From Sulfitobacter mediterraneus (lineage in GTDB: Bacteria; Pseudomonadota; Alphaproteobacteria; Rhodobacterales; Rhodobacteraceae), in the NCBI RefSeq assembly GCF_016801775.1, contig NZ_CP069004.1, forward strand, positions 3,100,001 to 3,164,000: a stretch of DNA of 64,000 bases. The letters run 5' to 3'. The position numbers were made by a program, and so were the translations under genes. Each line of letters begins with the position of its first letter. The first letter of the stretch is position 1. Shown here piece by piece: positions 1 to 64,000 of the stretch. The notes under the pieces are model-generated. The model saw only the letters and a list, made by a program, of their open reading frames with translations, did not search any database and was not told the origin of the DNA.

Positions 1-999
1 GGCTGGTACGACTTTGTCGATGGTATTCACAGCGATCTGATGTTGGGCGTGACCGGCGACCGGATGTTGGAGACCGCGGCATCGCTGGCCTTGGTGCTGG
101 TGGCCACGGGCCTTTACATGTGGTGGCCGCGCGATGCGGGATGGCGCAAAGCCTTGGTGCCCAGCTTGTCACGCGGGCGGAGCCTTTGGAAATCTTGGCA
201 TGGTGTTATCGGGATCTGGCTCTCGTTGTTCTTGGTGTTCTTCCTGATCTCCGGTCTGGCTTGGGCTGGAATTTGGGGCGGCAAATTTGTGCAAGCCTGG
301 AGCCAGTTCCCGGCGGAGAAATGGGATGCTGTGCCGTTGTCCGATGACACTCATGCCAATATGAACCACGCCCGCCGGGAAGTGCCTTGGGCGCTTGAGT
401 TGACGCCGATGCCTGCCTCCGGCAGCACAGCAGGTATTGATGGGATCACCGCACCAGCCGTGACGCTGGACAGTGTCGATGCTTTCGCGCGTAAGATCGG
501 CTTTAACGCCCGGTACCAAATGAACCTGCCCAACGGGGATACAGGTGTCTGGACCCTGAGCCGCGATTCAATGAGTACGGACAGCACCGATCCGATGTCT
601 GACCGGACGGTTCACATCGACCAATATACCGGCAAGATCCTCGCTGATGTGCGTTTTGCCGATTATTCGCTGGCGGGCAAGGCGATGGCCGTGGGGATCG
701 CGCTGCACATGGGCACGCTTGGTCTGTGGTCCGTATTGGCGAATACAGCGGTTTGCCTTGCTGTATTGTTCCTTTGTGTCAGCTCGCTTGTGCTGTGGTG
801 GAAACGACGTCCCGTAGGTGCCAGCCGTCTGGCCGCGCCGCCGCTGCCCAAGGAAATGCCATTGTGGCAGGGTGCTGCGCTGGTTGGCATTGGCGTCTCC
901 ATGGCCTTTCCGATGGCGGGCATCGCATTTCTGAGCGTTCTGGCCGTCGACAGCCTGATCCTGTCCCGCCTGCCCGGCTTGCGCAGGGCGCTGACCTAA
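1..999 (+). CDS. PepSY-associated transmembrane protein (5' end outside window)
   Basis: The reading frame is open from base 1, so the N-terminus lies upstream of the window. The visible part has hydrophobic helices near LALVLVATGLYMWW, IWLSLFLVFFLISGLAW, a helix after LHMGTLGLW, and one near the C-terminus. This is the pattern of PepSY-TM (PiuB-like) proteins, which have a few membrane helices separated by periplasmic PepSY modules. The stretch HIDQYTGKILADVRFADYS resembles a PepSY beta-hairpin. Family members are often linked to iron or copper uptake or reductase functions, but nothing visible here fixes the substrate. The fold call is fairly secure; the role is unknown. Confidence 0.8.
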   Translation, partial: GWYDFVDGIHSDLMLGVTGDRMLETAASLALVLVATGLYMWWPRDAGWRKALVPSLSRGRSLWKSWHGVIGIWLSLFLVFFLISGLAWAGIWGGKFVQAWSQFPAEKWDAVPLSDDTHANMNHARREVPWALELTPMPASGSTAGIDGITAPAVTLDSVDAFARKIGFNARYQMNLPNGDTGVWTLSRDSMSTDSTDPMSDRTVHIDQYTGKILADVRFADYSLAGKAMAVGIALHMGTLGLWSVLANTAVCLAVLFLCVSSLVLWWKRRPVGASRLAAPPLPKEMPLWQGAALVGIGVSMAFPMAGIAFLSVLAVDSLILSRLPGLRRALT

Positions 1000-1099
1000 C
1001 TCGAAAACGGGGCAGCCTGGCCAAGGCTTGGGCCGCCCCAACAAGGCGTGACCGGTGGCGCATGCTTGCCGCGTTACCGTGGGTTTTGCCCATGTGGTC

Positions 1100-1128
1100 T
1101 TGACTTCCGGCCCCTCAAACGGTGTAGG
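1100..1128 (+). promoter_or_regulatory. Possible sigma-70 promoter of aspS
   Basis: TTGACT at 1100-1105 is a good -35 hexamer. After a 17-base spacer comes TGTAGG at 1123-1128, a weak -10. It lies about 38 bases before the aspS start codon. Called by eye; the -10 match is poor. Confidence 0.35.
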
Positions 1129-1165
1129 TGCGGCAAAGATTTTCCGCCCACTGAAAGGGACCGTC

Positions 1166-3016
1166 ATGCATGCCTATCGCAGCCATACCTGTGCTGATCT
1201 GAACATTGAAAACAAAGGCGACGCCGTGCGCCTTTCCGGTTGGGTCCACCGTGTCCGCGACCATGGTGGCGTTCTGTTCATTGATCTGCGTGACCACTAT
1301 GGCATGACCCAGGTTCTGTGCGATCCGGACAGCCCGGCCTTTGCCGAGTTGGAGAAGGTCCGTTCTGAATGGTGCATCCGCGTGGATGGTGTGGTGAAGG
1401 CGCGGGACGAAAGCCTGATCAACCCCAAATTGTCCACCGGCGAAATCGAGGTGTACATTCGCGAGGTCGAAGTGCTGGGCGCGGCGGATGAGCTGCCCTT
1501 GATGGTATTTGGCGATCAGGAATATCCCGAAGAAACCCGCCTGCGTTATCGCTATCTCGACTTGCGTCGTGAGAAGATGCAGCAAAATATGATCCTGCGC
1601 TCTGATGTGGTCAGTTCGATCCGTCGCCGCATGTGGGACCAGAAGTTCAAAGAATTCCAAACCCCGATTATCACTGCATCAAGCCCCGAAGGCGCCCGCG
1701 ATTTCCTCGTGCCGTCGCGTCTGCATCCGGGCAAGTTCTACGCTCTGCCACAAGCCCCGCAGCAGTTCAAACAGCTGTTGATGGTGTCCGGCTTTGACAA
1801 GTATTTCCAGATCGCGCCGTGCTTCCGCGACGAAGATCCACGTGCCGATCGTTCGCCCACCGATTTTTACCAGTTGGACCTCGAAATGTCTTTTGTGACC
1901 CAGCAGGATGTATTCGACACCATCCAGCCGGTGATCGCAGGGGTGTTTGAAGAATTCGGCGGTGGCCGCAAGGTCGATGAGACATGGGAACAGATCTCCT
2001 ATAAAGACGCCGCGCTTTGGTATGGCTCTGACAAACCCGACCTGCGCAACCCGATCAAGATGCAGGTCGTGAGCGAGCATTTCGCGGGCTCCGGTTTCGC
2101 GATCTTTGCCAAGCTGCTTGAGCAAGACGGCACCGAGATCCGCGCCATTCCGGCGCCCACGGGCGGCAGCCGCAAGTTCTGTGACCGGATGAACGCCTTT
2201 GCCCAGAAAGAGGGGCTGCCCGGCATGGGCTATATCTTCTGGCGCGAAAAAACCGCCGATGCTGTGGCGCAGGAACTGGGCATCACTGTGAAAGAGGCGC
2301 AGGCCAAGCTCAAATCCGGCGAAGTCGAGGGCGGCATGGAAGCGGCTGGCCCATTGGCCAAGAACATCGGCCCCGAACGCACCGAGGCGATCCGGCAGCA
2401 GCTGGGCCTTGATGTGGGCGACGCGGCGTTCTTCCTGGGCGGCAAGCCAAAAGCCTTTGAAGGTGTTGCGGGCCGCGCCCGGAACGTCATCGGCGAAGAG
2501 CTGGGCCTGACCGACAAAAACCGCTTTGCCTTTGCGTGGATTGTCGATTTCCCGATCTACGAAAAAGACGAAGAGACCGGCAAGATCGATTTTGAACACA
2601 ACCCTTTCTCCATGCCGCAAGGCGGGATGGAAGCGTTGCAGGGCGATCCGCTTGAGGTGCTGGGCTATCAATACGATCTGGCCTGTAACGGTTATGAACT
2701 GGTGTCCGGTGCGATCCGGAACCATCGCCCGGAGATTATGTTCAAGGCCTTTGAAATCGCCGGTTATGGCGAAGAAGAAGTGCGCAAGCGGTTTGGCGGG
2801 ATGGTCAATGCCTTCCAATACGGCGCCCCGCCGCACGGTGGTTGCGCGGCCGGCATTGACCGGATTGTGATGCTGCTGGCGGATGAGCAGAACATCCGCG
2901 AGGTCATCCTCTTCCCGATGAACCAGCGAGCCGAAGATCTGATGATGAACGCGCCATCCGATCCGACATCGGATCAGTTGATGGATCTGGGTCTGCGGGT
3001 CATTCCGCAGGAATAA
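1166..3016 (+). CDS. aspS: Aspartate--tRNA ligase
   Basis: Class II aminoacyl-tRNA synthetase that charges tRNA-Asp in the cytoplasm. The 616-residue product starts with [13 protein letters not shown]. It has an N-terminal OB-fold anticodon-binding domain ([21 protein letters not shown]), the class II motif 2 [10 protein letters not shown] near residue 218, a bacterial GAD-type insertion domain around residues 300-420, and motif 3 [14 protein letters not shown] near residue 560. The open frame extends further upstream, but ATG 1166 has an AAAGGGA ribosome-binding site and matches the family N-terminus. It appears monocistronic, with its own terminator. The sequence read by eye does not show whether it also charges tRNA-Asn. 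Confidence 0.97.
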
Positions 3017-3023
3017 TTACAAT

Positions 3024-3054
3024 AAGGGCCGCTGCGATGCGGCCCTTTTCTTTT
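3024..3054 (+). terminator. Intrinsic terminator of aspS
   Basis: AAGGGCCGC at 3024-3032 pairs perfectly with GCGGCCCTT at 3039-3047 across a 6-base loop. It is followed by a T-rich tract (TTCTTTT). It begins 8 bases after the aspS stop codon. Confidence 0.92.
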
Positions 3055-3066
3055 GGCGGTGGTTGA

Positions 3067-3543
3067 TCAGTCTTCCAGACTGTCTTCACGCTTTTTCTCG
3101 ATCAATCCGCGTTCTTCTTTCTTGCGCTCCTCAAAACGCTGGCCGAATGCTTCATTGTGTTCCTCGCCGATGGTCTCTCGGGCGCGGGTGAACACTTCGT
3201 TCTCTTCTTCGTCGATGTGATGCTCATAGTCATGCTTGAGCGTCTTGAACTTGGTGAGCCAACCGGGGGACGACATGTCCATCTCGTTTAGCTCTTCCAT
3301 CAGATCGTCCAGCTGCTGATGCTCGTGTACCGAATGGCGGGCCGAATCCTGCCCCCAGGTTTCCGAGATAAGTTTGGAATAAAATGTCTCTTCCTCTGCG
3401 GCGGCATGTGATTTCACATCACGGTAAAAACTGTCCCATGCTTCACGGCGTTCCGCAGTATCGCCGCTGGTCTGTTCCAAAGCATTCAGCAGGTCGCGGT
3501 GCGCGTCATGGTCGGATTTGATGGCGTCATAAATCGATGGCAT
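3067..3543 (-). CDS. Hemerythrin-like (HHE) domain protein
   Basis: 158-residue soluble helical protein. The His/Glu-rich pattern fits an HHE cation-binding four-helix bundle: SDHDAHRDLL near residue 10, HAAAEEETFY near residue 46, HSVHEHQQLDDLMEEL in the middle and HDYEHHIDEEENEVF near residue 105. These could ligate a non-haem di-iron centre. The C-terminal tail is highly charged (EERKKEERGLIEKKRED). The start ATG 3543 was chosen because AAAGGG precedes it and because it aligns with family N-termini. Such proteins bind oxygen or handle iron, nitrosative or oxidative stress. A possible ECF-type promoter lies upstream. It faces the DUF1800 gene divergently. Confidence 0.88.
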   Translation of the reverse strand: MPSIYDAIKSDHDAHRDLLNALEQTSGDTAERREAWDSFYRDVKSHAAAEEETFYSKLISETWGQDSARHSVHEHQQLDDLMEELNEMDMSSPGWLTKFKTLKHDYEHHIDEEENEVFTRARETIGEEHNEAFGQRFEERKKEERGLIEKKREDSLED

Positions 3544-3571
3544 TTTGATCCCTTTCTGTGTCTGCCATAAC

Positions 3572-3596
3572 AACGCCTGTCTCGCACCCCGGTTCC
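3572..3596 (-). promoter_or_regulatory. Possible ECF sigma-type promoter of the hemerythrin gene
   Basis: On the minus strand GGAAC (3596-3592) is followed by 16 bases and then CGTT (3575-3572), about 28 bases upstream of the hemerythrin start codon. GGAAC-N16/17-CGTT is the known consensus for the alphaproteobacterial EcfG general stress sigma factor. Many Rhodobacterales are reported to lack a full EcfG/PhyR system, so the factor using this site is uncertain. Confidence 0.4.
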
Positions 3597-3681
3597 CCTC
3601 ACCGGCCAGCCAAAACAATTAGAGAAAAATAAATCCTCAATCCGCTATACTTGAATGGCTGTAGTTAAAGGATTGGATCCC

Positions 3682-5064
3682 GTGCCCTTCACTCCCGAAT
3701 TGGCGGAACGGCGGTTTGGCTATGGGCTGTCCCCTCAAATCGCGGCGCCGCCCTCTGTGGCGGATATGCTCACCGGCCTGCGCGGGCCGGATGTTATGGC
3801 ACAGACCTATCCGATCCCCGGTTTCAGGTACATTCAGGACCAAATTGTCCTTGTCAGCCGGTTTTCTAAATTCGCCCGCAAGAACCCCCAAACCGAGGCG
3901 GGAGCGGCGGCCGGGGAAAAAGCCAAGACTGCGCGTCGCGCTCTGTTTCATGACCGCCAGCGTTGGGTGGTTTCGACCCTGCAAAGGCGCATCGACACAC
4001 CACATGCCTTTCGGGAACGGCTGATTGCCTTTTGGGCCGATCATTTCACCGCCCGGGGCAAAAGCGGGTTGCTGCGGGCAGCGGCGCCCGCCTATGCCGA
4101 GGAGGCCGTCCGCCCCCATATAGGCGGCAGATTTGCCGATCTATTGTTCGCCTGCGTCACCCATCCGCTGATGCTGCATTATCTGGATCAAAACACCTCT
4201 GCCGGTCCAAACAGCCGGGCGGCGCGGCGGCCGGACAGACGGCGCGGGTTGAACGAAAACCTCGCGCGGGAGGTGCTGGAGCTGCACACATTGGGGGTGG
4301 CCGGCCCCTATAATCAGTCCGATGTGCGTGAATTCGCCAAACTGCTGACCGGGCTGGCGGGCACACGCGACCACAGCTTCAAGTTCCGCCGCAACATGGC
4401 AGAACCGGGGGCGGAGACTGTTCTGGGCCGCACCTATGGCGGTGCTCCGGGGCTTGCACCAATCCGTGCTGTGCTGTTTGATCTTGCGCTACATCCGGCC
4501 ACTGCCGCGCATATCGCGCGCAAATTGGCGGTACATTTTGTCTCTGATCAACCCGCGCCGGATCTGATCCGCGATCTTGAAGAAACCTACCTCAGCGGAG
4601 GCGGTGATCTCATGCAATGCTACGAAACTTTGCTGCACCATCCTGCGTCGTGGACCAACGACGCGCCAAACATTCGGCCACCGGATGAGTTTGTCAGCGC
4701 CGCGTTACGCGCCTTGGCGGTGGCACCCGAGATGATGCAGTCTTTAATACCCGCCCAGATCAAGCGACTTATGACCACGCCAATGCGGTTGATGGGGCAG
4801 CCGTGGCACCAGCCGGCAAGTCCGGACGGCTGGCCGGAGGATGATAGCGCGTGGATCACACCACAGGGTATGGCGGCGCGGTTGGAGTGGGCGGTGAACA
4901 CTCCGGCGCGGCTGCGGCCCGATCTACCCGATCCCCGCGAGTTCGTGCAGGATGTTTTGGGACCGATCCCGCCCGCGGATGTGGTGTTTGCCGCGCGCGC
5001 CGCGGAAACCCGCGCAGATGCAGTTGGTCTGGTACTCTGCGCCCCGGCATTTCAGAGGCGGTGA
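3682..5064 (+). CDS. DUF1800 domain protein
   Basis: 460-residue product starting at GTG 3682 (PFTPELAERRFGYGLSP), which has an AAAGGAT ribosome-binding site about 9 bases upstream. An in-frame ATG at 3655 lacks one. The FGYG start, the RERLIAFWADHFT segment near residue 115 and the ENLAREVLELHTLGV segment near residue 195 are hallmarks of DUF1800. These proteins are almost always encoded beside a DUF1501 protein, as here, only four bases before it. The biochemical function is unknown; links to export or polysaccharide-related processes have been suggested. No signal peptide is visible, so any export may depend on the Tat signal of its partner. Confidence 0.92.
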   Translation: MPFTPELAERRFGYGLSPQIAAPPSVADMLTGLRGPDVMAQTYPIPGFRYIQDQIVLVSRFSKFARKNPQTEAGAAAGEKAKTARRALFHDRQRWVVSTLQRRIDTPHAFRERLIAFWADHFTARGKSGLLRAAAPAYAEEAVRPHIGGRFADLLFACVTHPLMLHYLDQNTSAGPNSRAARRPDRRRGLNENLAREVLELHTLGVAGPYNQSDVREFAKLLTGLAGTRDHSFKFRRNMAEPGAETVLGRTYGGAPGLAPIRAVLFDLALHPATAAHIARKLAVHFVSDQPAPDLIRDLEETYLSGGGDLMQCYETLLHHPASWTNDAPNIRPPDEFVSAALRALAVAPEMMQSLIPAQIKRLMTTPMRLMGQPWHQPASPDGWPEDDSAWITPQGMAARLEWAVNTPARLRPDLPDPREFVQDVLGPIPPADVVFAARAAETRADAVGLVLCAPAFQRR

Positions 5065-5068
5065 TCTG

Positions 5069-6244
5069 ATGAACCATGCACCCCTTACCCGCAGACAAAT
5101 GTTGGCCCGCAGCGGTTGGATCGGCTGTTCACTGGCGGCCAGTCCGCTTTGGACCCCGCTTAGTCTGGCCAATGCCCCGTGGCAGGGGCGCTTGGTGGTG
5201 ATCATCCTGCGCGGCGGTATGGACGGGCTGGATGTCGTGCGGCCCACCGGCGATCCGGCCTTTGCCGCGCTACGCCCGACTTTGGCCAAGGGCGATGCCC
5301 CGCTGGACCTGGACGGGTACTTTGCGATGCACCCCGCGTTGAAGGATCTCATGCCGCTTTGGCACCGCGAAGAATTGGGGTTTGTACACGCGGTTTCCAC
5401 CCCATACCGAGACAAGCGCAGCCACTTTGATGGACAGGATTTGCTTGAGGCCGGCACTCAGGATCTGGGCGGGGCAGGGCGTGACGGCTGGCTGAACCGA
5501 TTGATGCAGCATCTGCCGCAGATCGAGGCCGAGACAGCATATGGCATCGGGCAAGGCACCTTGAACCTGTTGGCCGGGACAGCGCCGGTGGCCAATTGGA
5601 CGCCCGAAGCGGCGCTGGACCTGAGCCCACAGGTGCTGCGTCTGGCCGAACAGATCATGCAAAGCGACCCGCAAATGCATGCGGCCCTGATAGAGGCTCA
5701 AATGCTCTCGGATGGTCGGCCCGGGGCAGTATCAACCAAAAAGGGGCCAGCACATATCCAGGTCGCCCGATTTGCGGCGGACCGGCTGCGCGGCCCGGCT
5801 CGCATCGCCGCGTTTTCACTCAATGGCTGGGACACCCACCGTGCCCAAGCCCGTATGCTGCCGCGCAGCTTAGGACAATTGTCGGATGTTATCACCACTT
5901 TGAAACAAGACCTTGGCGCGGCGATCTGGTCTCAAACCGCAGTGGTCGCGCTCACGGAATTTGGCCGGACCGCCCGCGAAAACGGCACTGGTGGCACGGA
6001 TCATGGAACAGCAGGTCTGATGATGATGGCGGGCGGGGCTATTCGCGGCGGACGGGTGTTCGGGCGCTGGCCGGGGCTGGGGGAACAGGCGCTGTATCAG
6101 GGGCGCGATCTGATGCCGACGGATGACGTGCGGGCGCCCGTGGCCTGGATCATGCGCGGCATGACTGGCCTGCCGATATCAACCTTGCAAGATAAGGTGT
6201 TCCCCGGCCTCGAAATGGGGGCAGATCCGAAGGTGGTGCGATAA
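5069..6244 (+). CDS. DUF1501 domain protein, Tat-exported
   Basis: 391 residues. The N-terminus NHAPLTRRQMLARSGW followed by a hydrophobic Ala/Leu stretch is a twin-arginine signal peptide. The mature part (LVVIILRGGMDGLDVVRP, then FSLNGWDTH near residue 250 and TEFGRTARENGTGGTDHGTAG near residue 300) matches DUF1501, which belongs to the alkaline-phosphatase/sulfatase-like fold. The conserved Asp and His residues could bind metal. It starts four bases after the DUF1800 stop, so the two are surely co-transcribed. The substrate is unknown. Confidence 0.92.
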   Translation: MNHAPLTRRQMLARSGWIGCSLAASPLWTPLSLANAPWQGRLVVIILRGGMDGLDVVRPTGDPAFAALRPTLAKGDAPLDLDGYFAMHPALKDLMPLWHREELGFVHAVSTPYRDKRSHFDGQDLLEAGTQDLGGAGRDGWLNRLMQHLPQIEAETAYGIGQGTLNLLAGTAPVANWTPEAALDLSPQVLRLAEQIMQSDPQMHAALIEAQMLSDGRPGAVSTKKGPAHIQVARFAADRLRGPARIAAFSLNGWDTHRAQARMLPRSLGQLSDVITTLKQDLGAAIWSQTAVVALTEFGRTARENGTGGTDHGTAGLMMMAGGAIRGGRVFGRWPGLGEQALYQGRDLMPTDDVRAPVAWIMRGMTGLPISTLQDKVFPGLEMGADPKVVR

Positions 6245-6253
6245 GGCTGGCCG

Positions 6254-6436
6254 TCAAAACAGATTTGAGCGGCCGACGTAGCTGCCCAATTGGCCAACCA
6301 GCCCATGCTCGCCCTCGCGCACCGAGGCGATAATCACCACCGCCAAACCCAGCACACCGGCTGTGAACACGATCCAGTCAAAACTGACCAGATTTTCCAG
6401 TTCACGGCGATCTTGCTTGTCGGTTCTGTCTGTCAT
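6254..6436 (-). CDS. Small single-span membrane protein, hypothetical
   Basis: 60 residues from ATG 6436, preceded by GAGGATCCC as ribosome-binding site. The first 20 residues are charged (TDRTDKQDRRELENL). They are followed by one hydrophobic helix (FDWIVFTAGVLGLAVVIIASV) and a short tail. It lies convergent with the DUF1501 gene. Similar short one-helix proteins are common in Rhodobacterales, but I recognise no named family. The strong ribosome-binding site and coherent topology support a real gene. Confidence 0.65.
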   Translation of the reverse strand: MTDRTDKQDRRELENLVSFDWIVFTAGVLGLAVVIIASVREGEHGLVGQLGSYVGRSNLF

Positions 6437-6589
6437 GGGATCCTCATTGAAGAGCAGCGGCACAAGGACAGCATCACATCGCAATATGGCCAGATTATGC
6501 ACCGCTTATGCTGCTTTTGCGACGATTGGGGCCATCTGTCACCGCGTTATGGGCTTGGCCTTGGACGGGACTGCGCCTAACCTGCCGGC

Positions 6590-7315
6590 ATGAGTGACCC
6601 AATACATACCGACACAATCCTTGGCACACCGGTTCCGAACTGGACAGTGCCGCCGCGCCCGGATGGCGCGGTTCTGAAAGGCCGATATGCCGAATTGGCC
6701 CCGCTGTCGGCAGAGGCTCATGCGGCCCTGCTCTTTCGCGCCTATCAAGGTCAGGATCACGTTTGGGATTATATGCCTTACGGTCCGTTTTCCTCGGCGT
6801 CACAATACCATCGCTGGGTGCGGGATCATGCAGGTCAGCCCGATCCGTTTTTCTACGCGATCCGCAACCTTGAAAGCGGTGCATGGGAAGGGGTGGCGAG
6901 TTTTCTGCGGGTCGCGCCGGAGATGGGCAGTATCGAAGTCGGGCATATCAACTACAGTCCCGCGTTGCAGCGTACGCGCGCTGCAACCGAAACGATGTAT
7001 CTGATGATGAAATGGGCCTTTGAGGCCGGATACCGGCGCTACGAGTGGAAATGCAATGCGCTTAATCTTGGATCGCGCCGCGCTGCACAACGGCTGGGCT
7101 TCAGCTACGAAGGGGTGTTTCGTCAAGCCGCCGTCATCAAGGGCCGCAATCGCGACACCGCGTGGTTTGCTGCAATCGACAGCGAATGGCCCGCCTTGAA
7201 AGAAGCCTTTGAGGCATGGTTGTCCCCCGCCAACTTTGACAGCGCCGGACAGCAGTTGGAGCGTCTTGGCGATCTGACGGGTCTTGTGCGCACGGCCTCT
7301 GATCCGACCCTTTGA
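6590..7315 (+). CDS. GNAT family N-acetyltransferase (RimJ/RimL type)
   Basis: 241-residue cytoplasmic protein. The central and C-terminal parts carry the GNAT fold: VASFLRVAPEMGSIEVGHINYSP (beta4-beta5 region), and YEWKCNALNLGSRRAAQRLGFSYEGVFRQAAVIKGRNRDTAWFA cut across the acetyl-CoA-binding C-terminal half. The RAAQRLGF segment near residue 165 is typical of RimL-like enzymes that acetylate protein N-termini or small amines. The real substrate cannot be told. It stands alone, convergent with the response-regulator gene. Confidence 0.88.
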   Translation: MSDPIHTDTILGTPVPNWTVPPRPDGAVLKGRYAELAPLSAEAHAALLFRAYQGQDHVWDYMPYGPFSSASQYHRWVRDHAGQPDPFFYAIRNLESGAWEGVASFLRVAPEMGSIEVGHINYSPALQRTRAATETMYLMMKWAFEAGYRRYEWKCNALNLGSRRAAQRLGFSYEGVFRQAAVIKGRNRDTAWFAAIDSEWPALKEAFEAWLSPANFDSAGQQLERLGDLTGLVRTASDPTL

Positions 7316-7322
7316 CCTGACC

Positions 7323-8042
7323 CTAGATCGCGACCCGGTCTGCCAGCCGCGATTGGATCAGACCGGCAATTCGTGCGGTGTCTGAGGCCGCCGCATGACC
7401 CAGTGCCCGCTGGCGGGCCAGCATTTTGGCCGCATCGGCCAAACCATCGTCGCCTGCGGCATGCGCGACACCCTCCAAAAATTGCGCGACATAATCCAGT
7501 GTGTGATCGGTTGGGGCGTCCTCAAGAATGTCGGCGACATGGGCGATATCATCGCGGTAGGCAATCCTGTCCGGTTCAACTGTGGTCGGATCAATGCGCC
7601 GTGGCCCTTTTGGGCGCTGCTCGGGCGGCAAGAGAGACAGGACTTTTTCCTGAAACGGGGCCAGCGCCACAATGGGTTTCGACATGAACCCATGCGCACC
7701 CTTGGACAGTGCCGCCTTTTCCAGATCGGGATCGCCCGACATTGCCAAGATACCGACAATCGCAGGTTGGCCATGGGAAAGTTCTTCAATCAGGTCCAAT
7801 CCACTGCCATCGGGCAGGCCCAGATCAATGATAATGACGGACGGACGGTACACCCGCAGATGCCGCCGGGCAGAGCGTAGGCAATCCGCCCGTCTGATCC
7901 GCGCCCCGGACCGCAAACACAACAGGCGCAATGCCTCACAGGCAAAGCGGCTGTCCTCCACCACAAGGACAGTCAGCCCCAGCAGTGGCCGCGCCGCCGT
8001 GGGCGCGGGGATCGTCGCGGTAAACGGGTCCGTGGTATCCAT
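7323..8042 (-). CDS. Orphan response regulator (receiver domain plus unassigned C-terminal region)
   Basis: 239 residues. Residues about 20-140 form a CheY-like receiver: VVEDS gives the acidic pocket, IIIDLGLPDGSG contains the phospho-acceptor Asp near residue 73, AMSGD gives the conserved Ser, and MSKPI gives the conserved Lys. The rest (about 100 residues) is helical and has no DNA-binding or enzymatic motif I recognise. It may be a protein-interaction module. No histidine kinase is adjacent, so it is an orphan. A near-match to a CtrA binding site lies upstream. Confidence 0.85.
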   Translation of the reverse strand: MDTTDPFTATIPAPTAARPLLGLTVLVVEDSRFACEALRLLCLRSGARIRRADCLRSARRHLRVYRPSVIIIDLGLPDGSGLDLIEELSHGQPAIVGILAMSGDPDLEKAALSKGAHGFMSKPIVALAPFQEKVLSLLPPEQRPKGPRRIDPTTVEPDRIAYRDDIAHVADILEDAPTDHTLDYVAQFLEGVAHAAGDDGLADAAKMLARQRALGHAAASDTARIAGLIQSRLADRVAI

Positions 8043-8089
8043 TCAGGCCTCCAACATGATTTGATAGGGCTATGGTTACGCACCGTTGG

Positions 8090-8105
8090 CTAACGGCAGG
8101 TTAAC
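8090..8105. promoter_or_regulatory. CtrA-like motif between response regulator and mce
   Basis: CTAA-N7-TTAAC differs by one base from the CtrA consensus TTAA-N7-TTAAC. It sits in the 130-base divergent gap. One mismatch in a short motif makes this a weak call. Confidence 0.25.
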
Positions 8106-8113
8106 GTGACGCA

Positions 8114-8142
8114 TTGCTCTTGCTCCCGCCAAAGACGATAAG
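8114..8142 (+). promoter_or_regulatory. Probable promoter of mce
   Basis: TTGCTC (8114-8119), 17 bases, then GATAAG (8137-8142), about 30 bases upstream of the chosen mce start. Called by eye. Confidence 0.4.
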
Positions 8143-8172
8143 ACCGCAACTCAAATGACGAAGGATCAAAAG

Positions 8173-8577
8173 ATGATTGGACGCCTGAACCACGTTGCCA
8201 TAGCCGTTCCGGATCTGGAGGCTGCGGCCGATCAATATCGCAACGCTTTGGGGGCCAATGTCGGCGCCCCGCAAGATGAGCCGGATCACGGCGTAACCGT
8301 GATTTTTATTGAGCTGCCAAACACCAAGATTGAATTGCTGTATCCTTTGGGTGAAAACAGCCCGATCCAGGGCTTTCTGGACAAGAACCCATCAGGTGGC
8401 ATTCACCACATCTGCTATGAAGTCGATGATATCATCGCCGCCCGCGATCACTTGAAATCCACCGGCGCACGTGTCCTTGGCACGGGAGAGCCAAAAATCG
8501 GCGCCCATGGCAAACCGGTGATCTTCTTGCATCCCAAGGATTTCAACGGCGCCCTGGTCGAGCTGGAGCAGGTTTAG
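8173..8577 (+). CDS. mce: Methylmalonyl-CoA epimerase
   Basis: 134-residue vicinal-oxygen-chelate protein that interconverts (2R)- and (2S)-methylmalonyl-CoA in propionyl-CoA and ethylmalonyl-CoA metabolism. Start ATG 8173 (IGRLNHVAIAVPDLEAA) follows AAGGA by 8 bases; an ATG six codons upstream lacks a site. The metal-binding residues fit the family: His in LNHVAIAV, the Gln/Glu region, His in GGIHHICYEVDD and Glu in LVELEQV. The DUF1467 gene follows three bases after its stop, a pairing I know from alphaproteobacteria. Confidence 0.93.
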   Translation: MIGRLNHVAIAVPDLEAAADQYRNALGANVGAPQDEPDHGVTVIFIELPNTKIELLYPLGENSPIQGFLDKNPSGGIHHICYEVDDIIAARDHLKSTGARVLGTGEPKIGAHGKPVIFLHPKDFNGALVELEQV

Positions 8578-8580
8578 GCC

Positions 8581-8874
8581 ATGGGTATTACATCCGGCCT
8601 TGTCCTCTTTGCGGTGATCTGGGCGATGACCTTTCTTATCGCCCTGCCGATCCGCGTGCAGACCCAAGGTGATCTGAACGACGTTGTGCCGGGCACCCAT
8701 GCGGGTGCGCCGGAGCATCATCACCTGCGCAAAAAGGCGTTTTGGACCACGCTGGTCGCCGCAGTGATCTGGGCGATTGTGGCCACCATCATTCTGTCCG
8801 AATGGATCAGTGTCGCCGACGTCGAAAGCTGGTTCAGGGCTGGCGCATGGAGAGACGGTGATACAGATGGGTAA
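8581..8874 (+). CDS. DUF1467 family membrane protein
   Basis: 97 residues with two hydrophobic helices (GLVLFAVIWAMTFLIALPI and FWTTLVAAVIWAIVATIIL) separated by a polar loop rich in Gly and His (THAGAPEHHHLRKK). This matches DUF1467, typically encoded directly after mce in alphaproteobacteria, as here. Function unknown. The 3' end overlaps the convergent EI24 gene by about 41 bases. Confidence 0.88.
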   Translation: MGITSGLVLFAVIWAMTFLIALPIRVQTQGDLNDVVPGTHAGAPEHHHLRKKAFWTTLVAAVIWAIVATIILSEWISVADVESWFRAGAWRDGDTDG

Positions 8875-9541
8875 AGGTCGCCGCTCCTAGGATCGGGATC
8901 ACCAGATTGAGCAGGGGCACCGACAGCGGAATCGCCATCAAAATACCGGCGAGCCAGATCGTGCCCATATGTTTGCGCCGCAGCTTCTTGGCCTCGATGC
9001 GGCCAACACGGCGGATCGCGGCCATGGTGTAATATTCCCGGCCCAGCAAAAACCCGTTCAATGTCCAGAACACCAGCGGTGCAAAGACGTTGAACAGGAA
9101 ATAGAACAACAACGCCAAGATATTGGCGCCGACCAGCACACCCAGAAAATTCACGGTATCACGCAGGGCATCGCCAAACGGCACAGGGGTGGTGGGTGGC
9201 AAGCCGGGATAATGCTCGGCCTCCACCGCATTGGCGACATCATCCAGAAACATCGAAGTGATGGCCGAAGCGACAGGGATCATCAGAAACATCGACAGGA
9301 AGAACAGCAAGAACGCCGACCCCCAAGAGAGGAAATCACCGACCCATGTCACCTCGCCAATAATCGGCAACCACACCTGTTCTGGCGTCAACCAATCGAC
9401 CAACCAAGAAAACCCCGCTGTGGCCGCGATCAACAATGCCAGCGCAAGTGCGATGCCGATGAAAAACACACGGCGGAATCGCCGGTCCGTCAACTGGCCA
9501 ATCGCCATGAAAAAGGAGTTGAAAATCAGCGGGAGAGCCAT
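8834..9541 (-). CDS. EI24 domain (CysZ-like) membrane protein
   Basis: 235 residues with several long hydrophobic segments (VFFIGIALALALLIAATAGFSW is one). The SWGSAFLLFFLSMFLMIPVASAITSMF segment and the conserved NGFLLGREYYTMAAIRR region are typical of EI24/CysZ proteins. CysZ of enterobacteria takes up sulfate. Members in Rhodobacterales are not characterised, and no cys gene is near, so sulfate transport is only a possibility. The start overlaps the end of the nitroreductase gene by 16 bases, which implies a shared transcript. Confidence 0.85.
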   Translation of the reverse strand: MALPLIFNSFFMAIGQLTDRRFRRVFFIGIALALALLIAATAGFSWLVDWLTPEQVWLPIIGEVTWVGDFLSWGSAFLLFFLSMFLMIPVASAITSMFLDDVANAVEAEHYPGLPPTTPVPFGDALRDTVNFLGVLVGANILALLFYFLFNVFAPLVFWTLNGFLLGREYYTMAAIRRVGRIEAKKLRRKHMGTIWLAGILMAIPLSVPLLNLVIPILGAATFTHLYHRLSMRQP

Positions 9542-10104
9542 GTCGTCATGCTTTCGATATTTGGCCGTGGCCGTTCGGGCGGCGCGGATGTTTCTGTTCC
9601 GATGTGAATAATCCCCGCAATACGCTCATGATCGGCCAGCGCCAAGCCGTCCTGCATAAACCCGCGATCATGGGAGGGCCAGCCAGACAACCAATTCGCC
9701 CCCCAACCAGCGGCCAGCGCGACATTCAACAACGCCAGACAAACGGCACCTGCCGCATAGGTTTGCTCCAATGCCGGAATTTTCTCGGATGGTTTTTGAA
9801 CTTCGACGACGACAACCGCAAGACCACCTTGATCAAACTGACTGCGCCCTTTGACGATCTGTTCCTCAGGCAAGGCCAAAGCTGCACCGCGTGTCTGAAC
9901 CACCTCGGCCAATCGCGCCATCGCGGGTGTTTCCAACACGATAAACCGCCACGGCTCCAGCTTGCCATGATCCGGGCTGCGCGCCGCCGCCGTCAGCAGT
10001 GGGATCAACGCAGCCCGATCCGGCACAGGTCCAGCCAATGTTTTGGCCGGGCGCGAGCGCCGGGTTTGCAAAAAACGAAGGGCGTCGGGGTTCGGATCAG
10101 GCAT
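9526..10104 (-). CDS. Nitroreductase family protein (YdjA-like)
   Basis: 192-residue FMN-dependent oxidoreductase fold. The N-terminus RFLQTRRSRPAKTL and the following AARSPDHGKLEPWRFIVLE form the FMN phosphate/ribityl-binding region of the YdjA subgroup. ALLNVALAAGWGANWLSGW is the dimer-interface region, and GIIHIGTE lies near the C-terminus. It likely reduces quinones or nitro compounds with NAD(P)H; the physiological substrate is unknown. It is upstream of and overlaps the EI24 gene. Confidence 0.9.
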   Translation of the reverse strand: MPDPNPDALRFLQTRRSRPAKTLAGPVPDRAALIPLLTAAARSPDHGKLEPWRFIVLETPAMARLAEVVQTRGAALALPEEQIVKGRSQFDQGGLAVVVVEVQKPSEKIPALEQTYAAGAVCLALLNVALAAGWGANWLSGWPSHDRGFMQDGLALADHERIAGIIHIGTETSAPPERPRPNIESMTTWLSR

Positions 10105-10214
10105 GGGGCCTCACGTTTCAATTCCAATGGTCAGCCTGCCCTGCATAGGCCATCGCAAGCCCCGCTCACAAGCTCTTGACGAGACAGATGTGCCATCGCC
10201 AGCTAGCTAAATCG

Positions 10215-10685
10215 CTAGGCCGCCTCGTCCAGCAGTGCCTGCACGTCCAGCGGGTCGTTGACCATCGCCAGGGCACCTTGCGCATCACGCGGCCAATCCG
10301 CCTCGGCGCGATCCCGATAAAGCTCAACACCGTTGCCGTCAGGATCACGCAGGTAAACCGCTTCGCTTACCCCGTGATCGGCGGCACCGTCCAAGGCAAT
10401 ACCAGCCTCGACCACCCGCCGCAAAACCTGCGCCAGCGCTGGGCGGTCCGGGTAGAGAAACGCTGCATGATAAAGGCCGGTATGGCCCGGCGGCGGCGGC
10501 GTTGCCCCTTTACTGTCCCAGGTGTTCAACCCGATATGATGGTGATACCCGCCCGCCCCCAGAAAGGCCGCGCGATCTCCGTACCGCAGGGTCAGATCGA
10601 ACCCCAAAACATCACGGTAAAAGTTAATCGCCCGGTCAAGGTCTGCGACCCTGAGATGGACGTGCCCGACGCTGGGATGTGTCAT
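10215..10685 (-). CDS. VOC family protein (CatE/glyoxalase-like)
   Basis: 156 residues with two beta-alpha-beta-beta-beta modules. The N-terminal GHVHLRVADLDRAINFYRDVLGF and the C-terminal EAVYLRDPDGNGVELYRDR are classic vicinal-oxygen-chelate signatures. His in HVHLRV, His in YHHHIGLN and Glu in VELYRD could form a 2-His-1-Glu metal site as in extradiol dioxygenases such as CatE. The substrate is not evident. It stands alone; the 110 bases between it and the nitroreductase hold no recognisable feature. Confidence 0.88.
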   Translation of the reverse strand: MTHPSVGHVHLRVADLDRAINFYRDVLGFDLTLRYGDRAAFLGAGGYHHHIGLNTWDSKGATPPPPGHTGLYHAAFLYPDRPALAQVLRRVVEAGIALDGAADHGVSEAVYLRDPDGNGVELYRDRAEADWPRDAQGALAMVNDPLDVQALLDEAA

Positions 10686-10811
10686 AATGTTCTCCTGTTA
10701 CCTCCCTCTACATGGGGAAGCTCAGGCAATTTGAACAGAGGCACCCGCGCAGAGCGGATGTGAACCCCCGCACAGAACAGCCGTTAGAAAAGCCAAAGCG
10801 GGCAACTTTCG

Positions 10812-10866
10812 ACTCTTCATTTGGCCCTTAAACCTCCGGGGGTCCGGGGGCAGCGCCCCCGGCGGC
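10812..10866 (-). repeat. Dispersed 3' element, copy A (after trpS)
   Basis: Read on the minus strand, in the same direction as trpS and starting just after its stop. It has a perfect 8-bp hairpin CCGGGGGC/GCCCCCGG (10844-10862), a C-rich stretch, then the tail GGAGGTTTAAGGGCCAAATG. The 27-base core at 10836-10862 is identical to that at 41595-41621. It belongs with copies B, C and D. Confidence 0.75.
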
Positions 10867-10870
10867 TGGC

Positions 10871-11887
10871 TTAACCCACCATCCCGATAATCTCGTAGGT
10901 CCGCTTGAGGATTGGCGCGGTGATCTCACGCGCCTGTTCGGCACCTTTGGCCAGAATGCGATCGATCTCGGCTGGGTCGGCCATCAACCGCGCCATCTCC
11001 GACGAAATCGGGGACATTTTGGCAACGGCCAGCTCGGCCAGCTTGGGTTTGAAAGTGCCAAACTGCTGCCCGCCGACCTCGGCCAGAACCGCATCCACCG
11101 ATTGCTCGTTCAGGGCGGCATAAATGTTCACCAGATTGCGGGCCTCGGGGCGGCCTTCCAGTCCGGCGGCTTCTGAGGGCAGAGCATCCGGATCGGTCTT
11201 GGCCTTGCGAATCTTCTTGGCGATGGTGTCGGCATCGTCTGTCATATTGATGCGGCTGGCATCCGATGGATCGGATTTCGACATCTTCTTGGACCCGTCC
11301 CGCAAAGACATCACCCGTGTCGCCGCGCCCTCAATCACAGGTTCGGTAATCGGAAAGAAATCAACGCCATAGTCGTGGTTGAATTTGGCGGCGATATCGC
11401 GGGTCAGTTCCAGATGCTGTTTCTGATCTTCGCCCACCGGCACATGGGTGGCGTGATAGACCAGGATGTCCGCCGCCATCAGCGCTGGATAGGCAAAAAG
11501 CCCAAGCGAAGCGGCTTCGGCATTCTTGCCTGCCTTGTCCTTCCACTGGGTCATCCGGCCCATCCAGCCCATGCGCGCCACGCAGTTGAAAACCCAGGCC
11601 AGCTGGGCATGCTCGGGCACCTGGCTTTGGTTGATCAGGATAGATTTTTCCGGGCTGATCCCCGATGCAATGAAACCCGCCGCCAATTCGCGCGTGCTGT
11701 GGCGCAGATCCGCCGGATCCTGCCAGACGGTGATCGCATGCATGTCGACCATGCAATAGACGGTCTGGATGTCCTGAGCCTGCATCCGCACAAAGCCCTG
11801 GATTGCCCCCAGATAGTTGCCCAGATGCAGATCTCCGGAGGGTTGAATGCCGGAAAACACTCGCGGCGTGAAATTGGTATCGGACAT
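10871..11887 (-). CDS. trpS: Tryptophan--tRNA ligase
   Basis: 338-residue class I synthetase that charges tRNA-Trp. The HIGH-like motif is in [13 protein letters not shown] near residue 20 and the KMSKS motif in [11 protein letters not shown] near residue 200. The start ATG 11887 is preceded by AGAGGTG and matches the family N-terminus ([17 protein letters not shown]). The open frame extends 48 codons further but carries no site. It is divergent from the rhomboid-like gene and near murJ, a common arrangement in Rhodobacterales. A dispersed 3' element follows its stop. Confidence 0.97.
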
Positions 11888-11960
11888 GGGGCACCTCTGG
11901 GCTGGATTTGGCGGTTGCCACGGCTTACTCATGGGCGCGAACCCCGTCAAGGAGCGCCCC

Positions 11961-12647
11961 ATGCAAGACCCCGACATCCAGCCCCCCGTGAACCCATTGC
12001 CCCCTGCGGTGATATTGATGTTTCTGGCCATCGCCGGGGTAGAGGCCGGGCTGACACTGGGCGAAGCGGGGCTGATCGGCGGCCCCGGCGCGGTGGGCTG
12101 GCGGCTTGGCCTGATCCGGGATTATGCGTTTTCGGGCGAGATTTTTGATTGGATGATGGAGAACGGTCAGTGGCCTTTGTCAGAGGTTCGCAGGTTGTTG
12201 ACCTATCCCTTTGTGCATCTGGGCTTTACCCATGGGCTGTTTGCAATGGTGCTGCTGTTGGCGCTGGGCAAGATGGTGGCCGAAGTGATGGGGCAGATGG
12301 CCTTTGTTGTGATCTTTATCCTGTCTGGCGTCGGCGGCGCGGCGATTTATGCGCTGCTGCTCAATGATCCTGTTTGGCTGGCCGGTGCCTACCCCAATGC
12401 CTACGGTTTGATCGGGGGCTATTCTTTTGTCATGTGGCGGCATCTGGCCGGTCGAGGCACCCAGCAATATCGGGCCTTCTCGCTGATCGCGGTTCTGATG
12501 GGCATCCAACTGGTTTGGGGGGTGTTCTTTGAAACCGGCACCATGTGGGTGGCGGAATTGGCCGGGTTCTTTTGCGGCTTCGGCTTGTGTTTCCTGCTGG
12601 CTCCCGGCGAATGGGCGCGGATCAGGGCCAAGTTACAGCGCCGCTGA
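11961..12647 (+). CDS. Rhomboid-fold membrane protein, catalytic residues absent
   Basis: 228 residues, start ATG 11961 with AAGGAG nine bases upstream. Overall pattern is rhomboid: an N-terminal helix, the L1 loop, then [17 protein letters not shown], which corresponds to the HxxxxHxxxN helix, and later helices. The catalytic Ser motif GASG is replaced by YGLIGG near residue 150. The second catalytic His of AHLGG is replaced by Glu in VAELAGF near residue 199. The Asn after the His pair is also missing. It is therefore probably a non-proteolytic relative, acting perhaps as a chaperone or binding protein. Divergent from trpS with a 73-base gap. Confidence 0.82.
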
Positions 12648-12658
12648 CCGCCGCGCAA

Positions 12659-14200
12659 TCAGCCGCGCCGCATCGCGCCTTTGAATTCGGCCAAGCGAAA
12701 CGCGCCAATCATCTGGCCCACACCAAAGTAGCTGAACGCGCCAATCGCGATCAGCACCACAAGCGCCAGCGCCCGCCACCACGGCAGCCCAAGGAATGGC
12801 TGCATCACGGCATTTCCCAGCCACATCGCCACACCCATCACGGCAGAGGCGATCAATATGCGCCAGATCCGCTTGTGAAACCGCGCATCAAACCTCACGG
12901 CCTTTCCATAACGCCGTGCCCCCATGGCCAGACAGACAAACATCGCCCAACCGGCAAAGGTGGTGGCCAGCGCCGGTGCAATCCAGCCAACAAACGGGGC
13001 CAGCCCCACGGCGAGGGCTGCATTCACCACCATGGCCACCAGCGCAAAATAGAACGGCCGGCGTGTGTCTTCGCGGGCGAAATAAACCGGTTGCAGGATT
13101 TTCTGCAGGACAAAGGCGGGCAGGCCCAATCCATAGATCAACACCGCCGTGGCAATGGCTGCGGTGTCATCCACATCGGATGCGCCGCGTTCAAACAGCA
13201 CCCGGACCAAGCTGCCCGGAACCACCATCAACGCCACTGCTGAGGGGATCGTCAGCGCCAATGCGATCTCCGCCGCGCGGCTGAGGGCATGGTGCGCGCC
13301 GTCATCATCACCGGCCCGCAGGCGCCGCGCCAGATCCGGCAAGAGAACAACGCCTACCGCGATGCCAACCACGCCCAGCGGCAGTTGGTAAAGGCGATCT
13401 GCCGCGAACAGCCAGGATACCGCGCTGTCATATTGGCTGGCCACCAATTGCCCCACCACCAGATTGATTTGCATCACCCCGGAGGCCAGCGCTGCGGGCA
13501 GGGCCACTGTGACCATGGCCTTCATGTCCGGGGTCCAGCGTGGGCGGCCGGGGCGCAGGGCAAAGCCCGCCGCCGCTGCAGCACGCCATGTCAAGGCCAG
13601 TTGCGCGACACCGGCAACAGGAATGGACCAGATCAGCCAATCGATCACTGCCCCGCCGGACAGGGCGCCGATGGTCATGGCCGCAATCACAAAAATATTA
13701 AGCAATACAGGCGCCGCCGCCGCAACCGCAAACCGCCCTGTGGCGTTCAATATGCCCGAGAACAACGCCGCCAGAGACATGCAAAAAATATAGGGAAAAG
13801 CGATGCGTCCGTAACTCACTGTCATGTCAAACCGCGCGTCACCGGAGAAGCCTTCGGCAGTCACCCAGACAAGTGCTGGCATAAAGATCATGCCCAGTGC
13901 GGTCAGCAGCATCACCACCATCGCCAGCCCGTTAAAGGCATCGCGGGCAAATACCCCTGCACCGTCCTCGCCCTCCAACCGCTTTGCGAACATCGGCACG
14001 AAGGCCGCGTTAAACGCACCTTCTGCAAAGAACCGACGGAACATGTTGGGCAGGCGGAACGCCGCAACAAATGCATCCATCACCGGGCCGGGACCGATCA
14101 ATGACAAGAGCAGCACTTCGCGGATAAAGCCCATCACGCGGCTGAGCAAGGTCCAGACACCCACGGTGAAAAAGCCGGACATAAGGCGGATGGGTTTCAT
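12659..14200 (-). CDS. murJ: Lipid II flippase MurJ
   Basis: 513-residue polytopic inner-membrane protein of the MVF family that flips lipid II for peptidoglycan synthesis. The N-terminus TLLSRVMGFIREVLLLSLIG and FRLPNMFRRFFAEGAFNAAFVPMF (split here) are the most conserved MurJ segments. The Arg and Glu residues there line the cavity. About 14 hydrophobic helices follow along the length. ATG 14200 is preferred over GTG 14209 because AGGA lies at a workable, though long, distance. It is downstream of glnD and the Hint gene on the same strand. Confidence 0.95.
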   Translation of the reverse strand: MKPIRLMSGFFTVGVWTLLSRVMGFIREVLLLSLIGPGPVMDAFVAAFRLPNMFRRFFAEGAFNAAFVPMFAKRLEGEDGAGVFARDAFNGLAMVVMLLTALGMIFMPALVWVTAEGFSGDARFDMTVSYGRIAFPYIFCMSLAALFSGILNATGRFAVAAAAPVLLNIFVIAAMTIGALSGGAVIDWLIWSIPVAGVAQLALTWRAAAAAGFALRPGRPRWTPDMKAMVTVALPAALASGVMQINLVVGQLVASQYDSAVSWLFAADRLYQLPLGVVGIAVGVVLLPDLARRLRAGDDDGAHHALSRAAEIALALTIPSAVALMVVPGSLVRVLFERGASDVDDTAAIATAVLIYGLGLPAFVLQKILQPVYFAREDTRRPFYFALVAMVVNAALAVGLAPFVGWIAPALATTFAGWAMFVCLAMGARRYGKAVRFDARFHKRIWRILIASAVMGVAMWLGNAVMQPFLGLPWWRALALVVLIAIGAFSYFGVGQMIGAFRLAEFKGAMRRG

Positions 14201-14301
14201 TGCTGGCACAGTCCTAGCGATCAGGTTGGGCCAGCATTACCGCGCTGCGCCGTGCCGCGCAATGTCATCAAGGATCGGGACGCCAATGACGCCAGAACGG
14301 T

Positions 14302-16434
14302 TCAGGCCACCAACAACCGTGCCGAGCCGCAGCTCAGGCTCTGACGTGCAGAGGGGCCAAACGCGCCCGGATCGCTGCGCAGTTCGGGGAACAATGCAAA
14401 TACTTCTTCGCGGGCTTTGGGGGTCAGGCCTGCCAGGCTGTAATCTCCGGGCTGATAGCTTTCGGACCATGCGCCAGCAGATTTGATGATTTCGTGATGA
14501 TCAAACAGCAAGTGATAATAAGTGACATTATCGGTTTCCTGTTGAATGATATCGGCTCCGTTAACCAGGAATGACGCCGCCGCGATGACTTCCCTTTGGC
14601 CAAACAAAAGCTCGGCACGATAATCATCGATCAACATACGGTGCTGCGGTGAAACCTGCAGGGCATGGCTGTTGCCAATGCTGCCCTTTGCAAAGATGAT
14701 CGGGGCAAGTTTACCGCGCCCTGCAACCGTTTTTGTACCCACCCAGCGGATCGGTTGCGGGCCATTGTCACGGGTCAGGACCAGATCACCCGCTTTCAGC
14801 TCTTGAACGCTGCGCGGGCCAAAAGGGGTCTCGATCCGGCTATCACCGGCAAAGCAGATGATCTTCTCAATCTGCGAAAAGTTGACCGTGGTCCCGTCTG
14901 TCAGTTGGGCCGTGCCGGTTTTGCCACCATTGGCGTCATCGCCATCGGTGATCACCACGGAGCCCGCAAGCAGATGCCCGCCAAAATCGAGCGTATCGCC
15001 CGTGGTTTCGTCGCCTTCACCGCCCAGCACACCAATGGTGCCGCCGTTCAGCTCGCTCCCGTCGATGATAAAGGTGTCATCGCCATCGTCGCCATGCGCA
15101 GAATCGCCGCTGCCGACATAGAATGTATCGTCGCCCTCGTTGCCAGCCAGGCTGTCGTTGCCGGCCTCACCATAGATGGTGTCATTGCCCGTGCCGCCAT
15201 GGACCCAATCATTGCCTTCACCGGCATAGATCAGGTCATCACCGGCGCCAGCTTCGATGGAATCGTCAAAGTTTTCCTGGGGTACAGCTTCGAAATGAAC
15301 GTCGGAAAAGTAAATCGCCTGTTGGGTGTCGCCGTTGTTGTCGTAGGTGATCGTAATGCTTGAAACCGGCCCTGCGATCTCGATCAACGCGGACGAATTG
15401 GCGGACCACGGGGCGGAGTTGTTCATCCCACCGGTGATGGTGTTTCCTGACACCGTCATGTTGGCGCCAGGCGTGATGTTGACCGCTACCGGATTACCGC
15501 TCTCGTCAAAGGCGGTGATAGTGACCACGTCTTGGAAGTTATTGTAGCCGTTTTCTTCGTCGTTGGTATAAAGCCCGTCAATGTCGCTGATGCGAAATTT
15601 GACGTTCTCAACCTCACCTTTGAAGGTCGCACGATCTTCGGTATTGAACGAAAAGGAAACGGTGCTGGGGTCGGTGCTTCCGCTTTGGTGCAGGTAGCCT
15701 GCGGATCGTGGATCAAAGGGCTCTCCCGAGGCAACATAGATCTGGTCGTTGCCGCCACTGGTTTCGGAGGAAAACTCTTCATTGGTCTGGACGTCTGAAT
15801 AGCTGACCTGCACCCGCACTTCGCCGGTGTCCTGGGTTACGCCGCTGCGAAGATCCCTCTCATCGCCATAATCGCTCCAGTTAAATTCTGATTGGACAGG
15901 GAACTTCCCCTGATCGACCGTTTCGTTTGCCGGATCCCCGATATAGTTGCTGTCAATTACGTCATCGCCACTGGTGCCTTCGACGACGCCGTCCGCCTCG
16001 GCATAATCGGCATAGGCAAATGCGGCATCGCCGTTAACCGCCTCAGGCGTTTCGTCAAAAGTCAGCGTTTCGTAGCTGCGGCCCGCGATCAGGGGGATTT
16101 CGGAGAGGGTATAATATCCCGCATAACTGCCGGAATTGACAAAGAAGGTAACCAGCTGAAATTCCTTGCCGGTGACCGTATCCCGCAACGTCCAGGTTTC
16201 GGCTGCATAGCTATCAGACGTCTCGACAGGGCCGCCGTTGACGCTGATGGAAATTGGAACGGTGCCACCGTTCTCGTCATCGAAATGCTGTCCATCGGCG
16301 CCGGTGCCATTGTCTGTGATGGCTGCACTGCCCGTGGCTGTAGAAGGACCAGAATACGTGGCCGTCCCCCCAATGGTTTGGGAGAAAAGCGAATACGGAT
16401 CAATGTCGTACAGCTTTACGTTGTGCGTCGGCAT
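14302..16434 (-). CDS. Secreted RTX/Hint-domain protein
   Basis: 710 residues without an N-terminal signal peptide, as expected for type I secretion. Residues about 395-460 hold glycine/aspartate-rich calcium-binding repeats (AGAGDDLIYAGEGNDWVHGG and similar). From residue about 525, ICFAGDSRIETPFGPRSVQE starts a Hint_2 domain with conserved Cys, GDLVLTRDNGPQPIRWVG and a C-terminal HHLLFDHH-like region (YYHLLFDHHEII). Hint domains of this group are common in Rhodobacterales; autoprocessing is suspected but not proven. The first 390 residues are acidic and beta-rich, with no family I recognise. GAGGGCAGGCT precedes the start. Its position between glnD and murJ suggests an insertion. Confidence 0.85.
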   Translation of the reverse strand: MPTHNVKLYDIDPYSLFSQTIGGTATYSGPSTATGSAAITDNGTGADGQHFDDENGGTVPISISVNGGPVETSDSYAAETWTLRDTVTGKEFQLVTFFVNSGSYAGYYTLSEIPLIAGRSYETLTFDETPEAVNGDAAFAYADYAEADGVVEGTSGDDVIDSNYIGDPANETVDQGKFPVQSEFNWSDYGDERDLRSGVTQDTGEVRVQVSYSDVQTNEEFSSETSGGNDQIYVASGEPFDPRSAGYLHQSGSTDPSTVSFSFNTEDRATFKGEVENVKFRISDIDGLYTNDEENGYNNFQDVVTITAFDESGNPVAVNITPGANMTVSGNTITGGMNNSAPWSANSSALIEIAGPVSSITITYDNNGDTQQAIYFSDVHFEAVPQENFDDSIEAGAGDDLIYAGEGNDWVHGGTGNDTIYGEAGNDSLAGNEGDDTFYVGSGDSAHGDDGDDTFIIDGSELNGGTIGVLGGEGDETTGDTLDFGGHLLAGSVVITDGDDANGGKTGTAQLTDGTTVNFSQIEKIICFAGDSRIETPFGPRSVQELKAGDLVLTRDNGPQPIRWVGTKTVAGRGKLAPIIFAKGSIGNSHALQVSPQHRMLIDDYRAELLFGQREVIAAASFLVNGADIIQQETDNVTYYHLLFDHHEIIKSAGAWSESYQPGDYSLAGLTPKAREEVFALFPELRSDPGAFGPSARQSLSCGSARLLVA

Positions 16435-16649
16435 AGCCTGCCCTCAAGACATGACGTCCGGTCCGAGACGTCGGAAAAGAGATGGTTTGGTCACCTTGGG
16501 CTACGCAGACAATGTCAGTAAATATTGACTTTTTGACGCGGCAAATGTGGTGATACAAAGGCGAAACCGTCTGTATAACGCTAGAAATCTGGGATCGGCA
16601 CAGGGTCTTGGGCGGTGAAATTTGTACCAAATTGGGCGCGATCAGGCGG
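16435..16649 (-). other. Intergenic region upstream of the Hint gene
   Basis: 215 bases with no gene. On the plus strand, GACGTC occurs at 16453-16458 and again at 16467-16472 around a GC-rich centre, about 20-40 bases upstream of the Hint start codon. This could be a regulator site. The region is noticeably more AT-rich near 16515-16560 and probably holds the Hint promoter, but I cannot assign hexamers with confidence. Confidence 0.3.
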
Positions 16650-19454
16650 TCAACCCTGCGCCCGCTCCACGCCCTCTGTGATCGCTTGCCGCAGACGTTT
16701 TTCCAAGGTGCGCTGCTTGCTTTCGGAGTAATATTTCAGGCCGAACATATCCTTGACGTAAAAGGTATCGACCACCTGTTCGCCGTAAGTCGCGATCACC
16801 GCATTGGCGATATAGACATTGGAATCCGCCAGAGTTCGCGCCAGATCATAAAGCAAACCGGGCCGGTCGCGGGTATCGACCTCGATGATGGTGTAGATTT
16901 CCGACCCTTCGTTATCAAAGGTGATATGGGTCGGCACCTTAAAGGCTTTCTCGCGTTTCTTGACTTTGTCGCGGGATTTGAGCGCCTCACGGGCGACCAC
17001 CTCGCCGCGCAATGTCTTCTCAATCACTTGCCGCAAACGCGGCAAACGGCTCGCCTCATATGCATTGCCATCCGCGTCCTGTATCCAGAAGGCATCTGTG
17101 ACATAGCCGTCTTTGGTCGTATAACTCCGGGCGTCCACCACATTGGCCCCCACCAGCGCCAGCGCGCCTGCGAGCCGCGAAAAGATCCCCGGATGGTCGG
17201 GCATCACAAAACAGGCGCGTGTGGCGTCGCGGTCCTCGTCTGGGTGCAGATCTATCCGCACGACATCTTCGCCAATGTCGCGCAGCAATTCGGCAAAGGC
17301 GACATGTGCGGTGACATGCAAACCCTGCCAATAGGGATCGTAATGCCGCCCGGTTTCCGTCTGCAGCGCCTTGCGCGGCCAGTCCTTGAGCGCCTCACGC
17401 AGGGTCTTTTTAGCCTCCGCCCCGCGGTTGGCCCGGTTGAGATCTTCCAGCCCGGTCTCAAGCGCCCGTTCGGTTTGGTTGTACAGCCCCCGGATCAACA
17501 CGGCTTTCCAGTTGTTCCAGGTATTTGGCCCAACGCCGCGAATGTCGCAGACCGTCAAAACGCACAGCAGTTCCAACCGCTTGACCGTGCGCACCGCCTT
17601 GGCAAAATCCCGCACCGTCCGCGGATCCGCGATATCGCGCTTTTGCGCCATATCGGACATCAGCAAGTGATACCGCACCAGCCATTCAACGGTGTCCACC
17701 TCATCCGGTTTCAACCCCAATCGCGGTGCCACCTTTCGCACAATTTTTGCGCCAAGAATGGAATGATCCTCAGGCCGTCCCTTGCCGATGTCATGCAGCA
17801 GCAACGCAATATAAAGCACCTTGCGATTGACACCGCGTTGCAAGATCGACGAGGCGATGGGAAGTTCCTCCTCCAGCTCTCCGCGCTCAATCCGGGCGAG
17901 GTTCGCGATGCATTGGATCGTATGCTCATCCACCGTGTAGCTGTGATACATGTTGAACTGCATCATCGCGACAATCGGCTCAAACTCAGGAATAAACGCG
18001 GACAGAACGCCCAATTCATTCATCCGGCGCAGCGCCCGTTCCGGGTTGCCGTGTTTGAGCAGCAGATCGTGGAAAATCCGCCGTGCCTCGGGTTCGTGTC
18101 GCATGCTGTCGTCGATGAGATGCAGGTTCGCCTTGATGAGCCGCATCGCATCGGGGTGGATCAACATGCCTGTGCGCAAGGCCTCTTCAAAGATCCGCAG
18201 CAGGTTCAGCTTGTCTGACAGAAACTCCGCCTCATCGGTGACCGAGATGCGGTTGTGCACCACCTCATAGCCTTTGCGGATGCGCGGGCGTCTGCGGAAT
18301 ATCCGCTCAAGCAGCGGTTCCGCCTTGAGATGGATCGCCTCCAGCCCTGTCAGGAAAATCCGAGTCAGATCTCCCACGGCCGTCGCATGGCGGAAATAGG
18401 CCTGCATGAACACTTCGACCGCTCGGCGACCTGCGGTGTCATTGTATCCCAGCGCCTGTGCGACCTGGACCTGCATATCAAAGGTCAGCTGCTCCGTCGC
18501 ACGCCCCGTCAAAAGGTGCAAATGCCCGCGCACCGCCCACAAAAATTCCTCGGCTGCGCGGAAGGTTTCAAATTCGTCTGGGCGAAACACGCCCTTGTCC
18601 ACCAGATCGGCGATATTCTCGACCTCGTAGATAAACTTGGCGATCCAGAACAGGGAATGCAGATCGCGCAGCCCGCCTTTGCCTTCTTTAACGTTCGGTT
18701 CCACCACATAACGCTCGCCCTGTTTGAGGTGGCGGTTGTCGCGTTCCTCCAGTTTGGCTTCGATAAAGGCCCGGCCCTTGGCGGAAAACAACTCGCGGGC
18801 CAGCGTGTCATGCAGTTCCGCCGCCAGTTCGGTATCACCAATGATGAACCTTTGTTCCAGCAGCGCGGTCTGGATGGTGTAATCTTCGGTGCCTAGCCGC
18901 ACACAATCGGCAATGGTGCGCGTGGCGTGGCCAACCTTCAGCTTCAGATCCCACAGGATGTATAGCATGCTTTCGATCACGCTTTCGGACCATGCGGTAG
19001 CCTTGTAGGGAATCAGGAACAGCAGATCGACGTCCGAAAACGGCGCCATTTCCCCCCGACCATAGCCGCCCACACCAATCACCGACAACCGCTCCCCCTC
19101 GGTCGGGTTCGGCTTGGGATGCAGCAGTTTGGTGGCGACATGCATGGTGCTGCACACCAGGGTGTCCGTCAGATAAGTATAGGCCCGCGTCATACCGCGG
19201 GCATCAAACGGGGCGCTCGCGAAAGCCTCCGCAATGGTGCTGCGGCCCTGTTTCTGCACGTCCCGCAGGATCGCCACAGCGGCGGCGCGTTGGCCGGCGG
19301 GATCAAGACCGGCGCAGGCACTCTCGATCGCGGCAATCACGGCGGGCGGATCGACGATCTGTGCCGGATCGCAAATCAGGCGCAGCGTGGCCACTGCGCC
19401 TGATCCGGTGTCTATCGTGGTTTGTGGGGGCAACTCAGAACCCGGCCCCACCAA
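16650..19454 (-). CDS. glnD: [Protein-PII] uridylyltransferase/uridylyl-removing enzyme
   Basis: 934-residue sensor of glutamine that modifies the PII signal proteins. Order of domains: nucleotidyltransferase with IGVGGYGRGEMAPFSDVDLL near residue 126 (Gly-Ser and Asp-x-Asp catalytic signature), a helical linker, an HD domain (LLLHDIGKGRPEDHS near residue 553), and two ACT domains (PDHPGIFSRLAGALALVG near residue 746 and TRDRPGLLYDLARTLADS near residue 856). The likely start is TTG 19454 or GTG 19451, since no ATG lies near the family N-terminus. It overlaps the stop of the LpoA-like gene, so the start is moderately certain and co-transcription is likely. Confidence 0.95.
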   Translation of the reverse strand: MVGPGSELPPQTTIDTGSGAVATLRLICDPAQIVDPPAVIAAIESACAGLDPAGQRAAAVAILRDVQKQGRSTIAEAFASAPFDARGMTRAYTYLTDTLVCSTMHVATKLLHPKPNPTEGERLSVIGVGGYGRGEMAPFSDVDLLFLIPYKATAWSESVIESMLYILWDLKLKVGHATRTIADCVRLGTEDYTIQTALLEQRFIIGDTELAAELHDTLARELFSAKGRAFIEAKLEERDNRHLKQGERYVVEPNVKEGKGGLRDLHSLFWIAKFIYEVENIADLVDKGVFRPDEFETFRAAEEFLWAVRGHLHLLTGRATEQLTFDMQVQVAQALGYNDTAGRRAVEVFMQAYFRHATAVGDLTRIFLTGLEAIHLKAEPLLERIFRRRPRIRKGYEVVHNRISVTDEAEFLSDKLNLLRIFEEALRTGMLIHPDAMRLIKANLHLIDDSMRHEPEARRIFHDLLLKHGNPERALRRMNELGVLSAFIPEFEPIVAMMQFNMYHSYTVDEHTIQCIANLARIERGELEEELPIASSILQRGVNRKVLYIALLLHDIGKGRPEDHSILGAKIVRKVAPRLGLKPDEVDTVEWLVRYHLLMSDMAQKRDIADPRTVRDFAKAVRTVKRLELLCVLTVCDIRGVGPNTWNNWKAVLIRGLYNQTERALETGLEDLNRANRGAEAKKTLREALKDWPRKALQTETGRHYDPYWQGLHVTAHVAFAELLRDIGEDVVRIDLHPDEDRDATRACFVMPDHPGIFSRLAGALALVGANVVDARSYTTKDGYVTDAFWIQDADGNAYEASRLPRLRQVIEKTLRGEVVAREALKSRDKVKKREKAFKVPTHITFDNEGSEIYTIIEVDTRDRPGLLYDLARTLADSNVYIANAVIATYGEQVVDTFYVKDMFGLKYYSESKQRTLEKRLRQAITEGVERAQG

Positions 19455-20619
19455 AGGATTGCGGCGCGTTTTCTACAACAACCACAGCTTTGTTGCGGAT
19501 CGTTGCAACGGCAAGCCCGCGTTCATTGGTGCCATCTTTGCGCAAACGGAAAATCCCGGTTGCGCCGCGAAAGCCCGCGCCCTGGGTCAAAGATGCCCCG
19601 GTCAGCGCCGTGGCTTTGCCGGATTTGGCCAACGCCCCAACAGCAGCGATGCCATCAAAGGCCAGCCCGGCCAAAGGATGTGGATCCGACCCGTATGCGG
19701 CGCTGTAGCGCTGGCGGAAGGCGCCGGAGGCCGCCGGATCAGGCAGCGCAAACCAGCCACCCTGTACCCCCGGCAGGTCCAGCGTTTGTGGCGGAATATC
19801 CCAACGGGTCAGGCCGATATACTGGGTGTTGGGGGCGCTCACGCCTGCCTCTGGCAAAAGCTGCGCAAACAGCGGCAGCGCGCTGGCCGATGAGGTGGTC
19901 AGGAAAAGTGCGTTGGCGCCCGATGCGTCCATGGTGGATTTGACGCGCGGCACAGAGGCAATCACGGATTCCTGGCTCAACGCATAGTCAACTGTACCCG
20001 AAAGCGTGGCGCCATTGGCCGAAATCGCTTGTTGAATCGCATCGCGCCCCAACTGGCCGGCCACATCCTGACCGTGCAGAATGACGATCCGGTCTTTGCC
20101 GTTGCGCTTGCTGTAACGCACCAGGCGGTTGGCTGTGTTGCCAAAAGTTGGCCCAAGAACAAAAACGTTGCCGCCCGCGATGGTGGGATTGTTCGAGAAA
20201 GACAGGACATTCACACCCTGCTTGGCCACTGCGACACCTGCGGCATTTGCCGCTTCGCCGTAAACTGGCCCAAGAATGATCTTTGCCCCATCGTTCACGG
20301 CTTTGGTGGCCGCGCTGGCCGCTGTAGCGGCATTGCCCGCCGTGCCATAGACGCGCAGGTCAACTTCCACGCCGCCCAGATCACGCATTGCCAGACGCGC
20401 GGCGTTTTCAAGATTCTTGGCCAGCAATTCGTCACTGGCCGACCCGCCACGCGGGATCAAAAGCGCCACAGGAACCGGTGCATTCGTGTCGATCTTGGCC
20501 CCGCCGGTGTTGGCCAAACTGCCCATCGCCGCCGGATCACAAGCCGCCAAAGCCATCGCAAAAAGCGGCAGGACCATCAACCGCACGCGCTTGCGGCATT
20601 TTTCAAAAAAAGCAATCAT
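19435..20619 (-). CDS. LpoA-like penicillin-binding protein activator lipoprotein
   Basis: 394 residues from ATG 20619. The N-terminus has a signal sequence ending in a lipobox (FAMALAACDP), so it is a lipoprotein. The remainder is a type 1 periplasmic-binding fold (VALLIPRGGSASDELLAKNLENAARLAM is its first strand and helix; GPVYGEAANAAGVA and VLSFSNNP follow). In gamma-proteobacteria LpoA (YraM) stimulates PBP1A, and its gene lies divergent from rsmI with yraN nearby. The same arrangement is seen here. Its 3' end overlaps the start of glnD. Confidence 0.85.
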   Translation of the reverse strand: MIAFFEKCRKRVRLMVLPLFAMALAACDPAAMGSLANTGGAKIDTNAPVPVALLIPRGGSASDELLAKNLENAARLAMRDLGGVEVDLRVYGTAGNAATAASAATKAVNDGAKIILGPVYGEAANAAGVAVAKQGVNVLSFSNNPTIAGGNVFVLGPTFGNTANRLVRYSKRNGKDRIVILHGQDVAGQLGRDAIQQAISANGATLSGTVDYALSQESVIASVPRVKSTMDASGANALFLTTSSASALPLFAQLLPEAGVSAPNTQYIGLTRWDIPPQTLDLPGVQGGWFALPDPAASGAFRQRYSAAYGSDPHPLAGLAFDGIAAVGALAKSGKATALTGASLTQGAGFRGATGIFRLRKDGTNERGLAVATIRNKAVVVVENAPQSFGGAGF

Positions 20620-20713
20620 TCTAAACTCACTCCCCCGGTGGTAGGACGGCGCAACGGCGCAAACAAAAACAGGATGTGCCGCAATCATAGTGAGTGCGAA
20701 AGGCTGGTCCAGC

Positions 20714-21577
20714 GTGAATTACCAAAAGACACCCTTATCGGCGGGTTTGTATTTTGTCGGCGTGCCGATAGGCACTGCAAGAGACATCACGCTGCGGGCG
20801 CTGGATGTGCTGGCTTCGGCCGATGTTCTGGCCGCCGAGGACACCCGTAGCCTGCGCCGCCTGATGGAGATCCACGGCGTGCCCTTGGGCGAGCGCCGGA
20901 TCTTGGCACTGCATGATCACAGCGGCAGCGGCGTGCAGGATAAATTGATTGCGCTTATGGCCGAGGGCCAATCGGTGGCTTACGCCTCCGAGGCCGGGAT
21001 GCCCCTGATTGCCGACCCAGGGTTCGAGCTGGCCCGCGCGGCTGTGGCGGCTGGGGTGATGCTGACCTGCGCACCAGGACCCTCGGCGGTGCTGACCGCT
21101 CTTGCGCTGGGCGGATTGCCAACCGATGCGTTTTTCTTTGCGGGCTTTCTGCCCAATGCAAAAGCCGCCCGCTGCAGCGCCCTTGAAGCCCTGCGCGACA
21201 TTCCCGGCACTTTGGTGTTTTACGAATCTCCCAAGCGACTGGCTGCAATGTTGCGGGATGCCGCATCCGTGCTTGGCCAAGACCGGCAAGCTGCAATGTG
21301 CCGCGAATTGACCAAAAAGTTTGAGGAAGTGCAGCGCGGGTCATTGACCGAGCTGGCAGATCTTTTTGCAGGCAAGGCCCCGAAAGGCGAAGTTGTGGTT
21401 CTGATCGACCGCAATCGTCAACACTCTGTTAATGCTTTGGACCTAGAAACAGACCTGCGGCAAGCATTGGCGGATATGTCGATGCGCGATGCAGTGGATA
21501 TGGTTGCGCAGGCTCATGCACTGCCGCGCAGGCAGGTCTATCAAACGGCATTGGCCATGGGAAAGGGCGATAGGTGA
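20714..21577 (+). CDS. rsmI: 16S rRNA (cytidine(1402)-2'-O)-methyltransferase
   Basis: 287-residue SAM-dependent methyltransferase that 2'-O-methylates C1402 in the 30S decoding centre. The tetrapyrrole-methylase-like fold is recognised from YFVGVPIGTARDITLRALD, the LAAEDTRSLRRLM segment and the SEAGMPLIADPGFEL segment (here Ser-Glu-Ala-Gly-Met-Pro where Ser-Asp-Ala-Gly-Thr-Pro is usual). GPSAVLTALALGGLPTDAF and YESPKRL also fit. GTG 20714 is chosen because AAAGG stands 10 bases upstream; an in-frame GTG at 20690 has no site. Its stop overlaps the yraN start by four bases (GTGA). Confidence 0.95.
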   Translation: MNYQKTPLSAGLYFVGVPIGTARDITLRALDVLASADVLAAEDTRSLRRLMEIHGVPLGERRILALHDHSGSGVQDKLIALMAEGQSVAYASEAGMPLIADPGFELARAAVAAGVMLTCAPGPSAVLTALALGGLPTDAFFFAGFLPNAKAARCSALEALRDIPGTLVFYESPKRLAAMLRDAASVLGQDRQAAMCRELTKKFEEVQRGSLTELADLFAGKAPKGEVVVLIDRNRQHSVNALDLETDLRQALADMSMRDAVDMVAQAHALPRRQVYQTALAMGKGDR

Positions 21578-21951
21578 CAAAAGGGTGCAGGCATCATCGT
21601 GGCAGGTTGGCATTTCATGCTGGTCTGGCGGCTGAGAACCGCATCGCGCAGGATTATGAGCGGCGTGGATTTACCGTCGCCCGGCGCCGCTGGCGTGGTA
21701 AGGGCGGTGAAATTGACTTGATTGTGCGTGATGGCAACGCTTTGATCTTTGTGGAGGTCAAGCAAAGCCGCGATTTCAACCGTGCCGCCGAAAGCCTCAG
21801 CATCCGGCAGAAGCGCCGCATTTATGCATCTGCCGAAGAATATCTCGCATCTGAACCTGCGGGAAGCCTGACGGATGTCCGCTTTGATGTGGCGTTGGTT
21901 GATGGCCGTGGCGACACCCGCATCATCGAAAACGCTTTCGGACACGGCTGA
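21574..21951 (+). CDS. YraN family (UPF0102) endonuclease-like protein
   Basis: 125 residues, GTG start overlapping the rsmI stop. GLAAENRIAQDYERRGFTV followed by GEIDLIVRDGNALIFVEVKQ gives the Asp and Glu-x-Lys of a restriction-endonuclease-like nuclease core. UPF0102 members are always small and often lie beside rsmI. A nuclease role in recombination or repair has been proposed from structure only. The Asp-x-Glu-Val-Lys core looks intact, so catalysis is possible. Confidence 0.9.
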   Translation: MTKGCRHHRGRLAFHAGLAAENRIAQDYERRGFTVARRRWRGKGGEIDLIVRDGNALIFVEVKQSRDFNRAAESLSIRQKRRIYASAEEYLASEPAGSLTDVRFDVALVDGRGDTRIIENAFGHG

Positions 21952-22008
21952 CCATTGCGAAAGCCGCCTTCCTGCGCCATCTAAGGAGAACGCAGCAAGG
22001 ATAAGCCC

Positions 22009-22944
22009 ATGAAAATCGCCTTTCAGATGGACCCTATTGGGGACGTGAACATTGACGCCGACAGCAGCTTTCGTCTCGCTGAGGAGGCGCAGGCGCGAGG
22101 GCATGAGCTGTTCTTCTACACGCCTGATCATTTGGCCTATCAAGAGGGAAAGATCACTGCGCGCGGGCATGTCTTCACTGTGCAGCGGGTTCAGGGCGAC
22201 CATGCCCAGCTTGGCCCGGAGATCGAAGTGGATCTTGCGGACTATGATGTTGTCTGGCTTCGGCAAGACCCACCATTTGACATGCATTACATCACTTCGA
22301 CCCATCTGTTGGATCGTCTGAAAGAGACCACTTTGGTGGTCAATGATCCCTTTTGGGTGCGCAATTATCCCGAAAAACTGTTGGTTCTGGATTTCCCGGA
22401 TTTGACGCCGCCCACCACGATTGCGCGCGACCTCGAAACGATCAAAGCGTTCAAGGCCAAACATGGCGATGTCATCCTGAAGCCGCTATACGGCAACGGT
22501 GGTGCAGGTGTGTTCCGGCTCGATGCGCAGGACCGTAACCTGACCTCGTTGCATGAACTGTTCACCGGATTCTCGCGTGAGCCGCTGATTGTGCAAAAGT
22601 TCCTGCCAGCGGTGTCTAAGGGGGACAAACGCGTGATCCTCGTTGACGGTGCGCCTGTCGGTGCGATCAATCGTGTGCCGGCGGCTGGCGAGACCCGGTC
22701 CAACATGCACGTGGGGGGGCGGCCCGAGAAGATCGGGCTCAGCGAGCGAGATCTTGAGATCTGTGATGCCATTGGGCCGCTGCTCAAGGAAAAGGGGCAG
22801 GTCTTTGTCGGCATCGATGTGATCGGCGATTTCCTGACCGAGATCAACGTGACCTCCCCCACCGGCATTCAGGAGTTGGAGCGGTTTGACGGGGTCAACA
22901 TCGCCGCAAAAATCTGGGATGCCATTGAGGCCCGCCGGGCATGA
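22009..22944 (+). CDS. gshB: Glutathione synthetase
   Basis: 311-residue ATP-grasp enzyme joining gamma-glutamylcysteine and glycine to make glutathione. Evidence: the N-terminus [20 protein letters not shown], the substrate-binding stretch [15 protein letters not shown], the ATP-binding [19 protein letters not shown] and the C-terminal [20 protein letters not shown] with metal ligands. AAGGATAAGCCC precedes the ATG. It overlaps the next gene by four bases (ATGA). Other glutathione-linked genes in the window are the GST at 25.4 kb and the GGCT at 56 kb. Confidence 0.97.
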
Positions 22945-23867
22945 GTCTGCGCCGCCCCTTGATCAATTTCTGGATGCGGCAGGTGGAAAAACCGGCCATG
23001 GCCCGCGCCAAGGATGCTGCCGCATTGCGCCGTTCGCTTGAGCTGAAGGCGAAGTTCCTGTTTCACGCGCCGCGCGGCACCCGGCAGAACTGGCTCAAGT
23101 TGAGCAGTGCAAATGGCACCGTGGACGCCTTGGAGGTGCGCCCAAGAGAGCCGCACGCCAAACGGGTTATTCTTTACATTCATGGCGGTGCCTTCGTTTT
23201 TGGCAGCCCGCGCACCCATGCGGCGATGATGGCGCAACTGGCGCGGCGGACCGGAGCGCGGGTCTTCTTGCCGCAATACCGGTTGGCACCAGAGGCGCCT
23301 TTCCCTGCGGCGAAACAGGATTTGCGCCAAGCCTGGAACGGGTTATTGGCGCAGGGCATCGCTCCTTCCGATATCGTCTTGGGCGGTGACAGCGCTGGCG
23401 CTGCATTGGCGCTGGGCCTTTTGGCTGAGCTTTGCGCCGATGGGGCTGATGGGCCCGCCGCTGTGTTCTGTTTTTCACCGCTCACGGATATGGCGCATAA
23501 CAGCAACAGCTTTGTTCAGAACGCCCGGCGAGAGGCGGTTTTGCCCGCAGCGCGGGCCGCAGAATGCAGTGAGGCCTATCTTTGCGGTTGCGATCCTGCT
23601 GATCCGGCAGTCAGCCCGGTTCACGCCGATTTCACCGGCGCCCCGCAGGTGTGGCTGACGGTGGGGGACACCGAGATATTGCGAGATGACGCCCATGCCA
23701 TCGCCGCCCGGTTGCGGGATTGTGGGGTGACGGTGCAATTGGAGGAGAAGCATGATTTACCCCATGTTTGGCCGATTCTGCACAATATCCTGCCCGAGGC
23801 GCGGCAAACGCTGGATGACCTTGCCACCTGGATCAGGACACTGCCGGCCCGGCCAAGCGAAAGCTGA
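22941..23867 (+). CDS. Alpha/beta hydrolase (hormone-sensitive-lipase-like)
   Basis: 308 residues. [15 protein letters not shown] near residue 75 is the HGG(A/G) oxyanion motif. [14 protein letters not shown] near residue 150 has the nucleophilic Ser. Later Asp ([11 protein letters not shown]) and His (KHDLPHVWP) complete the triad. This is the HSL-type carboxylesterase group. Substrate unknown. It is translationally coupled to gshB. The 3' end overlaps the convergent ComM gene by about 35 bases. Confidence 0.9.
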
Positions 23868-25347
23868 TCGCCTCGGCGATATGGGGCTTGCGCACCGTGT
23901 CTGAGCCTTCCAGATCGGCGATGGTGCGCGCCACCCGGATCACCCTGTGATACCCGCGTGCCGACAGATTGAACCGCTCTGCCGCCTTCACCAGCAGCGC
24001 CCGCGCTTCGCTGTCCGGGGTTGCGATTTTTTCGAGCTGATCCCCTTCGGCATCTGCATTGACCCGCATCGCATCCATGTCTTTGTATCGCGTGGCCTGC
24101 ACGCCGCGGGCTTGCGCAACCCGTGCGGCTACCTCGACCGAACTGTCACCGCCAGCAGGCAGGTCCAGATCCGTAAAGGCGACAGGTGGCACGTCCACGC
24201 GCAGATCAAACCGGTCCATCAGCGGCCCTGAAATGCGGCCAAGGTAGTCCTCACCGCAGTGCGGTACGCGGGCGCAGGCACGGTCGGGGTCGCTGAGGTA
24301 GCCGCATTTGCACGGGTTGGCCGCCGCCACCAGCATGAATCGGCAGGGGTATTTCACATGGGCATTGGCGCGGGCAATCATCACCTCGCCGGTCTCGATC
24401 GGCTGGCGCAGTGTTTCGAGAACCGTGCGTGGAAATTCGGGAAACTCGTCCATGAAGAGAACCCCGTTGTGTGCCAGACTGACCTCACCGGGCTTGGCCT
24501 GACGTCCGCCACCGATAATCGCGGCCATGGATGCGGTGTGGTGTGGCTCGCGAAAGGGGCGGGCGCGGGAAATGCCGCCTTCGTCCAACAGTCCGGCCAG
24601 CGAATGGATCATCGAGGTTTCCAATGCTTCTGCTGGTGTCAACGGCGGCAGGATCGATGGCAGCCGCGCCGCCAACATGCTTTTGCCTGATCCGGGTGTG
24701 CCGACAAACATAAGGTGGTGCCGCCCGGCCGCCGCAATCTCAAGCGCCCGTTTGGCGCGTTCCTGCCCTTTTACATCACGCAGATCACGCCCTTGCGGCG
24801 CATCAGGCACTTCGCCGGGCTCGGCGGGGCGTAATGGATTTTGACCGGTGTAGTGACGGACCACATCGCCCAAAGTGGCGGCCGCAATCACTTGGGTCGT
24901 GCCAACCCATGCCGCCTCGGCACCGGAACCTGCGGGGCAAAGCAGTCCGCGATTGTGTTCCGCCGCGGCCATCGCAGCGGGCAGCGCGCCAACGACCGGA
25001 ACCAAGGTGCCATCCAGTGACAATTCGCCCAAGGCCACGATGTTCTGGGTGACGTCATCAGGCAGGATGTCGAGCGCCGCCAGCAGTGCCATGGCAACTG
25101 GCAGATCAAAATGGCTGCCCTCTTTGGGCAAATCGGCAGGGCTGAGGTTCACGGTGATACGTTTGGAAGGCAGCGCGATTGCCATGGAACTGAGCGCAGT
25201 CCGCACGCGGTCGCGGGCTTCGGACACGGCTTTGTCGGGCAGGCCCACGATTGAAAACGCTGGCAACCCAGTAGTTACGGCGCATTGCACCTCGACCATC
25301 CGGGCCTCTACCCCCTGAAACGCCACCGAATAGGCGCGTGAAACCAT
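23833..25347 (-). CDS. comM: YifB/ComM family Mg-chelatase-like AAA ATPase
   Basis: 504 residues. ComM is a hexameric branch-migration helicase that helps integrate DNA during natural transformation; the homologue is also known as YifB. Domains in order: a Lon-protease-like S5-fold region (NLSPADLPKEGSHFDLPVAM), an AAA core with Walker A VGTPGSGKSM near residue 217 and Walker B GVLFMDEFPEF near residue 303, and a zinc-like cluster CKCGYLSDPDRACARVPHC near residue 355. A C-terminal Mg-chelatase domain ends in SARGYHRVIRVARTIADLEG. ATG 25347. No other competence gene is in the window. Confidence 0.94.
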   Translation of the reverse strand: MVSRAYSVAFQGVEARMVEVQCAVTTGLPAFSIVGLPDKAVSEARDRVRTALSSMAIALPSKRITVNLSPADLPKEGSHFDLPVAMALLAALDILPDDVTQNIVALGELSLDGTLVPVVGALPAAMAAAEHNRGLLCPAGSGAEAAWVGTTQVIAAATLGDVVRHYTGQNPLRPAEPGEVPDAPQGRDLRDVKGQERAKRALEIAAAGRHHLMFVGTPGSGKSMLAARLPSILPPLTPAEALETSMIHSLAGLLDEGGISRARPFREPHHTASMAAIIGGGRQAKPGEVSLAHNGVLFMDEFPEFPRTVLETLRQPIETGEVMIARANAHVKYPCRFMLVAAANPCKCGYLSDPDRACARVPHCGEDYLGRISGPLMDRFDLRVDVPPVAFTDLDLPAGGDSSVEVAARVAQARGVQATRYKDMDAMRVNADAEGDQLEKIATPDSEARALLVKAAERFNLSARGYHRVIRVARTIADLEGSDTVRKPHIAEAISFRLAGPAVS

Positions 25348-25443
25348 AAACCCCCCTCAACCTGAGGCTTAAGGATTAGGCAGGGTGTCTTTAGGAATGG
25401 TTAACGTCCGCCCCGGCAAAGGTCAGGCAATCAGGCGATTGGA

Positions 25444-26130
25444 TCACTCCGCGACGGGCCAGCTTCTGACCGGAACGCCCATGTCATAGGGGAAGGGATC
25501 GTAAGTGACCTTAAGCCCCTCAGCCCGCCATTCCTTGAACGCCGGATCGTTGATCGTGGTCTCGCAATACCGACGCGCGGCGTCACTGACCGGCAGGTCG
25601 TACCCTACGATACGGGCACAGATCGGCGCGTAAAAGGCATCGGCAAGGCTGTATCTGCCAAAGAGCCAGGGGCCGTCTTCTTTGCGTGTGGCCTGCGCGT
25701 GCTGCCAAAGCACCTCAATCCGGTCCAGATCTTTTTGCACGGCCTCAGAGACAGCAAAGCCTTTGTTCACATGCTGTAGCTGCATAGGGCAGGCATCGCG
25801 CAAGGCGCCAAATCCGGCGGTCATCGCGGCGCATAGCCAGCGGGCGGCGGCGCGTTCTGCGGCATCTTTGGGCCAGAGCCCGGCATCCGGGTGCCGCTCG
25901 GCGAGTGTTTCGGCAATGGCAAGGCTTTCCCCGACAACCGTGCCTTCCGGCGTGCGCAAGGCTGGCACCAGAACGGCAGGGGCCAGATCAGCCATCTCTT
26001 GCGCCATAGTGCCGCCATAGAGGCCGACCAGATGTGCCTGATAGGGCAGGTTGAATTTTTCCAGCATCAGCCAGCCCCGCAAGGACCAGCTAGAGAAGGT
26101 GCGATCGCCGATATAAAGATCATAACTCAT
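25444..26130 (-). CDS. Glutathione S-transferase family protein
   Basis: 228 residues from ATG 26130. The N-terminal thioredoxin-like domain starts SYDLYIGDRTFSSWSLRGWLML and includes PALRTPEGTVVGESLAIAETLAERH, with the glutathione-binding Glu-Ser. The helical C-terminal domain follows. The conserved Ser in FSSWSLRG is a likely catalytic residue, as in zeta/theta-like GSTs. The substrate is not visible. The upstream 58 bases hold nothing recognisable, and it may be read through from the phosphatase gene. Confidence 0.9.
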   Translation of the reverse strand: MSYDLYIGDRTFSSWSLRGWLMLEKFNLPYQAHLVGLYGGTMAQEMADLAPAVLVPALRTPEGTVVGESLAIAETLAERHPDAGLWPKDAAERAAARWLCAAMTAGFGALRDACPMQLQHVNKGFAVSEAVQKDLDRIEVLWQHAQATRKEDGPWLFGRYSLADAFYAPICARIVGYDLPVSDAARRYCETTINDPAFKEWRAEGLKVTYDPFPYDMGVPVRSWPVAE

Positions 26131-26188
26131 AGGCGCAGATAACCGTGGTCGGAATAAGCTGACAATCGCTGTTTCGTGAGGAGGGTCA

Positions 26189-26770
26189 TCACGGAACGTG
26201 ATTGATATGCCCGATGTTCCACTCACCTTTGTGATGTGACAGCTGCGTCACCGACAGGTTGTCGATTTTGTGCGCCATCGCCTCTGTTGGAGAGGCGCCC
26301 ATGGCCCGCTGCACCTGCGTCAGGATCACGCCAAAATGCGCCACCGCGATAATATGCGCGTCGGGGTGGGCGGCGTTCAACTGATCCACCACGCGGTTTA
26401 CCCGCGCCGCTGTTTGGTTCCAGCTTTCGCCGCCAGGCGGTGCGATGTCGCCGGGGGTTTCCCAATAAGCGCGGGACAGTTCAGGATCGCGAGCCGCGAC
26501 CTCGGTGAAGTGCATGCCATCCCAAACGCCGAAGTGCAGCTCTCGCAGATCCGCCGCATGGGGCAGGCGGCGACGTTTCCGATGGTGCAGCACATCAGCC
26601 GTTGCGCTGGCCCGGATCAAATCGGAAGAGATTACAATAGCAGGTGATGGCAGATGCTCAGACAGCCGCGCGATTTGTGCAGTGTCGGACAGATCTGCGG
26701 GCACATCACGCCAGCCTACAAATGTTTTCTCATGGGTCGGGCCATGGCGTACCCAGTGCCAAACGGTCAT
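26189..26770 (-). CDS. Histidine phosphatase family protein (possible alpha-ribazole phosphatase)
   Basis: 193 residues. WVRHGPTHEKTFVGWRDVPADLSD begins with the RHG phospho-histidine motif; RASATADVL, ELHFGVWDGMHFTEV and AVAHFGVI supply the second Arg, the acid and the distal His. It overlaps the cobU stop (ATGA), so the pair is translationally coupled. This context suggests a CobC-type step, removing phosphate from alpha-ribazole-phosphate or adenosylcobalamin-phosphate. The family is broad, so the cobalamin role is an inference. Confidence 0.85.
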   Translation of the reverse strand: MTVWHWVRHGPTHEKTFVGWRDVPADLSDTAQIARLSEHLPSPAIVISSDLIRASATADVLHHRKRRRLPHAADLRELHFGVWDGMHFTEVAARDPELSRAYWETPGDIAPPGGESWNQTAARVNRVVDQLNAAHPDAHIIAVAHFGVILTQVQRAMGASPTEAMAHKIDNLSVTQLSHHKGEWNIGHINHVP

Positions 26771-27288
26771 GGCAAAACGCCTTTCAAAACTTGCGGCAGG
26801 CCAACAGTGACATGAACGACCAGATCGGCCTCGGCCGCCAGCGCGATATTGAGCCGTCCCTGTGCCTCGCGGAACCGCCGGGCGAGCGCGTTGTCAGGCA
26901 CGATGCCGTGGCCTACCTCATTGGACACGATCACCCAAGGGGCGGCGCAATTGCGTAAAGCTTGCAGGAAATCGGATTGGGCGGCGGCCAGGTCATTTTC
27001 CTGCATCAAATGGTTGGTCAGCCACATGGTGGCGCAATCGACCAAAACTGTCTCCGCATCGGTCAGATCAGCCAAAACCGGGGCAAGATCCAAAGGCGCT
27101 TCGACCGTGCGCCAACGCGCATCGCGGCGATCCCGGTGGATTTTTACCTTGGCCGCGACCTCGTCATCGAAAATTTGACCCGTGGCAAGGTAAACCATTG
27201 GCCGCGCATCTTTTTCCAGGAACTCTTCAGCCCAACTTGATTTGCCGGAGGCGGCGCCTCCTAGCACGAAGGTAGATCGCGGCAACAT
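26767..27288 (-). CDS. cobU: Adenosylcobinamide kinase / adenosylcobinamide-phosphate guanylyltransferase
   Basis: 173-residue bifunctional enzyme of cobalamin synthesis (CobU/CobP). It phosphorylates adenosylcobinamide and then attaches GMP. VLGGAASGKSSWAE at the N-terminus is the P-loop. The YLATGQIFDDEVAAKVKIHRDRR segment includes the His that carries GMP. VLVDCATMWLTNHLM is the Walker-B-like strand, and VSNEVGHGIVPDNALARRFRE is the signature near the C-terminus. Start ATG 27288 fits the family; the frame extends eight codons further. No cobalamin riboswitch is visible upstream. Confidence 0.95.
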   Translation of the reverse strand: MLPRSTFVLGGAASGKSSWAEEFLEKDARPMVYLATGQIFDDEVAAKVKIHRDRRDARWRTVEAPLDLAPVLADLTDAETVLVDCATMWLTNHLMQENDLAAAQSDFLQALRNCAAPWVIVSNEVGHGIVPDNALARRFREAQGRLNIALAAEADLVVHVTVGLPQVLKGVLP

Positions 27289-27304
27289 TTTTTCGTTCCA
27301 GAAG

Positions 27305-27334
27305 TGAACCAAACCTGAGGTTCATGCGTATCTT
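27305..27334 (+). promoter_or_regulatory. Possible ECF-type promoter of rpoH
   Basis: TGAACC (27305-27310), 18 bases, then TATCTT (27329-27334). It differs by one base from the TGATCC -35 of RpoE-dependent promoters of Rhodobacter, one of which drives rpoHII. The spacer contains an inverted GAACC/GGTTC repeat (27306-27310 and 27319-27323). The start codon lies 52 bases downstream of the -10. Called by eye. Confidence 0.35.
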
Positions 27335-27385
27335 TCACAAAGGTAAACCACAAGGTGTGCCGCTTCTGGGAGGGGAGATCATCCA

Positions 27386-28264
27386 ATGACAATGCAATCC
27401 GCGCGTGAGTTTTCTCTGACCCGAACGGCGATGAAGGCCGAACTTCTCGATGCCGAGACCGAGCTTGAACTGGCCTATGCATGGCGCGACAACCGCGATG
27501 AAGCCGCTCTGCACCGGTTGATAACTGCCTACATGCGATTGGCCATTTCGATGGCGGGCAAATTCAAGCGTTATGGCGCACCGATGAACGATCTGATCCA
27601 GGAGGCCGGACTTGGTCTGATGAAAGCGGCGGACAAGTTTGACCCTGATCGCGGCGTGCGATTTTCGACTTATGCAATCTGGTGGATCAAGGCGAGTATT
27701 CAGGACCATGTGATGCGCAACTGGTCGATGGTGCGCACCGGGTCCACCTCTTCGCAAAAGTCGCTGTTCTTCAATATGCGCCGCGTGCAGGCGCAACTGG
27801 AGCGGACGGCGTCGTCCAATGGTGAAACCCTTGATCAGCATCAGATGCGGCAGATGATCTCGGCCGAGATTGGCGTGCCGCTTCATGACGTGGAAATGAT
27901 GGATGGCCGTCTGTCCGGCTCCGACTTTTCTTTGAATGCCACACAGTCGGCGGAGGACGAAGGCCGCGAGTGGATTGATACGCTGGTGGATGAGAGCGCG
28001 CAGGCCGCAGATGTGGTTGAGCAAAGCCATGACATCGCGCAATTGCGCAATTGGCTGGTCTCGGCGATGGGCGAATTGACCGACCGTGAACAATTCATCC
28101 TGCGCGAACGCAAATTGCGCGACAAACCCCGCACCTTGGAAAGCCTCGGCGATGAGTTGAGCCTGTCCAAGGAGCGTGTGCGCCAGTTGGAGGCGGCGGC
28201 CTTTGGAAAGATGCGCAAATCGCTTGAGGGGCAGTCCAAAGAGATCCGGCATTTCCTCAATTGA
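27386..28264 (+). CDS. rpoH: RNA polymerase sigma factor, RpoH family
   Basis: 292-residue sigma-70 family factor of the heat-shock type. Region 2 is APMNDLIQEAGLGLMKAADK then FSTYAIWWIKASIQDHVMRN. The RpoH box is QKSLFFNMRRVQ near residue 127. Region 4 is LTDREQFILRERKL then LESLGDELSLSKERVRQLE near the C-terminus. Rhodobacterales usually have two, RpoHI for heat shock and RpoHII for singlet oxygen; the divergence of the RpoH box and possible ECF promoter favour RpoHII, but this is inferred. GGAGGGGAG is the ribosome-binding site. ATG 27386 is used; ATG 27392 is an alternative. Confidence 0.92.
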   Translation: MTMQSAREFSLTRTAMKAELLDAETELELAYAWRDNRDEAALHRLITAYMRLAISMAGKFKRYGAPMNDLIQEAGLGLMKAADKFDPDRGVRFSTYAIWWIKASIQDHVMRNWSMVRTGSTSSQKSLFFNMRRVQAQLERTASSNGETLDQHQMRQMISAEIGVPLHDVEMMDGRLSGSDFSLNATQSAEDEGREWIDTLVDESAQAADVVEQSHDIAQLRNWLVSAMGELTDREQFILRERKLRDKPRTLESLGDELSLSKERVRQLEAAAFGKMRKSLEGQSKEIRHFLN

Positions 28265-28344
28265 CGCAGCCGTGAGCAAGGGCTGGCAGATTGCCGCCCC
28301 GCGCCCTATGATTTGTCCCGAACGGGGCCGCGAAAGGGCGCATC

Positions 28345-29541
28345 ATGCTGGCAGGCAAACATATTCTGCTGATCATCGGGGGTGGCATTGCCGCCTTCAA
28401 ATCGCTTGACCTGATCCGCCGCCTGCGTGAACGCGGCGCCGAGGTCACGCCGGTCCTAACGCGGGCTGGAACGGAATTTGTGACGCCCCTATCAGTCTCT
28501 GCGCTGGCGGGGAAAAAGGTGTTTCAGGATCTCTTCGATCTGGGTGATGAGGCCGAGATGGGTCATATCCAGCTTAGCCGCGTTGCCGATCTGTTGGTGG
28601 TGGCCCCCGCGACCGCCGATCTGATGGCCAAAATGGCGCAGGGCCATGCCAATGATCTGGCCTCAACGCTCCTGCTGGCCACAGATACCCCGGTGATGAT
28701 CGCACCTGCAATGAATGTGCGCATGTGGGACCATCCCGCGACCCAGCGCAATCTGGGCATCTTGAAATCCGATGGCATTGCCGTGGTTGGCCCGAATGAG
28801 GGCGACATGGCCTGCGGCGAATTTGGACCGGGCCGTATGGCCGAACCGCTCGAGATCGTCGCGGCCATCGAGACGCGGTTGGCCGATGGCCCCTTGAAGG
28901 GCAAGCGGGTGCTTGTCACCTCTGGCCCCACGCATGAGCCGATTGATCCGGTGCGCTACATCGCCAATCGGTCCTCTGGTGCGCAGGGCAGTGCCATAGG
29001 GGCTGCTCTGGCGGCGCTGGGCGCAGAGGTCATCTTTGTCACCGGTCCCGCCGATGTGCCGCCGCCCGAGGGTGTCACAGTGATCAAGGTGCAAACCGCG
29101 CAGGACATGATGCAGGCGGTGCAAGATACCCTGCCAGTGGATGCGGGCGTCTTTGCCGCCGCCGTGGCAGACTGGCGCGTGGACGGGGCCAGTGACCGCA
29201 AGCTCAAGAAATCCAAAGACGGGTTGCCGAGCCTGGCCTTTGCCGAAAACCCTGACATCCTGAAAACGGTCAGCCAGATGACGAAAGGCCGCCCGCCGCT
29301 CATGGTGGGATTTGCAGCAGAGACCAATGATGTGATTGATCACGCCACGGCCAAGCGGAAGCGTAAGGGTTGTGACTGGATTGTCGCCAATGACGTATCC
29401 CCCGCCACAGGCATCATGGGCGGTACAGAAAACGCTGTGACCTTGATTACTGACACAGGTGCAGAAAGCTGGCCGCGCATGGGCAAGGATGAGGTGGCCC
29501 GCAAATTGGCCGCGCGGATTGCGGATGCGATCTCGGGTTAG
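28345..29541 (+). CDS. coaBC: Phosphopantothenoylcysteine decarboxylase / phosphopantothenate--cysteine ligase
   Basis: 398-residue bifunctional coenzyme A biosynthesis enzyme. The N-terminal half is the FMN-dependent decarboxylase (CoaC): LLIIGGGIAAFKSLDLIRRL, IAPAMNVRMWDHPATQRN (the PxMNxxMW motif) and ACGEFGPGRMAEP near residue 155. The latter includes the catalytic Cys. The C-terminal half is the ligase (CoaB): VTSGPTHEPIDPVRYIANRS, then KLKKSKDGLPSLAFAENPDI. It lies 18 bases upstream of dut, as in many bacteria. Confidence 0.97.
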   Translation: MLAGKHILLIIGGGIAAFKSLDLIRRLRERGAEVTPVLTRAGTEFVTPLSVSALAGKKVFQDLFDLGDEAEMGHIQLSRVADLLVVAPATADLMAKMAQGHANDLASTLLLATDTPVMIAPAMNVRMWDHPATQRNLGILKSDGIAVVGPNEGDMACGEFGPGRMAEPLEIVAAIETRLADGPLKGKRVLVTSGPTHEPIDPVRYIANRSSGAQGSAIGAALAALGAEVIFVTGPADVPPPEGVTVIKVQTAQDMMQAVQDTLPVDAGVFAAAVADWRVDGASDRKLKKSKDGLPSLAFAENPDILKTVSQMTKGRPPLMVGFAAETNDVIDHATAKRKRKGCDWIVANDVSPATGIMGGTENAVTLITDTGAESWPRMGKDEVARKLAARIADAISG

Positions 29542-29559
29542 GCGGCATAGGGGTAGAAA

Positions 29560-30012
29560 GTGGTAACCATCAAGATGACATGGGCAGAAGGTGCCGATAC
29601 CGCACTGGGCCTGCCTGCATATGAAACACCGGGCGCGGCGGGGGCTGATCTGCGGGCCAATCTGCCAGACTGTGCGGTGGTCCTGCCGCCAATGGGCCGC
29701 GCGTTGATCCCGACCGGGTTGCATTTGGAAATTCCGCCGGGGTTTGAGGTGCAGCTGCGCCCGCGTTCCGGTCTGGCGTTGAAACATGGCATCACCCTGC
29801 CCAACAGCCCCGGCACCATCGACAGCGATTACCGCGGGCCCGTGGGGGTTATTATGCTGAACACGGGCGCGGAGCCGTTTGAGGTAACGCACGGCATGCG
29901 TGTCGCACAAATGGTTGTTGCTCCTGTTGTGCAGGCCCGGTTCGAAACGGCTGCACAACTGGGCGAAACCGCACGCGGCAGTGGCGGATTTGGCTCTACC
30001 GGGGTCGGCTGA
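29560..30012 (+). CDS. dut: Deoxyuridine 5'-triphosphate nucleotidohydrolase
   Basis: 150-residue homotrimeric dUTPase; it keeps uracil out of DNA and supplies dUMP. All five motifs are visible: [35 protein letters not shown] (with the catalytic Asp), [10 protein letters not shown] and the P-loop-like GSGGFGSTG at the C-terminus. Start GTG 29560; ATG 29575 is an alternative. The stop overlaps the next start by one base (TGATG). Confidence 0.96.
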
Positions 30013-31070
30013 TGGTTTTGGTTCTGCTCATCGCCGCCGGCATCTGGTTCGGCGGTATGGTCTTTGATGTACCGCGACGGCTGCGGCTCACGTTACTGGC
30101 GATTCTCTATGTTGCGGTTTTGGGCATTCAACTGGCCTTTCCAGACCTGCACCCCCTGCGGGTGATGACAGGTCAAAGCCCTGCACCCTGGCTTTTGCTG
30201 GGTGGCTTTGCCCTGATCGTGGCGGGATACCGGGCGATCTTGAAGAGACTGCGCCTGAAGGCCACGCCGAAGATCGAGAACGCGCCGGACACAGCGCAGA
30301 AATCTGCCGCCTTTTCAGACACTGAGCTCAACCGATATGCCCGCCACATTGTACTGCGCGAGATTGGCGGCGCAGGGCAGCGGGCGCTCAAGGATGCCAA
30401 GGTGCTTGTGGTTGGCGCGGGCGGTCTCGGCGCTCCGGCGCTGCAATACCTCGCGGCGGCGGGCGTTGGCACCATCGGCGTGATCGACGATGACGTCGTT
30501 GAGAATGCCAATCTGCAACGGCAGGTCATCCACAAGGATGCGGCCATAGGCATGCCCAAGGTGTTTTCGGCCCAGGCAGAAATGGAAGCCCAAAACCCCT
30601 TTGTCACAGTGCGCCCCTATCACCGCCGCCTGACCGAGGAGATCGCAACCGAATTGATCGCAGACTATGATCTGGTGCTGGATGGTACGGATAACTTCGA
30701 AACGCGATACTTGGTTAACGCGATCTGTGTCGCAGAGAAAACGCCGCTAGTGTCTGGCGCGCTGAGCCAATGGGAAGGACAGTTGAGCGTCTTTGACCCG
30801 GCGCTAAAAGCCCCCTGCTATCAGTGTATTTTTCCTCAAGCGCCCGCTGCGCATCTCGCGCCGAGCTGTGCCGAGGCAGGTGTGATTGGCCCCTTGCCGG
30901 GCGTGATCGGGGCGATGATGGCGGCAGAGGCGATCAAACTGATCACCGGTGCAGGCAACCCCGCGCGGGGTCAGATGTTGATCTATGATGCGCTCTTTGG
31001 TGAAAGCCGCACGATCACTCTATCCCGGCGAAAGGATTGCCCGGTTTGTGGAGCTGGTGAGCCATCCTGA
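30012..31070 (+). CDS. ThiF/MoeB/HesA family adenylyltransferase with N-terminal membrane segments
   Basis: 352 residues. Residues 1-75 contain three hydrophobic segments (VLVLLIAAGIWFGGMVF, LLAILYVAVLGIQLAF, PWLLLGGFALIVAGYRAI). From about residue 100 the E1-like domain begins: ELNRYARHIVLREIGGAGQ, VVGAGGLGAPALQYLAAAG (nucleotide binding), NLQRQVIHKD and DGTDNFETR. The catalytic-type Cys is in LAPSCAEAG. Two Cys pairs (CYQC and CPVC) bind zinc. It lacks the rhodanese domain of eukaryotic-type MoeB relatives. It adenylates the C-terminus of a small sulfur carrier, but the partner (ThiS or MoaD) is unknown. The membrane anchor is unusual for the family. Confidence 0.88.
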   Translation: MVLVLLIAAGIWFGGMVFDVPRRLRLTLLAILYVAVLGIQLAFPDLHPLRVMTGQSPAPWLLLGGFALIVAGYRAILKRLRLKATPKIENAPDTAQKSAAFSDTELNRYARHIVLREIGGAGQRALKDAKVLVVGAGGLGAPALQYLAAAGVGTIGVIDDDVVENANLQRQVIHKDAAIGMPKVFSAQAEMEAQNPFVTVRPYHRRLTEEIATELIADYDLVLDGTDNFETRYLVNAICVAEKTPLVSGALSQWEGQLSVFDPALKAPCYQCIFPQAPAAHLAPSCAEAGVIGPLPGVIGAMMAAEAIKLITGAGNPARGQMLIYDALFGESRTITLSRRKDCPVCGAGEPS

Positions 31071-31121
31071 CGGCCGTGATGTTCTCTGCTAGGTTTAACA
31101 AACACAGCAAGGAGAAATCAG

Positions 31122-31463
31122 ATGCCATATGTCAACGGCATGGTTGTCGCAGTCCCCAACGCCAACAAAGAGGCCTACATCCGGATGGCCCGCGCTATGG
31201 TGCCGCTGTTCGAGAAACACGGTGCGTTGGAGGTCGTGGATTGCTGGGGCGTGGATGTGCCCCCCGGCAAAGTGACGTCCTTTCCCATGGCGGTGCAGTG
31301 CAAAGAGGATGAAACCGTGGTGTTTTCTTGGATCACATGGCCGGACAAAGCCACTGCCGACAGCGGCATGGAGGCAGCGATGAGCGATCCTGCGATGGGC
31401 GAGATGGGCGATTTTCCCTTTGACGGGGCGCGCATGATCTTTGGTGGATTCGAACGGATTTAA
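31122..31463 (+). CDS. DUF1428 family protein
   Basis: 113 residues with an AAGGAG site. YVNGMVVAVPNANKEAYI and VVDCWGVDVPPGKVTSFPMAV are the recognisable family segments, and EDETVVFSWITWPDK follows. DUF1428 has a dimeric alpha-beta barrel (ferredoxin-like) fold. No catalytic role is established. Confidence 0.88.
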   Translation: MPYVNGMVVAVPNANKEAYIRMARAMVPLFEKHGALEVVDCWGVDVPPGKVTSFPMAVQCKEDETVVFSWITWPDKATADSGMEAAMSDPAMGEMGDFPFDGARMIFGGFERI

Positions 31464-31534
31464 TCACGCGGCAGCGCTGTCACCGATTGTAACCTGCGGA
31501 CCTGCGCCCTAGCTTGAGCGCAAAGGAGATCCGC

Positions 31535-33547
31535 ATGACAAACCCGCTTTTGCAAGACTGGAGCACGCCCTTTGGGCTGGCCCCGTTTGACGCCATTTCT
31601 GACGATGATTTTGCCCCCGCTCTGGACGAGGCATTGACCGCACACCGGGCCGAGATTGACGCCATCGCGGGCAACTCTGCGGCGCCGGATTTTGACAACA
31701 CCATCGGTGCGATGGAGGCGGCAGGCGGGGCGCTCGACAAAGTGTTGGGTGCGTTCTTCACCGTGGCAGGGGCCGACAGCAACCCGGCCCGCGAGGCGTT
31801 GCAGCGCGACTTTTCCCCCAAGCTGGCCGCGCATTTCTCTGAGATTTCCAGCAACAAAGCATTGTTTGCGCGTGTGGCCGCGCTTTGGGCCGGACGCGAC
31901 GATCTGGACCTGACAGAGGAACAGGCGCGGGTCTTGATGCTGACCCATCGCGGGTTTGTCCGTGCGGGCGCCGCGCTCGAAGGCGAAGAAGAACAGCGCA
32001 TGAAAGACATCAAGGCGCGGCTGGCCGTGCTGGGCACGCAATTCACCCAAAACCTGCTCGCGGATGAACGCAGTTGGTTCATGGAGCTGTCCGAGGATGA
32101 TCTGGAAGGACTACCCGATTTCGTGGTGGCTGCGGCCCGTGCGGCAGGCGAGGAAAAAGGTGCCGCTGGGCCGGTTGTCACCCTGTCGCGATCCCTCATC
32201 GTGCCATTCCTGCAATTCTCGCCGCGCCGCGACCTGCGCGAGAAAGCCTTTCTCGCTTGGGAGGCACGCGGAGCAAATGGCGGGGACACCGACAATCGCG
32301 CCATCGCCGCCGAAACGCTGGCCTTGCGCGAGGAACGGGCAAATCTTCTGGGCTATGACACATTTGCGGATTTCAAATTGGAAACCGAAATGGCCAAAAC
32401 ACCGGAGGCAGTGCGCGGCCTGCTGATGGAGGTCTGGGAGCCTGCAAAGCGCCAGGCCAATGCCGACGCCGAAGTGCTGACCCGGATGATGCATGATGAT
32501 GGCATCAACGGCGATCTGGCCCCCTGGGACTGGCGTTACTACGCCGAGAAACGCCGCGCCGCCGAGCATGATCTGGATGAAGCTGCGTTGAAGCCTTACT
32601 TTCAGTTGGACCGGATGATAGACGCGGCCTTTGCCTGCGCCACCCGTCTGTTCGGTCTGAATTTCGCGCCTCTCGATGTGCCACTGTACCATCCGGACTG
32701 CCGCGCATGGGAGGTCACCCGCGATGGCAAACATGTGGCGGTGTTTATCGGTGATTATTTCGCCCGCGGGTCAAAACGGTCCGGCGCATGGTGTTCCGCG
32801 ATGCGATCGCAAGCGAAATTCCCCAAGGTGCAAAGCCCGGTGGTCATCAACGTTTGCAATTTTGCCAAGGCCGACCCGGCGCTGCTGTCTTATGACGATG
32901 CGCGGACACTGTTCCATGAATTTGGCCACGCCCTGCATCAGATGTTGTCGGATGTAACCTATGAAAGTGTCAGTGGCACCTCTGTGGCGCGTGATTTTGT
33001 TGAACTGCCCAGCCAGCTTTATGAACACTGGCTGGAGGTGCCGGAAGTTCTGGGCGAATTCGCGACCCATGCCAGAACCGGAGAGCCCATGCCGCAAGAC
33101 ATGTTGGACAAGGTTCTGGGGGCCGCAACATTTGATATGGGATTCCAGACAGTGGAATATGTTGCCTCTGCGCTGGTTGATCTGGCGTTTCATGATGGAC
33201 AGCCCCCTGCCGATCCGATGGCAAAACAGGCCGAAGTTCTGGCGGCGCTTGGCATGCCAGAGGCTATCCGCATGCGTCATGCCACGCCGCAGTTTGCCCA
33301 TGTGTTTTCCGGCGATGGCTATTCCAGCGGATACTACAGCTACATGTGGTCCGAGGTGATGGATGCCGATGCCTTTGAAGCCTTTGAAGAGGCGGGGGGC
33401 GCCTTTGATCCGGAACGGGCCAAAGCGCTGGAGCAGCATATCCTGTCCACCGGCGGAAGCCGCGACGCGGCAGAGCTTTATGTCGCGTTTCGCGGGCGCT
33501 TGCCGGGAGTTGAGGCGCTGCTGAAAGGCCGGGGTTTGGCGGCCTGA
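31535..33547 (+). CDS. M3 family metallopeptidase (oligopeptidase A/Dcp type)
   Basis: 670-residue zinc peptidase. FHEFGHALHQML near residue 460 is the HExxH motif. The third ligand Glu lies in the ARDFVELPSQ segment about 27 residues later. N-terminal helical regions and GDYFARGSKRSGAW fit the M3A group, which degrades peptides and cleaves signal peptides in the cytoplasm. The start ATG 31535 (TNPLLQDWSTPFG) follows AAAGGAG; the frame opens seven codons earlier without a site. No export signal is seen. Confidence 0.93.
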   Translation: MTNPLLQDWSTPFGLAPFDAISDDDFAPALDEALTAHRAEIDAIAGNSAAPDFDNTIGAMEAAGGALDKVLGAFFTVAGADSNPAREALQRDFSPKLAAHFSEISSNKALFARVAALWAGRDDLDLTEEQARVLMLTHRGFVRAGAALEGEEEQRMKDIKARLAVLGTQFTQNLLADERSWFMELSEDDLEGLPDFVVAAARAAGEEKGAAGPVVTLSRSLIVPFLQFSPRRDLREKAFLAWEARGANGGDTDNRAIAAETLALREERANLLGYDTFADFKLETEMAKTPEAVRGLLMEVWEPAKRQANADAEVLTRMMHDDGINGDLAPWDWRYYAEKRRAAEHDLDEAALKPYFQLDRMIDAAFACATRLFGLNFAPLDVPLYHPDCRAWEVTRDGKHVAVFIGDYFARGSKRSGAWCSAMRSQAKFPKVQSPVVINVCNFAKADPALLSYDDARTLFHEFGHALHQMLSDVTYESVSGTSVARDFVELPSQLYEHWLEVPEVLGEFATHARTGEPMPQDMLDKVLGAATFDMGFQTVEYVASALVDLAFHDGQPPADPMAKQAEVLAALGMPEAIRMRHATPQFAHVFSGDGYSSGYYSYMWSEVMDADAFEAFEEAGGAFDPERAKALEQHILSTGGSRDAAELYVAFRGRLPGVEALLKGRGLAA

Positions 33548-33565
33548 TGCGCGGCTGAGGACCGG

Positions 33566-34495
33566 TCAATACCCCAGTGATCGGTCCACCAGATTGAGGA
33601 ACGGCTCGCCCGCTTCGCCGCGGCGAATGTTCTCAACGATGGCTTCTGATGCAGTGCTGGCGCGGGTTTCGGCGGCGATATGCGGTGTAACCGTGACCTG
33701 CGGATGCGCCCAATAGGGATGGTCCTGCGGCAAGGGCTCCACCCGGAACACATCCAGCGTGGCGTGGGCGATCTGGCCATTGTCGAGCGCCGCCAACAAA
33801 GCATCGTCATCAATAAGTGGCCCACGTCCGGGGTTGATGACAAAAGCCCCCTTCGGCATCGCTGACAGTGTTTCAGCGTTCAGCGTATTTTCCGTGGCGG
33901 GCGTGTCTGGCAAAAGCAGCACGGCGATCTCGGCCCGTGCCAAAGCCTGCGTCAGGCCCGCATCCCCCGAATAACAAGTCACGCCCTCAATCGATTTGGC
34001 GCTGCGCGACCAGCCAGAAACCTCAAAGCCCAAACCAAGCAGGGTCTGTGCCACCGCTGCGCCCAATGCCCCGAGGCCCAGCACCACAACCGATCGTTCC
34101 TGTGCCAAAGGCGGCGTGCGGGGCTGCCATTTGGCATCACTGCGCAGAATGTCCGTGTCGATCCCCAGATGATAGCGCATCACATGGCCTGTGACCCATT
34201 CCACCATGCCTTTGGTCAGCCCCGGATCAACCATCCGAGCCAACGGGATGGTCAGGGTCTCATTCCCGGTGATGTTCTCCACCCCGGCCCAGAGGTTCAG
34301 CACCGCCTTGGCGCGGGTGTAGGGGGCAAAATCCTGCACATCGCTGTTGGGGGCATAGACGATATAATCGACCTCTTCGGGGGGCAGGTCGATGGCAAGA
34401 TTGGCCTCGAGCCCCGCCTTGGCAAGTGCATCGCGCAGTGGCTGTTCATAGGTGGTCCAGCGTTCGGGACGGGCGGCAAAAAGAACGTTGATCAT
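33566..34495 (-). CDS. Glyoxylate/hydroxypyruvate reductase A-like 2-hydroxyacid dehydrogenase
   Basis: 309 residues. VVVLGLGALGAAVAQTLLGLG near residue 140 is the NAD(P)-binding Rossmann loop. INPGRGPLIDDDAL contributes the substrate-binding Arg, DVFRVEPLP the Glu and TPHIAAET the catalytic His. The overall layout is that of GhrA, which reduces glyoxylate and hydroxypyruvate. It overlaps the end of the upstream VOC gene by four bases (ATGA), so the pair is an operon. Confidence 0.9.
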   Translation of the reverse strand: MINVLFAARPERWTTYEQPLRDALAKAGLEANLAIDLPPEEVDYIVYAPNSDVQDFAPYTRAKAVLNLWAGVENITGNETLTIPLARMVDPGLTKGMVEWVTGHVMRYHLGIDTDILRSDAKWQPRTPPLAQERSVVVLGLGALGAAVAQTLLGLGFEVSGWSRSAKSIEGVTCYSGDAGLTQALARAEIAVLLLPDTPATENTLNAETLSAMPKGAFVINPGRGPLIDDDALLAALDNGQIAHATLDVFRVEPLPQDHPYWAHPQVTVTPHIAAETRASTASEAIVENIRRGEAGEPFLNLVDRSLGY

Positions 34496-34902
34496 GTGGC
34501 AAACACCCCTGACATATCGGCAAATCCCTTGATCTCAATCGGGTTGCCCGATGGATCGTGAAAAAACATCGTGCTTTGCGCGCCCGGTTCACCGGCAAAG
34601 CGGCTGCTGGGTGGAATCACAAAATCCACTCCGGCCTGCGTGAGCCGCTTTGCCAAGGCCTTCCAGTCGTCCAGCGCGAGGATTACACCCAAATGCGGCA
34701 TTGGCACCATGTGATCGCCCACCTTGCCTGTGGCAGCGGTGGCAAAAGGCTCCCCCAGATGTAGGGAAATCTGATGGCCGAAAAAGTTGAAATCAGCCCA
34801 TGTCTCGGTGAACCGGCCCGGCGTGCAGCCCAGCGTTTCACCATAGAATGTGCGGGCGCTGTCCAGATCGCGGACGTTATAGGCCAGATGAAAAATGGTC
34901 AT
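34492..34902 (-). CDS. VOC family protein
   Basis: 136 residues from ATG 34902. FHLAYNVRDLDSARTFYGETLGC and TMFFHDPSGNPIEIKGF are vicinal-oxygen-chelate signatures. His near the N-terminus, His in SLHLGEP and Glu near the C-terminus could bind metal. It belongs with the glyoxalase-like dioxygenase group. The frame extends 49 codons upstream but ATG 34902 fits family starts. Coupled to the GhrA-type reductase, which hints at 2-oxoacid or 2-hydroxyacid metabolism. Confidence 0.87.
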   Translation of the reverse strand: MTIFHLAYNVRDLDSARTFYGETLGCTPGRFTETWADFNFFGHQISLHLGEPFATAATGKVGDHMVPMPHLGVILALDDWKALAKRLTQAGVDFVIPPSSRFAGEPGAQSTMFFHDPSGNPIEIKGFADMSGVFAT

Positions 34903-34933
34903 TTTGCTACCTTGGAACTGAGTGGACGGGGCG

Positions 34934-36073
34934 TTATCGCGGCCTGTGGATATGCGCACTTTGCACCAGTCCAAATGCCAGCAGCAGCACCAGCATCGCA
35001 GAGCCGCCGTAGCTGACCAGTGGCAAGGGCACTCCGACCACGGGGGCAAGGCCCATCACCATCGACATATTGACCGCGAAGAACAGGAAAAAGTTCAGCG
35101 CAATGCCCAGTGTGAGCAGGGATGAAAACCGGTCTTTGTTGAGCAGCGCAGTGCCGATGCAAAAGACGATGATCAGCGCATACAGGCTCAGCAGAGACAC
35201 ACCACCGATAAAGCCAAACTCTTCGGCCAGCGTGGTGAAGATAAAGTCGGTGTGTTTTTCCGGCAGGAAGTTCAGCCGCGATTGCGTGCCTTGCATATAT
35301 CCGCGCCCGGTCCAGCCGCCAGAGCCAAGGGCGATCTTGGATTGGGTGATGTGATAGCCTGCGCCCAATGGGTCGGCAGAGGGATCAAGGAAGGTGTCGA
35401 TGCGGCGGTACTGATAATCATTCAAGAGTTGCCACGTGGTGCCGCGCGACTGGAAAACCGCCGTGATCAACCCAACGCCAGAGGCGATTACGGCCGCAAA
35501 ATATGCCCAATGCACACCTGCCAGAAACATCAGCCCGCCCCCCGCTGTCAGCAGCAGGATGGAGGTGCCGAGATCAGGTTGTTTCAGGACCAAAGCCGTG
35601 GGCACGCAGATGATCAACACCGGCAACAGAACCCAGAAGGGCCGTGAGACTTTCTTGGCTGGCAGCCAGTCATAATAGGCGGCGAGAAACATCACCAGGG
35701 TGATTTTCATCAACTCAGAGGGCTGAAGGTCCATAAAACCAAGGTCGATCCATCGTTGTGAGCCTTTACGCTCTTCCCCGATGAAGGCCACCGCAAGCAG
35801 CAGCAGAAACGACACGCCATAGGCTAGGCCAGACAGGTTGCGCCACAGCCAGATTGGCACAAAGGCCACCGTGAACATCACCCCAAGCCCTAGGGCAAAA
35901 CGTTTGATCTGCGGCTCCGCCCAAGGCGAGAATGATCCGCCCGCCACGGAATACAGCATCAGGAAGCCGATACCGCAGACCGAGGCCAGCAACAGTGCAA
36001 GCGGCCAGTTCACGAACAACACCTTGCGCAGGCCTGTGGGAACGGATTTGACGGAGTGTTCAAGATAGCTCAT
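34934..36073 (-). CDS. rodA: Rod shape-determining protein RodA
   Basis: 379-residue SEDS-family peptidoglycan glycosyltransferase of the elongasome, working with PBP2. About ten hydrophobic helices are seen. Conserved loops include RWIDLGFMDLQPSELMKITLVMFLAAY, the KQPDLGTSILLL segment with a catalytically essential Asp, GYHITQSKIALGSGGWTGRGY, and LPEKHTDFIFTTLAEEFGFIGG. GVPLPLVSYGGSAMLVLLLA is near the C-terminus. It is the last gene of the mre-mrd cluster; its start overlaps the mrdA stop by four bases. Confidence 0.97.
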   Translation of the reverse strand: MSYLEHSVKSVPTGLRKVLFVNWPLALLLASVCGIGFLMLYSVAGGSFSPWAEPQIKRFALGLGVMFTVAFVPIWLWRNLSGLAYGVSFLLLLAVAFIGEERKGSQRWIDLGFMDLQPSELMKITLVMFLAAYYDWLPAKKVSRPFWVLLPVLIICVPTALVLKQPDLGTSILLLTAGGGLMFLAGVHWAYFAAVIASGVGLITAVFQSRGTTWQLLNDYQYRRIDTFLDPSADPLGAGYHITQSKIALGSGGWTGRGYMQGTQSRLNFLPEKHTDFIFTTLAEEFGFIGGVSLLSLYALIIVFCIGTALLNKDRFSSLLTLGIALNFFLFFAVNMSMVMGLAPVVGVPLPLVSYGGSAMLVLLLAFGLVQSAHIHRPR

Positions 36074-38013
36074 GCTTGATCCTTCCCGTCAATCTTGGCC
36101 ATCGGCTGGATATCGCGAAGCTTGCGTTGCTGCTCGCGGATGCGGTCGCGGTCGCCGGTTGGATAGGCTTCCAGCGGCGGCTCTCCTCCGGCAAGAGCCT
36201 GCAGCATCACATCACGGGCAATCGGCGCTGCCGCCGTGGACCCGCCGCCGCCATGTTCGACCAGCACCGACACTGCATATCGAGGCTTGTCGTAGGGCGC
36301 AAAGCTGACAAAAAGCGCGTGATCGCGGCGTTCCCAAGGCAGATCGCGGTTACGGGTCACACCGCGCGCCCGTTCAGCGGCAGTGATATTGCGCACCTGG
36401 CTGGTGCCGGTTTTACCCGCCATGCGCATATCTTCCGCGATGATCCGCGACTTGTAGGCGGTGCCGCGGCGGTTGTTGACCACGTCATACATGCCGCGGC
36501 GCATCTGGCGCAGATTGTTTTCATTCAGCCCCAAAGGTCCTCCGATGCTTGGTGGCTGTTCCACACCGTCTACTGATTTAATCAGCCGCGGCGTGATCTC
36601 ACGGCCCGTTGCGATGCGGGCGGTCATCACGGCCAGTTGCAACGGCGAGGCCAGCATAAACCCTTGCCCGATGGAGGCGTTGACCGTATCGCCAATCACC
36701 CAATCGGCCCCGCGCACGGTTTTTTTCCAGTCCTTTGTTGGTGTCAGCCCCGAAGACACCGAAGACAGTGGCAGATCATGCCGGATTCCGAGGCCAAAGC
36801 GGTTTGCCATGGCGCTGATCTTTTCGATGCCGACCTTGAGCGCCAGATCGTAATAATAGACATCGCAGGATTGTTTGAGCGAATTGCCCAGATCAACCCA
36901 GCCATGGCCGGCGCGTTTCCAGCAGTGGAACTTGCGATCGGCCACTTCGACAAAGCCGGGGCAATAGGCGGTGTCGTCCGGTCCGGCGAGGCCTTCCTCC
37001 AGCGCGGCCATGGCCACGATCATCTTGAAGGTTGATCCGGGCGGATAGCTGCCTTGGACGGTCTTGTTCACCAGAGGGCGGTAGATCGATTGCAACAGCG
37101 GATTATAATCGGCAGACGAAATGCCGCCGATAAAGAGGTTGGGGTCATAGCTGGGCGCAGAGGCATTGGCGACCAGATCACCGGTTTCGCAATCAATGAT
37201 CACGACGGCGGCAGATTCATCGCCCAGACGCGCCTGGACGTAGCCTTGCAGATTGGCATCCACGGTCAATTGCAGATCCGCGCCTGATTGCCCCTCGCGG
37301 CGGGCCAGCTCGCGCATCACGCGGCCAGTTGCGTTGACCTCGACCTGCTTGGTGCCGGCGCTGCCGCGCAACAAGGATTCCTGCCGCGCTTCTACGTTGA
37401 TCTTGCCGATCTGGAACCGTGGAATGCGCAGCAATTGGTCCGGGTCTTCGAGGGCATCAAGATCCGCCTGACTGACCCTGCCGACCCTTCCCACCACATG
37501 GGCGAAATGCGATCCGCGCGGGTAGACGCGGGTCAAGCCCACCTCGGGTGTGACGCCGGGCAGGGCAGGCGCATTCACGCTGACCTTGCTCACGTCCTCC
37601 CAACTGACATCGTCGATGATCGTGACGGGCAAAAACGGCGCGGAGCGCTTGACCTCAGCCAAGACACGCTCCCGCACTTCGGGATCAAGGGTGATGATCT
37701 GCGCCAGCCGGTCCAGCACCGCCTCAACATCGCCGGCATCCTCACGCACAATCACGATCCGGTAGGACGGCACATTCTGCGCCAGCCGAATACCGTTGCG
37801 ATCAAAAATCTCGCCGCGAGCAGGCGGGATCAGACGGATGTTGATGCGGTTTTCTTCGGCCAGAAGACGGAACTGGTCCGCCTGATCCACCTGCAAATAC
37901 CGCATCCGCGCCGCAAGACCGCCCATAAACAACAGCTGCGCCCCACCAAGCAATGCGGCACGGCGCGTCAGCTTGTTGTGGCTGGCATCATTTTCGGCGC
38001 GGTTGCGTCTCAC
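36070..38013 (-). CDS. mrdA: Penicillin-binding protein 2 (peptidoglycan DD-transpeptidase)
   Basis: 647-residue class B PBP with one N-terminal membrane anchor (AALLGGAQLLFMGGLA), a pedestal domain and a transpeptidase domain. The catalytic motifs are STFK in GSYPPGSTFKMIVAM near residue 323, SCD in LKQSCDVYYY near residue 380 (SxD variant) and KTG in MAGKTGTSQV near residue 532. It crosslinks lateral-wall peptidoglycan under RodA and MreB control. Upstream of rodA and downstream of mreD. Confidence 0.97.
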   Translation of the reverse strand: MRRNRAENDASHNKLTRRAALLGGAQLLFMGGLAARMRYLQVDQADQFRLLAEENRINIRLIPPARGEIFDRNGIRLAQNVPSYRIVIVREDAGDVEAVLDRLAQIITLDPEVRERVLAEVKRSAPFLPVTIIDDVSWEDVSKVSVNAPALPGVTPEVGLTRVYPRGSHFAHVVGRVGRVSQADLDALEDPDQLLRIPRFQIGKINVEARQESLLRGSAGTKQVEVNATGRVMRELARREGQSGADLQLTVDANLQGYVQARLGDESAAVVIIDCETGDLVANASAPSYDPNLFIGGISSADYNPLLQSIYRPLVNKTVQGSYPPGSTFKMIVAMAALEEGLAGPDDTAYCPGFVEVADRKFHCWKRAGHGWVDLGNSLKQSCDVYYYDLALKVGIEKISAMANRFGLGIRHDLPLSSVSSGLTPTKDWKKTVRGADWVIGDTVNASIGQGFMLASPLQLAVMTARIATGREITPRLIKSVDGVEQPPSIGGPLGLNENNLRQMRRGMYDVVNNRRGTAYKSRIIAEDMRMAGKTGTSQVRNITAAERARGVTRNRDLPWERRDHALFVSFAPYDKPRYAVSVLVEHGGGGSTAAAPIARDVMLQALAGGEPPLEAYPTGDRDRIREQQRKLRDIQPMAKIDGKDQA

Positions 38014-38027
38014 GCGTGTCTCCCGTC

Positions 38028-38567
38028 TCAGGCCCGTTGGCCGTGCGCATCCAGATCACCCGGCGCTGTTTTTCGAACCCGCATCAGCCCATGGGTGACC
38101 AGAACGATCAATGGATAGAATAGCAAGGTCATGCCCAGTTCGGAAAGGACCAGCGGCAGATGCGGTACTTCGACCAATGAAATGGCCAATAGGAACCGGT
38201 TCGCCATCATCACCATGATGATCACGACGCCCACGGTCAGCCATTCCACCGCAAAGCTGGAATCGCGCAGGTTGCGCCCGCGGGATTTAAGGTTTTCGCA
38301 GCCCATCAACGCCAGCAAGGCCCAAAGACCGGGCGGGCGCTGCAACAGCAGATCAGCCATCAGAAAGGCCAGCGCCAAGGCCAGAGCCGGCACATATTCA
38401 GGCCGCCGCAGCGACCACGCGCAGGCAAACCCAAGCAATAGATCAGGGCCAGTCCATCGGCTTGGCGTCGTCGTCAGAGGCAACAGGTGAAAGAACAGGA
38501 TAACAAGAGCCAGAAACAAAAACGCCGCCCGCATCAGCCAAAGCCGTGTTTGCGAAAGATCATTCAT
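38028..38567 (-). CDS. mreD: Rod shape-determining protein MreD
   Basis: 179 residues, mostly hydrophobic, with about five membrane helices (LMRAAFLFLALVILFFHLLPL at the start, VPALALALAFLMADLLL, SLVEVPHLPLVLSELGMTLLF later). Sequence conservation of MreD is low, so assignment rests on position between mreC and mrdA, size and topology. It connects MreB/MreC with the peptidoglycan synthases. Its start overlaps the mreC stop by four bases. Confidence 0.9.
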   Translation of the reverse strand: MNDLSQTRLWLMRAAFLFLALVILFFHLLPLTTTPSRWTGPDLLLGFACAWSLRRPEYVPALALALAFLMADLLLQRPPGLWALLALMGCENLKSRGRNLRDSSFAVEWLTVGVVIIMVMMANRFLLAISLVEVPHLPLVLSELGMTLLFYPLIVLVTHGLMRVRKTAPGDLDAHGQRA

Positions 38568-39472
38568 GGCTGATCGTCCGTCGCGTCGTGATTTTCCACG
38601 GCGGGCAACGGACCACTTTCGGTGATCACCTGTGCGGTGTCGGAGACCTGTTCGTTGCCGTGATGGCGCAGCACCCGCAAAAATTCGAGCCGCTCATAAT
38701 CTGCGGCCAAACGCACCCGCAAACGCCCACCCGGATCGGCAGCAACCTGCCCGATCAACAGACCCGCCGGGAACACGCCCCCATCGCCAGAGCTGATCAC
38801 CCGGTCGCCGGGGCGCACCAGATCCGGGTTTTCCAGAAAATCGATGGGCGGCGCGGCGGTGTTGTCACCTGCCACAATGGCACGCTGGCCGGAGGGTTGA
38901 ATGATCGCGGGAATACGGCTGGAAGCATCGGTGAGCAAGATCACCCGCGCGGTGTTCTTTGCAACACCGGAAATCCGCCCAACCAGGCCGATCCCGTCCA
39001 TTGTGGCCCAACCATCAACCAGACCGTCGCGTGCCCCCACATTCAACAGCACGGATTGCCGGAAAGGTGACCCACTGTCGGCCAGCACAACGCCGGTGAT
39101 GAAGGTCAGGCGCGGATCAAGCCGCACATTGTTGAGATCCAGCAGTCGGGCGTTTTCCTGCTCCAGCTGCAACGCAGCCTCTTTCCAGGCCTGCATCTGG
39201 CGCAATTCGCTGCGCAGCTCGCGGTTTTGTTCGGCCAGACGTTGATAGCTTTGATAATCCCGCAAAAGGTTGATGGTGCCGGTGACCGGTGCCATCGCCC
39301 AATCCAGATTGGGGACCAACCGGTCCGTGATCTGGGCGCGGAACCGCTCCACCCGCGGGCTGTCGATCCGCCAAAGCAGGAACACCGCCGCCAGGACCAG
39401 CACCAGCACAGCCAGGAGCAGCCGGCGCAGCGGGCCGGTATAGTCACTGGACTGGGAACGGTCTTTGGCCAT
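38564..39472 (-). CDS. mreC: Cell shape-determining protein MreC
   Basis: 302 residues: one N-terminal membrane helix (LLLAVLVLVLAAVFLLW), a coiled coil at about residues 65-105 (LAEQNRELRSELRQMQAWKE then LQLEQENARLLDLN), then the periplasmic beta-barrel region (FITGVVLADSGSPFRQSVLLN, VISSGDGGVFPAGLLIGQV). The C-terminal 30 residues are acidic and probably disordered. MreC scaffolds the elongasome in the periplasm. Its start lies 43 bases after the mreB stop. Confidence 0.96.
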   Translation of the reverse strand: MAKDRSQSSDYTGPLRRLLLAVLVLVLAAVFLLWRIDSPRVERFRAQITDRLVPNLDWAMAPVTGTINLLRDYQSYQRLAEQNRELRSELRQMQAWKEAALQLEQENARLLDLNNVRLDPRLTFITGVVLADSGSPFRQSVLLNVGARDGLVDGWATMDGIGLVGRISGVAKNTARVILLTDASSRIPAIIQPSGQRAIVAGDNTAAPPIDFLENPDLVRPGDRVISSGDGGVFPAGLLIGQVAADPGGRLRVRLAADYERLEFLRVLRHHGNEQVSDTAQVITESGPLPAVENHDATDDQP

Positions 39473-39515
39473 GGGGTGTTACGCTCCTGACCGGGGGGCC
39501 GGTGGGGTTTTGCGG

Positions 39516-40694
<1,179 letters not shown>

Positions 40695-40734
40695 CTATAT
40701 TGAAGGACAAAGCGGCAACAAGGAGAGGCGTGAA

Positions 40735-41319
40735 ATGAAGAAAATTCAAAGCTTGGGCGTGCATCACATCACCCTGACCGGCGCAGACCGGCAAAGCTCA
40801 ATCGACTTCTGGGAAGGGGTGCTGGGCATGCCATTCATCTTTGACCAGCCCAATCTGGACGACCCCAACGAAGGGCATCTCTATTTCGATCCAGGTGACG
40901 GGCGGCTTATCACGATCTTTACCAACGAAGAGCGCAAACCGGTGCACAAGCGCACGCCCACCGATCCCGGCTGTGTGCATCATATCGCGTTCGAAGTGGA
41001 CCGGGCGATGTTCGATCAGATTATCGAGCGGCTCGAAGCCCGCGGGATCGGCCATTCCGGGGTCAAGGACCGCGGGTTCATGCATTCGATCTATTTCAAA
41101 GATCCGCTTGGGCTGCTGATCGAGCTGGCCTGCTATGCCTTTATCCCGCCGCGCGGAGTCAGCCATGCCGAAGTGATGCTGGAGGCACATAAACTGAGGG
41201 TGGAACGCGGTGCCAAGGCGATAGAGCGGGAACATCTGGCAGATGCCAGTGTCCTCATTGTAGAACGCGGCCAGGCCTCACTGAGCGCGGACCGTGGGGC
41301 GAGAAATCCTTATAGGTGA
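40735..41319 (+). CDS. VOC family protein (extradiol-dioxygenase-like)
   Basis: 194 residues from ATG 40735 with AAGGAGAGGCGTGAA before it. GVHHITLTGADRQSSIDFWEGVLGM and VHHIAFEVDRAMFDQII supply His ligands, and HSIYFKDPLGLLIELAC gives the Glu. One complete VOC module pair followed by a 50-residue tail rich in Glu/Arg and of unknown function. The substrate is not known. Inverted repeats and copy B of the dispersed 3' element follow its stop. Confidence 0.87.
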   Translation: MKKIQSLGVHHITLTGADRQSSIDFWEGVLGMPFIFDQPNLDDPNEGHLYFDPGDGRLITIFTNEERKPVHKRTPTDPGCVHHIAFEVDRAMFDQIIERLEARGIGHSGVKDRGFMHSIYFKDPLGLLIELACYAFIPPRGVSHAEVMLEAHKLRVERGAKAIEREHLADASVLIVERGQASLSADRGARNPYR

Positions 41320-41323
41320 GGTT

Positions 41324-41345
41324 TCGGGCCATTGACATGGCCCGA
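41324..41345 (+). other. Perfect 9-bp hairpin after the VOC gene
   Basis: TCGGGCCAT (41324-41332), TGAC loop, ATGGCCCGA (41337-41345). No T-tract follows, so it is not a textbook terminator. It is directly followed by copy B of the 3' element. Confidence 0.6.
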
Positions 41346-41350
41346 CCGGT

Positions 41351-41406
41351 CGGGGGGCTTTGCCCCCCGAATCCCCCAGGAATATTTTGGCCTGCAAAAG
41401 AAAACG
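41351..41406 (+). repeat. Dispersed 3' element, copy B (after a VOC gene)
   Basis: Perfect 8-bp hairpin CGGGGGGC/GCCCCCCG (41351-41369), then a C-rich stretch and the tail GGAATATTTTGGCC with TGCAAAAGAAAA after it. Reads in the same direction as the upstream VOC gene. The tail matches that of copy C (GACCTGCAAAAGAAA) almost exactly. Confidence 0.75.
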
Positions 41407-41462
41407 CTCAGGCGAAAGTCTGTTATTCAGAGTTTCTTAAGATTTTCAAAGGAGATTAAGAA

Positions 41463-41552
41463 ATGCGGTACAGGCGGGGACGCCGATGGCCGTGCCTGCG
41501 GAAGAAGCATTGCTTTTTTCGGCCGGGGGGCGCTTGTCGTTCCCCGGCGTAG
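41463..41552 (+). CDS. Hypothetical 29-residue Arg-rich small ORF
   Basis: ATG 41463 is preceded by AAGGAGATTAAGAA, an exceptionally strong Shine-Dalgarno with good spacing. The product begins RYRRGRRWPCLRKKHCFFR and has about eight Arg and three Lys. It lies in the 335-base gap between the VOC gene and leuA, bounded by two inverted copies of the 3' element. I recognise no family. It could instead be chance in a GC-rich region; the strong ribosome-binding site is the main support. Confidence 0.35.
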   Translation: MRYRRGRRWPCLRKKHCFFRPGGACRSPA

Positions 41553-41565
41553 TGATTTCAGCCAA

Positions 41566-41626
41566 CTTCATTTCTTTTGCAGGTCAGATATATCCCGGGG
41601 GTCCGGGGGCAGCGCCCCCGGTTGGT
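41566..41626 (-). repeat. Dispersed 3' element, copy C (after leuA)
   Basis: Reads on the minus strand, like leuA, starting about 30 bases past its stop. Hairpin CCGGGGGC/GCCCCCGG (41603-41621), then a C-rich stretch, GGGATATATCTGACC, TGCAAAAGAAATGAAG. Its core is identical over 27 bases to copy A. Confidence 0.75.
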
Positions 41627-41654
41627 CGGACCGCATCTGCGGTCCGAAACCCCT

Positions 41655-43223
41655 TTAGCTCACGTCTTTGTAGCTGACCTCGCGTTTGTCCGTGCCGCCT
41701 TTTTCGCGGCGGACCAACAAACGGTTCAGTGCGTGCACATAGGCGCGGACCGATGCCACAACCGTGTCAGTGTCCGCCGATTGGCCTGTGACGATCCGAC
41801 CGTCCTCTTCCATGCGCACAGAAACCGTGGCCTGCGCATCTGTGCCCTCCGTCACCGCATGTACCTGATAAAGCTGCAAGCGCGCATCATGGGGCACAAT
41901 GGCTTTGACGCAGTTGAATGCTGCGTCCACAGGGCCATCGCCGGTCTGTTCGGTGCTGTGCTCCTCGCCGTTCACATCAAGCACCATCCGCGCCTGATTT
42001 GGGCCTTCGGTGCCGCAGATCACATGCATCGACTTGAGCTTGATCTGGTCTGCCTCGCTGTCGGTTGCGGTGCGCATGAGAGCGATGAGGTCGTCATCAT
42101 AGACCTCCTTCTTGCGATCGGCGAGTTCTTTGAACCGGACAAACACATCCTTGAGCTGGTTGTCGCCGAGCTCGAACCCGAGGTTCTCCAGCTTGGAGCG
42201 CAGCGCGGCCCGGCCCGAATGCTTGCCCATCACGATATTGGTTTCGGTCAGGCCCACATCTTCGGGGCGCATGATCTCGAAGGTTTCGGCGTTCTTGAGC
42301 ATACCGTCCTGGTGGATGCCGCTTTCGTGGGCAAAGGCGTTTTTGCCTACAATGGCCTTGTTAAATTGCACCGCAAAGCCAGACACCGCCGCGACGCGGC
42401 GCGAGATGTTCATGATCTTGGTGCTGTCGATGCCGGTCTGGAACGGCATGATGTCATTGCGCACTTTCAGGGCCATCACGACCTCTTCGAGCGCGGTGTT
42501 GCCCGCTCGTTCTCCAAGGCCGTTGATCGTGCACTCGATCTGGCGTGCACCCGCCTCAACCGCGGCAAGGCTGTTGGCGGTCGCCATGCCCAGATCGTTG
42601 TGGCAGTGGGTGGCAAAGATGATCTCATCCGCGCCGGGCACGTTTTCGAGCAGTTTTGCTATCAGATCGGCGCTTTCGCGCGGGGCGGTATAGCCAACGG
42701 TGTCGGGAATGTTGATCGTTGTCGCACCCGCCTTGATCGCGATTTCCACGACCCGGTAGAGGTAGTCCAATTCGGTGCGCGTGGCATCCATTGGCGACCA
42801 TTGCACATTGTCGCAAAGGTTGCGGGCGTGGGTTACGGTTTCGTGGATACGGTCGGCCATTTCGTCCATGGTCAGGTTCGGAATGGCGCGGTGCAGCGGC
42901 GAGGTGCCGATAAAAGTGTGGATGCGCGGCTGAGGGGCATGTTTCACCGCTTCCCAACAGCGGTCGATGTCGCCAAATTGCGCACGGGCCAACCCGCAAA
43001 TGACGCTGTTCTTGGACAGGCGGGCAATCTCGCTCACTGCGTTGAAGTCTCCTTCGGAGGCAATGGGAAAGCCGGCCTCGATGATATCGACGCCCATTTC
43101 GTCCAGAAGACCCGCAATTTCGAGCTTTTCGGCGTGGGTCATGGTCGCGCCGGGGGATTGTTCCCCATCGCGCAACGTGGTGTCAAAAATCAAGACGCGG
43201 TCTTGTTTGGATATATCTGTCAT
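41655..43223 (-). CDS. leuA: 2-isopropylmalate synthase
   Basis: 522 residues; condenses acetyl-CoA and 2-oxoisovalerate, the first committed step of leucine synthesis. VLIFDTTLRDGEQSPGATM is the HMGL/IPMS signature near the N-terminus. HCHNDLGMATANSLAAVEAGA contains the metal-binding His pair. ESGIHQDGMLKN is the acyl-CoA region near residue 300. A C-terminal LeuA dimerisation domain (from about residue 390) binds leucine for feedback control. The start ATG 43223 is chosen by family fit; ATG 43256 is an alternative. A leader peptide gene lies directly upstream. Confidence 0.96.
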   Translation of the reverse strand: MTDISKQDRVLIFDTTLRDGEQSPGATMTHAEKLEIAGLLDEMGVDIIEAGFPIASEGDFNAVSEIARLSKNSVICGLARAQFGDIDRCWEAVKHAPQPRIHTFIGTSPLHRAIPNLTMDEMADRIHETVTHARNLCDNVQWSPMDATRTELDYLYRVVEIAIKAGATTINIPDTVGYTAPRESADLIAKLLENVPGADEIIFATHCHNDLGMATANSLAAVEAGARQIECTINGLGERAGNTALEEVVMALKVRNDIMPFQTGIDSTKIMNISRRVAAVSGFAVQFNKAIVGKNAFAHESGIHQDGMLKNAETFEIMRPEDVGLTETNIVMGKHSGRAALRSKLENLGFELGDNQLKDVFVRFKELADRKKEVYDDDLIALMRTATDSEADQIKLKSMHVICGTEGPNQARMVLDVNGEEHSTEQTGDGPVDAAFNCVKAIVPHDARLQLYQVHAVTEGTDAQATVSVRMEEDGRIVTGQSADTDTVVASVRAYVHALNRLLVRREKGGTDKREVSYKDVS

Positions 43224-43257
43224 GTCTGGGTCTTTCTTGTCTGCTTTGAAATCCATT

Positions 43258-43360
43258 GGCGCGCGGCACATCCCCCTGAGCGGGCGCGCCGGAATGGCAC
43301 GCTCAGAGGCGGATTAGTAGCAGCAGGTTGGCACGCAGCATGGCCGCGCAGGGGCGCGGC
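43258..43360 (-). promoter_or_regulatory. Probable leuA attenuator region (overlapping hairpins)
   Basis: Three inverted repeats are visible on the minus strand. Hairpin 1 (43360-43343) is a perfect 7-bp stem inside the leader gene. Hairpin 2 (43305-43277) pairs TGAGCG with CGCTCA and includes the leader stop. Hairpin 3 (43290-43258) pairs GCGCGCC with GGCGCGC. Hairpins 2 and 3 share bases and cannot form together. No U-tract follows hairpin 3, so a classical intrinsic terminator is not evident; Rho-dependent or translational control is possible. Confidence 0.5.
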
Positions 43361-43389
43361 AGGGTTGGGATATGGGCGGCGTGTGTCAT
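43303..43389 (-). CDS. Leucine leader peptide (leuA attenuator)
   Basis: 28-codon ORF starting at ATG 43389, ending in LLLLIRL before a TGA stop. Five of its last seven codons are Leu (CTG CTG CTA CTA ATC CGC CTC). The two CTA codons are rare in GC-rich genomes. It ends 79 bases upstream of leuA. Leucine-rich leader peptides upstream of leuA are an established attenuation device in proteobacteria: a ribosome stalled at Leu codons selects which hairpin forms. The amino-acid bias and position are seen directly; regulation is inferred. Confidence 0.75.
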   Translation of the reverse strand: MTHAAHIPTLPRPCAAMLRANLLLLIRL

Positions 43390-43397
43390 GGGGCGTA

Positions 43398-43425
43398 GTT
43401 ATACCGGTGCATTTGCAAATGGAAA
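43398..43425 (-). promoter_or_regulatory. Probable promoter of the leader-leuA transcript
   Basis: On the minus strand TTTCCA (43425-43420), 16 bases, then TATAAC (43403-43398). The start site would fall near 43391, so the leader mRNA would begin at or within a few bases of the ATG at 43389. A perfect 12-bp palindrome CATTTGCAAATG (43410-43421) overlaps the -35 edge and spacer and may be an operator. Confidence 0.45.
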
Positions 43426-43528
43426 GGGGGTGAATGATCTTTGTTGTTGCGAGCGTGGCGCGGGGGTGGCTGAGTTATTTGGTCAAATGAAAGATTGATC
43501 CGCGTCTTTGCACCGCTAGTTCCGGGAT

Positions 43529-44194
43529 ATGAGAGATGTTTTGATCATTGGGTCCAGCGGCGGGATCGGTTCGGCACTGGTGCAGGCACATCAGGCACGC
43601 GGGGATCGTGTGGTGGGCCTGTCGCGGTCCGGCGACGGGTTCGATGTGACGGACCCTGTCAGCGTTGCGCATCATTTGGGGCGGCTGGCGGGGCCGTTTG
43701 ATCAGGTGATTGTCGCCAGCGGCGCGTTGGAGATTGGCGGCGCGGCGCCGGAAAAGACCATTCGTGCGGTGCGCAAGGACGCGATAATGGATCAATTTGC
43801 GCTCAATGCGGTTGGTCCGGCGCTGGTATTGGCACAGGCGCATAAGTTGCTGCCCAAGGACCGCCAGGCGGTTTTTGCGGTCTTGTCGGCGCGGGTGGGG
43901 TCGATTGGCGACAACCGTTTGGGGGGTTGGATCAGCTATCGCAGTGCCAAGGCGGCGGTGAACCAGATTGTACATACGGCAGCGATCGAATTGTCCCGCA
44001 GCCATCCGCAGAGCATCTGCGTGGCGCTGCATCCAGGCACCGTGGCCACGCCGTTTACCGAAGCCTATCTGGGCCGCCATCCCGCAGTACCAGCGGAGGA
44101 AGCGGCACAGAATCTGCTGGGTGTGATGGATGGGCTGACCCCTTCGCAAACGGGTGGGTTTTTTGATTGGTCGGGCGCAGAGGTGCCGTGGTGA
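43529..44194 (+). CDS. SDR family oxidoreductase
   Basis: 221 residues. VLIIGSSGGIGSALVQAHQARG gives the GxxxGxG nucleotide-binding loop, VFAVLSARVGSIGDN the catalytic Ser region, and WISYRSAKAAVNQIVH the YxxxK motif. It is a classical short-chain dehydrogenase with unknown substrate. Its stop overlaps the photolyase start by four bases (GTGA), so the two are tightly coupled. Confidence 0.9.
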   Translation: MRDVLIIGSSGGIGSALVQAHQARGDRVVGLSRSGDGFDVTDPVSVAHHLGRLAGPFDQVIVASGALEIGGAAPEKTIRAVRKDAIMDQFALNAVGPALVLAQAHKLLPKDRQAVFAVLSARVGSIGDNRLGGWISYRSAKAAVNQIVHTAAIELSRSHPQSICVALHPGTVATPFTEAYLGRHPAVPAEEAAQNLLGVMDGLTPSQTGGFFDWSGAEVPW

Positions 44195-45717
44195 GCCGGT
44201 TGATCTTGGTGCTTGGGGATCAATTGTCCGAGGGGCTCAGCGCTTTGGCAGAGGCGGACAAGGACAGCGATATCGTGGTGATGGCCGAGGTTGCGGACGA
44301 GGCCGGCTATGTGCGTCATCACCCCAAGAAAATCGCGCTGGTCTTTGCTGCGATGCGCCAGTTTGCACATCAGTTGGAAGGGGGCGGCTGGGATCTGCGC
44401 TATACCCGGCTGGACGATACGCACAATGCCGGCTCCATCGTCGGAGAGCTGCTGCGCCGGGCGGAAGAGACCGGGGCGCAAGAGGTGGTCTGCACCGAGC
44501 CGGGAGAATGGCGGCTGATCGAAAAGCTGAAGTATGCGCCGATCAAGGTGCGGATGCTGCCCGATGACCGGTTTCTTGCGTCACATGCCGAATTCGAGGA
44601 CTGGGCCGAGGGGCGCAAAGCTTTGCGGATGGAGTATTTCTATCGCGAGATGCGGCGCAAAACCGGTTTGCTGATGGAAGGCGATGACCCCGCTGGCGGG
44701 CAGTGGAACTATGATCACGACAACCGCAAACCTGCACCGGACGACGTGGATTACGACGGGCCGTTGCGGTTTGAGCCCGACGCGCTCACCAAAGAGGTGC
44801 TCGAACTGGTAGAGGCACGGTTTGCCGACCATTTTGGTGATCTTTATCCCTTCGAATTTGCGACCACGCGAGCGCAGGCACTGAAGGCTTTGGATCACTT
44901 CGTCACCCATGCGCTGCCTAAATTCGGAGACTATCAGGATGCCATGTTGGAGGAACATGAGACCCTCTATCATGCGGTACTGTCGCCATATCTGAATATC
45001 GGTTTGCTGGGTCCGCTCGAGATTTGCCGGGCGGCGGAACAGGCTTGGCAGGACGGTGACGTGCCGATCAACGCTGCCGAGGGGTTCATCCGCCAGATCA
45101 TCGGCTGGCGCGAATATGTGCGGGGCATCTATTTTCTCGAAGGGCCAGACTATGTCACCCGGAATGCCTTGGGTCATAATCGGGATCTGCCTGACTTCTA
45201 CTGGGGCGCGGAAACAAAAATGAACTGTGTGGCCCATGCGGTGCGCCAGACCCAGACCAGTGCCTATGCCCATCACATTCAGCGGCTCATGGTGACGGGC
45301 AATTTTGCCCTTCTGGCCGGAGTGGACCCCGCGCAGGTGCATGAATGGTATCTGGAGGTTTACGCCGATGCGTTTGAATGGGTCGAGGCACCCAACACCA
45401 TCGGGATGAGCCAATTTGCCGATGGTGGGGTCATTGCCTCCAAGCCCTATGTGTCATCCGGGGCGTATATCAACCGGATGTCGAACTACTGCAAAGGTTG
45501 CGACTACAAGGTCAGTGTGAAGACGGGAGAGGGAGCCTGCCCTTTCAACCTGCTGTATTGGCATTTTCTGGACCGGCACCGGGACAGGTTCAAAGACAAT
45601 GCGCGGATGGGCAATATGTACCGCACATGGGATCGGATGGATGGTGACCGGCGCGAAACCGTTTTGAAAGATGCAGGCGAATGGCTTAAACGATTGGACG
45701 CAGGCGAAGTGGTTTAA
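44191..45717 (+). CDS. Fe-S cluster photolyase/cryptochrome (PhrB/CryB class)
   Basis: 508-residue FAD protein. RLILVLGDQLSEGLSAL is the N-terminal photolyase fold. Cysteines 346, 434, 437 and 450 have spacing 88-3-13, the same as the [4Fe-4S] ligands of Agrobacterium PhrB (350, 438, 441, 454). The GWREYVRGIYFLEGPDYV segment and MVTGNFALLAGVDPAQVHEWY bind FAD. This class repairs (6-4) photoproducts and uses a ribolumazine antenna; CryB of Rhodobacter is a close relative with regulatory roles. Repair and signalling roles are both possible. GTG 44191 is used; GTG 44188 is adjacent. Confidence 0.95.
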   Translation: MSRLILVLGDQLSEGLSALAEADKDSDIVVMAEVADEAGYVRHHPKKIALVFAAMRQFAHQLEGGGWDLRYTRLDDTHNAGSIVGELLRRAEETGAQEVVCTEPGEWRLIEKLKYAPIKVRMLPDDRFLASHAEFEDWAEGRKALRMEYFYREMRRKTGLLMEGDDPAGGQWNYDHDNRKPAPDDVDYDGPLRFEPDALTKEVLELVEARFADHFGDLYPFEFATTRAQALKALDHFVTHALPKFGDYQDAMLEEHETLYHAVLSPYLNIGLLGPLEICRAAEQAWQDGDVPINAAEGFIRQIIGWREYVRGIYFLEGPDYVTRNALGHNRDLPDFYWGAETKMNCVAHAVRQTQTSAYAHHIQRLMVTGNFALLAGVDPAQVHEWYLEVYADAFEWVEAPNTIGMSQFADGGVIASKPYVSSGAYINRMSNYCKGCDYKVSVKTGEGACPFNLLYWHFLDRHRDRFKDNARMGNMYRTWDRMDGDRRETVLKDAGEWLKRLDAGEVV

Positions 45718-45732
45718 GCCAGGATCCTGCCC

Positions 45733-46158
45733 CTAGGCTTCCCCGTCCGTGATCAGCCAATCGTCCAGCGTTGCCTTGACAGGGGCCGGCCAGGGCACGG
45801 AGGTATGTTTGTCCAGATCAGAGGCCGCGAGAACCTGTGTGCTGTTCCAACGTTTTTCGCCCTTGCAGCTGATCTCGTGCTTGAGGGTTACAGAGGACCG
45901 TCCGACGCGCACAACCCGCAGTTCAAACGTCAGGGTTTGGCCAAACAGCGATGGGATCGAGAAATCGCAGGTCAGGTGAACCGTGGGTGTGCCCCAGCGC
46001 TCTTTCCAGATGATTTCATGCCAAGGATAGCCGATGTGCGCCCAGTATTCCTCGTTCACGCCGTTCAGAAGATTGAGGTAGGAGGGGAAATAGGCGGTGC
46101 CCGAAATATCGCAATCGCCAAATCGCAGTTCGCGGTCGGTGACAAATACCTTGCCCAT
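45733..46158 (-). CDS. Acyl-CoA thioesterase, hotdog fold (4HBT-like)
   Basis: 141 residues. ELRFGDCDISGTAYFPSYL contains the Asp of the 4-hydroxybenzoyl-CoA thioesterase motif, and IPSLFGQTLTFELRVVRVG follows. The function is thioester hydrolysis of an unidentified acyl-CoA. A short region of unassigned sequence separates it from the monooxygenase gene. Convergent with the photolyase. Confidence 0.88.
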   Translation of the reverse strand: MGKVFVTDRELRFGDCDISGTAYFPSYLNLLNGVNEEYWAHIGYPWHEIIWKERWGTPTVHLTCDFSIPSLFGQTLTFELRVVRVGRSSVTLKHEISCKGEKRWNSTQVLAASDLDKHTSVPWPAPVKATLDDWLITDGEA

Positions 46159-46233
46159 GCTGCAGGGCTCCTTTGGTTGTGATCCGGCCCCTGTTTAGCG
46201 TGAAACACGGGCCGGTCACAATGCAGCGCAGGA

Positions 46234-46578
46234 TCAGCCGTGGCTGGCGCGGCTGTCGTCCGGTGCCTCGTCGCGGTCGGACAGGCCATAATCGCGGATC
46301 ACATGGGCGATGCGCAGATGATAATCGGTAAAAATACTCGCCCGCCCCCTGGCCTGCGCCTTGCGATGGGCTGCCAGTTTGCGCCAGTTTTGCACGGCTT
46401 CTTCATCGCGGAAGAATGACAGGGACAACAACTTGTCCGGGTTGGTCAGACTTTGAAACCTTTCGACAGAGATAAACCCGTCCACCTGATCGACCAGCGG
46501 TTTCATCTCAGCGGCAAGGTCGAGGTAATCGTCTTTGCGGTCCGGGTGCGGCATCACTTCGAATATTACAGCGATCAT
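46234..46578 (-). CDS. Antibiotic biosynthesis monooxygenase (ABM)-family protein
   Basis: 114 residues. IAVIFEVMPHPDRKDDYLDLA and DKLLSLSFFRDEEAVQNWR are typical of the ABM dimeric alpha-beta barrel (WRKLAAHRKAQ follows). Many members are cofactor-free monooxygenases or haem-degrading-like proteins, but the activity of this one is not known. It overlaps the NIPSNAP gene by four bases (ATGA), so the pair is coupled. Confidence 0.87.
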   Translation of the reverse strand: MIAVIFEVMPHPDRKDDYLDLAAEMKPLVDQVDGFISVERFQSLTNPDKLLSLSFFRDEEAVQNWRKLAAHRKAQARGRASIFTDYHLRIAHVIRDYGLSDRDEAPDDSRASHG

Positions 46579-46898
46579 TTTTGCGCTCCATGCGGTGTGG
46601 ACACCAGCTTGAGAAAGGTCCGGTCCTCGCGCAAGAGGAACTTTTCGGATTGGGCAAACTCATAATTCTCGCGGCCCAGCGGATCTGCGGCCAACCGGGC
46701 GCGATAGGCCTCATAAGCGGCCAGATCCGGGATGTTATAGATGCCATAGGCAAGGGTGCTGGACCCTTCGTGAGGGGCGTAATAACCGATCAGATCGGCG
46801 CCGCAGCGCGGGATCGCCTGACCCCAGTTGCGGGCGTATTGTTCGAAGGCGGCTTTCTTGGTGGGATCGATGTGGTATTTGATGATGCAGGTCAGCAT
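46575..46898 (-). CDS. NIPSNAP family protein
   Basis: 107 residues: LTCIIKYHIDPTKKAAFEQYA and IGYYAPHEGSSTLAYGIYNIPD match the NIPSNAP-type dimeric alpha-beta barrel, related to ABM proteins. Coupled upstream of the ABM gene and divergent from an ArsR-type regulator 70 bases away. A GGAGACACCC site precedes the ATG. Function unknown; the pairing with ABM suggests a two-barrel complex acting on a hydrophobic or reactive small molecule. Confidence 0.85.
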   Translation of the reverse strand: MLTCIIKYHIDPTKKAAFEQYARNWGQAIPRCGADLIGYYAPHEGSSTLAYGIYNIPDLAAYEAYRARLAADPLGRENYEFAQSEKFLLREDRTFLKLVSTPHGAQK

Positions 46899-46946
46899 GG
46901 GTGTCTCCTTGTTGCTGGCCCGGTTCTAGCGGATTGATCGGCGGCA

Positions 46947-46970
46947 ATGCTTCGGCTATGGTCGAAGTAT
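46947..46970. promoter_or_regulatory. Likely operator of the ArsR-type regulator
   Basis: ATGCTTCG (46947-46954), eight bases, CGAAGTAT (46963-46970): a palindrome with one mismatch. It overlaps the regulator's own start codon (46969) and lies in the divergent gap with the NIPSNAP gene, as expected for an autoregulated ArsR-type repressor. Confidence 0.55.
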
Positions 46971-47652
46971 GAAAGACGGCCCAGACATATCCCGCATTGC
47001 GGCGCTGATCGGTGATCCGGCCCGCGCCAATATCCTGACCGCGCTGATGGCGGGCAAGGCCCTGACCGCGACCGAACTGGCCGGAGAGGCGGGCGTGACC
47101 GTGCAAACCGCCAGCGCCCATTTGTCCAAACTGGAGGCGGCGGAGATGATCCAGTGCCGCAAATCCGGGCGGCACAAGTATTTCACGCTTGGCAATGACG
47201 ATGTGGCCCATGCGCTTGAGGCGCTGATGGGATTGGCGGCCGGCGCTGGGCATCTGCGCACCCGCACCGGCCCCCGCGATGCGGCGCTGCGCGAGGCGCG
47301 GGTTTGCTACAGCCACTTGGCGGGCGAGAAGGGCATCGCGCTCTATCAGGGTTTATTGGCGCGCGGGATGCTGCATGAAACCGGAGAGTCGGTGAGCCTC
47401 ACCCCAAAAGGTGAAGTGTTCTTGACAGAATTCGGTGTTGATCTGGCCGCGCTCAAACGCAGCAAAACCCCGCTCTGCCGGTCCTGTCTGGATTGGAGTG
47501 CGCGGCAAACCCATCTGGCGGGCAGTGTCGGACGGGCCATTCTGGCGCAGATGCAGACCCTCGGCTGGGCACAACGCGAAGACGGTACACGGGTGGTCCG
47601 GTTCTCGCCCAAAGGTGAGGCCGCATTTCGGGATGCTTTTGGCCCGGTCTAG
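46969..47652 (+). CDS. ArsR-type winged-helix transcriptional regulator
   Basis: 227 residues. The first 90 form an ArsR-like winged helix: ISRIAALIGDPARANILTALM, ATELAGEAGVTVQTASAHLSKL (recognition helix) and RKSGRHKYFTLG (wing). The C-terminal 130 residues carry a Cys pair (LCRSCLDW near residue 166) and a second helix-turn-helix-like module (LTPKGEVFLTEFG). The longer C-terminal part suggests ligand or metal sensing beyond a minimal ArsR. Divergent from NIPSNAP-ABM, which it probably controls. Confidence 0.88.
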   Translation: MKDGPDISRIAALIGDPARANILTALMAGKALTATELAGEAGVTVQTASAHLSKLEAAEMIQCRKSGRHKYFTLGNDDVAHALEALMGLAAGAGHLRTRTGPRDAALREARVCYSHLAGEKGIALYQGLLARGMLHETGESVSLTPKGEVFLTEFGVDLAALKRSKTPLCRSCLDWSARQTHLAGSVGRAILAQMQTLGWAQREDGTRVVRFSPKGEAAFRDAFGPV

Positions 47653-48449
47653 AGCTGGCCTTCGGCCTTCAGCCGCTTCAATGCATAGCCAAGGTGCCTG
47701 GTGCTAAACGAATGCCCGCCCGGAAACAGGCAATATTCCAGAATATTGCCGGATGCGTTCTTGCGGGTCTTACAGGACAGGTTCAGCGGCTTGCTTTGCG
47801 CGGGATTCCCGAAACCTCCAAACTCGCGGTATTGGGACAGCGCATCCATAACCCGGCCCTGATGTGTCTCGCCAATGGGGCGGCCATTCAAGGGGACTGT
47901 CCGATCTGCATCGCCGTGGATGTGCAAAATGCTGCGGGCCGGTGCGGTGCAATTTGCGGGCGGTTCCTTCCAGTAGGTGCCGGAAAACGGGACAAAGGCG
48001 GCGAAGGGCTGCGGGTGCAGGCAGGCCAGATACCACACCATCATGCCGCCCGCGCTGAAGCCGCTGGCCACAACGCGGGACGGATCGATGTCGAAACGGT
48101 TGGTGGCATCGGCGAGGACCGCATCGAAATAGGCAAATTCTGCCGCGCCGGTGCTGTCCATGGTGCGCGGCCCGTTGGGCAGGTTCCAAGAACCATTCAC
48201 ACCCTGCGCCGCGATCAGGGCCAATCCGGCCTCCGATGCCATCCGCCGCAAGGCGCGGTTGCGCATCACCCCGGCGGCGCTGCCGCGATAGCCGTGCGCC
48301 CAGATCAACGCGCCGACGGGGCCGGTGCCCGCGTGATCCTGCGGCATGGAGATCCGATAGGACCGTTCACCGATGCGGCAATCACTGTCGGGTCCGCAGG
48401 CAAGGGCCGGGGTCGCAAGGAGGCTCAAAAGCAGGGCAAGAATACGCAT
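47649..48449 (-). CDS. Secreted PHB-depolymerase/feruloyl-esterase-like hydrolase
   Basis: 266 residues from ATG 48449. RILALLLSLLATPALAC is a Sec signal peptide. The mature part has ALIWAHGYRGSAAGVMRN, VASGFSAGGMMVWYLACLHP (GFSAG nucleophile) and SILHIHGDADRTVPLNG. The layout is that of the LpqC/poly(3-hydroxybutyrate)-depolymerase group. Whether it acts on PHB, feruloyl esters or another ester is not clear. It overlaps the ArsR gene's end by four bases on the opposite strand. Confidence 0.85.
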   Translation of the reverse strand: MRILALLLSLLATPALACGPDSDCRIGERSYRISMPQDHAGTGPVGALIWAHGYRGSAAGVMRNRALRRMASEAGLALIAAQGVNGSWNLPNGPRTMDSTGAAEFAYFDAVLADATNRFDIDPSRVVASGFSAGGMMVWYLACLHPQPFAAFVPFSGTYWKEPPANCTAPARSILHIHGDADRTVPLNGRPIGETHQGRVMDALSQYREFGGFGNPAQSKPLNLSCKTRKNASGNILEYCLFPGGHSFSTRHLGYALKRLKAEGQL

Positions 48450-48481
48450 GAGGGGCAGAGTGCAACGCCCCGCGCCTAGGC

Positions 48482-49006
48482 TCAATTCACATCCCCGTGC
48501 ACTGCCGCCTTGCGCAGGGCATTGGCCTCTGCCGCCAGATCATCCACGGATCGGTCTTTCAGGATCAGCTCAGGAATAACGATATGATAGCCGCTGCTGC
48601 GCCCGTTGGACCATGAGGTCAGCCGCCGCCAAGCGGTTTGCCGGTCCCGAAAGGCGATGGGGTCATGCAGGGCAAAGCCTAAAAACCGATGCCCCTTCTG
48701 GCCGGTGATCACGCCGATGTCCTTGATCTCCACCCATTCTGCCGGTTCGGCGTAATAGCCAGAGATGCCATTTTGATCCATGCGCAGCGCCATAGGCGCA
48801 CGCAGGGCAACACCGACAAAGTAGAACGTCAACGCGGCACAACCGGCCCCTACTGCGAACGTGACAAAAGGCAATGCGTCCAGCGGGGCGGCGCGTGTCA
48901 GGGCCAGACCGAAAAAGCCCAAACAGAACACCGCCAACACCGCAAAGGAGCCGGCGATCATCAGAGATCTGCTGCGCCGGGTCTGCACAAGGATCGGCGG
49001 CGTCAT
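48482..49006 (-). CDS. STM3941-like membrane protein, hypothetical
   Basis: 174 residues: two N-terminal helices (SLMIAGSFAVLAVFCLGFFGL and LPFVTFAVGAGCAALTFYFVGVAL), then a soluble part (MDQNGISGYYAEPAEWVEIKDIG) typical of bacterial PH-like domain proteins of the STM3941 type. Function unknown. It sits five bases after the nadE stop and 32 bases before the depolymerase start, so probably belongs to the nadE transcript. Confidence 0.7.
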   Translation of the reverse strand: MTPPILVQTRRSRSLMIAGSFAVLAVFCLGFFGLALTRAAPLDALPFVTFAVGAGCAALTFYFVGVALRAPMALRMDQNGISGYYAEPAEWVEIKDIGVITGQKGHRFLGFALHDPIAFRDRQTAWRRLTSWSNGRSSGYHIVIPELILKDRSVDDLAAEANALRKAAVHGDVN

Positions 49007-49010
49007 CGCC

Positions 49011-50669
49011 CTAGCTCGGATCGCGCCAGCGGTTCACAATCGGGTAGCGCCGATCCAGCCAAAACGCCCCTTTGGTCAGACGCGGACCGGGGGCGGACTG
49101 GAACCGTTTGTATTCGGAAATATAGATCAGATGTTCGACCTTCTTTGCGATATCGCGGTCGAATCCGGCCGCAACACAATCCTCGATCGAGCCGTCCTGA
49201 TCCACCAGAATATTCAGGATCGCGTCCAGCACTGGATAATCCGGCAGGCTGTCGCTGTCTTTTTGATCCTCGCGCAATTCGGCGGTGGGCGGCTTGGTGA
49301 TGATCCGGTCCGGGATCATCTCGCCTTCCGGCCCCATCATCCAGTCGCGGTAATTGGCATTGCGCCAGCGGCAGGTCTCAAACACGCGGGTTTTGTACAT
49401 GTCCTTGATCGGGTTATAGCCCCCCGACATATCGCCGTAGATCGTGGCATAGCCAACCGCAACCTCAGACTTGTTGCCGGTGGTCAACAGCATTTCACCA
49501 AATTTGTTGGACATCGCCATCAACAACAATCCACGCAGACGCGATTGGATGTTTTCCTCGGTCAAACCGGGCTCATACCCTTCGAACAACGGGGCAAGCG
49601 TATTGGTTATCGCGGCGCGGCCTTCGGAGATTGGCACGTAATCGTAACGGCAGCCCAAAGCCTTGGCGACCGCTTCGGCATCATCGAGCGATGCTTGTGA
49701 TGTGTATTCGGACGGCAGCATCACACAGCGCACGTTGTCTGCGCCAAGTGCGTCCACTGCGATGGTGGCAACAATGGCGCTGTCGATGCCGCCTGACAGA
49801 CCCAACAGCACCTTCTTGAACCCGGTTTTGCGCATGTAATCGCGCAGGCCCAGCACCATCACGCGGTAATCTTGCTCCCAGGCATCGGGCAAATGCGCCA
49901 GATCCTGCTGCACCACGCGCCAGCCTTCTGGGGTGCGTTCCAGATCGACATGGGTGATCTGCCGTTCAAACGCGGGCAGTTGCATGGCCAGTTTTCCGCC
50001 GGGGTTCAGGGCAAAGGATGCACCATCAAAGACCTGATCGTCCTGCCCGCCGATCATATTGAGGTAAATCAGTGGCAGGCCGGTCTCGATCACCCGCGCG
50101 ACCATCACGTTCATGCGGGTTTCCATCTTGTTGCGATAGTAGGGCGATCCATTGGGCACCAGCAGGAACTCCGCCCCGGTTTCCTCAAGCGTTTCGGCCA
50201 CATCCGGGTGCCAGGCATCCTCGCATATCGGTGATCCGATGCGGGTGTTGCCAACGGAGTATGGTCCACCCAACGGTCCGGCATCAAAGATGCGCACCTC
50301 GTCAAAAACGGTCTCGTTCGGCAGATTGTATTTGAGCGACCGGCTGGCGATTTTGCCGCCTTTCAGGATCAAATAGGCATTATACAGCGCGGTGCCTTCG
50401 GCCCACGGCGCCCCAATGGCCAATGCGGGGCCATCCGCACAATCGGCGGCCAATGCCTCAATATGGGTCATCACATCCAGCTGGAACGCGCGTTTCATCA
50501 CCAGATCCTGCGCGTTGTACCCGGTGATGAACATCTCCGGCAGGGCTACGAGATCGGCGCCTGCCTCCTTGCCCGCTTGCCATGCCTCGCGGGCCAACGC
50601 GGCATTGCCTGCCAAATCTCCGACGGTCGGGTTCAACTGACCCAAGGTGATGCGAAACCGGTCTGCCAT
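49011..50669 (-). CDS. nadE: Glutamine-dependent NAD+ synthetase
   Basis: 552-residue two-domain enzyme for the last step of NAD synthesis. The N-terminal nitrilase domain supplies ammonia from glutamine: LVALPEMFITGYN (Glu), SLKYNLPNETVFDE (Lys) and IGSPICEDAWHP (Cys) form the triad. The C-terminal domain has the pyrophosphatase loop LGLSGGIDSAIVATIAVDAL near residue 290. ATG 50669. It heads a transcript that may include the PH-like membrane protein and the depolymerase-like gene. Confidence 0.97.
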   Translation of the reverse strand: MADRFRITLGQLNPTVGDLAGNAALAREAWQAGKEAGADLVALPEMFITGYNAQDLVMKRAFQLDVMTHIEALAADCADGPALAIGAPWAEGTALYNAYLILKGGKIASRSLKYNLPNETVFDEVRIFDAGPLGGPYSVGNTRIGSPICEDAWHPDVAETLEETGAEFLLVPNGSPYYRNKMETRMNVMVARVIETGLPLIYLNMIGGQDDQVFDGASFALNPGGKLAMQLPAFERQITHVDLERTPEGWRVVQQDLAHLPDAWEQDYRVMVLGLRDYMRKTGFKKVLLGLSGGIDSAIVATIAVDALGADNVRCVMLPSEYTSQASLDDAEAVAKALGCRYDYVPISEGRAAITNTLAPLFEGYEPGLTEENIQSRLRGLLLMAMSNKFGEMLLTTGNKSEVAVGYATIYGDMSGGYNPIKDMYKTRVFETCRWRNANYRDWMMGPEGEMIPDRIITKPPTAELREDQKDSDSLPDYPVLDAILNILVDQDGSIEDCVAAGFDRDIAKKVEHLIYISEYKRFQSAPGPRLTKGAFWLDRRYPIVNRWRDPS

Positions 50670-50760
50670 GCGCTGCCTCGATAGAAAAATACGTCTGACC
50701 TGTGATGTAGCAGATCAACGCCGGGGGAAAACCCCAATCGCGTCCAAGTGCCGCGCCGGA

Positions 50761-51186
50761 TCAGCGCGGAGGCAGCCGTTCGAACGCGGGAAGACCCTCA
50801 GGAACAAGGTGAAACGGTTGTTGATCCACCATGTAGATCGCCGCTTTGGCCGCGCCAAAACGGGAGGGTTCATCCAGCGTCCCTACCTTGAGCACGACAT
50901 GATCCCGCGCAGGCAGTTTCGTGAGAATATGCGTTCCGCATTGCCCGCAGAAACATCTGGTGACGGCGCCTTCCAGATCTGGCCGAGTGAACTCTTTCGG
51001 GGTGCCTTTGGTCCAGTGGAGACCGTCTTTGGGCATCATCATGAAATAGTTTGGCCCGCCGCCTGAGAAGTACTGACATTCGCGGCAATGGCATTGCGCC
51101 TTGAAAACCGGCTTGCCCTCGGCGGCATATTGCAATGCGCCGCAATAGCAGCGGCCCGTGTATTGGGTTTGGGTGTCATCGGTCAT
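50761..51186 (-). CDS. GFA family (glutathione-dependent formaldehyde-activating-like) protein
   Basis: 141 residues from ATG 51186. Zinc-binding cysteines are in GRCYCGALQY, QCHCRECQYFSGG and RCFCGQCGTHI. GFA enzymes were once thought to catalyse condensation of formaldehyde and glutathione; that activity is disputed, and most members bind zinc with unknown function. The 188 bases to the divergent MORN gene hold no clear feature. Confidence 0.88.
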   Translation of the reverse strand: MTDDTQTQYTGRCYCGALQYAAEGKPVFKAQCHCRECQYFSGGGPNYFMMMPKDGLHWTKGTPKEFTRPDLEGAVTRCFCGQCGTHILTKLPARDHVVLKVGTLDEPSRFGAAKAAIYMVDQQPFHLVPEGLPAFERLPPR

Positions 51187-51380
51187 GGAAATCTCCTGAA
51201 TCTGGGGGTAGCCTAGGCCGCTTTTCCAAGGGGGTCGAGGGCCGCAATCCGCTTGCGTCCTTACCCAGACAAAAGACGATTGCCCCCTTTGGCCCCATTG
51301 CATAGGCTACCGTTCAAAGGTCGCAGGGGGTGCGACCCAAACCGATCCGGCGCAGTTTCGCGTGAAATGCAGGTATGTCC

Positions 51381-52769
51381 ATGACGCTCCGTTCCTTGTT
51401 GCTTTGTCTCTCGTTGTTGCCCTTGCCCGCCTTGGCGCAGGATGGGCAGGTCCAGACCAAACAATATGACGATGGCGGGATCTACGAGGGCAGTTTCCGC
51501 GGCGGATTGCAGCACGGGCAAGGCAGCTACAAATTGCCCAACGGCTATGAATACAGCGGCAATTGGGAAGACGGAGAAATCAAAGGCGAAGGCGTGGCCC
51601 GTTTTCCCAACGGGTCGGTCTATGAGGGCAACTTTGCCAAGGGCAAGCCGGACGGTTTTGGCAAGATCACCTTTGCCGATGGCGGCACCTATGAAGGGGA
51701 ATGGGAGGCTGGCGCGATCATGGGGCAGGGCGTTGCGCTTTATGCCAATGGGGTGCGTTATGAGGGACAGTTCCGCAATGCCAAACACCACGGCAAAGGC
51801 GTGATGCAAAGCCCAGGCGGTTATGAATATAAGGGCGATTGGGTGGACGGGGCCAAACACGGTGTTGGCACGATCACCTATCCTGATGGTGCGGTCTATG
51901 ACGGTGATATCCGGCAGGGCAAGCGCCACGGCACCGGAACGCTGACCATGCCCGATGGGCTGATCTACGTGGGCTCATGGAAAGACGGCCAGATTGATGG
52001 CACTGGCAAGCTGACCCAAGCCAATGGCGATGTTTACGAAGGCATCCTTGTCAGTGGCCGCCGCGAGGGCCGCGGCAAGGTCACCTATGCCAACGGTGAT
52101 ACCTATGAGGGCACATTCAAGGACGACCGCCGCGATGGGCAGGGCACCTTCACCGGCGCGGACGGCTATGTTTACACCGGCTCCTGGGTGGCGGGCCAGA
52201 TCGAGGGGCAGGGGACAGTCACCTATCCGGACGGGTCGGTATATGTTGGGTCGTTCCGCAATGATCTGGCCGATGGCGAGGGGAAGATCACCTATCCTGA
52301 TGGTTCCACCTACGAAGGGGATTGGGCCGGCGGTGTGATTGAAGGGCAGGGCAAGGCGACCTATCCCAATGGCGTCGTTTACGAGGGCAGCTTTAAAAAT
52401 GCCCGGAACGACGGACAGGGCGTCATGACCTACGCAGATGGTTATCGCTATGAGGGCACATGGAAAGACGGCCAGCGGCACGGACAGGGCAAGGCGACCT
52501 ACCCTGACGGGACGATCTATGTGGGCGAGTTTGACATGGGCCAACGCCACGGCACCGGCAACATCACCATGGCGAGCGGTTTTGTCTATGAGGGCCAATG
52601 GTTCCGGGGCGAGATCGAAGGTCAGGGCAAAGCGACCTATGCCAACGGTGATGTCTATGAGGGTACCTTCAAGGCCGGCAAACGGCAGGGCGCGGGCACC
52701 ATGCGCTATGCCACCGGCGAAGAGGCCAGTGGAGATTGGGAGAACGGCGCGCTGAACGACGGCGGCTGA
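51381..52769 (+). CDS. MORN-repeat protein, exported
   Basis: 462 residues from ATG 51381. TLRSLLLCLSLLPLPALAQ is a Sec signal peptide. The mature protein is 18 consecutive 23-residue MORN repeats, consensus YEGxFxxGxxHGxGxxxYPDG, plus a partial nineteenth. The repeats are uniform in length, giving 69-base tandem periodicity in the DNA. MORN arrays form long beta-hairpin rods that bind lipids or scaffold proteins; in this compartment a peptidoglycan or outer-membrane partner is plausible but unproven. It is followed by DUF1801. Confidence 0.9.
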   Translation: MTLRSLLLCLSLLPLPALAQDGQVQTKQYDDGGIYEGSFRGGLQHGQGSYKLPNGYEYSGNWEDGEIKGEGVARFPNGSVYEGNFAKGKPDGFGKITFADGGTYEGEWEAGAIMGQGVALYANGVRYEGQFRNAKHHGKGVMQSPGGYEYKGDWVDGAKHGVGTITYPDGAVYDGDIRQGKRHGTGTLTMPDGLIYVGSWKDGQIDGTGKLTQANGDVYEGILVSGRREGRGKVTYANGDTYEGTFKDDRRDGQGTFTGADGYVYTGSWVAGQIEGQGTVTYPDGSVYVGSFRNDLADGEGKITYPDGSTYEGDWAGGVIEGQGKATYPNGVVYEGSFKNARNDGQGVMTYADGYRYEGTWKDGQRHGQGKATYPDGTIYVGEFDMGQRHGTGNITMASGFVYEGQWFRGEIEGQGKATYANGDVYEGTFKAGKRQGAGTMRYATGEEASGDWENGALNDGG

Positions 52770-52790
52770 CCCGGACGACAAGGACGATCG

Positions 52791-53192
52791 ATGGATGAAG
52801 TTGCGGAGTTTCTGACAAACGTAGAGCCACCGCGCCGCCATGCAGAGGCGGCCGAGCTGGATGCGCTCTTTCGCAAAGTCACAGGCTGGCAACCGCGATT
52901 CTACAAAGGCGGCATGCTGGGGTATGGCCGGTATGATTACACCTACGCCTCTGGCCGCAGCGGCAGCACATTTGCCACCGGTTTTGCACCGCGCAAGGCC
53001 AAGTTGTCGATCTATATCATGCCCGGATATGCCAATTTCGACCCCATATTGGCGCGGCTGGGCAAACACAGCAAAGGCAAATCCTGCCTCTACCTCAACA
53101 AGCTGGCCGATGCTGACACGGATGTCCTCGCCGAATTGATCCGCGCCGGTCTGCAAGACCTGAACGGTCATTGGCCAGTGCAGCCGACCTAA
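52791..53192 (+). CDS. DUF1801 domain protein
   Basis: 133 residues. DALFRKVTGWQPRFYKGGMLGYGRYDYTY and KLSIYIMPGYANFDPILARL are the family core (alpha-beta two-layer sandwich). GKSCLYLNKLADADTDVL follows. No catalytic residue or partner is known. It starts 21 bases after the MORN stop and is likely co-transcribed. Confidence 0.85.
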   Translation: MDEVAEFLTNVEPPRRHAEAAELDALFRKVTGWQPRFYKGGMLGYGRYDYTYASGRSGSTFATGFAPRKAKLSIYIMPGYANFDPILARLGKHSKGKSCLYLNKLADADTDVLAELIRAGLQDLNGHWPVQPT

Positions 53193-53254
53193 GCTGTTTA
53201 CTGGACAATTCTGCGGCGCTGTGACAGGTGACCGTTGCGATAGGAGAATACCAA

Positions 53255-54592
53255 ATGTCCAGCCAAACCGTTACCCGTTTTGCCCCGTCCCCAACCGGAT
53301 ATATCCATGTGGGCAACCTGCGGACCGCCCTGATGAACTATCTGATTGCCCGCAAGGCTGGCGGAACATTCATCCTGCGGATTGACGACACAGATCCAGA
53401 GCGCAGCAAAGAAGAATATGTTGATGCAATCAAAGAAGACCTGACATGGCTGGGCCTGCATTGGGACCGGGTCGAACGGCAATCCGAACGGCTCGATCAG
53501 TACCACGCTGCGGCGGATGATCTGCGGGCCAAGGGCCGGTTCTACGAGGCATTCGAGACGCCGACCGAGCTGGATCTCAAGCGCAAGAAACAACTGAACA
53601 TGGGCAAGCCGCCGGTCTATGACCGCGCGGCGCTGGCACTGTCAGAGGATGAAAAGAACGCCCTGCGTGCCGAACGCGGTGATGGGGTGTGGCGCTTCAA
53701 GCTGGATCAGGAGCGGATCGAGTGGAATGATGGCATTCTGGGCGATATCTCTATCGATGCCGCTTCTGTGTCGGACCCGGTGTTGATCCGCGGTGACGGG
53801 CAGATCCTGTATACGCTGGCCAGTGTTGTGGATGATACCGAAATGGGCGTGACCCATGTTGTGCGCGGCTCTGATCACGTCACAAACACGGCGACGCAGA
53901 TCCAGATCATGCAGGCGCTGGGCATGGGCAATGTGCCAAGTTTTGCCCACCATTCGCTGTTGACCGGCCCGCAGGGTGAAGCGCTGTCAAAGCGCCTTGG
54001 CACCTTGTCTTTGCGTGATCTGCGGGCGCAGGGCATTCAGCCCTATGCCTTGCTCAGTCTGATGGCGCGGCTTGGATCGTCTGATCCGGTGGAACTGCGC
54101 ACGGATATGGACAGCCTGATCGAGGGCTTTGATATAAATCATTTCGGCTCTGCCCCGACCAAATTTGACGTGCAGGATCTTTTCCCGCTGACCGGACGCT
54201 ATCTGCAGCAATTGCCGCTTGAGGCCGTAGCAGATGAGATTGCCGCGTTGGGCGTGCCTGCGGATCAAGCGGACCGGTTCTGGTCCGTCACCCGCGAGAA
54301 CATCTCGACCCTCAAAGATCTAAACGGCTGGTGGGCGATGTTCCGCGATGGCGCTGATCCGGTGATCGAAGAGGGCGACGCGGATTTCATCAAAGAGGCC
54401 ATGGCGATGCTGCCTGAGATGCCGTTTGACGAAAACACCTGGTCGAGTTGGACCGCCGCCGTCAAAGAGGCCACCGGTCGCAAGGGGCGCGGGCTGTTCC
54501 GGCCATTGCGTCTGGCCCTGACAGGGCAGGAAAGTGGGCCGGAAATGGCCGCCGTGATGCCCTTGTTGCAAGTGGTCAAAGCGCGGAAATGA
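53255..54592 (+). CDS. gltX: Glutamate--tRNA ligase
   Basis: 445-residue class I synthetase. FAPSPTGYIHVGNLRTALMNY carries the HIGH motif as HVGN near residue 18. The KMSKS-equivalent is ALSKRLGT near residue 243, in which the first Lys is replaced by Ala. Alphaproteobacteria commonly have two glutamyl synthetases, and this one is the shorter type. ATG 53255 follows TAGGAGAATACCAA; nine upstream codons in frame lack a site. Whether it charges tRNA-Gln as well cannot be told here. Confidence 0.94.
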   Translation: MSSQTVTRFAPSPTGYIHVGNLRTALMNYLIARKAGGTFILRIDDTDPERSKEEYVDAIKEDLTWLGLHWDRVERQSERLDQYHAAADDLRAKGRFYEAFETPTELDLKRKKQLNMGKPPVYDRAALALSEDEKNALRAERGDGVWRFKLDQERIEWNDGILGDISIDAASVSDPVLIRGDGQILYTLASVVDDTEMGVTHVVRGSDHVTNTATQIQIMQALGMGNVPSFAHHSLLTGPQGEALSKRLGTLSLRDLRAQGIQPYALLSLMARLGSSDPVELRTDMDSLIEGFDINHFGSAPTKFDVQDLFPLTGRYLQQLPLEAVADEIAALGVPADQADRFWSVTRENISTLKDLNGWWAMFRDGADPVIEEGDADFIKEAMAMLPEMPFDENTWSSWTAAVKEATGRKGRGLFRPLRLALTGQESGPEMAAVMPLLQVVKARK

Positions 54593-54649
54593 TTTGCGGG
54601 CCGGGGATCACACATCCGGCCCAAGGCCAGATCAGCGGCGCGGCCGCAT

Positions 54650-56047
54650 ATGGCTGATGCACAGGCGAAATTCCTGACCGGCAATCTCTTTGCCCATACC
54701 GCCGTGATGGCGTTGACGGCCTCCATCGGGTTGATGGCGGTCTTTGTCGTCGATTTTGTTGATATGATCTTCATTTCGATGCTGGGCAAATCGGAACTGG
54801 CTGCCGCCGTCGGCTATGCTGGTGCGATCTTGTTTTTCACCACATCCTTCGGGATTGGATTGGCTATTTCTGCTGGGGCATTGGTGGCACGGGCGCTTGG
54901 CTCCGGGGATGCCGAACTGGCGCGGGAACGCACCACCCACGCGCTGAGCTATGGTCTTATGTTCAGCATCGTCTTTGCGGTGATCTTCTGGTTGTCATTG
55001 GAATGGATGGTGGCGCTGCTGGGCGCGACAGGGGAAACCGCCGAGCTGAGCGTGCATTTTCTGCAAATCGTGGTGCCAAGCGTGCCCTTCTTGATCCTTG
55101 GCATGATGGGCAGTGCGGTCCTGCGTGCCCACGGCGATGCGAGGCGGGCGATGATGGCGACGATCTCGGGCGGCGTGGTCAATGCGGTGCTGGACCCGAT
55201 CCTGATCTTCGGGCTGGATCTGGAGCTGACCGGCGCGGCAATTGCCTCCTTCGTGGCGCGGCTGGTGATTGCCGTGGTGGCAATCCTGCCGTTGATCCGG
55301 ATTTATGGGGGCATCGTGCGCCCGCGTCTGGCTGGTATGATCCGCGACCTTGCGCCGGTGCTGGCCATTGCCTTTCCCGCCATTCTTGCACAGATCGCCA
55401 CCCCCGTAGGCCAGGCCTATGTCACACGGGCGATGGCCGGATATGGTGAAGAGGCGGTGGCGGGCATGGCGATTGTCGGCCGGATGATTCCGGTGGCCTT
55501 CGGCGTGGTTTTTGCCCTGTCGGGGGCGGTTGGTCCGATCATCGGCCAGAACTACGGCGCGGGCAACATGGACAGGGTGCGGCGCGGTTTCAATGCGGCG
55601 GTCTTGTTCACAGCTTTGGTCACGGTCTTTGTCTCGGCTGTGCTGTTTGCCCTGCGCGGGCCGATTGCCAATCTGTTTGAGGCCACAGGCATTACCCGCG
55701 ATTTGATCTATCTGTTTTGCGGGCCGCTGTCCTTGGCGTTCTTCTTTCCCGGCGTGTTGTTTGTGGCCAATGCGGCGTTCAACAACCTGGGCCAGCCGTT
55801 CCTGTCGACCTTCACCAATTGGGGCCGCAACGCATTGGCGCTGATCCCGCTGGTCTGGCTGGGCGCGATGATCTGGGGCCCGCAAGGTGTGCTGATCGGG
55901 CAATCGTTGGCAGGTGTTCTGTTTGGGATCGTCGCCTGGGTGCTGGCGCTGCGCTGCATCGCGCGGGGCGGCAAACCGGGCAAGACAGGGCAAGAGATAT
56001 TTGGCCGCGAGGGGCGTCTGATGGCGCTATTTCAGGCCCGCCGATAG
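54650..56047 (+). CDS. MATE family efflux transporter
   Basis: 465 residues with 12 predicted hydrophobic helices. FVVDFVDMIFISMLGKSELAA lies near the N-terminus and GIGLAISAGALVARALGSGD is a MATE core loop. The second half repeats the fold (GPIIGQNYGAGNMDRVRRGFN). The transporter extrudes drugs or metabolites driven by Na+ or H+. ATG 54650 is 57 bases after gltX. The substrate is unknown. Convergent with the GGCT gene with overlapping ends. Confidence 0.9.
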   Translation: MADAQAKFLTGNLFAHTAVMALTASIGLMAVFVVDFVDMIFISMLGKSELAAAVGYAGAILFFTTSFGIGLAISAGALVARALGSGDAELARERTTHALSYGLMFSIVFAVIFWLSLEWMVALLGATGETAELSVHFLQIVVPSVPFLILGMMGSAVLRAHGDARRAMMATISGGVVNAVLDPILIFGLDLELTGAAIASFVARLVIAVVAILPLIRIYGGIVRPRLAGMIRDLAPVLAIAFPAILAQIATPVGQAYVTRAMAGYGEEAVAGMAIVGRMIPVAFGVVFALSGAVGPIIGQNYGAGNMDRVRRGFNAAVLFTALVTVFVSAVLFALRGPIANLFEATGITRDLIYLFCGPLSLAFFFPGVLFVANAAFNNLGQPFLSTFTNWGRNALALIPLVWLGAMIWGPQGVLIGQSLAGVLFGIVAWVLALRCIARGGKPGKTGQEIFGREGRLMALFQARR

Positions 56048-56584
56048 ACGGCTGAGGTGCAGATCCACCAGCGCGGTTTCAGCCTCTGATATGGGTTGGT
56101 GCCGCGGATAAATCGGTGCGGCGCGATCATCCAGAATGGGCGTTTCCCAGCCTGACGTCGTGTCAAAGAACCGCTGCACGCCCGCGTCTCCAAACTCACG
56201 CAGGAACCCTTGCACCACCACATCAAGGTAGCTGCGCAGGATGCAATGATCGCCGCTATCGACGCGATTGTCGGGCGTCACGCTGTAATGGGCAATCTGC
56301 GGCGCTTGGCCCAAAGGATGTGCAACCGCGCCGCCGGAGGGCTGGCGGTCATAGCCGGTTTCGCGCAGGTCCAGCGCCGCCCAATCGGCGCCCGGCACGG
56401 CAGCGATCAACCCGTCAATGGTGCATGAGGGGTCAGGCTCCACCGTCAGAAACACCACGTCGCGCAGGCGGGTGCGCACCCATCTGCGCCGCCAGCCCTG
56501 CAATTGCGCGGGATGCGCATCCGGATAGGCGTGTGTGTTGCGGTTGACGAGGCTGCCGTAGCCAAAAAAGTAAGGGGTCATCAT
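56027..56584 (-). CDS. Gamma-glutamylcyclotransferase family protein
   Basis: 185 residues. PYFFGYGSLVNRNTHAYPD has the FGYGSL substrate pocket. LRETGYDRQ supplies the usual catalytic Glu region. It likely forms 5-oxoproline from gamma-glutamyl peptides such as glutathione; other GGCT-fold reactions are possible. The start is ATG 56584 or 56581. The upstream region on the opposite strand contains the glycine riboswitch promoter. Confidence 0.88.
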   Translation of the reverse strand: MMTPYFFGYGSLVNRNTHAYPDAHPAQLQGWRRRWVRTRLRDVVFLTVEPDPSCTIDGLIAAVPGADWAALDLRETGYDRQPSGGAVAHPLGQAPQIAHYSVTPDNRVDSGDHCILRSYLDVVVQGFLREFGDAGVQRFFDTTSGWETPILDDRAAPIYPRHQPISEAETALVDLHLSRLSAGLK

Positions 56585-56644
56585 GGTCTGCCGATCGAAT
56601 TTAGGCCGCAGACAACACCGGAAGCGACGCGAACACAAGCACGC

Positions 56645-56672
56645 TTGACGGAATGGTATGCCGCGGCATACC
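56645..56672 (+). promoter_or_regulatory. Probable gcv promoter with an 18-bp palindromic operator
   Basis: TTGACG (56645-56650) is a good -35. Immediately after it GGTATGCCGCGGCATACC (56655-56672) is a perfect palindrome that occupies the spacer. A -10 is probably near 56668-56678 (ATACCT or CCTATAGC). The transcript would begin just before the riboswitch. The palindrome could bind a dimeric regulator that blocks polymerase. Confidence 0.5.
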
Positions 56673-56686
56673 TATAGCCAACCGTC

Positions 56687-56846
56687 ATGGGAGAATCGGC
56701 AGAGCGCCGGTGCCGAAGGAGCAACCGCCCCGGAAACTCTCAGGCCACAAGGACCGTGGCGGGCATACGACACTCTGGAGAGTGGTGCGAGCGGCACCCG
56801 CCGAAGGGATAACGATCTCAGGCGAAAGGACAGAGGGGGCATCGTG
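56687..56846 (+). promoter_or_regulatory. Tandem glycine riboswitch (two gcvT aptamers)
   Basis: Aptamer 1 covers about 56687-56770, with the gcvT-element features GGGAGA, the GCCG-rich stem, GAAGGAGCAACCGCC and CTCAGG. Aptamer 2 covers about 56771-56846 with GGAGAGTG, GCCGAAGGGATAACGATCTC and AGGCGAAAGGACAGAG. Two aptamers in series before gcvT is the known architecture; glycine binding turns on the cleavage system. The conserved cores are visible by eye, but the linker and pairing were not computed. Confidence 0.93.
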
Positions 56847-56890
56847 GGCCGCATGTTGCGGTGCATTGGTGCCGGTTGATCAATTGTCGA

Positions 56891-56921
56891 CATCCGGTTG
56901 AACAAGGGGACACACCGGATG
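56891..56921 (+). promoter_or_regulatory. Start-codon hairpin of gcvT (likely riboswitch expression platform)
   Basis: CATCCGG (56891-56897) pairs perfectly with CCGGATG (56915-56921), so the gcvT ATG (56919-56921) is in the stem and the AAGGGGA Shine-Dalgarno in the loop. CCGGTTGA occurs twice (56872-56879 and 56894-56901), so the upstream copy could compete for the same partner. This suggests translational control by the riboswitch. Confidence 0.55.
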
Positions 56922-58043
56922 AGCGATCTGAACCGCACACCACTTTTTGATCTGCATGTTGAGCTAGGCGCCAAGATGGTGCCCTTCGCGGGCTATGAAA
57001 TGCCCGTGCAATATCCGCTTGGCGTGATGAAGGAACACCAGCATACCCGCGAGGCCGCAGGTCTGTTCGACGTCAGCCACATGGGCCAGGTGATCCTGTC
57101 GGGCCCGTCATGGGAGGCGGTCGCAACAGCGTTTGAAACACTGGTGCCGATGGATGTGCTGGGGCTGGGCGATGGCCGGCAGCGCTATGGGTTGTTCACC
57201 AATGACGCTGGCGGAATCGAAGATGATCTGATGTTTGCCCGGCGCGGCGATGATCTGTTCGTGGTGGTGAACGCTGCGTGCAAGACGGCCGATATTGCCC
57301 GCATGAAGGCGGCGCTCGAACCTGAGATCACCGTGACTGCCTTGACGGATCGCGCGCTGATCGCGGTGCAGGGGCCTGGCGCAGAGGCGGCGGTTGCCGC
57401 GATGGATGCCGCGGCGGCAGATATGACGTTTATGGATGTGCGAGACCTGACACTGGACGGGATCGCGGTTTGGGCCTCCCGGTCCGGCTATACAGGCGAG
57501 GACGGCTATGAAATTTCCGTGCCTGAGGCGCAGGCCGAAGCGCTGACGCGCAAGCTGTTGGCGCAAGACGGGGTCGAGGCGATTGGCCTTGGCGCACGGG
57601 ATTCCCTGCGCCTTGAGGCCGGGCTTTGCCTTTATGGACATGACATCGACGCCACAACTAACCCTGTCGAGGGCGCATTGAACTGGGCCGTGCAAAAGGT
57701 ACGCCGTGCAGGCGGCGACCGCGCTGGCGGGTTTCCGGGCGCAGAGCCCGTGATGGCCGCCTTTGAAAACGGCGCCGCCCGCAAGCGTGTGGGGCTGTTG
57801 CCTGAAGGACGCGCCCCGATGCGCGAAGGCGTGGCGATTTTTGATGCGGCCGAAGGTGGCACACAGGTTGGCACGGTCACTTCCGGCGGTTTTGGCCCGA
57901 CTTTCGGCGGGCCGGTCGCGATGGGATATGTCGCCACAGAGCACAGCAAAATTGGCACGCCTCTTTGGGGCGAGGTCCGCGGCAAACGTCTGCCATTGAC
58001 GATTGCCAAGCTGCCCTTTGTAGCGGCAAACTTCAAAAGATAA
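56919..58043 (+). CDS. gcvT: Aminomethyltransferase (glycine cleavage T protein)
   Basis: 374-residue T protein; transfers the methylene carbon from aminomethyl-lipoyl-H to tetrahydrofolate, releasing ammonia. [25 protein letters not shown] and [17 protein letters not shown] are the N-terminal signature; [17 protein letters not shown] is the folate-binding region; [18 protein letters not shown] follows. ATG 56919 fits the family and lies in a hairpin that may control translation. First gene of gcvT-gcvH-gcvP. Confidence 0.96.
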
Positions 58044-58062
58044 TCAACAAAGGAACGACAAC

Positions 58063-58422
58063 ATGAAATTTACCGAAGAACACGAATGGCTGCGCGTTGA
58101 AGGCGATGAAGTGGTTGTGGGCATTACGATCCACGCGGCAGAGCAATTGGGCGACGTCGTTTTTGTGGAACTGCCCGAAGAAGGCACAACCGTCAGTAAA
58201 GACGACGAAGTGGTGGTGATCGAATCTGTCAAAGCCGCTTCTGACATCCTTGCCCCGATTGATGGTGAGATCACCGAAGTGAACAGCGCACTGACCGACA
58301 ATCCCAGCATGGTCAATGACGACCCGCAGGGCGAAGCGTGGTTTTTCAAGCTCAAGGTCAGCGATGCATCGCAGATGGACGAGTTTATGGATGAAGCCGG
58401 ATACCAGGCCTTCATCGGGTAA
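58063..58422 (+). CDS. gcvH: Glycine cleavage system H protein
   Basis: 119-residue lipoyl carrier. The lipoyl Lys is residue 57 in [38 protein letters not shown] opens the fold. It shuttles the aminomethyl group between P, T and L proteins. AAAGGAACGACAAC precedes the ATG. Copy D of the 3' element follows its stop within the operon. Confidence 0.97.
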
Positions 58423-58431
58423 CGCATGATG

Positions 58432-58480
58432 CCCGCCGGGGATGCCTCCGGCGGGAATATTTACAGCCAAAAAGAAAAGG
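58432..58480 (+). repeat. Dispersed 3' element, copy D (between gcvH and gcvP)
   Basis: CCCGCCGG (58432-58439) pairs with CCGGCGGG (58448-58455), then the tail AATATTTACAGCCAAAAAGAAAA. The pattern of hairpin, ATATT and CAAAAGAAA matches copies A-C. It is in the sense orientation of gcvH and separates it from gcvP, so it may also affect relative expression within the operon. Confidence 0.65.
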
Positions 58481-58489
58481 GCGGGTGCC

Positions 58490-61336
<2,847 letters not shown>

Positions 61337-61359
61337 TCCGGCGGAATTGAGAAATGGCA

Positions 61360-61389
61360 AAAGGCGGGGCTAAAGGCTCCGCCTTTTTT
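61360..61389 (+). terminator. Intrinsic terminator of the gcv operon
   Basis: AAAGGCGGGGC (61360-61370) pairs with GCTCCGCCTTT (61376-61386) through 11 pairs with one G-T wobble, followed by three more Ts (six in a row). It lies 24 bases after the gcvP stop. Confidence 0.9.
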
Positions 61390-61402
61390 GCATCTGACCC
61401 GT

Positions 61403-62287
61403 TCAGGCGCTGTTCGGCTCTTGCCTCACAAGAAAATCAAAGACCTTGCGCAGCCGGTTCCATGTGGTGCGGTCCGGCGCGACCAACAGATGACCGTCGC
61501 GGCGGGCGGCGGTATAAGGCCCACCGTCCAGCATTTCCACATGGGCACCGGCCTGCGCACAGATCAATGCTCCGGCGGCGTGATCCCACGGGTGCAACAT
61601 TCCTGTCAGAAGAAAATCCACATGGCCCTGGGCCACCATCCTGTATTCATGCGCAGAACAGCGCAGGCTGCTGATGCGGGCGAAACTTGGCAGAGTCGCA
61701 GCGACCTGTCGCAACACCGGCCCATTGAACAGGCTGAGCGGGATATATCCTGACAGGTTCTCAATCTGCTTGCCCATTGCAACCTTCAGCCGCGTGCTGT
61801 TGCCATTGGCCTTTTGCATTTCAGCGAGGTCCGTCGCGCTGTCCGCAATGGCCCAATCGTCGGCAATTGGATCGTAGATCAGCCCAAAACCGGGTTTGCC
61901 AAATTGCGTGACCGCAAGGATCACGCCAAAGACCGCCAGCCCATGCGCAAAGTTCCACGTGCCATCCACCGGATCGAGAATGAACGCCAGGGGCGCAGCG
62001 GCCAAACCGTCCAACAGGGACGGATTTTTGGAAACAGCTTCCTCGCCGATCACCAGGGCATCGGGAAATGCGATCTTGAGCGCCCGTGTCATCATCGCCT
62101 CGGCCTCCAGATCGGCGCGGGTCACCAGATCGTCGGGGCGTGATTTGCTGCTGATATCTGCGGCAGCGAGGGCGCGAAAACGCGGCAGAATTTCTGCCTT
62201 GGCGGCGCGGCGGACAATGTTCAGGACGTGCTGCTGCTGCGCGGGGCGCAAGGCGGGGGGCAGGGGGGCCGGCAAGTCCTGGGTCAT
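61403..62287 (-). CDS. Inositol monophosphatase family protein
   Basis: 294 residues. VTRADLEAEAMM, VIGEEAVS, FILDPVDGTWNFAHGL and HPWDHAAGALI are the Mg-binding motifs of the IMPase superfamily. The DPVDGTWNF and WDHAAG motifs suggest an IMPase or 3'(2'),5'-bisphosphate nucleotidase-like activity. The substrate cannot be assigned. It stands just upstream of the ABC permease end on the same strand. Confidence 0.9.
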   Translation of the reverse strand: MTQDLPAPLPPALRPAQQQHVLNIVRRAAKAEILPRFRALAAADISSKSRPDDLVTRADLEAEAMMTRALKIAFPDALVIGEEAVSKNPSLLDGLAAAPLAFILDPVDGTWNFAHGLAVFGVILAVTQFGKPGFGLIYDPIADDWAIADSATDLAEMQKANGNSTRLKVAMGKQIENLSGYIPLSLFNGPVLRQVAATLPSFARISSLRCSAHEYRMVAQGHVDFLLTGMLHPWDHAAGALICAQAGAHVEMLDGGPYTAARRDGHLLVAPDRTTWNRLRKVFDFLVRQEPNSA

Positions 62288-62301
62288 GTCACATCCGGTT
62301 G

Positions 62302-64000
62302 CTATTCACGGGCACGCAGAACCTGCGCGGGCCGGGCATTGAGAGACCTCAGCGCAAAGCCGAGGCCGGCAAGGACGGTGGCCAACACGCCGCCTGCAAT
62401 GATCATCAGGGCCGATGGCCAGATGATTGTAAAGTCGGTTTCCATCACAAATCGGCTTACCGCCCAACCACCCAGCACCCCTGCAAGCAAGGCAACCGCC
62501 CCGGCAAACACACCCAAAAGCGCGGCACGCAGCATGAAGCTGGCTGCGATGGCACGGCGTGATGCGCCCAGTGTTTTCAGAAGTGCGGCTTCGTAGGTGC
62601 GGGCCTGCGCCCCGGCTGCGGCGGCCCCGATCAACACCAGAAATCCGGTCAGCAGGGTCGCCAAAGCGCCATAGGACGTAGCGGCCGCCAGACCGGCCAG
62701 TACAGCAGAGACCCTGTCAATCGCGTCGCGCACCCGAATGGCGGTGATGTTCGGGTAGGCGCTGGCCAGATCGCGCAATATCTGCGCTTCGGCTTCCGCT
62801 TCGGCATAGACAGTTGAGATATACGTATGCGGTGCGCCGGACAATGCAGCGGGGTTCATCGTCAGAACAAATCCGATACCAGCGGTGGAAAAATCGACCT
62901 CTTGAAAGCTGGCGATGGTGCCCTTGATATCGCGGCCCAGCACATTGATCGTCAGTGTGTCGCCCAAAGACAGGCCAATCTCTTCGGCCTCTTCGGTGGC
63001 AAAGCTGATCAGCGGCGGGCCGGAATAATCCTCGGCCCACCATGAGCCGGCAGTCAAACGGGCATCGGGGTCAGGCGCGGCGGCATAGGTCACGCCGCGG
63101 TCGCCGCGCACCACCCAGTGATCGCCTGCAACCTCGTCGGCGGGCTGTCCATTGATCTTGGTGATAACCCCGCGCAGCATGGGGGCGCTGTCGATGCGGC
63201 TGACGGCAGGGTCATTTTCCAAGCGTTCGGTATAGCCGTCGATCTGATCTTTCTGGATATCGACAAAGAAATACGAGGGCGCAACATCCGGCAAATTGCC
63301 GGAGATCGCATTGCGCAGGTTTCCGTCAATCTGGCCCACAGCGGCCAGCACCGACAGGCCAAGGCCCAGTGACAGAACCACCGCGCCGGCTCCTTCGCCC
63401 TGACCGCTGATCGCGGCGAGGGCCCACCGCAGGCGGGGACGCCCACGTGCCAGCCGCGCCGCACGGCGCGACAACAGGCGCAGCAGACCAGCGGCGAGAA
63501 CCAACAGCAAAAGCGCTCCGGCGATCCCGCCCAATGTCCAGAGTGTGAGCATCCAAGATCCGTTGAACCAGGCCGCCAGCCCGACCAGCGTGGCGACAAT
63601 CAACCCGATCACTGCCAGATACCGGGGCGCAGGAAGGCGCCGGGCGCCTTGCCATGCATCGCGGAACAATGTGGCGGCCCGCACGTCTTCGCTGCGGGCC
63701 AGGGGCCAAAGGGTGAAGGCCAGTGCGGTCAGCAAGCCATAAATTGCGGCCTCGGCCAAAGGCAGTGGGTAAAACGCAAAGCGTGCAGGCACCGGCAGCC
63801 GCGCCTCGATCAGTGGCGACAGCAGCATCGGGGCAACCGCGCCAAGCACCACACCAATCATCACACCCAAGATCGACAGGATGCCGATCTGGAGGAAATA
63901 GGTCTGAAAGATCGTCGCGCGATCCGCCCCAAGGGCGCGCAAGGTGGCGATCACCCCGGTTTTGCCATTCAAGTAAGACCGCACAGCCGCAGACACACCC
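62302..64000 (-). CDS. ABC transporter permease, FtsX/YbbP-like (5' end outside window)
   Basis: The frame is open to the right edge (minus strand), so the N-terminus is missing. About 565 residues are visible. GVIATLRALGADRATIFQTY followed by a multi-helix region at the start resembles YbbP-type permeases. The later FtsX domain (VSAVLAGLAAATSYGALATLLTGFLVLIGAAAAGAQ) and a large periplasmic region (DVAPSYFFVDIQKDQIDGYTERL) fit. YbbP partners the ATPase YbbA and lies with tesA-type esterases in relatives, but none of these is within the window. Transported substrate unknown. Confidence 0.88.
   Translation of the reverse strand, partial: GVSAAVRSYLNGKTGVIATLRALGADRATIFQTYFLQIGILSILGVMIGVVLGAVAPMLLSPLIEARLPVPARFAFYPLPLAEAAIYGLLTALAFTLWPLARSEDVRAATLFRDAWQGARRLPAPRYLAVIGLIVATLVGLAAWFNGSWMLTLWTLGGIAGALLLLVLAAGLLRLLSRRAARLARGRPRLRWALAAISGQGEGAGAVVLSLGLGLSVLAAVGQIDGNLRNAISGNLPDVAPSYFFVDIQKDQIDGYTERLENDPAVSRIDSAPMLRGVITKINGQPADEVAGDHWVVRGDRGVTYAAAPDPDARLTAGSWWAEDYSGPPLISFATEEAEEIGLSLGDTLTINVLGRDIKGTIASFQEVDFSTAGIGFVLTMNPAALSGAPHTYISTVYAEAEAEAQILRDLASAYPNITAIRVRDAIDRVSAVLAGLAAATSYGALATLLTGFLVLIGAAAAGAQARTYEAALLKTLGASRRAIAASFMLRAALLGVFAGAVALLAGVLGGWAVSRFVMETDFTIIWPSALMIIAGGVLATVLAGLGFALRSLNARPAQVLRARE

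Follow-up and report, generated by a model that had tools for sequence, protein, structure and literature searches.

Attenuation by leucine has long been known, and in the usual picture a terminator follows a leader that is led by a Shine–Dalgarno (SD) sequence. The gammaproteobacterial leu leader (Rfam family Leu_leader) combines a run of Leu codons with alternative hairpins before leuA. In mycobacteria, the speed of the ribosome at Cys sensor codons reportedly controls translation of the next gene, as found by experiment. The ORFs concerned are leaderless polycysteine ORFs that attenuate the gene behind them (Canestrari et al., 2020, as presented in passages of PMC9031893). In Actinobacteria, an element named LEU has been described upstream of leuA (Seliverstov et al., 2005; PMC1262725). 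In the passages of that paper cited here, its authors considered translation of the leader to be an unlikely sensor, citing Streptomyces coelicolor mutants. According to passages of PMC7298713 and PMC10117765, the attenuator ORF trpL of Sinorhizobium meliloti is leaderless, its transcript beginning directly at the AUG. Passages of PMC1273637 cite Vitreschak et al. (2004) for an alphaproteobacterial ilvB leader, and a survey that includes a Rhodobacterales genome describes a cysS uORF with a terminator U-run, leuA being absent from its main text (PMC8632094). A literature search returned no paper on a Rhodobacterales leuA leader; an earlier mention in supplements or in Vitreschak et al. (2004) is possible.

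The locus described here lies in a window of 64,000 nucleotides from Sulfitobacter mediterraneus, which is the whole stretch of DNA that was analysed. Its genome measures 4.2 Mb, and the nearest named relative found for its LeuA comes from a Sulfitobacter MAG (91%), which suggests a Roseobacter-type member of the Rhodobacteraceae. In this window, leuA occupies 41655–43223 on the minus strand with its ATG at 43223; it encodes 522 amino acids and passes the NCBIfam cut-offs for 2-isopropylmalate synthase. An earlier, sequence-only reading had pointed to a 28-codon, Leu-rich ORF 79 bases upstream of leuA, with five Leu codons among its last seven, two of them the rare CTA. Sequence, coordinates and codon usage agree with this. 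The ORF runs from 43389 to 43303 on the minus strand, between leuA and a divergent SDR-like gene at 43529–44194 on the plus strand that reaches no NCBIfam cut-off. It translates to MTHAAHIPTLPRPCAAMLRANLLLLIRL followed by a stop, and the gap from this stop to the leuA ATG is 79 nt. The features of the locus are the following.

43420..43425, minus strand: −35 element TTTCCA (family consensus TTTTCAT, 16-nt spacer to the −10)
43398..43403, minus strand: −10 element TATAAC, 8 nt before the leader ATG
43389, minus strand: predicted transcription start, the A of the leader ATG, from promoter spacing
43303..43389, minus strand: leucine leader peptide ORF, 28 codons, ending in LLLLIRL
43369..43374, minus strand: CATATC (His-Ile codons), +16 to +21 of the leader, conserved at the nucleotide level
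43315..43326, minus strand: sensor codons CTG CTG CTA CTA, forming most of the helix C 5′ strand
43311..43325, minus strand: helix C 5′ strand, Leu codons and AATCC
43273..43309, minus strand: hairpin A (2:3), with the leader stop codon within its 5′ arm
43258..43290, minus strand: hairpin B (3:4), GGCGCGC/GCGCGCC, without U-tract
43238..43254, minus strand: helix C 3′ strand, GGATT...AGCAG.CA, its end adjoining the leuA SD
43230..43237, minus strand: SD-like sequence of leuA, AAGAAAGA, about 7 nt before the ATG

The final seven leader codons read CTG CTG CTA CTA ATC CGC CTC. CTA is rare in this background, making up 1.4% of the Leu codons in 39 mechanically chosen ORFs of the window and 0.7% of those in the leuA genes of relatives. 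Upstream regions of leuA were collected from 190 loci, 189 of which have a recognisable LeuA start (L083 does not); 184 of these regions are distinct. In 164 of the 189, the last eight codons of a frame that closes with a stop include four or more Leu, vs 1.9% of dinucleotide shuffles. The peptide typically ends in LLLL[S/T/I]RL or near it. A comparison with relatives, which the sequence-only reading had proposed as a check, finds the Leu run, the stop codon and hairpins A and B kept, while the N-terminal part of the peptide mostly varies, except for a common His-Ile at residues 6–7. In short, codons for the end product form a run in a small ORF upstream of the gene for its biosynthesis; the leucine leader before leuA is confirmed as genuine and beyond chance.

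For the pairing tests described below, 133 of 149 core leaders were used. Left out were L085–L110 except L093, which mostly belong to other orders, as well as loci with no recognisable 3′ arm of hairpin A or at an unusual distance from leuA. The fourth codon before the stop encodes Leu in all 133, which is partly due to selection, since this set was picked for at least three Leu in the last eight codons. The choice among Leu codons is unaffected by that selection: of the 133 leaders, 83 have CTT and 47 have CTA at this position, vs 7.5% and 0.7% of the Leu codons in the leuA genes. A separate observation concerns the conserved His codon, which is CAT in 65 leaders and CAC in 5, though the leuA genes of the relatives use these codons at 46% and 54%. 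Pairing of CATATC with the leuA start or with the region before leuA was considered and found unconvincing (z −1.4 and −2.1).

A covariance model was built from 56 aligned sequences out of 106 non-redundant ones. It matches one place in the genome that contains the window and has one match each in 117 of 120 genomes of the family, the other three having none; 38 of the 120 had given sequences to the model, and 79 of the remaining 82 match. Class-wide and under strict filters, 37 of 385 genomes match at an E-value of 0.1 or better and 348 do not. The 30 loci taken from the best class-wide matches all have a LeuA start, and a leader-like pattern occurs in 20 of 25 loci of other groups that were chosen by LeuA alone (L085–L110 without L093). 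Because of these class-wide LeuA matches and other-group loci, the leader together with hairpin A seems to predate the family. Of the 45 outgroup loci that have the leader pattern, 39 show an A-like arm after the leader stop.

Identity with a known Rfam family, Leu_leader included, was considered and rejected, as the leader has no match to an Rfam covariance model. At the gathering threshold, the whole window gave only a glycine riboswitch elsewhere and no Leu_leader match, and a scan of 14 of the 220 loci gave one tRNA and no leader family; positions 43100–43550, searched up to an E-value of 10, gave one weak match on the opposite strand. The glycine riboswitch, at 56678–56766 on the plus strand and above the Rfam gathering score, sits 5′ of a gcvT-like (56898–58043) and a gcvP-like (58442–61336) ORF, both named by eye.

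The leader had also been read as nearly leaderless, and this arrangement is conserved among the relatives in promoter spacing and in the general lack of an SD. In the window, TACGCCCC separates TATAAC from the leader ATG. The −10 element was called without reference to the ATG, after which the next in-frame ATG was located; 7 of the 149 core leaders gave no −10 call. The ATG lies 6–8 nt past the −10 in 127 of the 149 homologues (11, 73 and 43 at 6, 7 and 8 nt, respectively), vs 3.1% in shuffles. Two further statistics refer to the 121 of 133 sequences whose ATG lies 5–9 nt past the −10 and are conditional on that spacing, the unconditional figure being 127/149: the base preceding the leader ATG is a pyrimidine in 117 of these 121 aligned promoters, and an SD energy of −4 kcal/mol or lower is found for 13% of leader ATGs (n = 121), vs 81% of leuA ATGs (n = 133). 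Such an energy occurs in 24% of shuffled stretches before leuA. A pyrimidine at −1 is the usual −1/+1 pattern of transcription start sites. The −35 of the 121 aligned promoters reads TTTTCAT, unlike TTGACA, and its first T is present in all 121, although the −10 calling scored likeness to TTTTCA, so that this conservation is partly by selection. Since the ATG lies 6–8 nt past the −10 and an SD is mostly absent, unlike for leuA, the leader ORF is probably leaderless, with a transcript that starts at its own AUG.

Between the leader stop and leuA, two mutually exclusive hairpins had been proposed, and their coordinates agree with those found here. The arms of hairpin A are CCTCTGAGCG (43309–43300) and CGCTCAGGGG (43282–43273), those of hairpin B are GGCGCGC (43290–43284) and GCGCGCC (43264–43258). 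The inner stem of A, GUGCC/GGCGC, occupies the 5′ arm of B; the hairpins have bases in common and therefore exclude each other. Hairpin A is almost invariant across relatives, which leaves little covariation available. RNAalifold on a MAFFT alignment, in which the 3′ strand of helix C is poorly aligned, returned hairpin A only, with little covariation, and neither B nor C. Hairpin B does covary: true partners pair better in 43 and worse in 21 of 64 nonzero contrasts between nearest relatives. A further proposal, a 7-bp hairpin within the ORF, stood for the window only. It is present there at 43360–43343, and shuffles of the window's 5′ leader fold less well than the leader itself (z −2.3). In relatives, however, conservation is absent (mean z −0.4 over 109 of them), and a conserved in-ORF hairpin was rejected. 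In four loci (L074, L084, L059 and L185), an additional hairpin-like insert was seen by eye between B and the 3′ strand of helix C; the helix C partner is still near leuA despite the insert.

The same reading had doubted classical attenuation for want of a U-tract, and the relatives bear this out. Hairpin B lacks a subsequent U-tract in those 127 of the 133 relatives for which a pattern search located its 3′ arm: the next 8 nt contain 1.2 T on average and zero T in 48 of the 127. A simple terminator scan of the window found no terminator-like site at hairpin B. A classical transcription attenuator was therefore rejected: the GC-rich hairpin is present, but a classical intrinsic terminator at B is contradicted by the absent U-tract. 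Transcriptional attenuation could also take another form, in which hairpin B, or the untranslated RNA freed by it, leads to Rho-dependent or weak intrinsic termination that helix C tunes. A leader stop placed within the 5′ arm of hairpin A matches the textbook layout of antiterminator and terminator, the A-like arm recurs in the outgroup loci, B covaries, and C exceeds G (ratios of 1.46 in the leader and 1.15 in the stretch before leuA), as would suit a Rho-type step. However, B has no U-tract in the relatives, and the 3′ strand of helix C, which the polymerase reaches only after B, is anchored to the start codon of the first gene. Moreover, the intrinsic-termination attenuator described for Rhodobacterales in the passages of PMC8632094, the cysS uORF, does have a U-run. 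Altogether, this form of attenuation is considered rather unlikely, though it is the strongest competitor of the translational mechanism.

Helix C is a new element that was missed in the first reading of the sequence. In this helix, a segment immediately 5′ of the leuA SD is paired with the Leu codons and the next codon. Such pairing favours the translational mechanism that had been offered as one alternative to classical attenuation. The minimum-energy fold of the window contains hairpin A and helix C, and the window's own fold is unexceptional compared to shuffles (z −1.55 and −0.46). Across the 133 sequences, the mean pairing energy of helix C with its own partners beat each of 20,000 permutations (z −12.9). 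In disjoint pairs of nearest relatives, 50 of 63 contrasts favour the true partner and 13 are opposed (Wilcoxon p 9e-8). Five control segment pairs gave p-values of 0.07 to 0.9 in the nearest-relative test, and one control reached p 0.03 with random pairs. In the permutation test, the controls other than the antisense strand had z-values from +0.3 to −2.2, hence not uniformly zero. The antisense-strand control also scored (z −10), since Watson–Crick pairing is symmetric, and is uninformative on the strand. An ungapped stem of at least 7 bp is present in only 61 of the 133 sequences, where 13% would be expected. In these 61, the median distance between the end of the 3′ strand and the leuA ATG is 18 nt (MAD 2), a value that is bounded by the search being confined to the 45 nt before leuA. 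The distance of helix C from the leader stop, by contrast, increases as the total spacing does (slope 0.85). When leuA is the first gene, helix C thus mostly ends upstream of the SD, at about 18 nt before the ATG.

Leu codons such as CTC-CTT could give rise to helix C as a mere by-product, as CTCCTT resembles the anti-SD and might pair with any purine-rich region before a gene. The own-vs-swapped signal is indeed weaker in the outgroups (z −3.5, reached by 5 of 5000 permutations, n = 45). Compensatory changes occur in the helix, for instance TCCTTAGC/GCTAAGGA, TCCTAAGCC/GGCTTAGGA, TTCTTACGCT/AGCGTAAGAA and CTACTAAGC/GCTTAGTAG, and the covariation extends beyond SD-like bases, as in CTTACGC/GCGTAAG, CTAAGC/GCTTAG, CTTAGTCG/CGACTAAG and CTAATC/GATTAG. 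As this covariation exceeds the SD-like bases and swapped partners pair worse, a by-product is hardly credible.

Some genomes offer a natural swap, which links the pairing to the initiation of translation. In L014, L034, L052, L193, L221–L224 and L230, a small cupin gene (about 118 aa; Cupin_2 domain in the one member scanned) lies between the leader and leuA. In 7 of the 8 resolved loci, the Leu codons pair with the cupin SD in stems of 7–11 bp (G-U allowed) that end 5–10 nt before the cupin start codon; stems of at least 7 bp occur in 8% of shuffles. L221 has a stem of 5 bp only. In L223, which is outside the 8 resolved loci, TCCTAACC/GGTTAGGA was found by eye before the cupin ATG, and in L064 the cupin is present but the leader was not located. 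This pairing with the cupin SD indicates that helix C tracks the start of the first gene and not leuA as such.

A protein-binding site, or a trans-acting small RNA or peptide, with the Leu codons being incidental, would be another way to explain the locus. It would fit with the almost invariant sequence of hairpin A and with S. meliloti trpL, which yields a trans-acting RNA and a peptide according to passages of PMC7298713. Yet it is the Leu codons that are kept, most of the N-terminal part of the peptide being variable, the geometry suits a ribosome at the early Leu codons or at the stop, and the pairing follows the SD of the first gene; this explanation is therefore regarded as very unlikely.

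To describe the states that the RNA may adopt, the 133 sequences were folded with an assumed ribosome footprint blocked. In these computations, stalling at the first two Leu codons gives hairpin A, a ribosome at the stop gives B, and the ribosome-free RNA contains A together with C. Helix C has at least 6 bp in 99 of the 133 free RNAs, and in 95 of those 99 it drops below 2 bp on stalling. Some of the computed states are at odds with the mechanism proposed below: a stall at the third or fourth Leu codon mostly gives B (means of 3.1 and 0.2 bp for A, and of 4.8 and 6.5 bp for B). A full A-to-B switch, by set thresholds, is computed for 74 of the 133. In genomes with leuA first, stalling is predicted to raise SD openness only modestly (0.57 to 0.65), and that of the 18 nt upstream by more (0.42 to 0.58). 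The openness of the leuA start region is 0.62 with the ribosome at the stop vs 0.63 with a stalled one. As a ribosome at the stop opens the start as much as a stalled one does, only the dwell time of the ribosome would discriminate in a model with helix C alone.

The proposed mechanism is as follows. Transcription would begin at the leader's own AUG, and ribosomes would translate the leaderless ORF. When charged leucyl-tRNA is scarce, a ribosome would presumably stall early on the Leu codons; hairpin A could then form, helix C would be physically prevented and leuA would be translated. With ample leucine, the ribosome would reach the stop in the 5′ arm of A, blocking A and letting B form. After release of the ribosome, the Leu codons would be free, so that helix C could re-form and lower initiation at leuA. 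The locus is, in all, probably a ribosome-mediated leucine attenuator that acts at least partly on translation of the first downstream gene. Comparison of related sequences shows the conserved leader, the spacing between −10 and ATG, the lack of an SD for the leader, the covariation of B and C, the anchoring of C to the start of the first gene and the missing U-tract. The folding states are computed ones, and stalling, the regulatory output and the controlling step, initiation alone or together with premature termination, are inferred. Conservation of A and B goes beyond what helix C needs and is not required by a model with C alone; it is the best argument for a second step and may point to transcriptional control as well.

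It is more tentatively suggested, at somewhat less than even chances, that throughout the family the sensor codons double as a lock on the start of the first gene, the choice of CUU or CUA at the fourth codon before the stop being selected for pairing and the cupin SD being matched where the cupin comes first. While the usual picture of leucine attenuation involves an SD-led leader and a terminator, this family appears to use a leaderless leader and a lock built from the sensor codons, and the small ORF is found in nearly all family genomes examined. If true, this switch and the LEU element would be convergent members of one class ('sensor codon = anti-SD') that is supplied by leaderless translation, and the family would offer testable cases of leaderless translation in Alphaproteobacteria.

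The gammaproteobacterial Leu_leader differs from the locus described here, which has no Rfam match, a hairpin B without U-tract and a leader that mostly has no SD. S. meliloti trpL is, like this leader, an alphaproteobacterial amino-acid leader with a transcript starting at the AUG (here predicted), but in the passages of its papers it responds to Trp and is a transcription attenuator with a terminator. The closest known systems are the actinobacterial LEU element and the mycobacterial polycysteine leaderless ORFs. As far as the passages of PMC1262725 describe it, the LEU element likewise has a leader with Leu codons before leuA, a base stem between Leu codons and the leuA SD, and alternative inner structures. 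In the present family too, the Leu run pairs with the leuA SD region, though in leuA-first genomes mostly just upstream of the SD. The LEU element, likened here by description, is presented as a pseudoknot, whereas A and B are ordinary hairpins with the leader stop in A; it occurs in Actinobacteria, a different phylum, and a leaderless start is not mentioned in those passages. The mycobacterial ORFs resemble the present one in being leaderless, as is probable here, and in that the speed of the ribosome at the sensor codons controls, or here would control, translation of the next gene. They differ in sensing cysteine, in belonging to another phylum and in being experimentally established, whereas the leucine case is inferred from comparison. 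In this alphaproteobacterial case, a probably leaderless leader and a predicted A/B switch occur together with base pairing between the sensor codons and the region where the next gene starts, a combination for which the literature search returned no paper.
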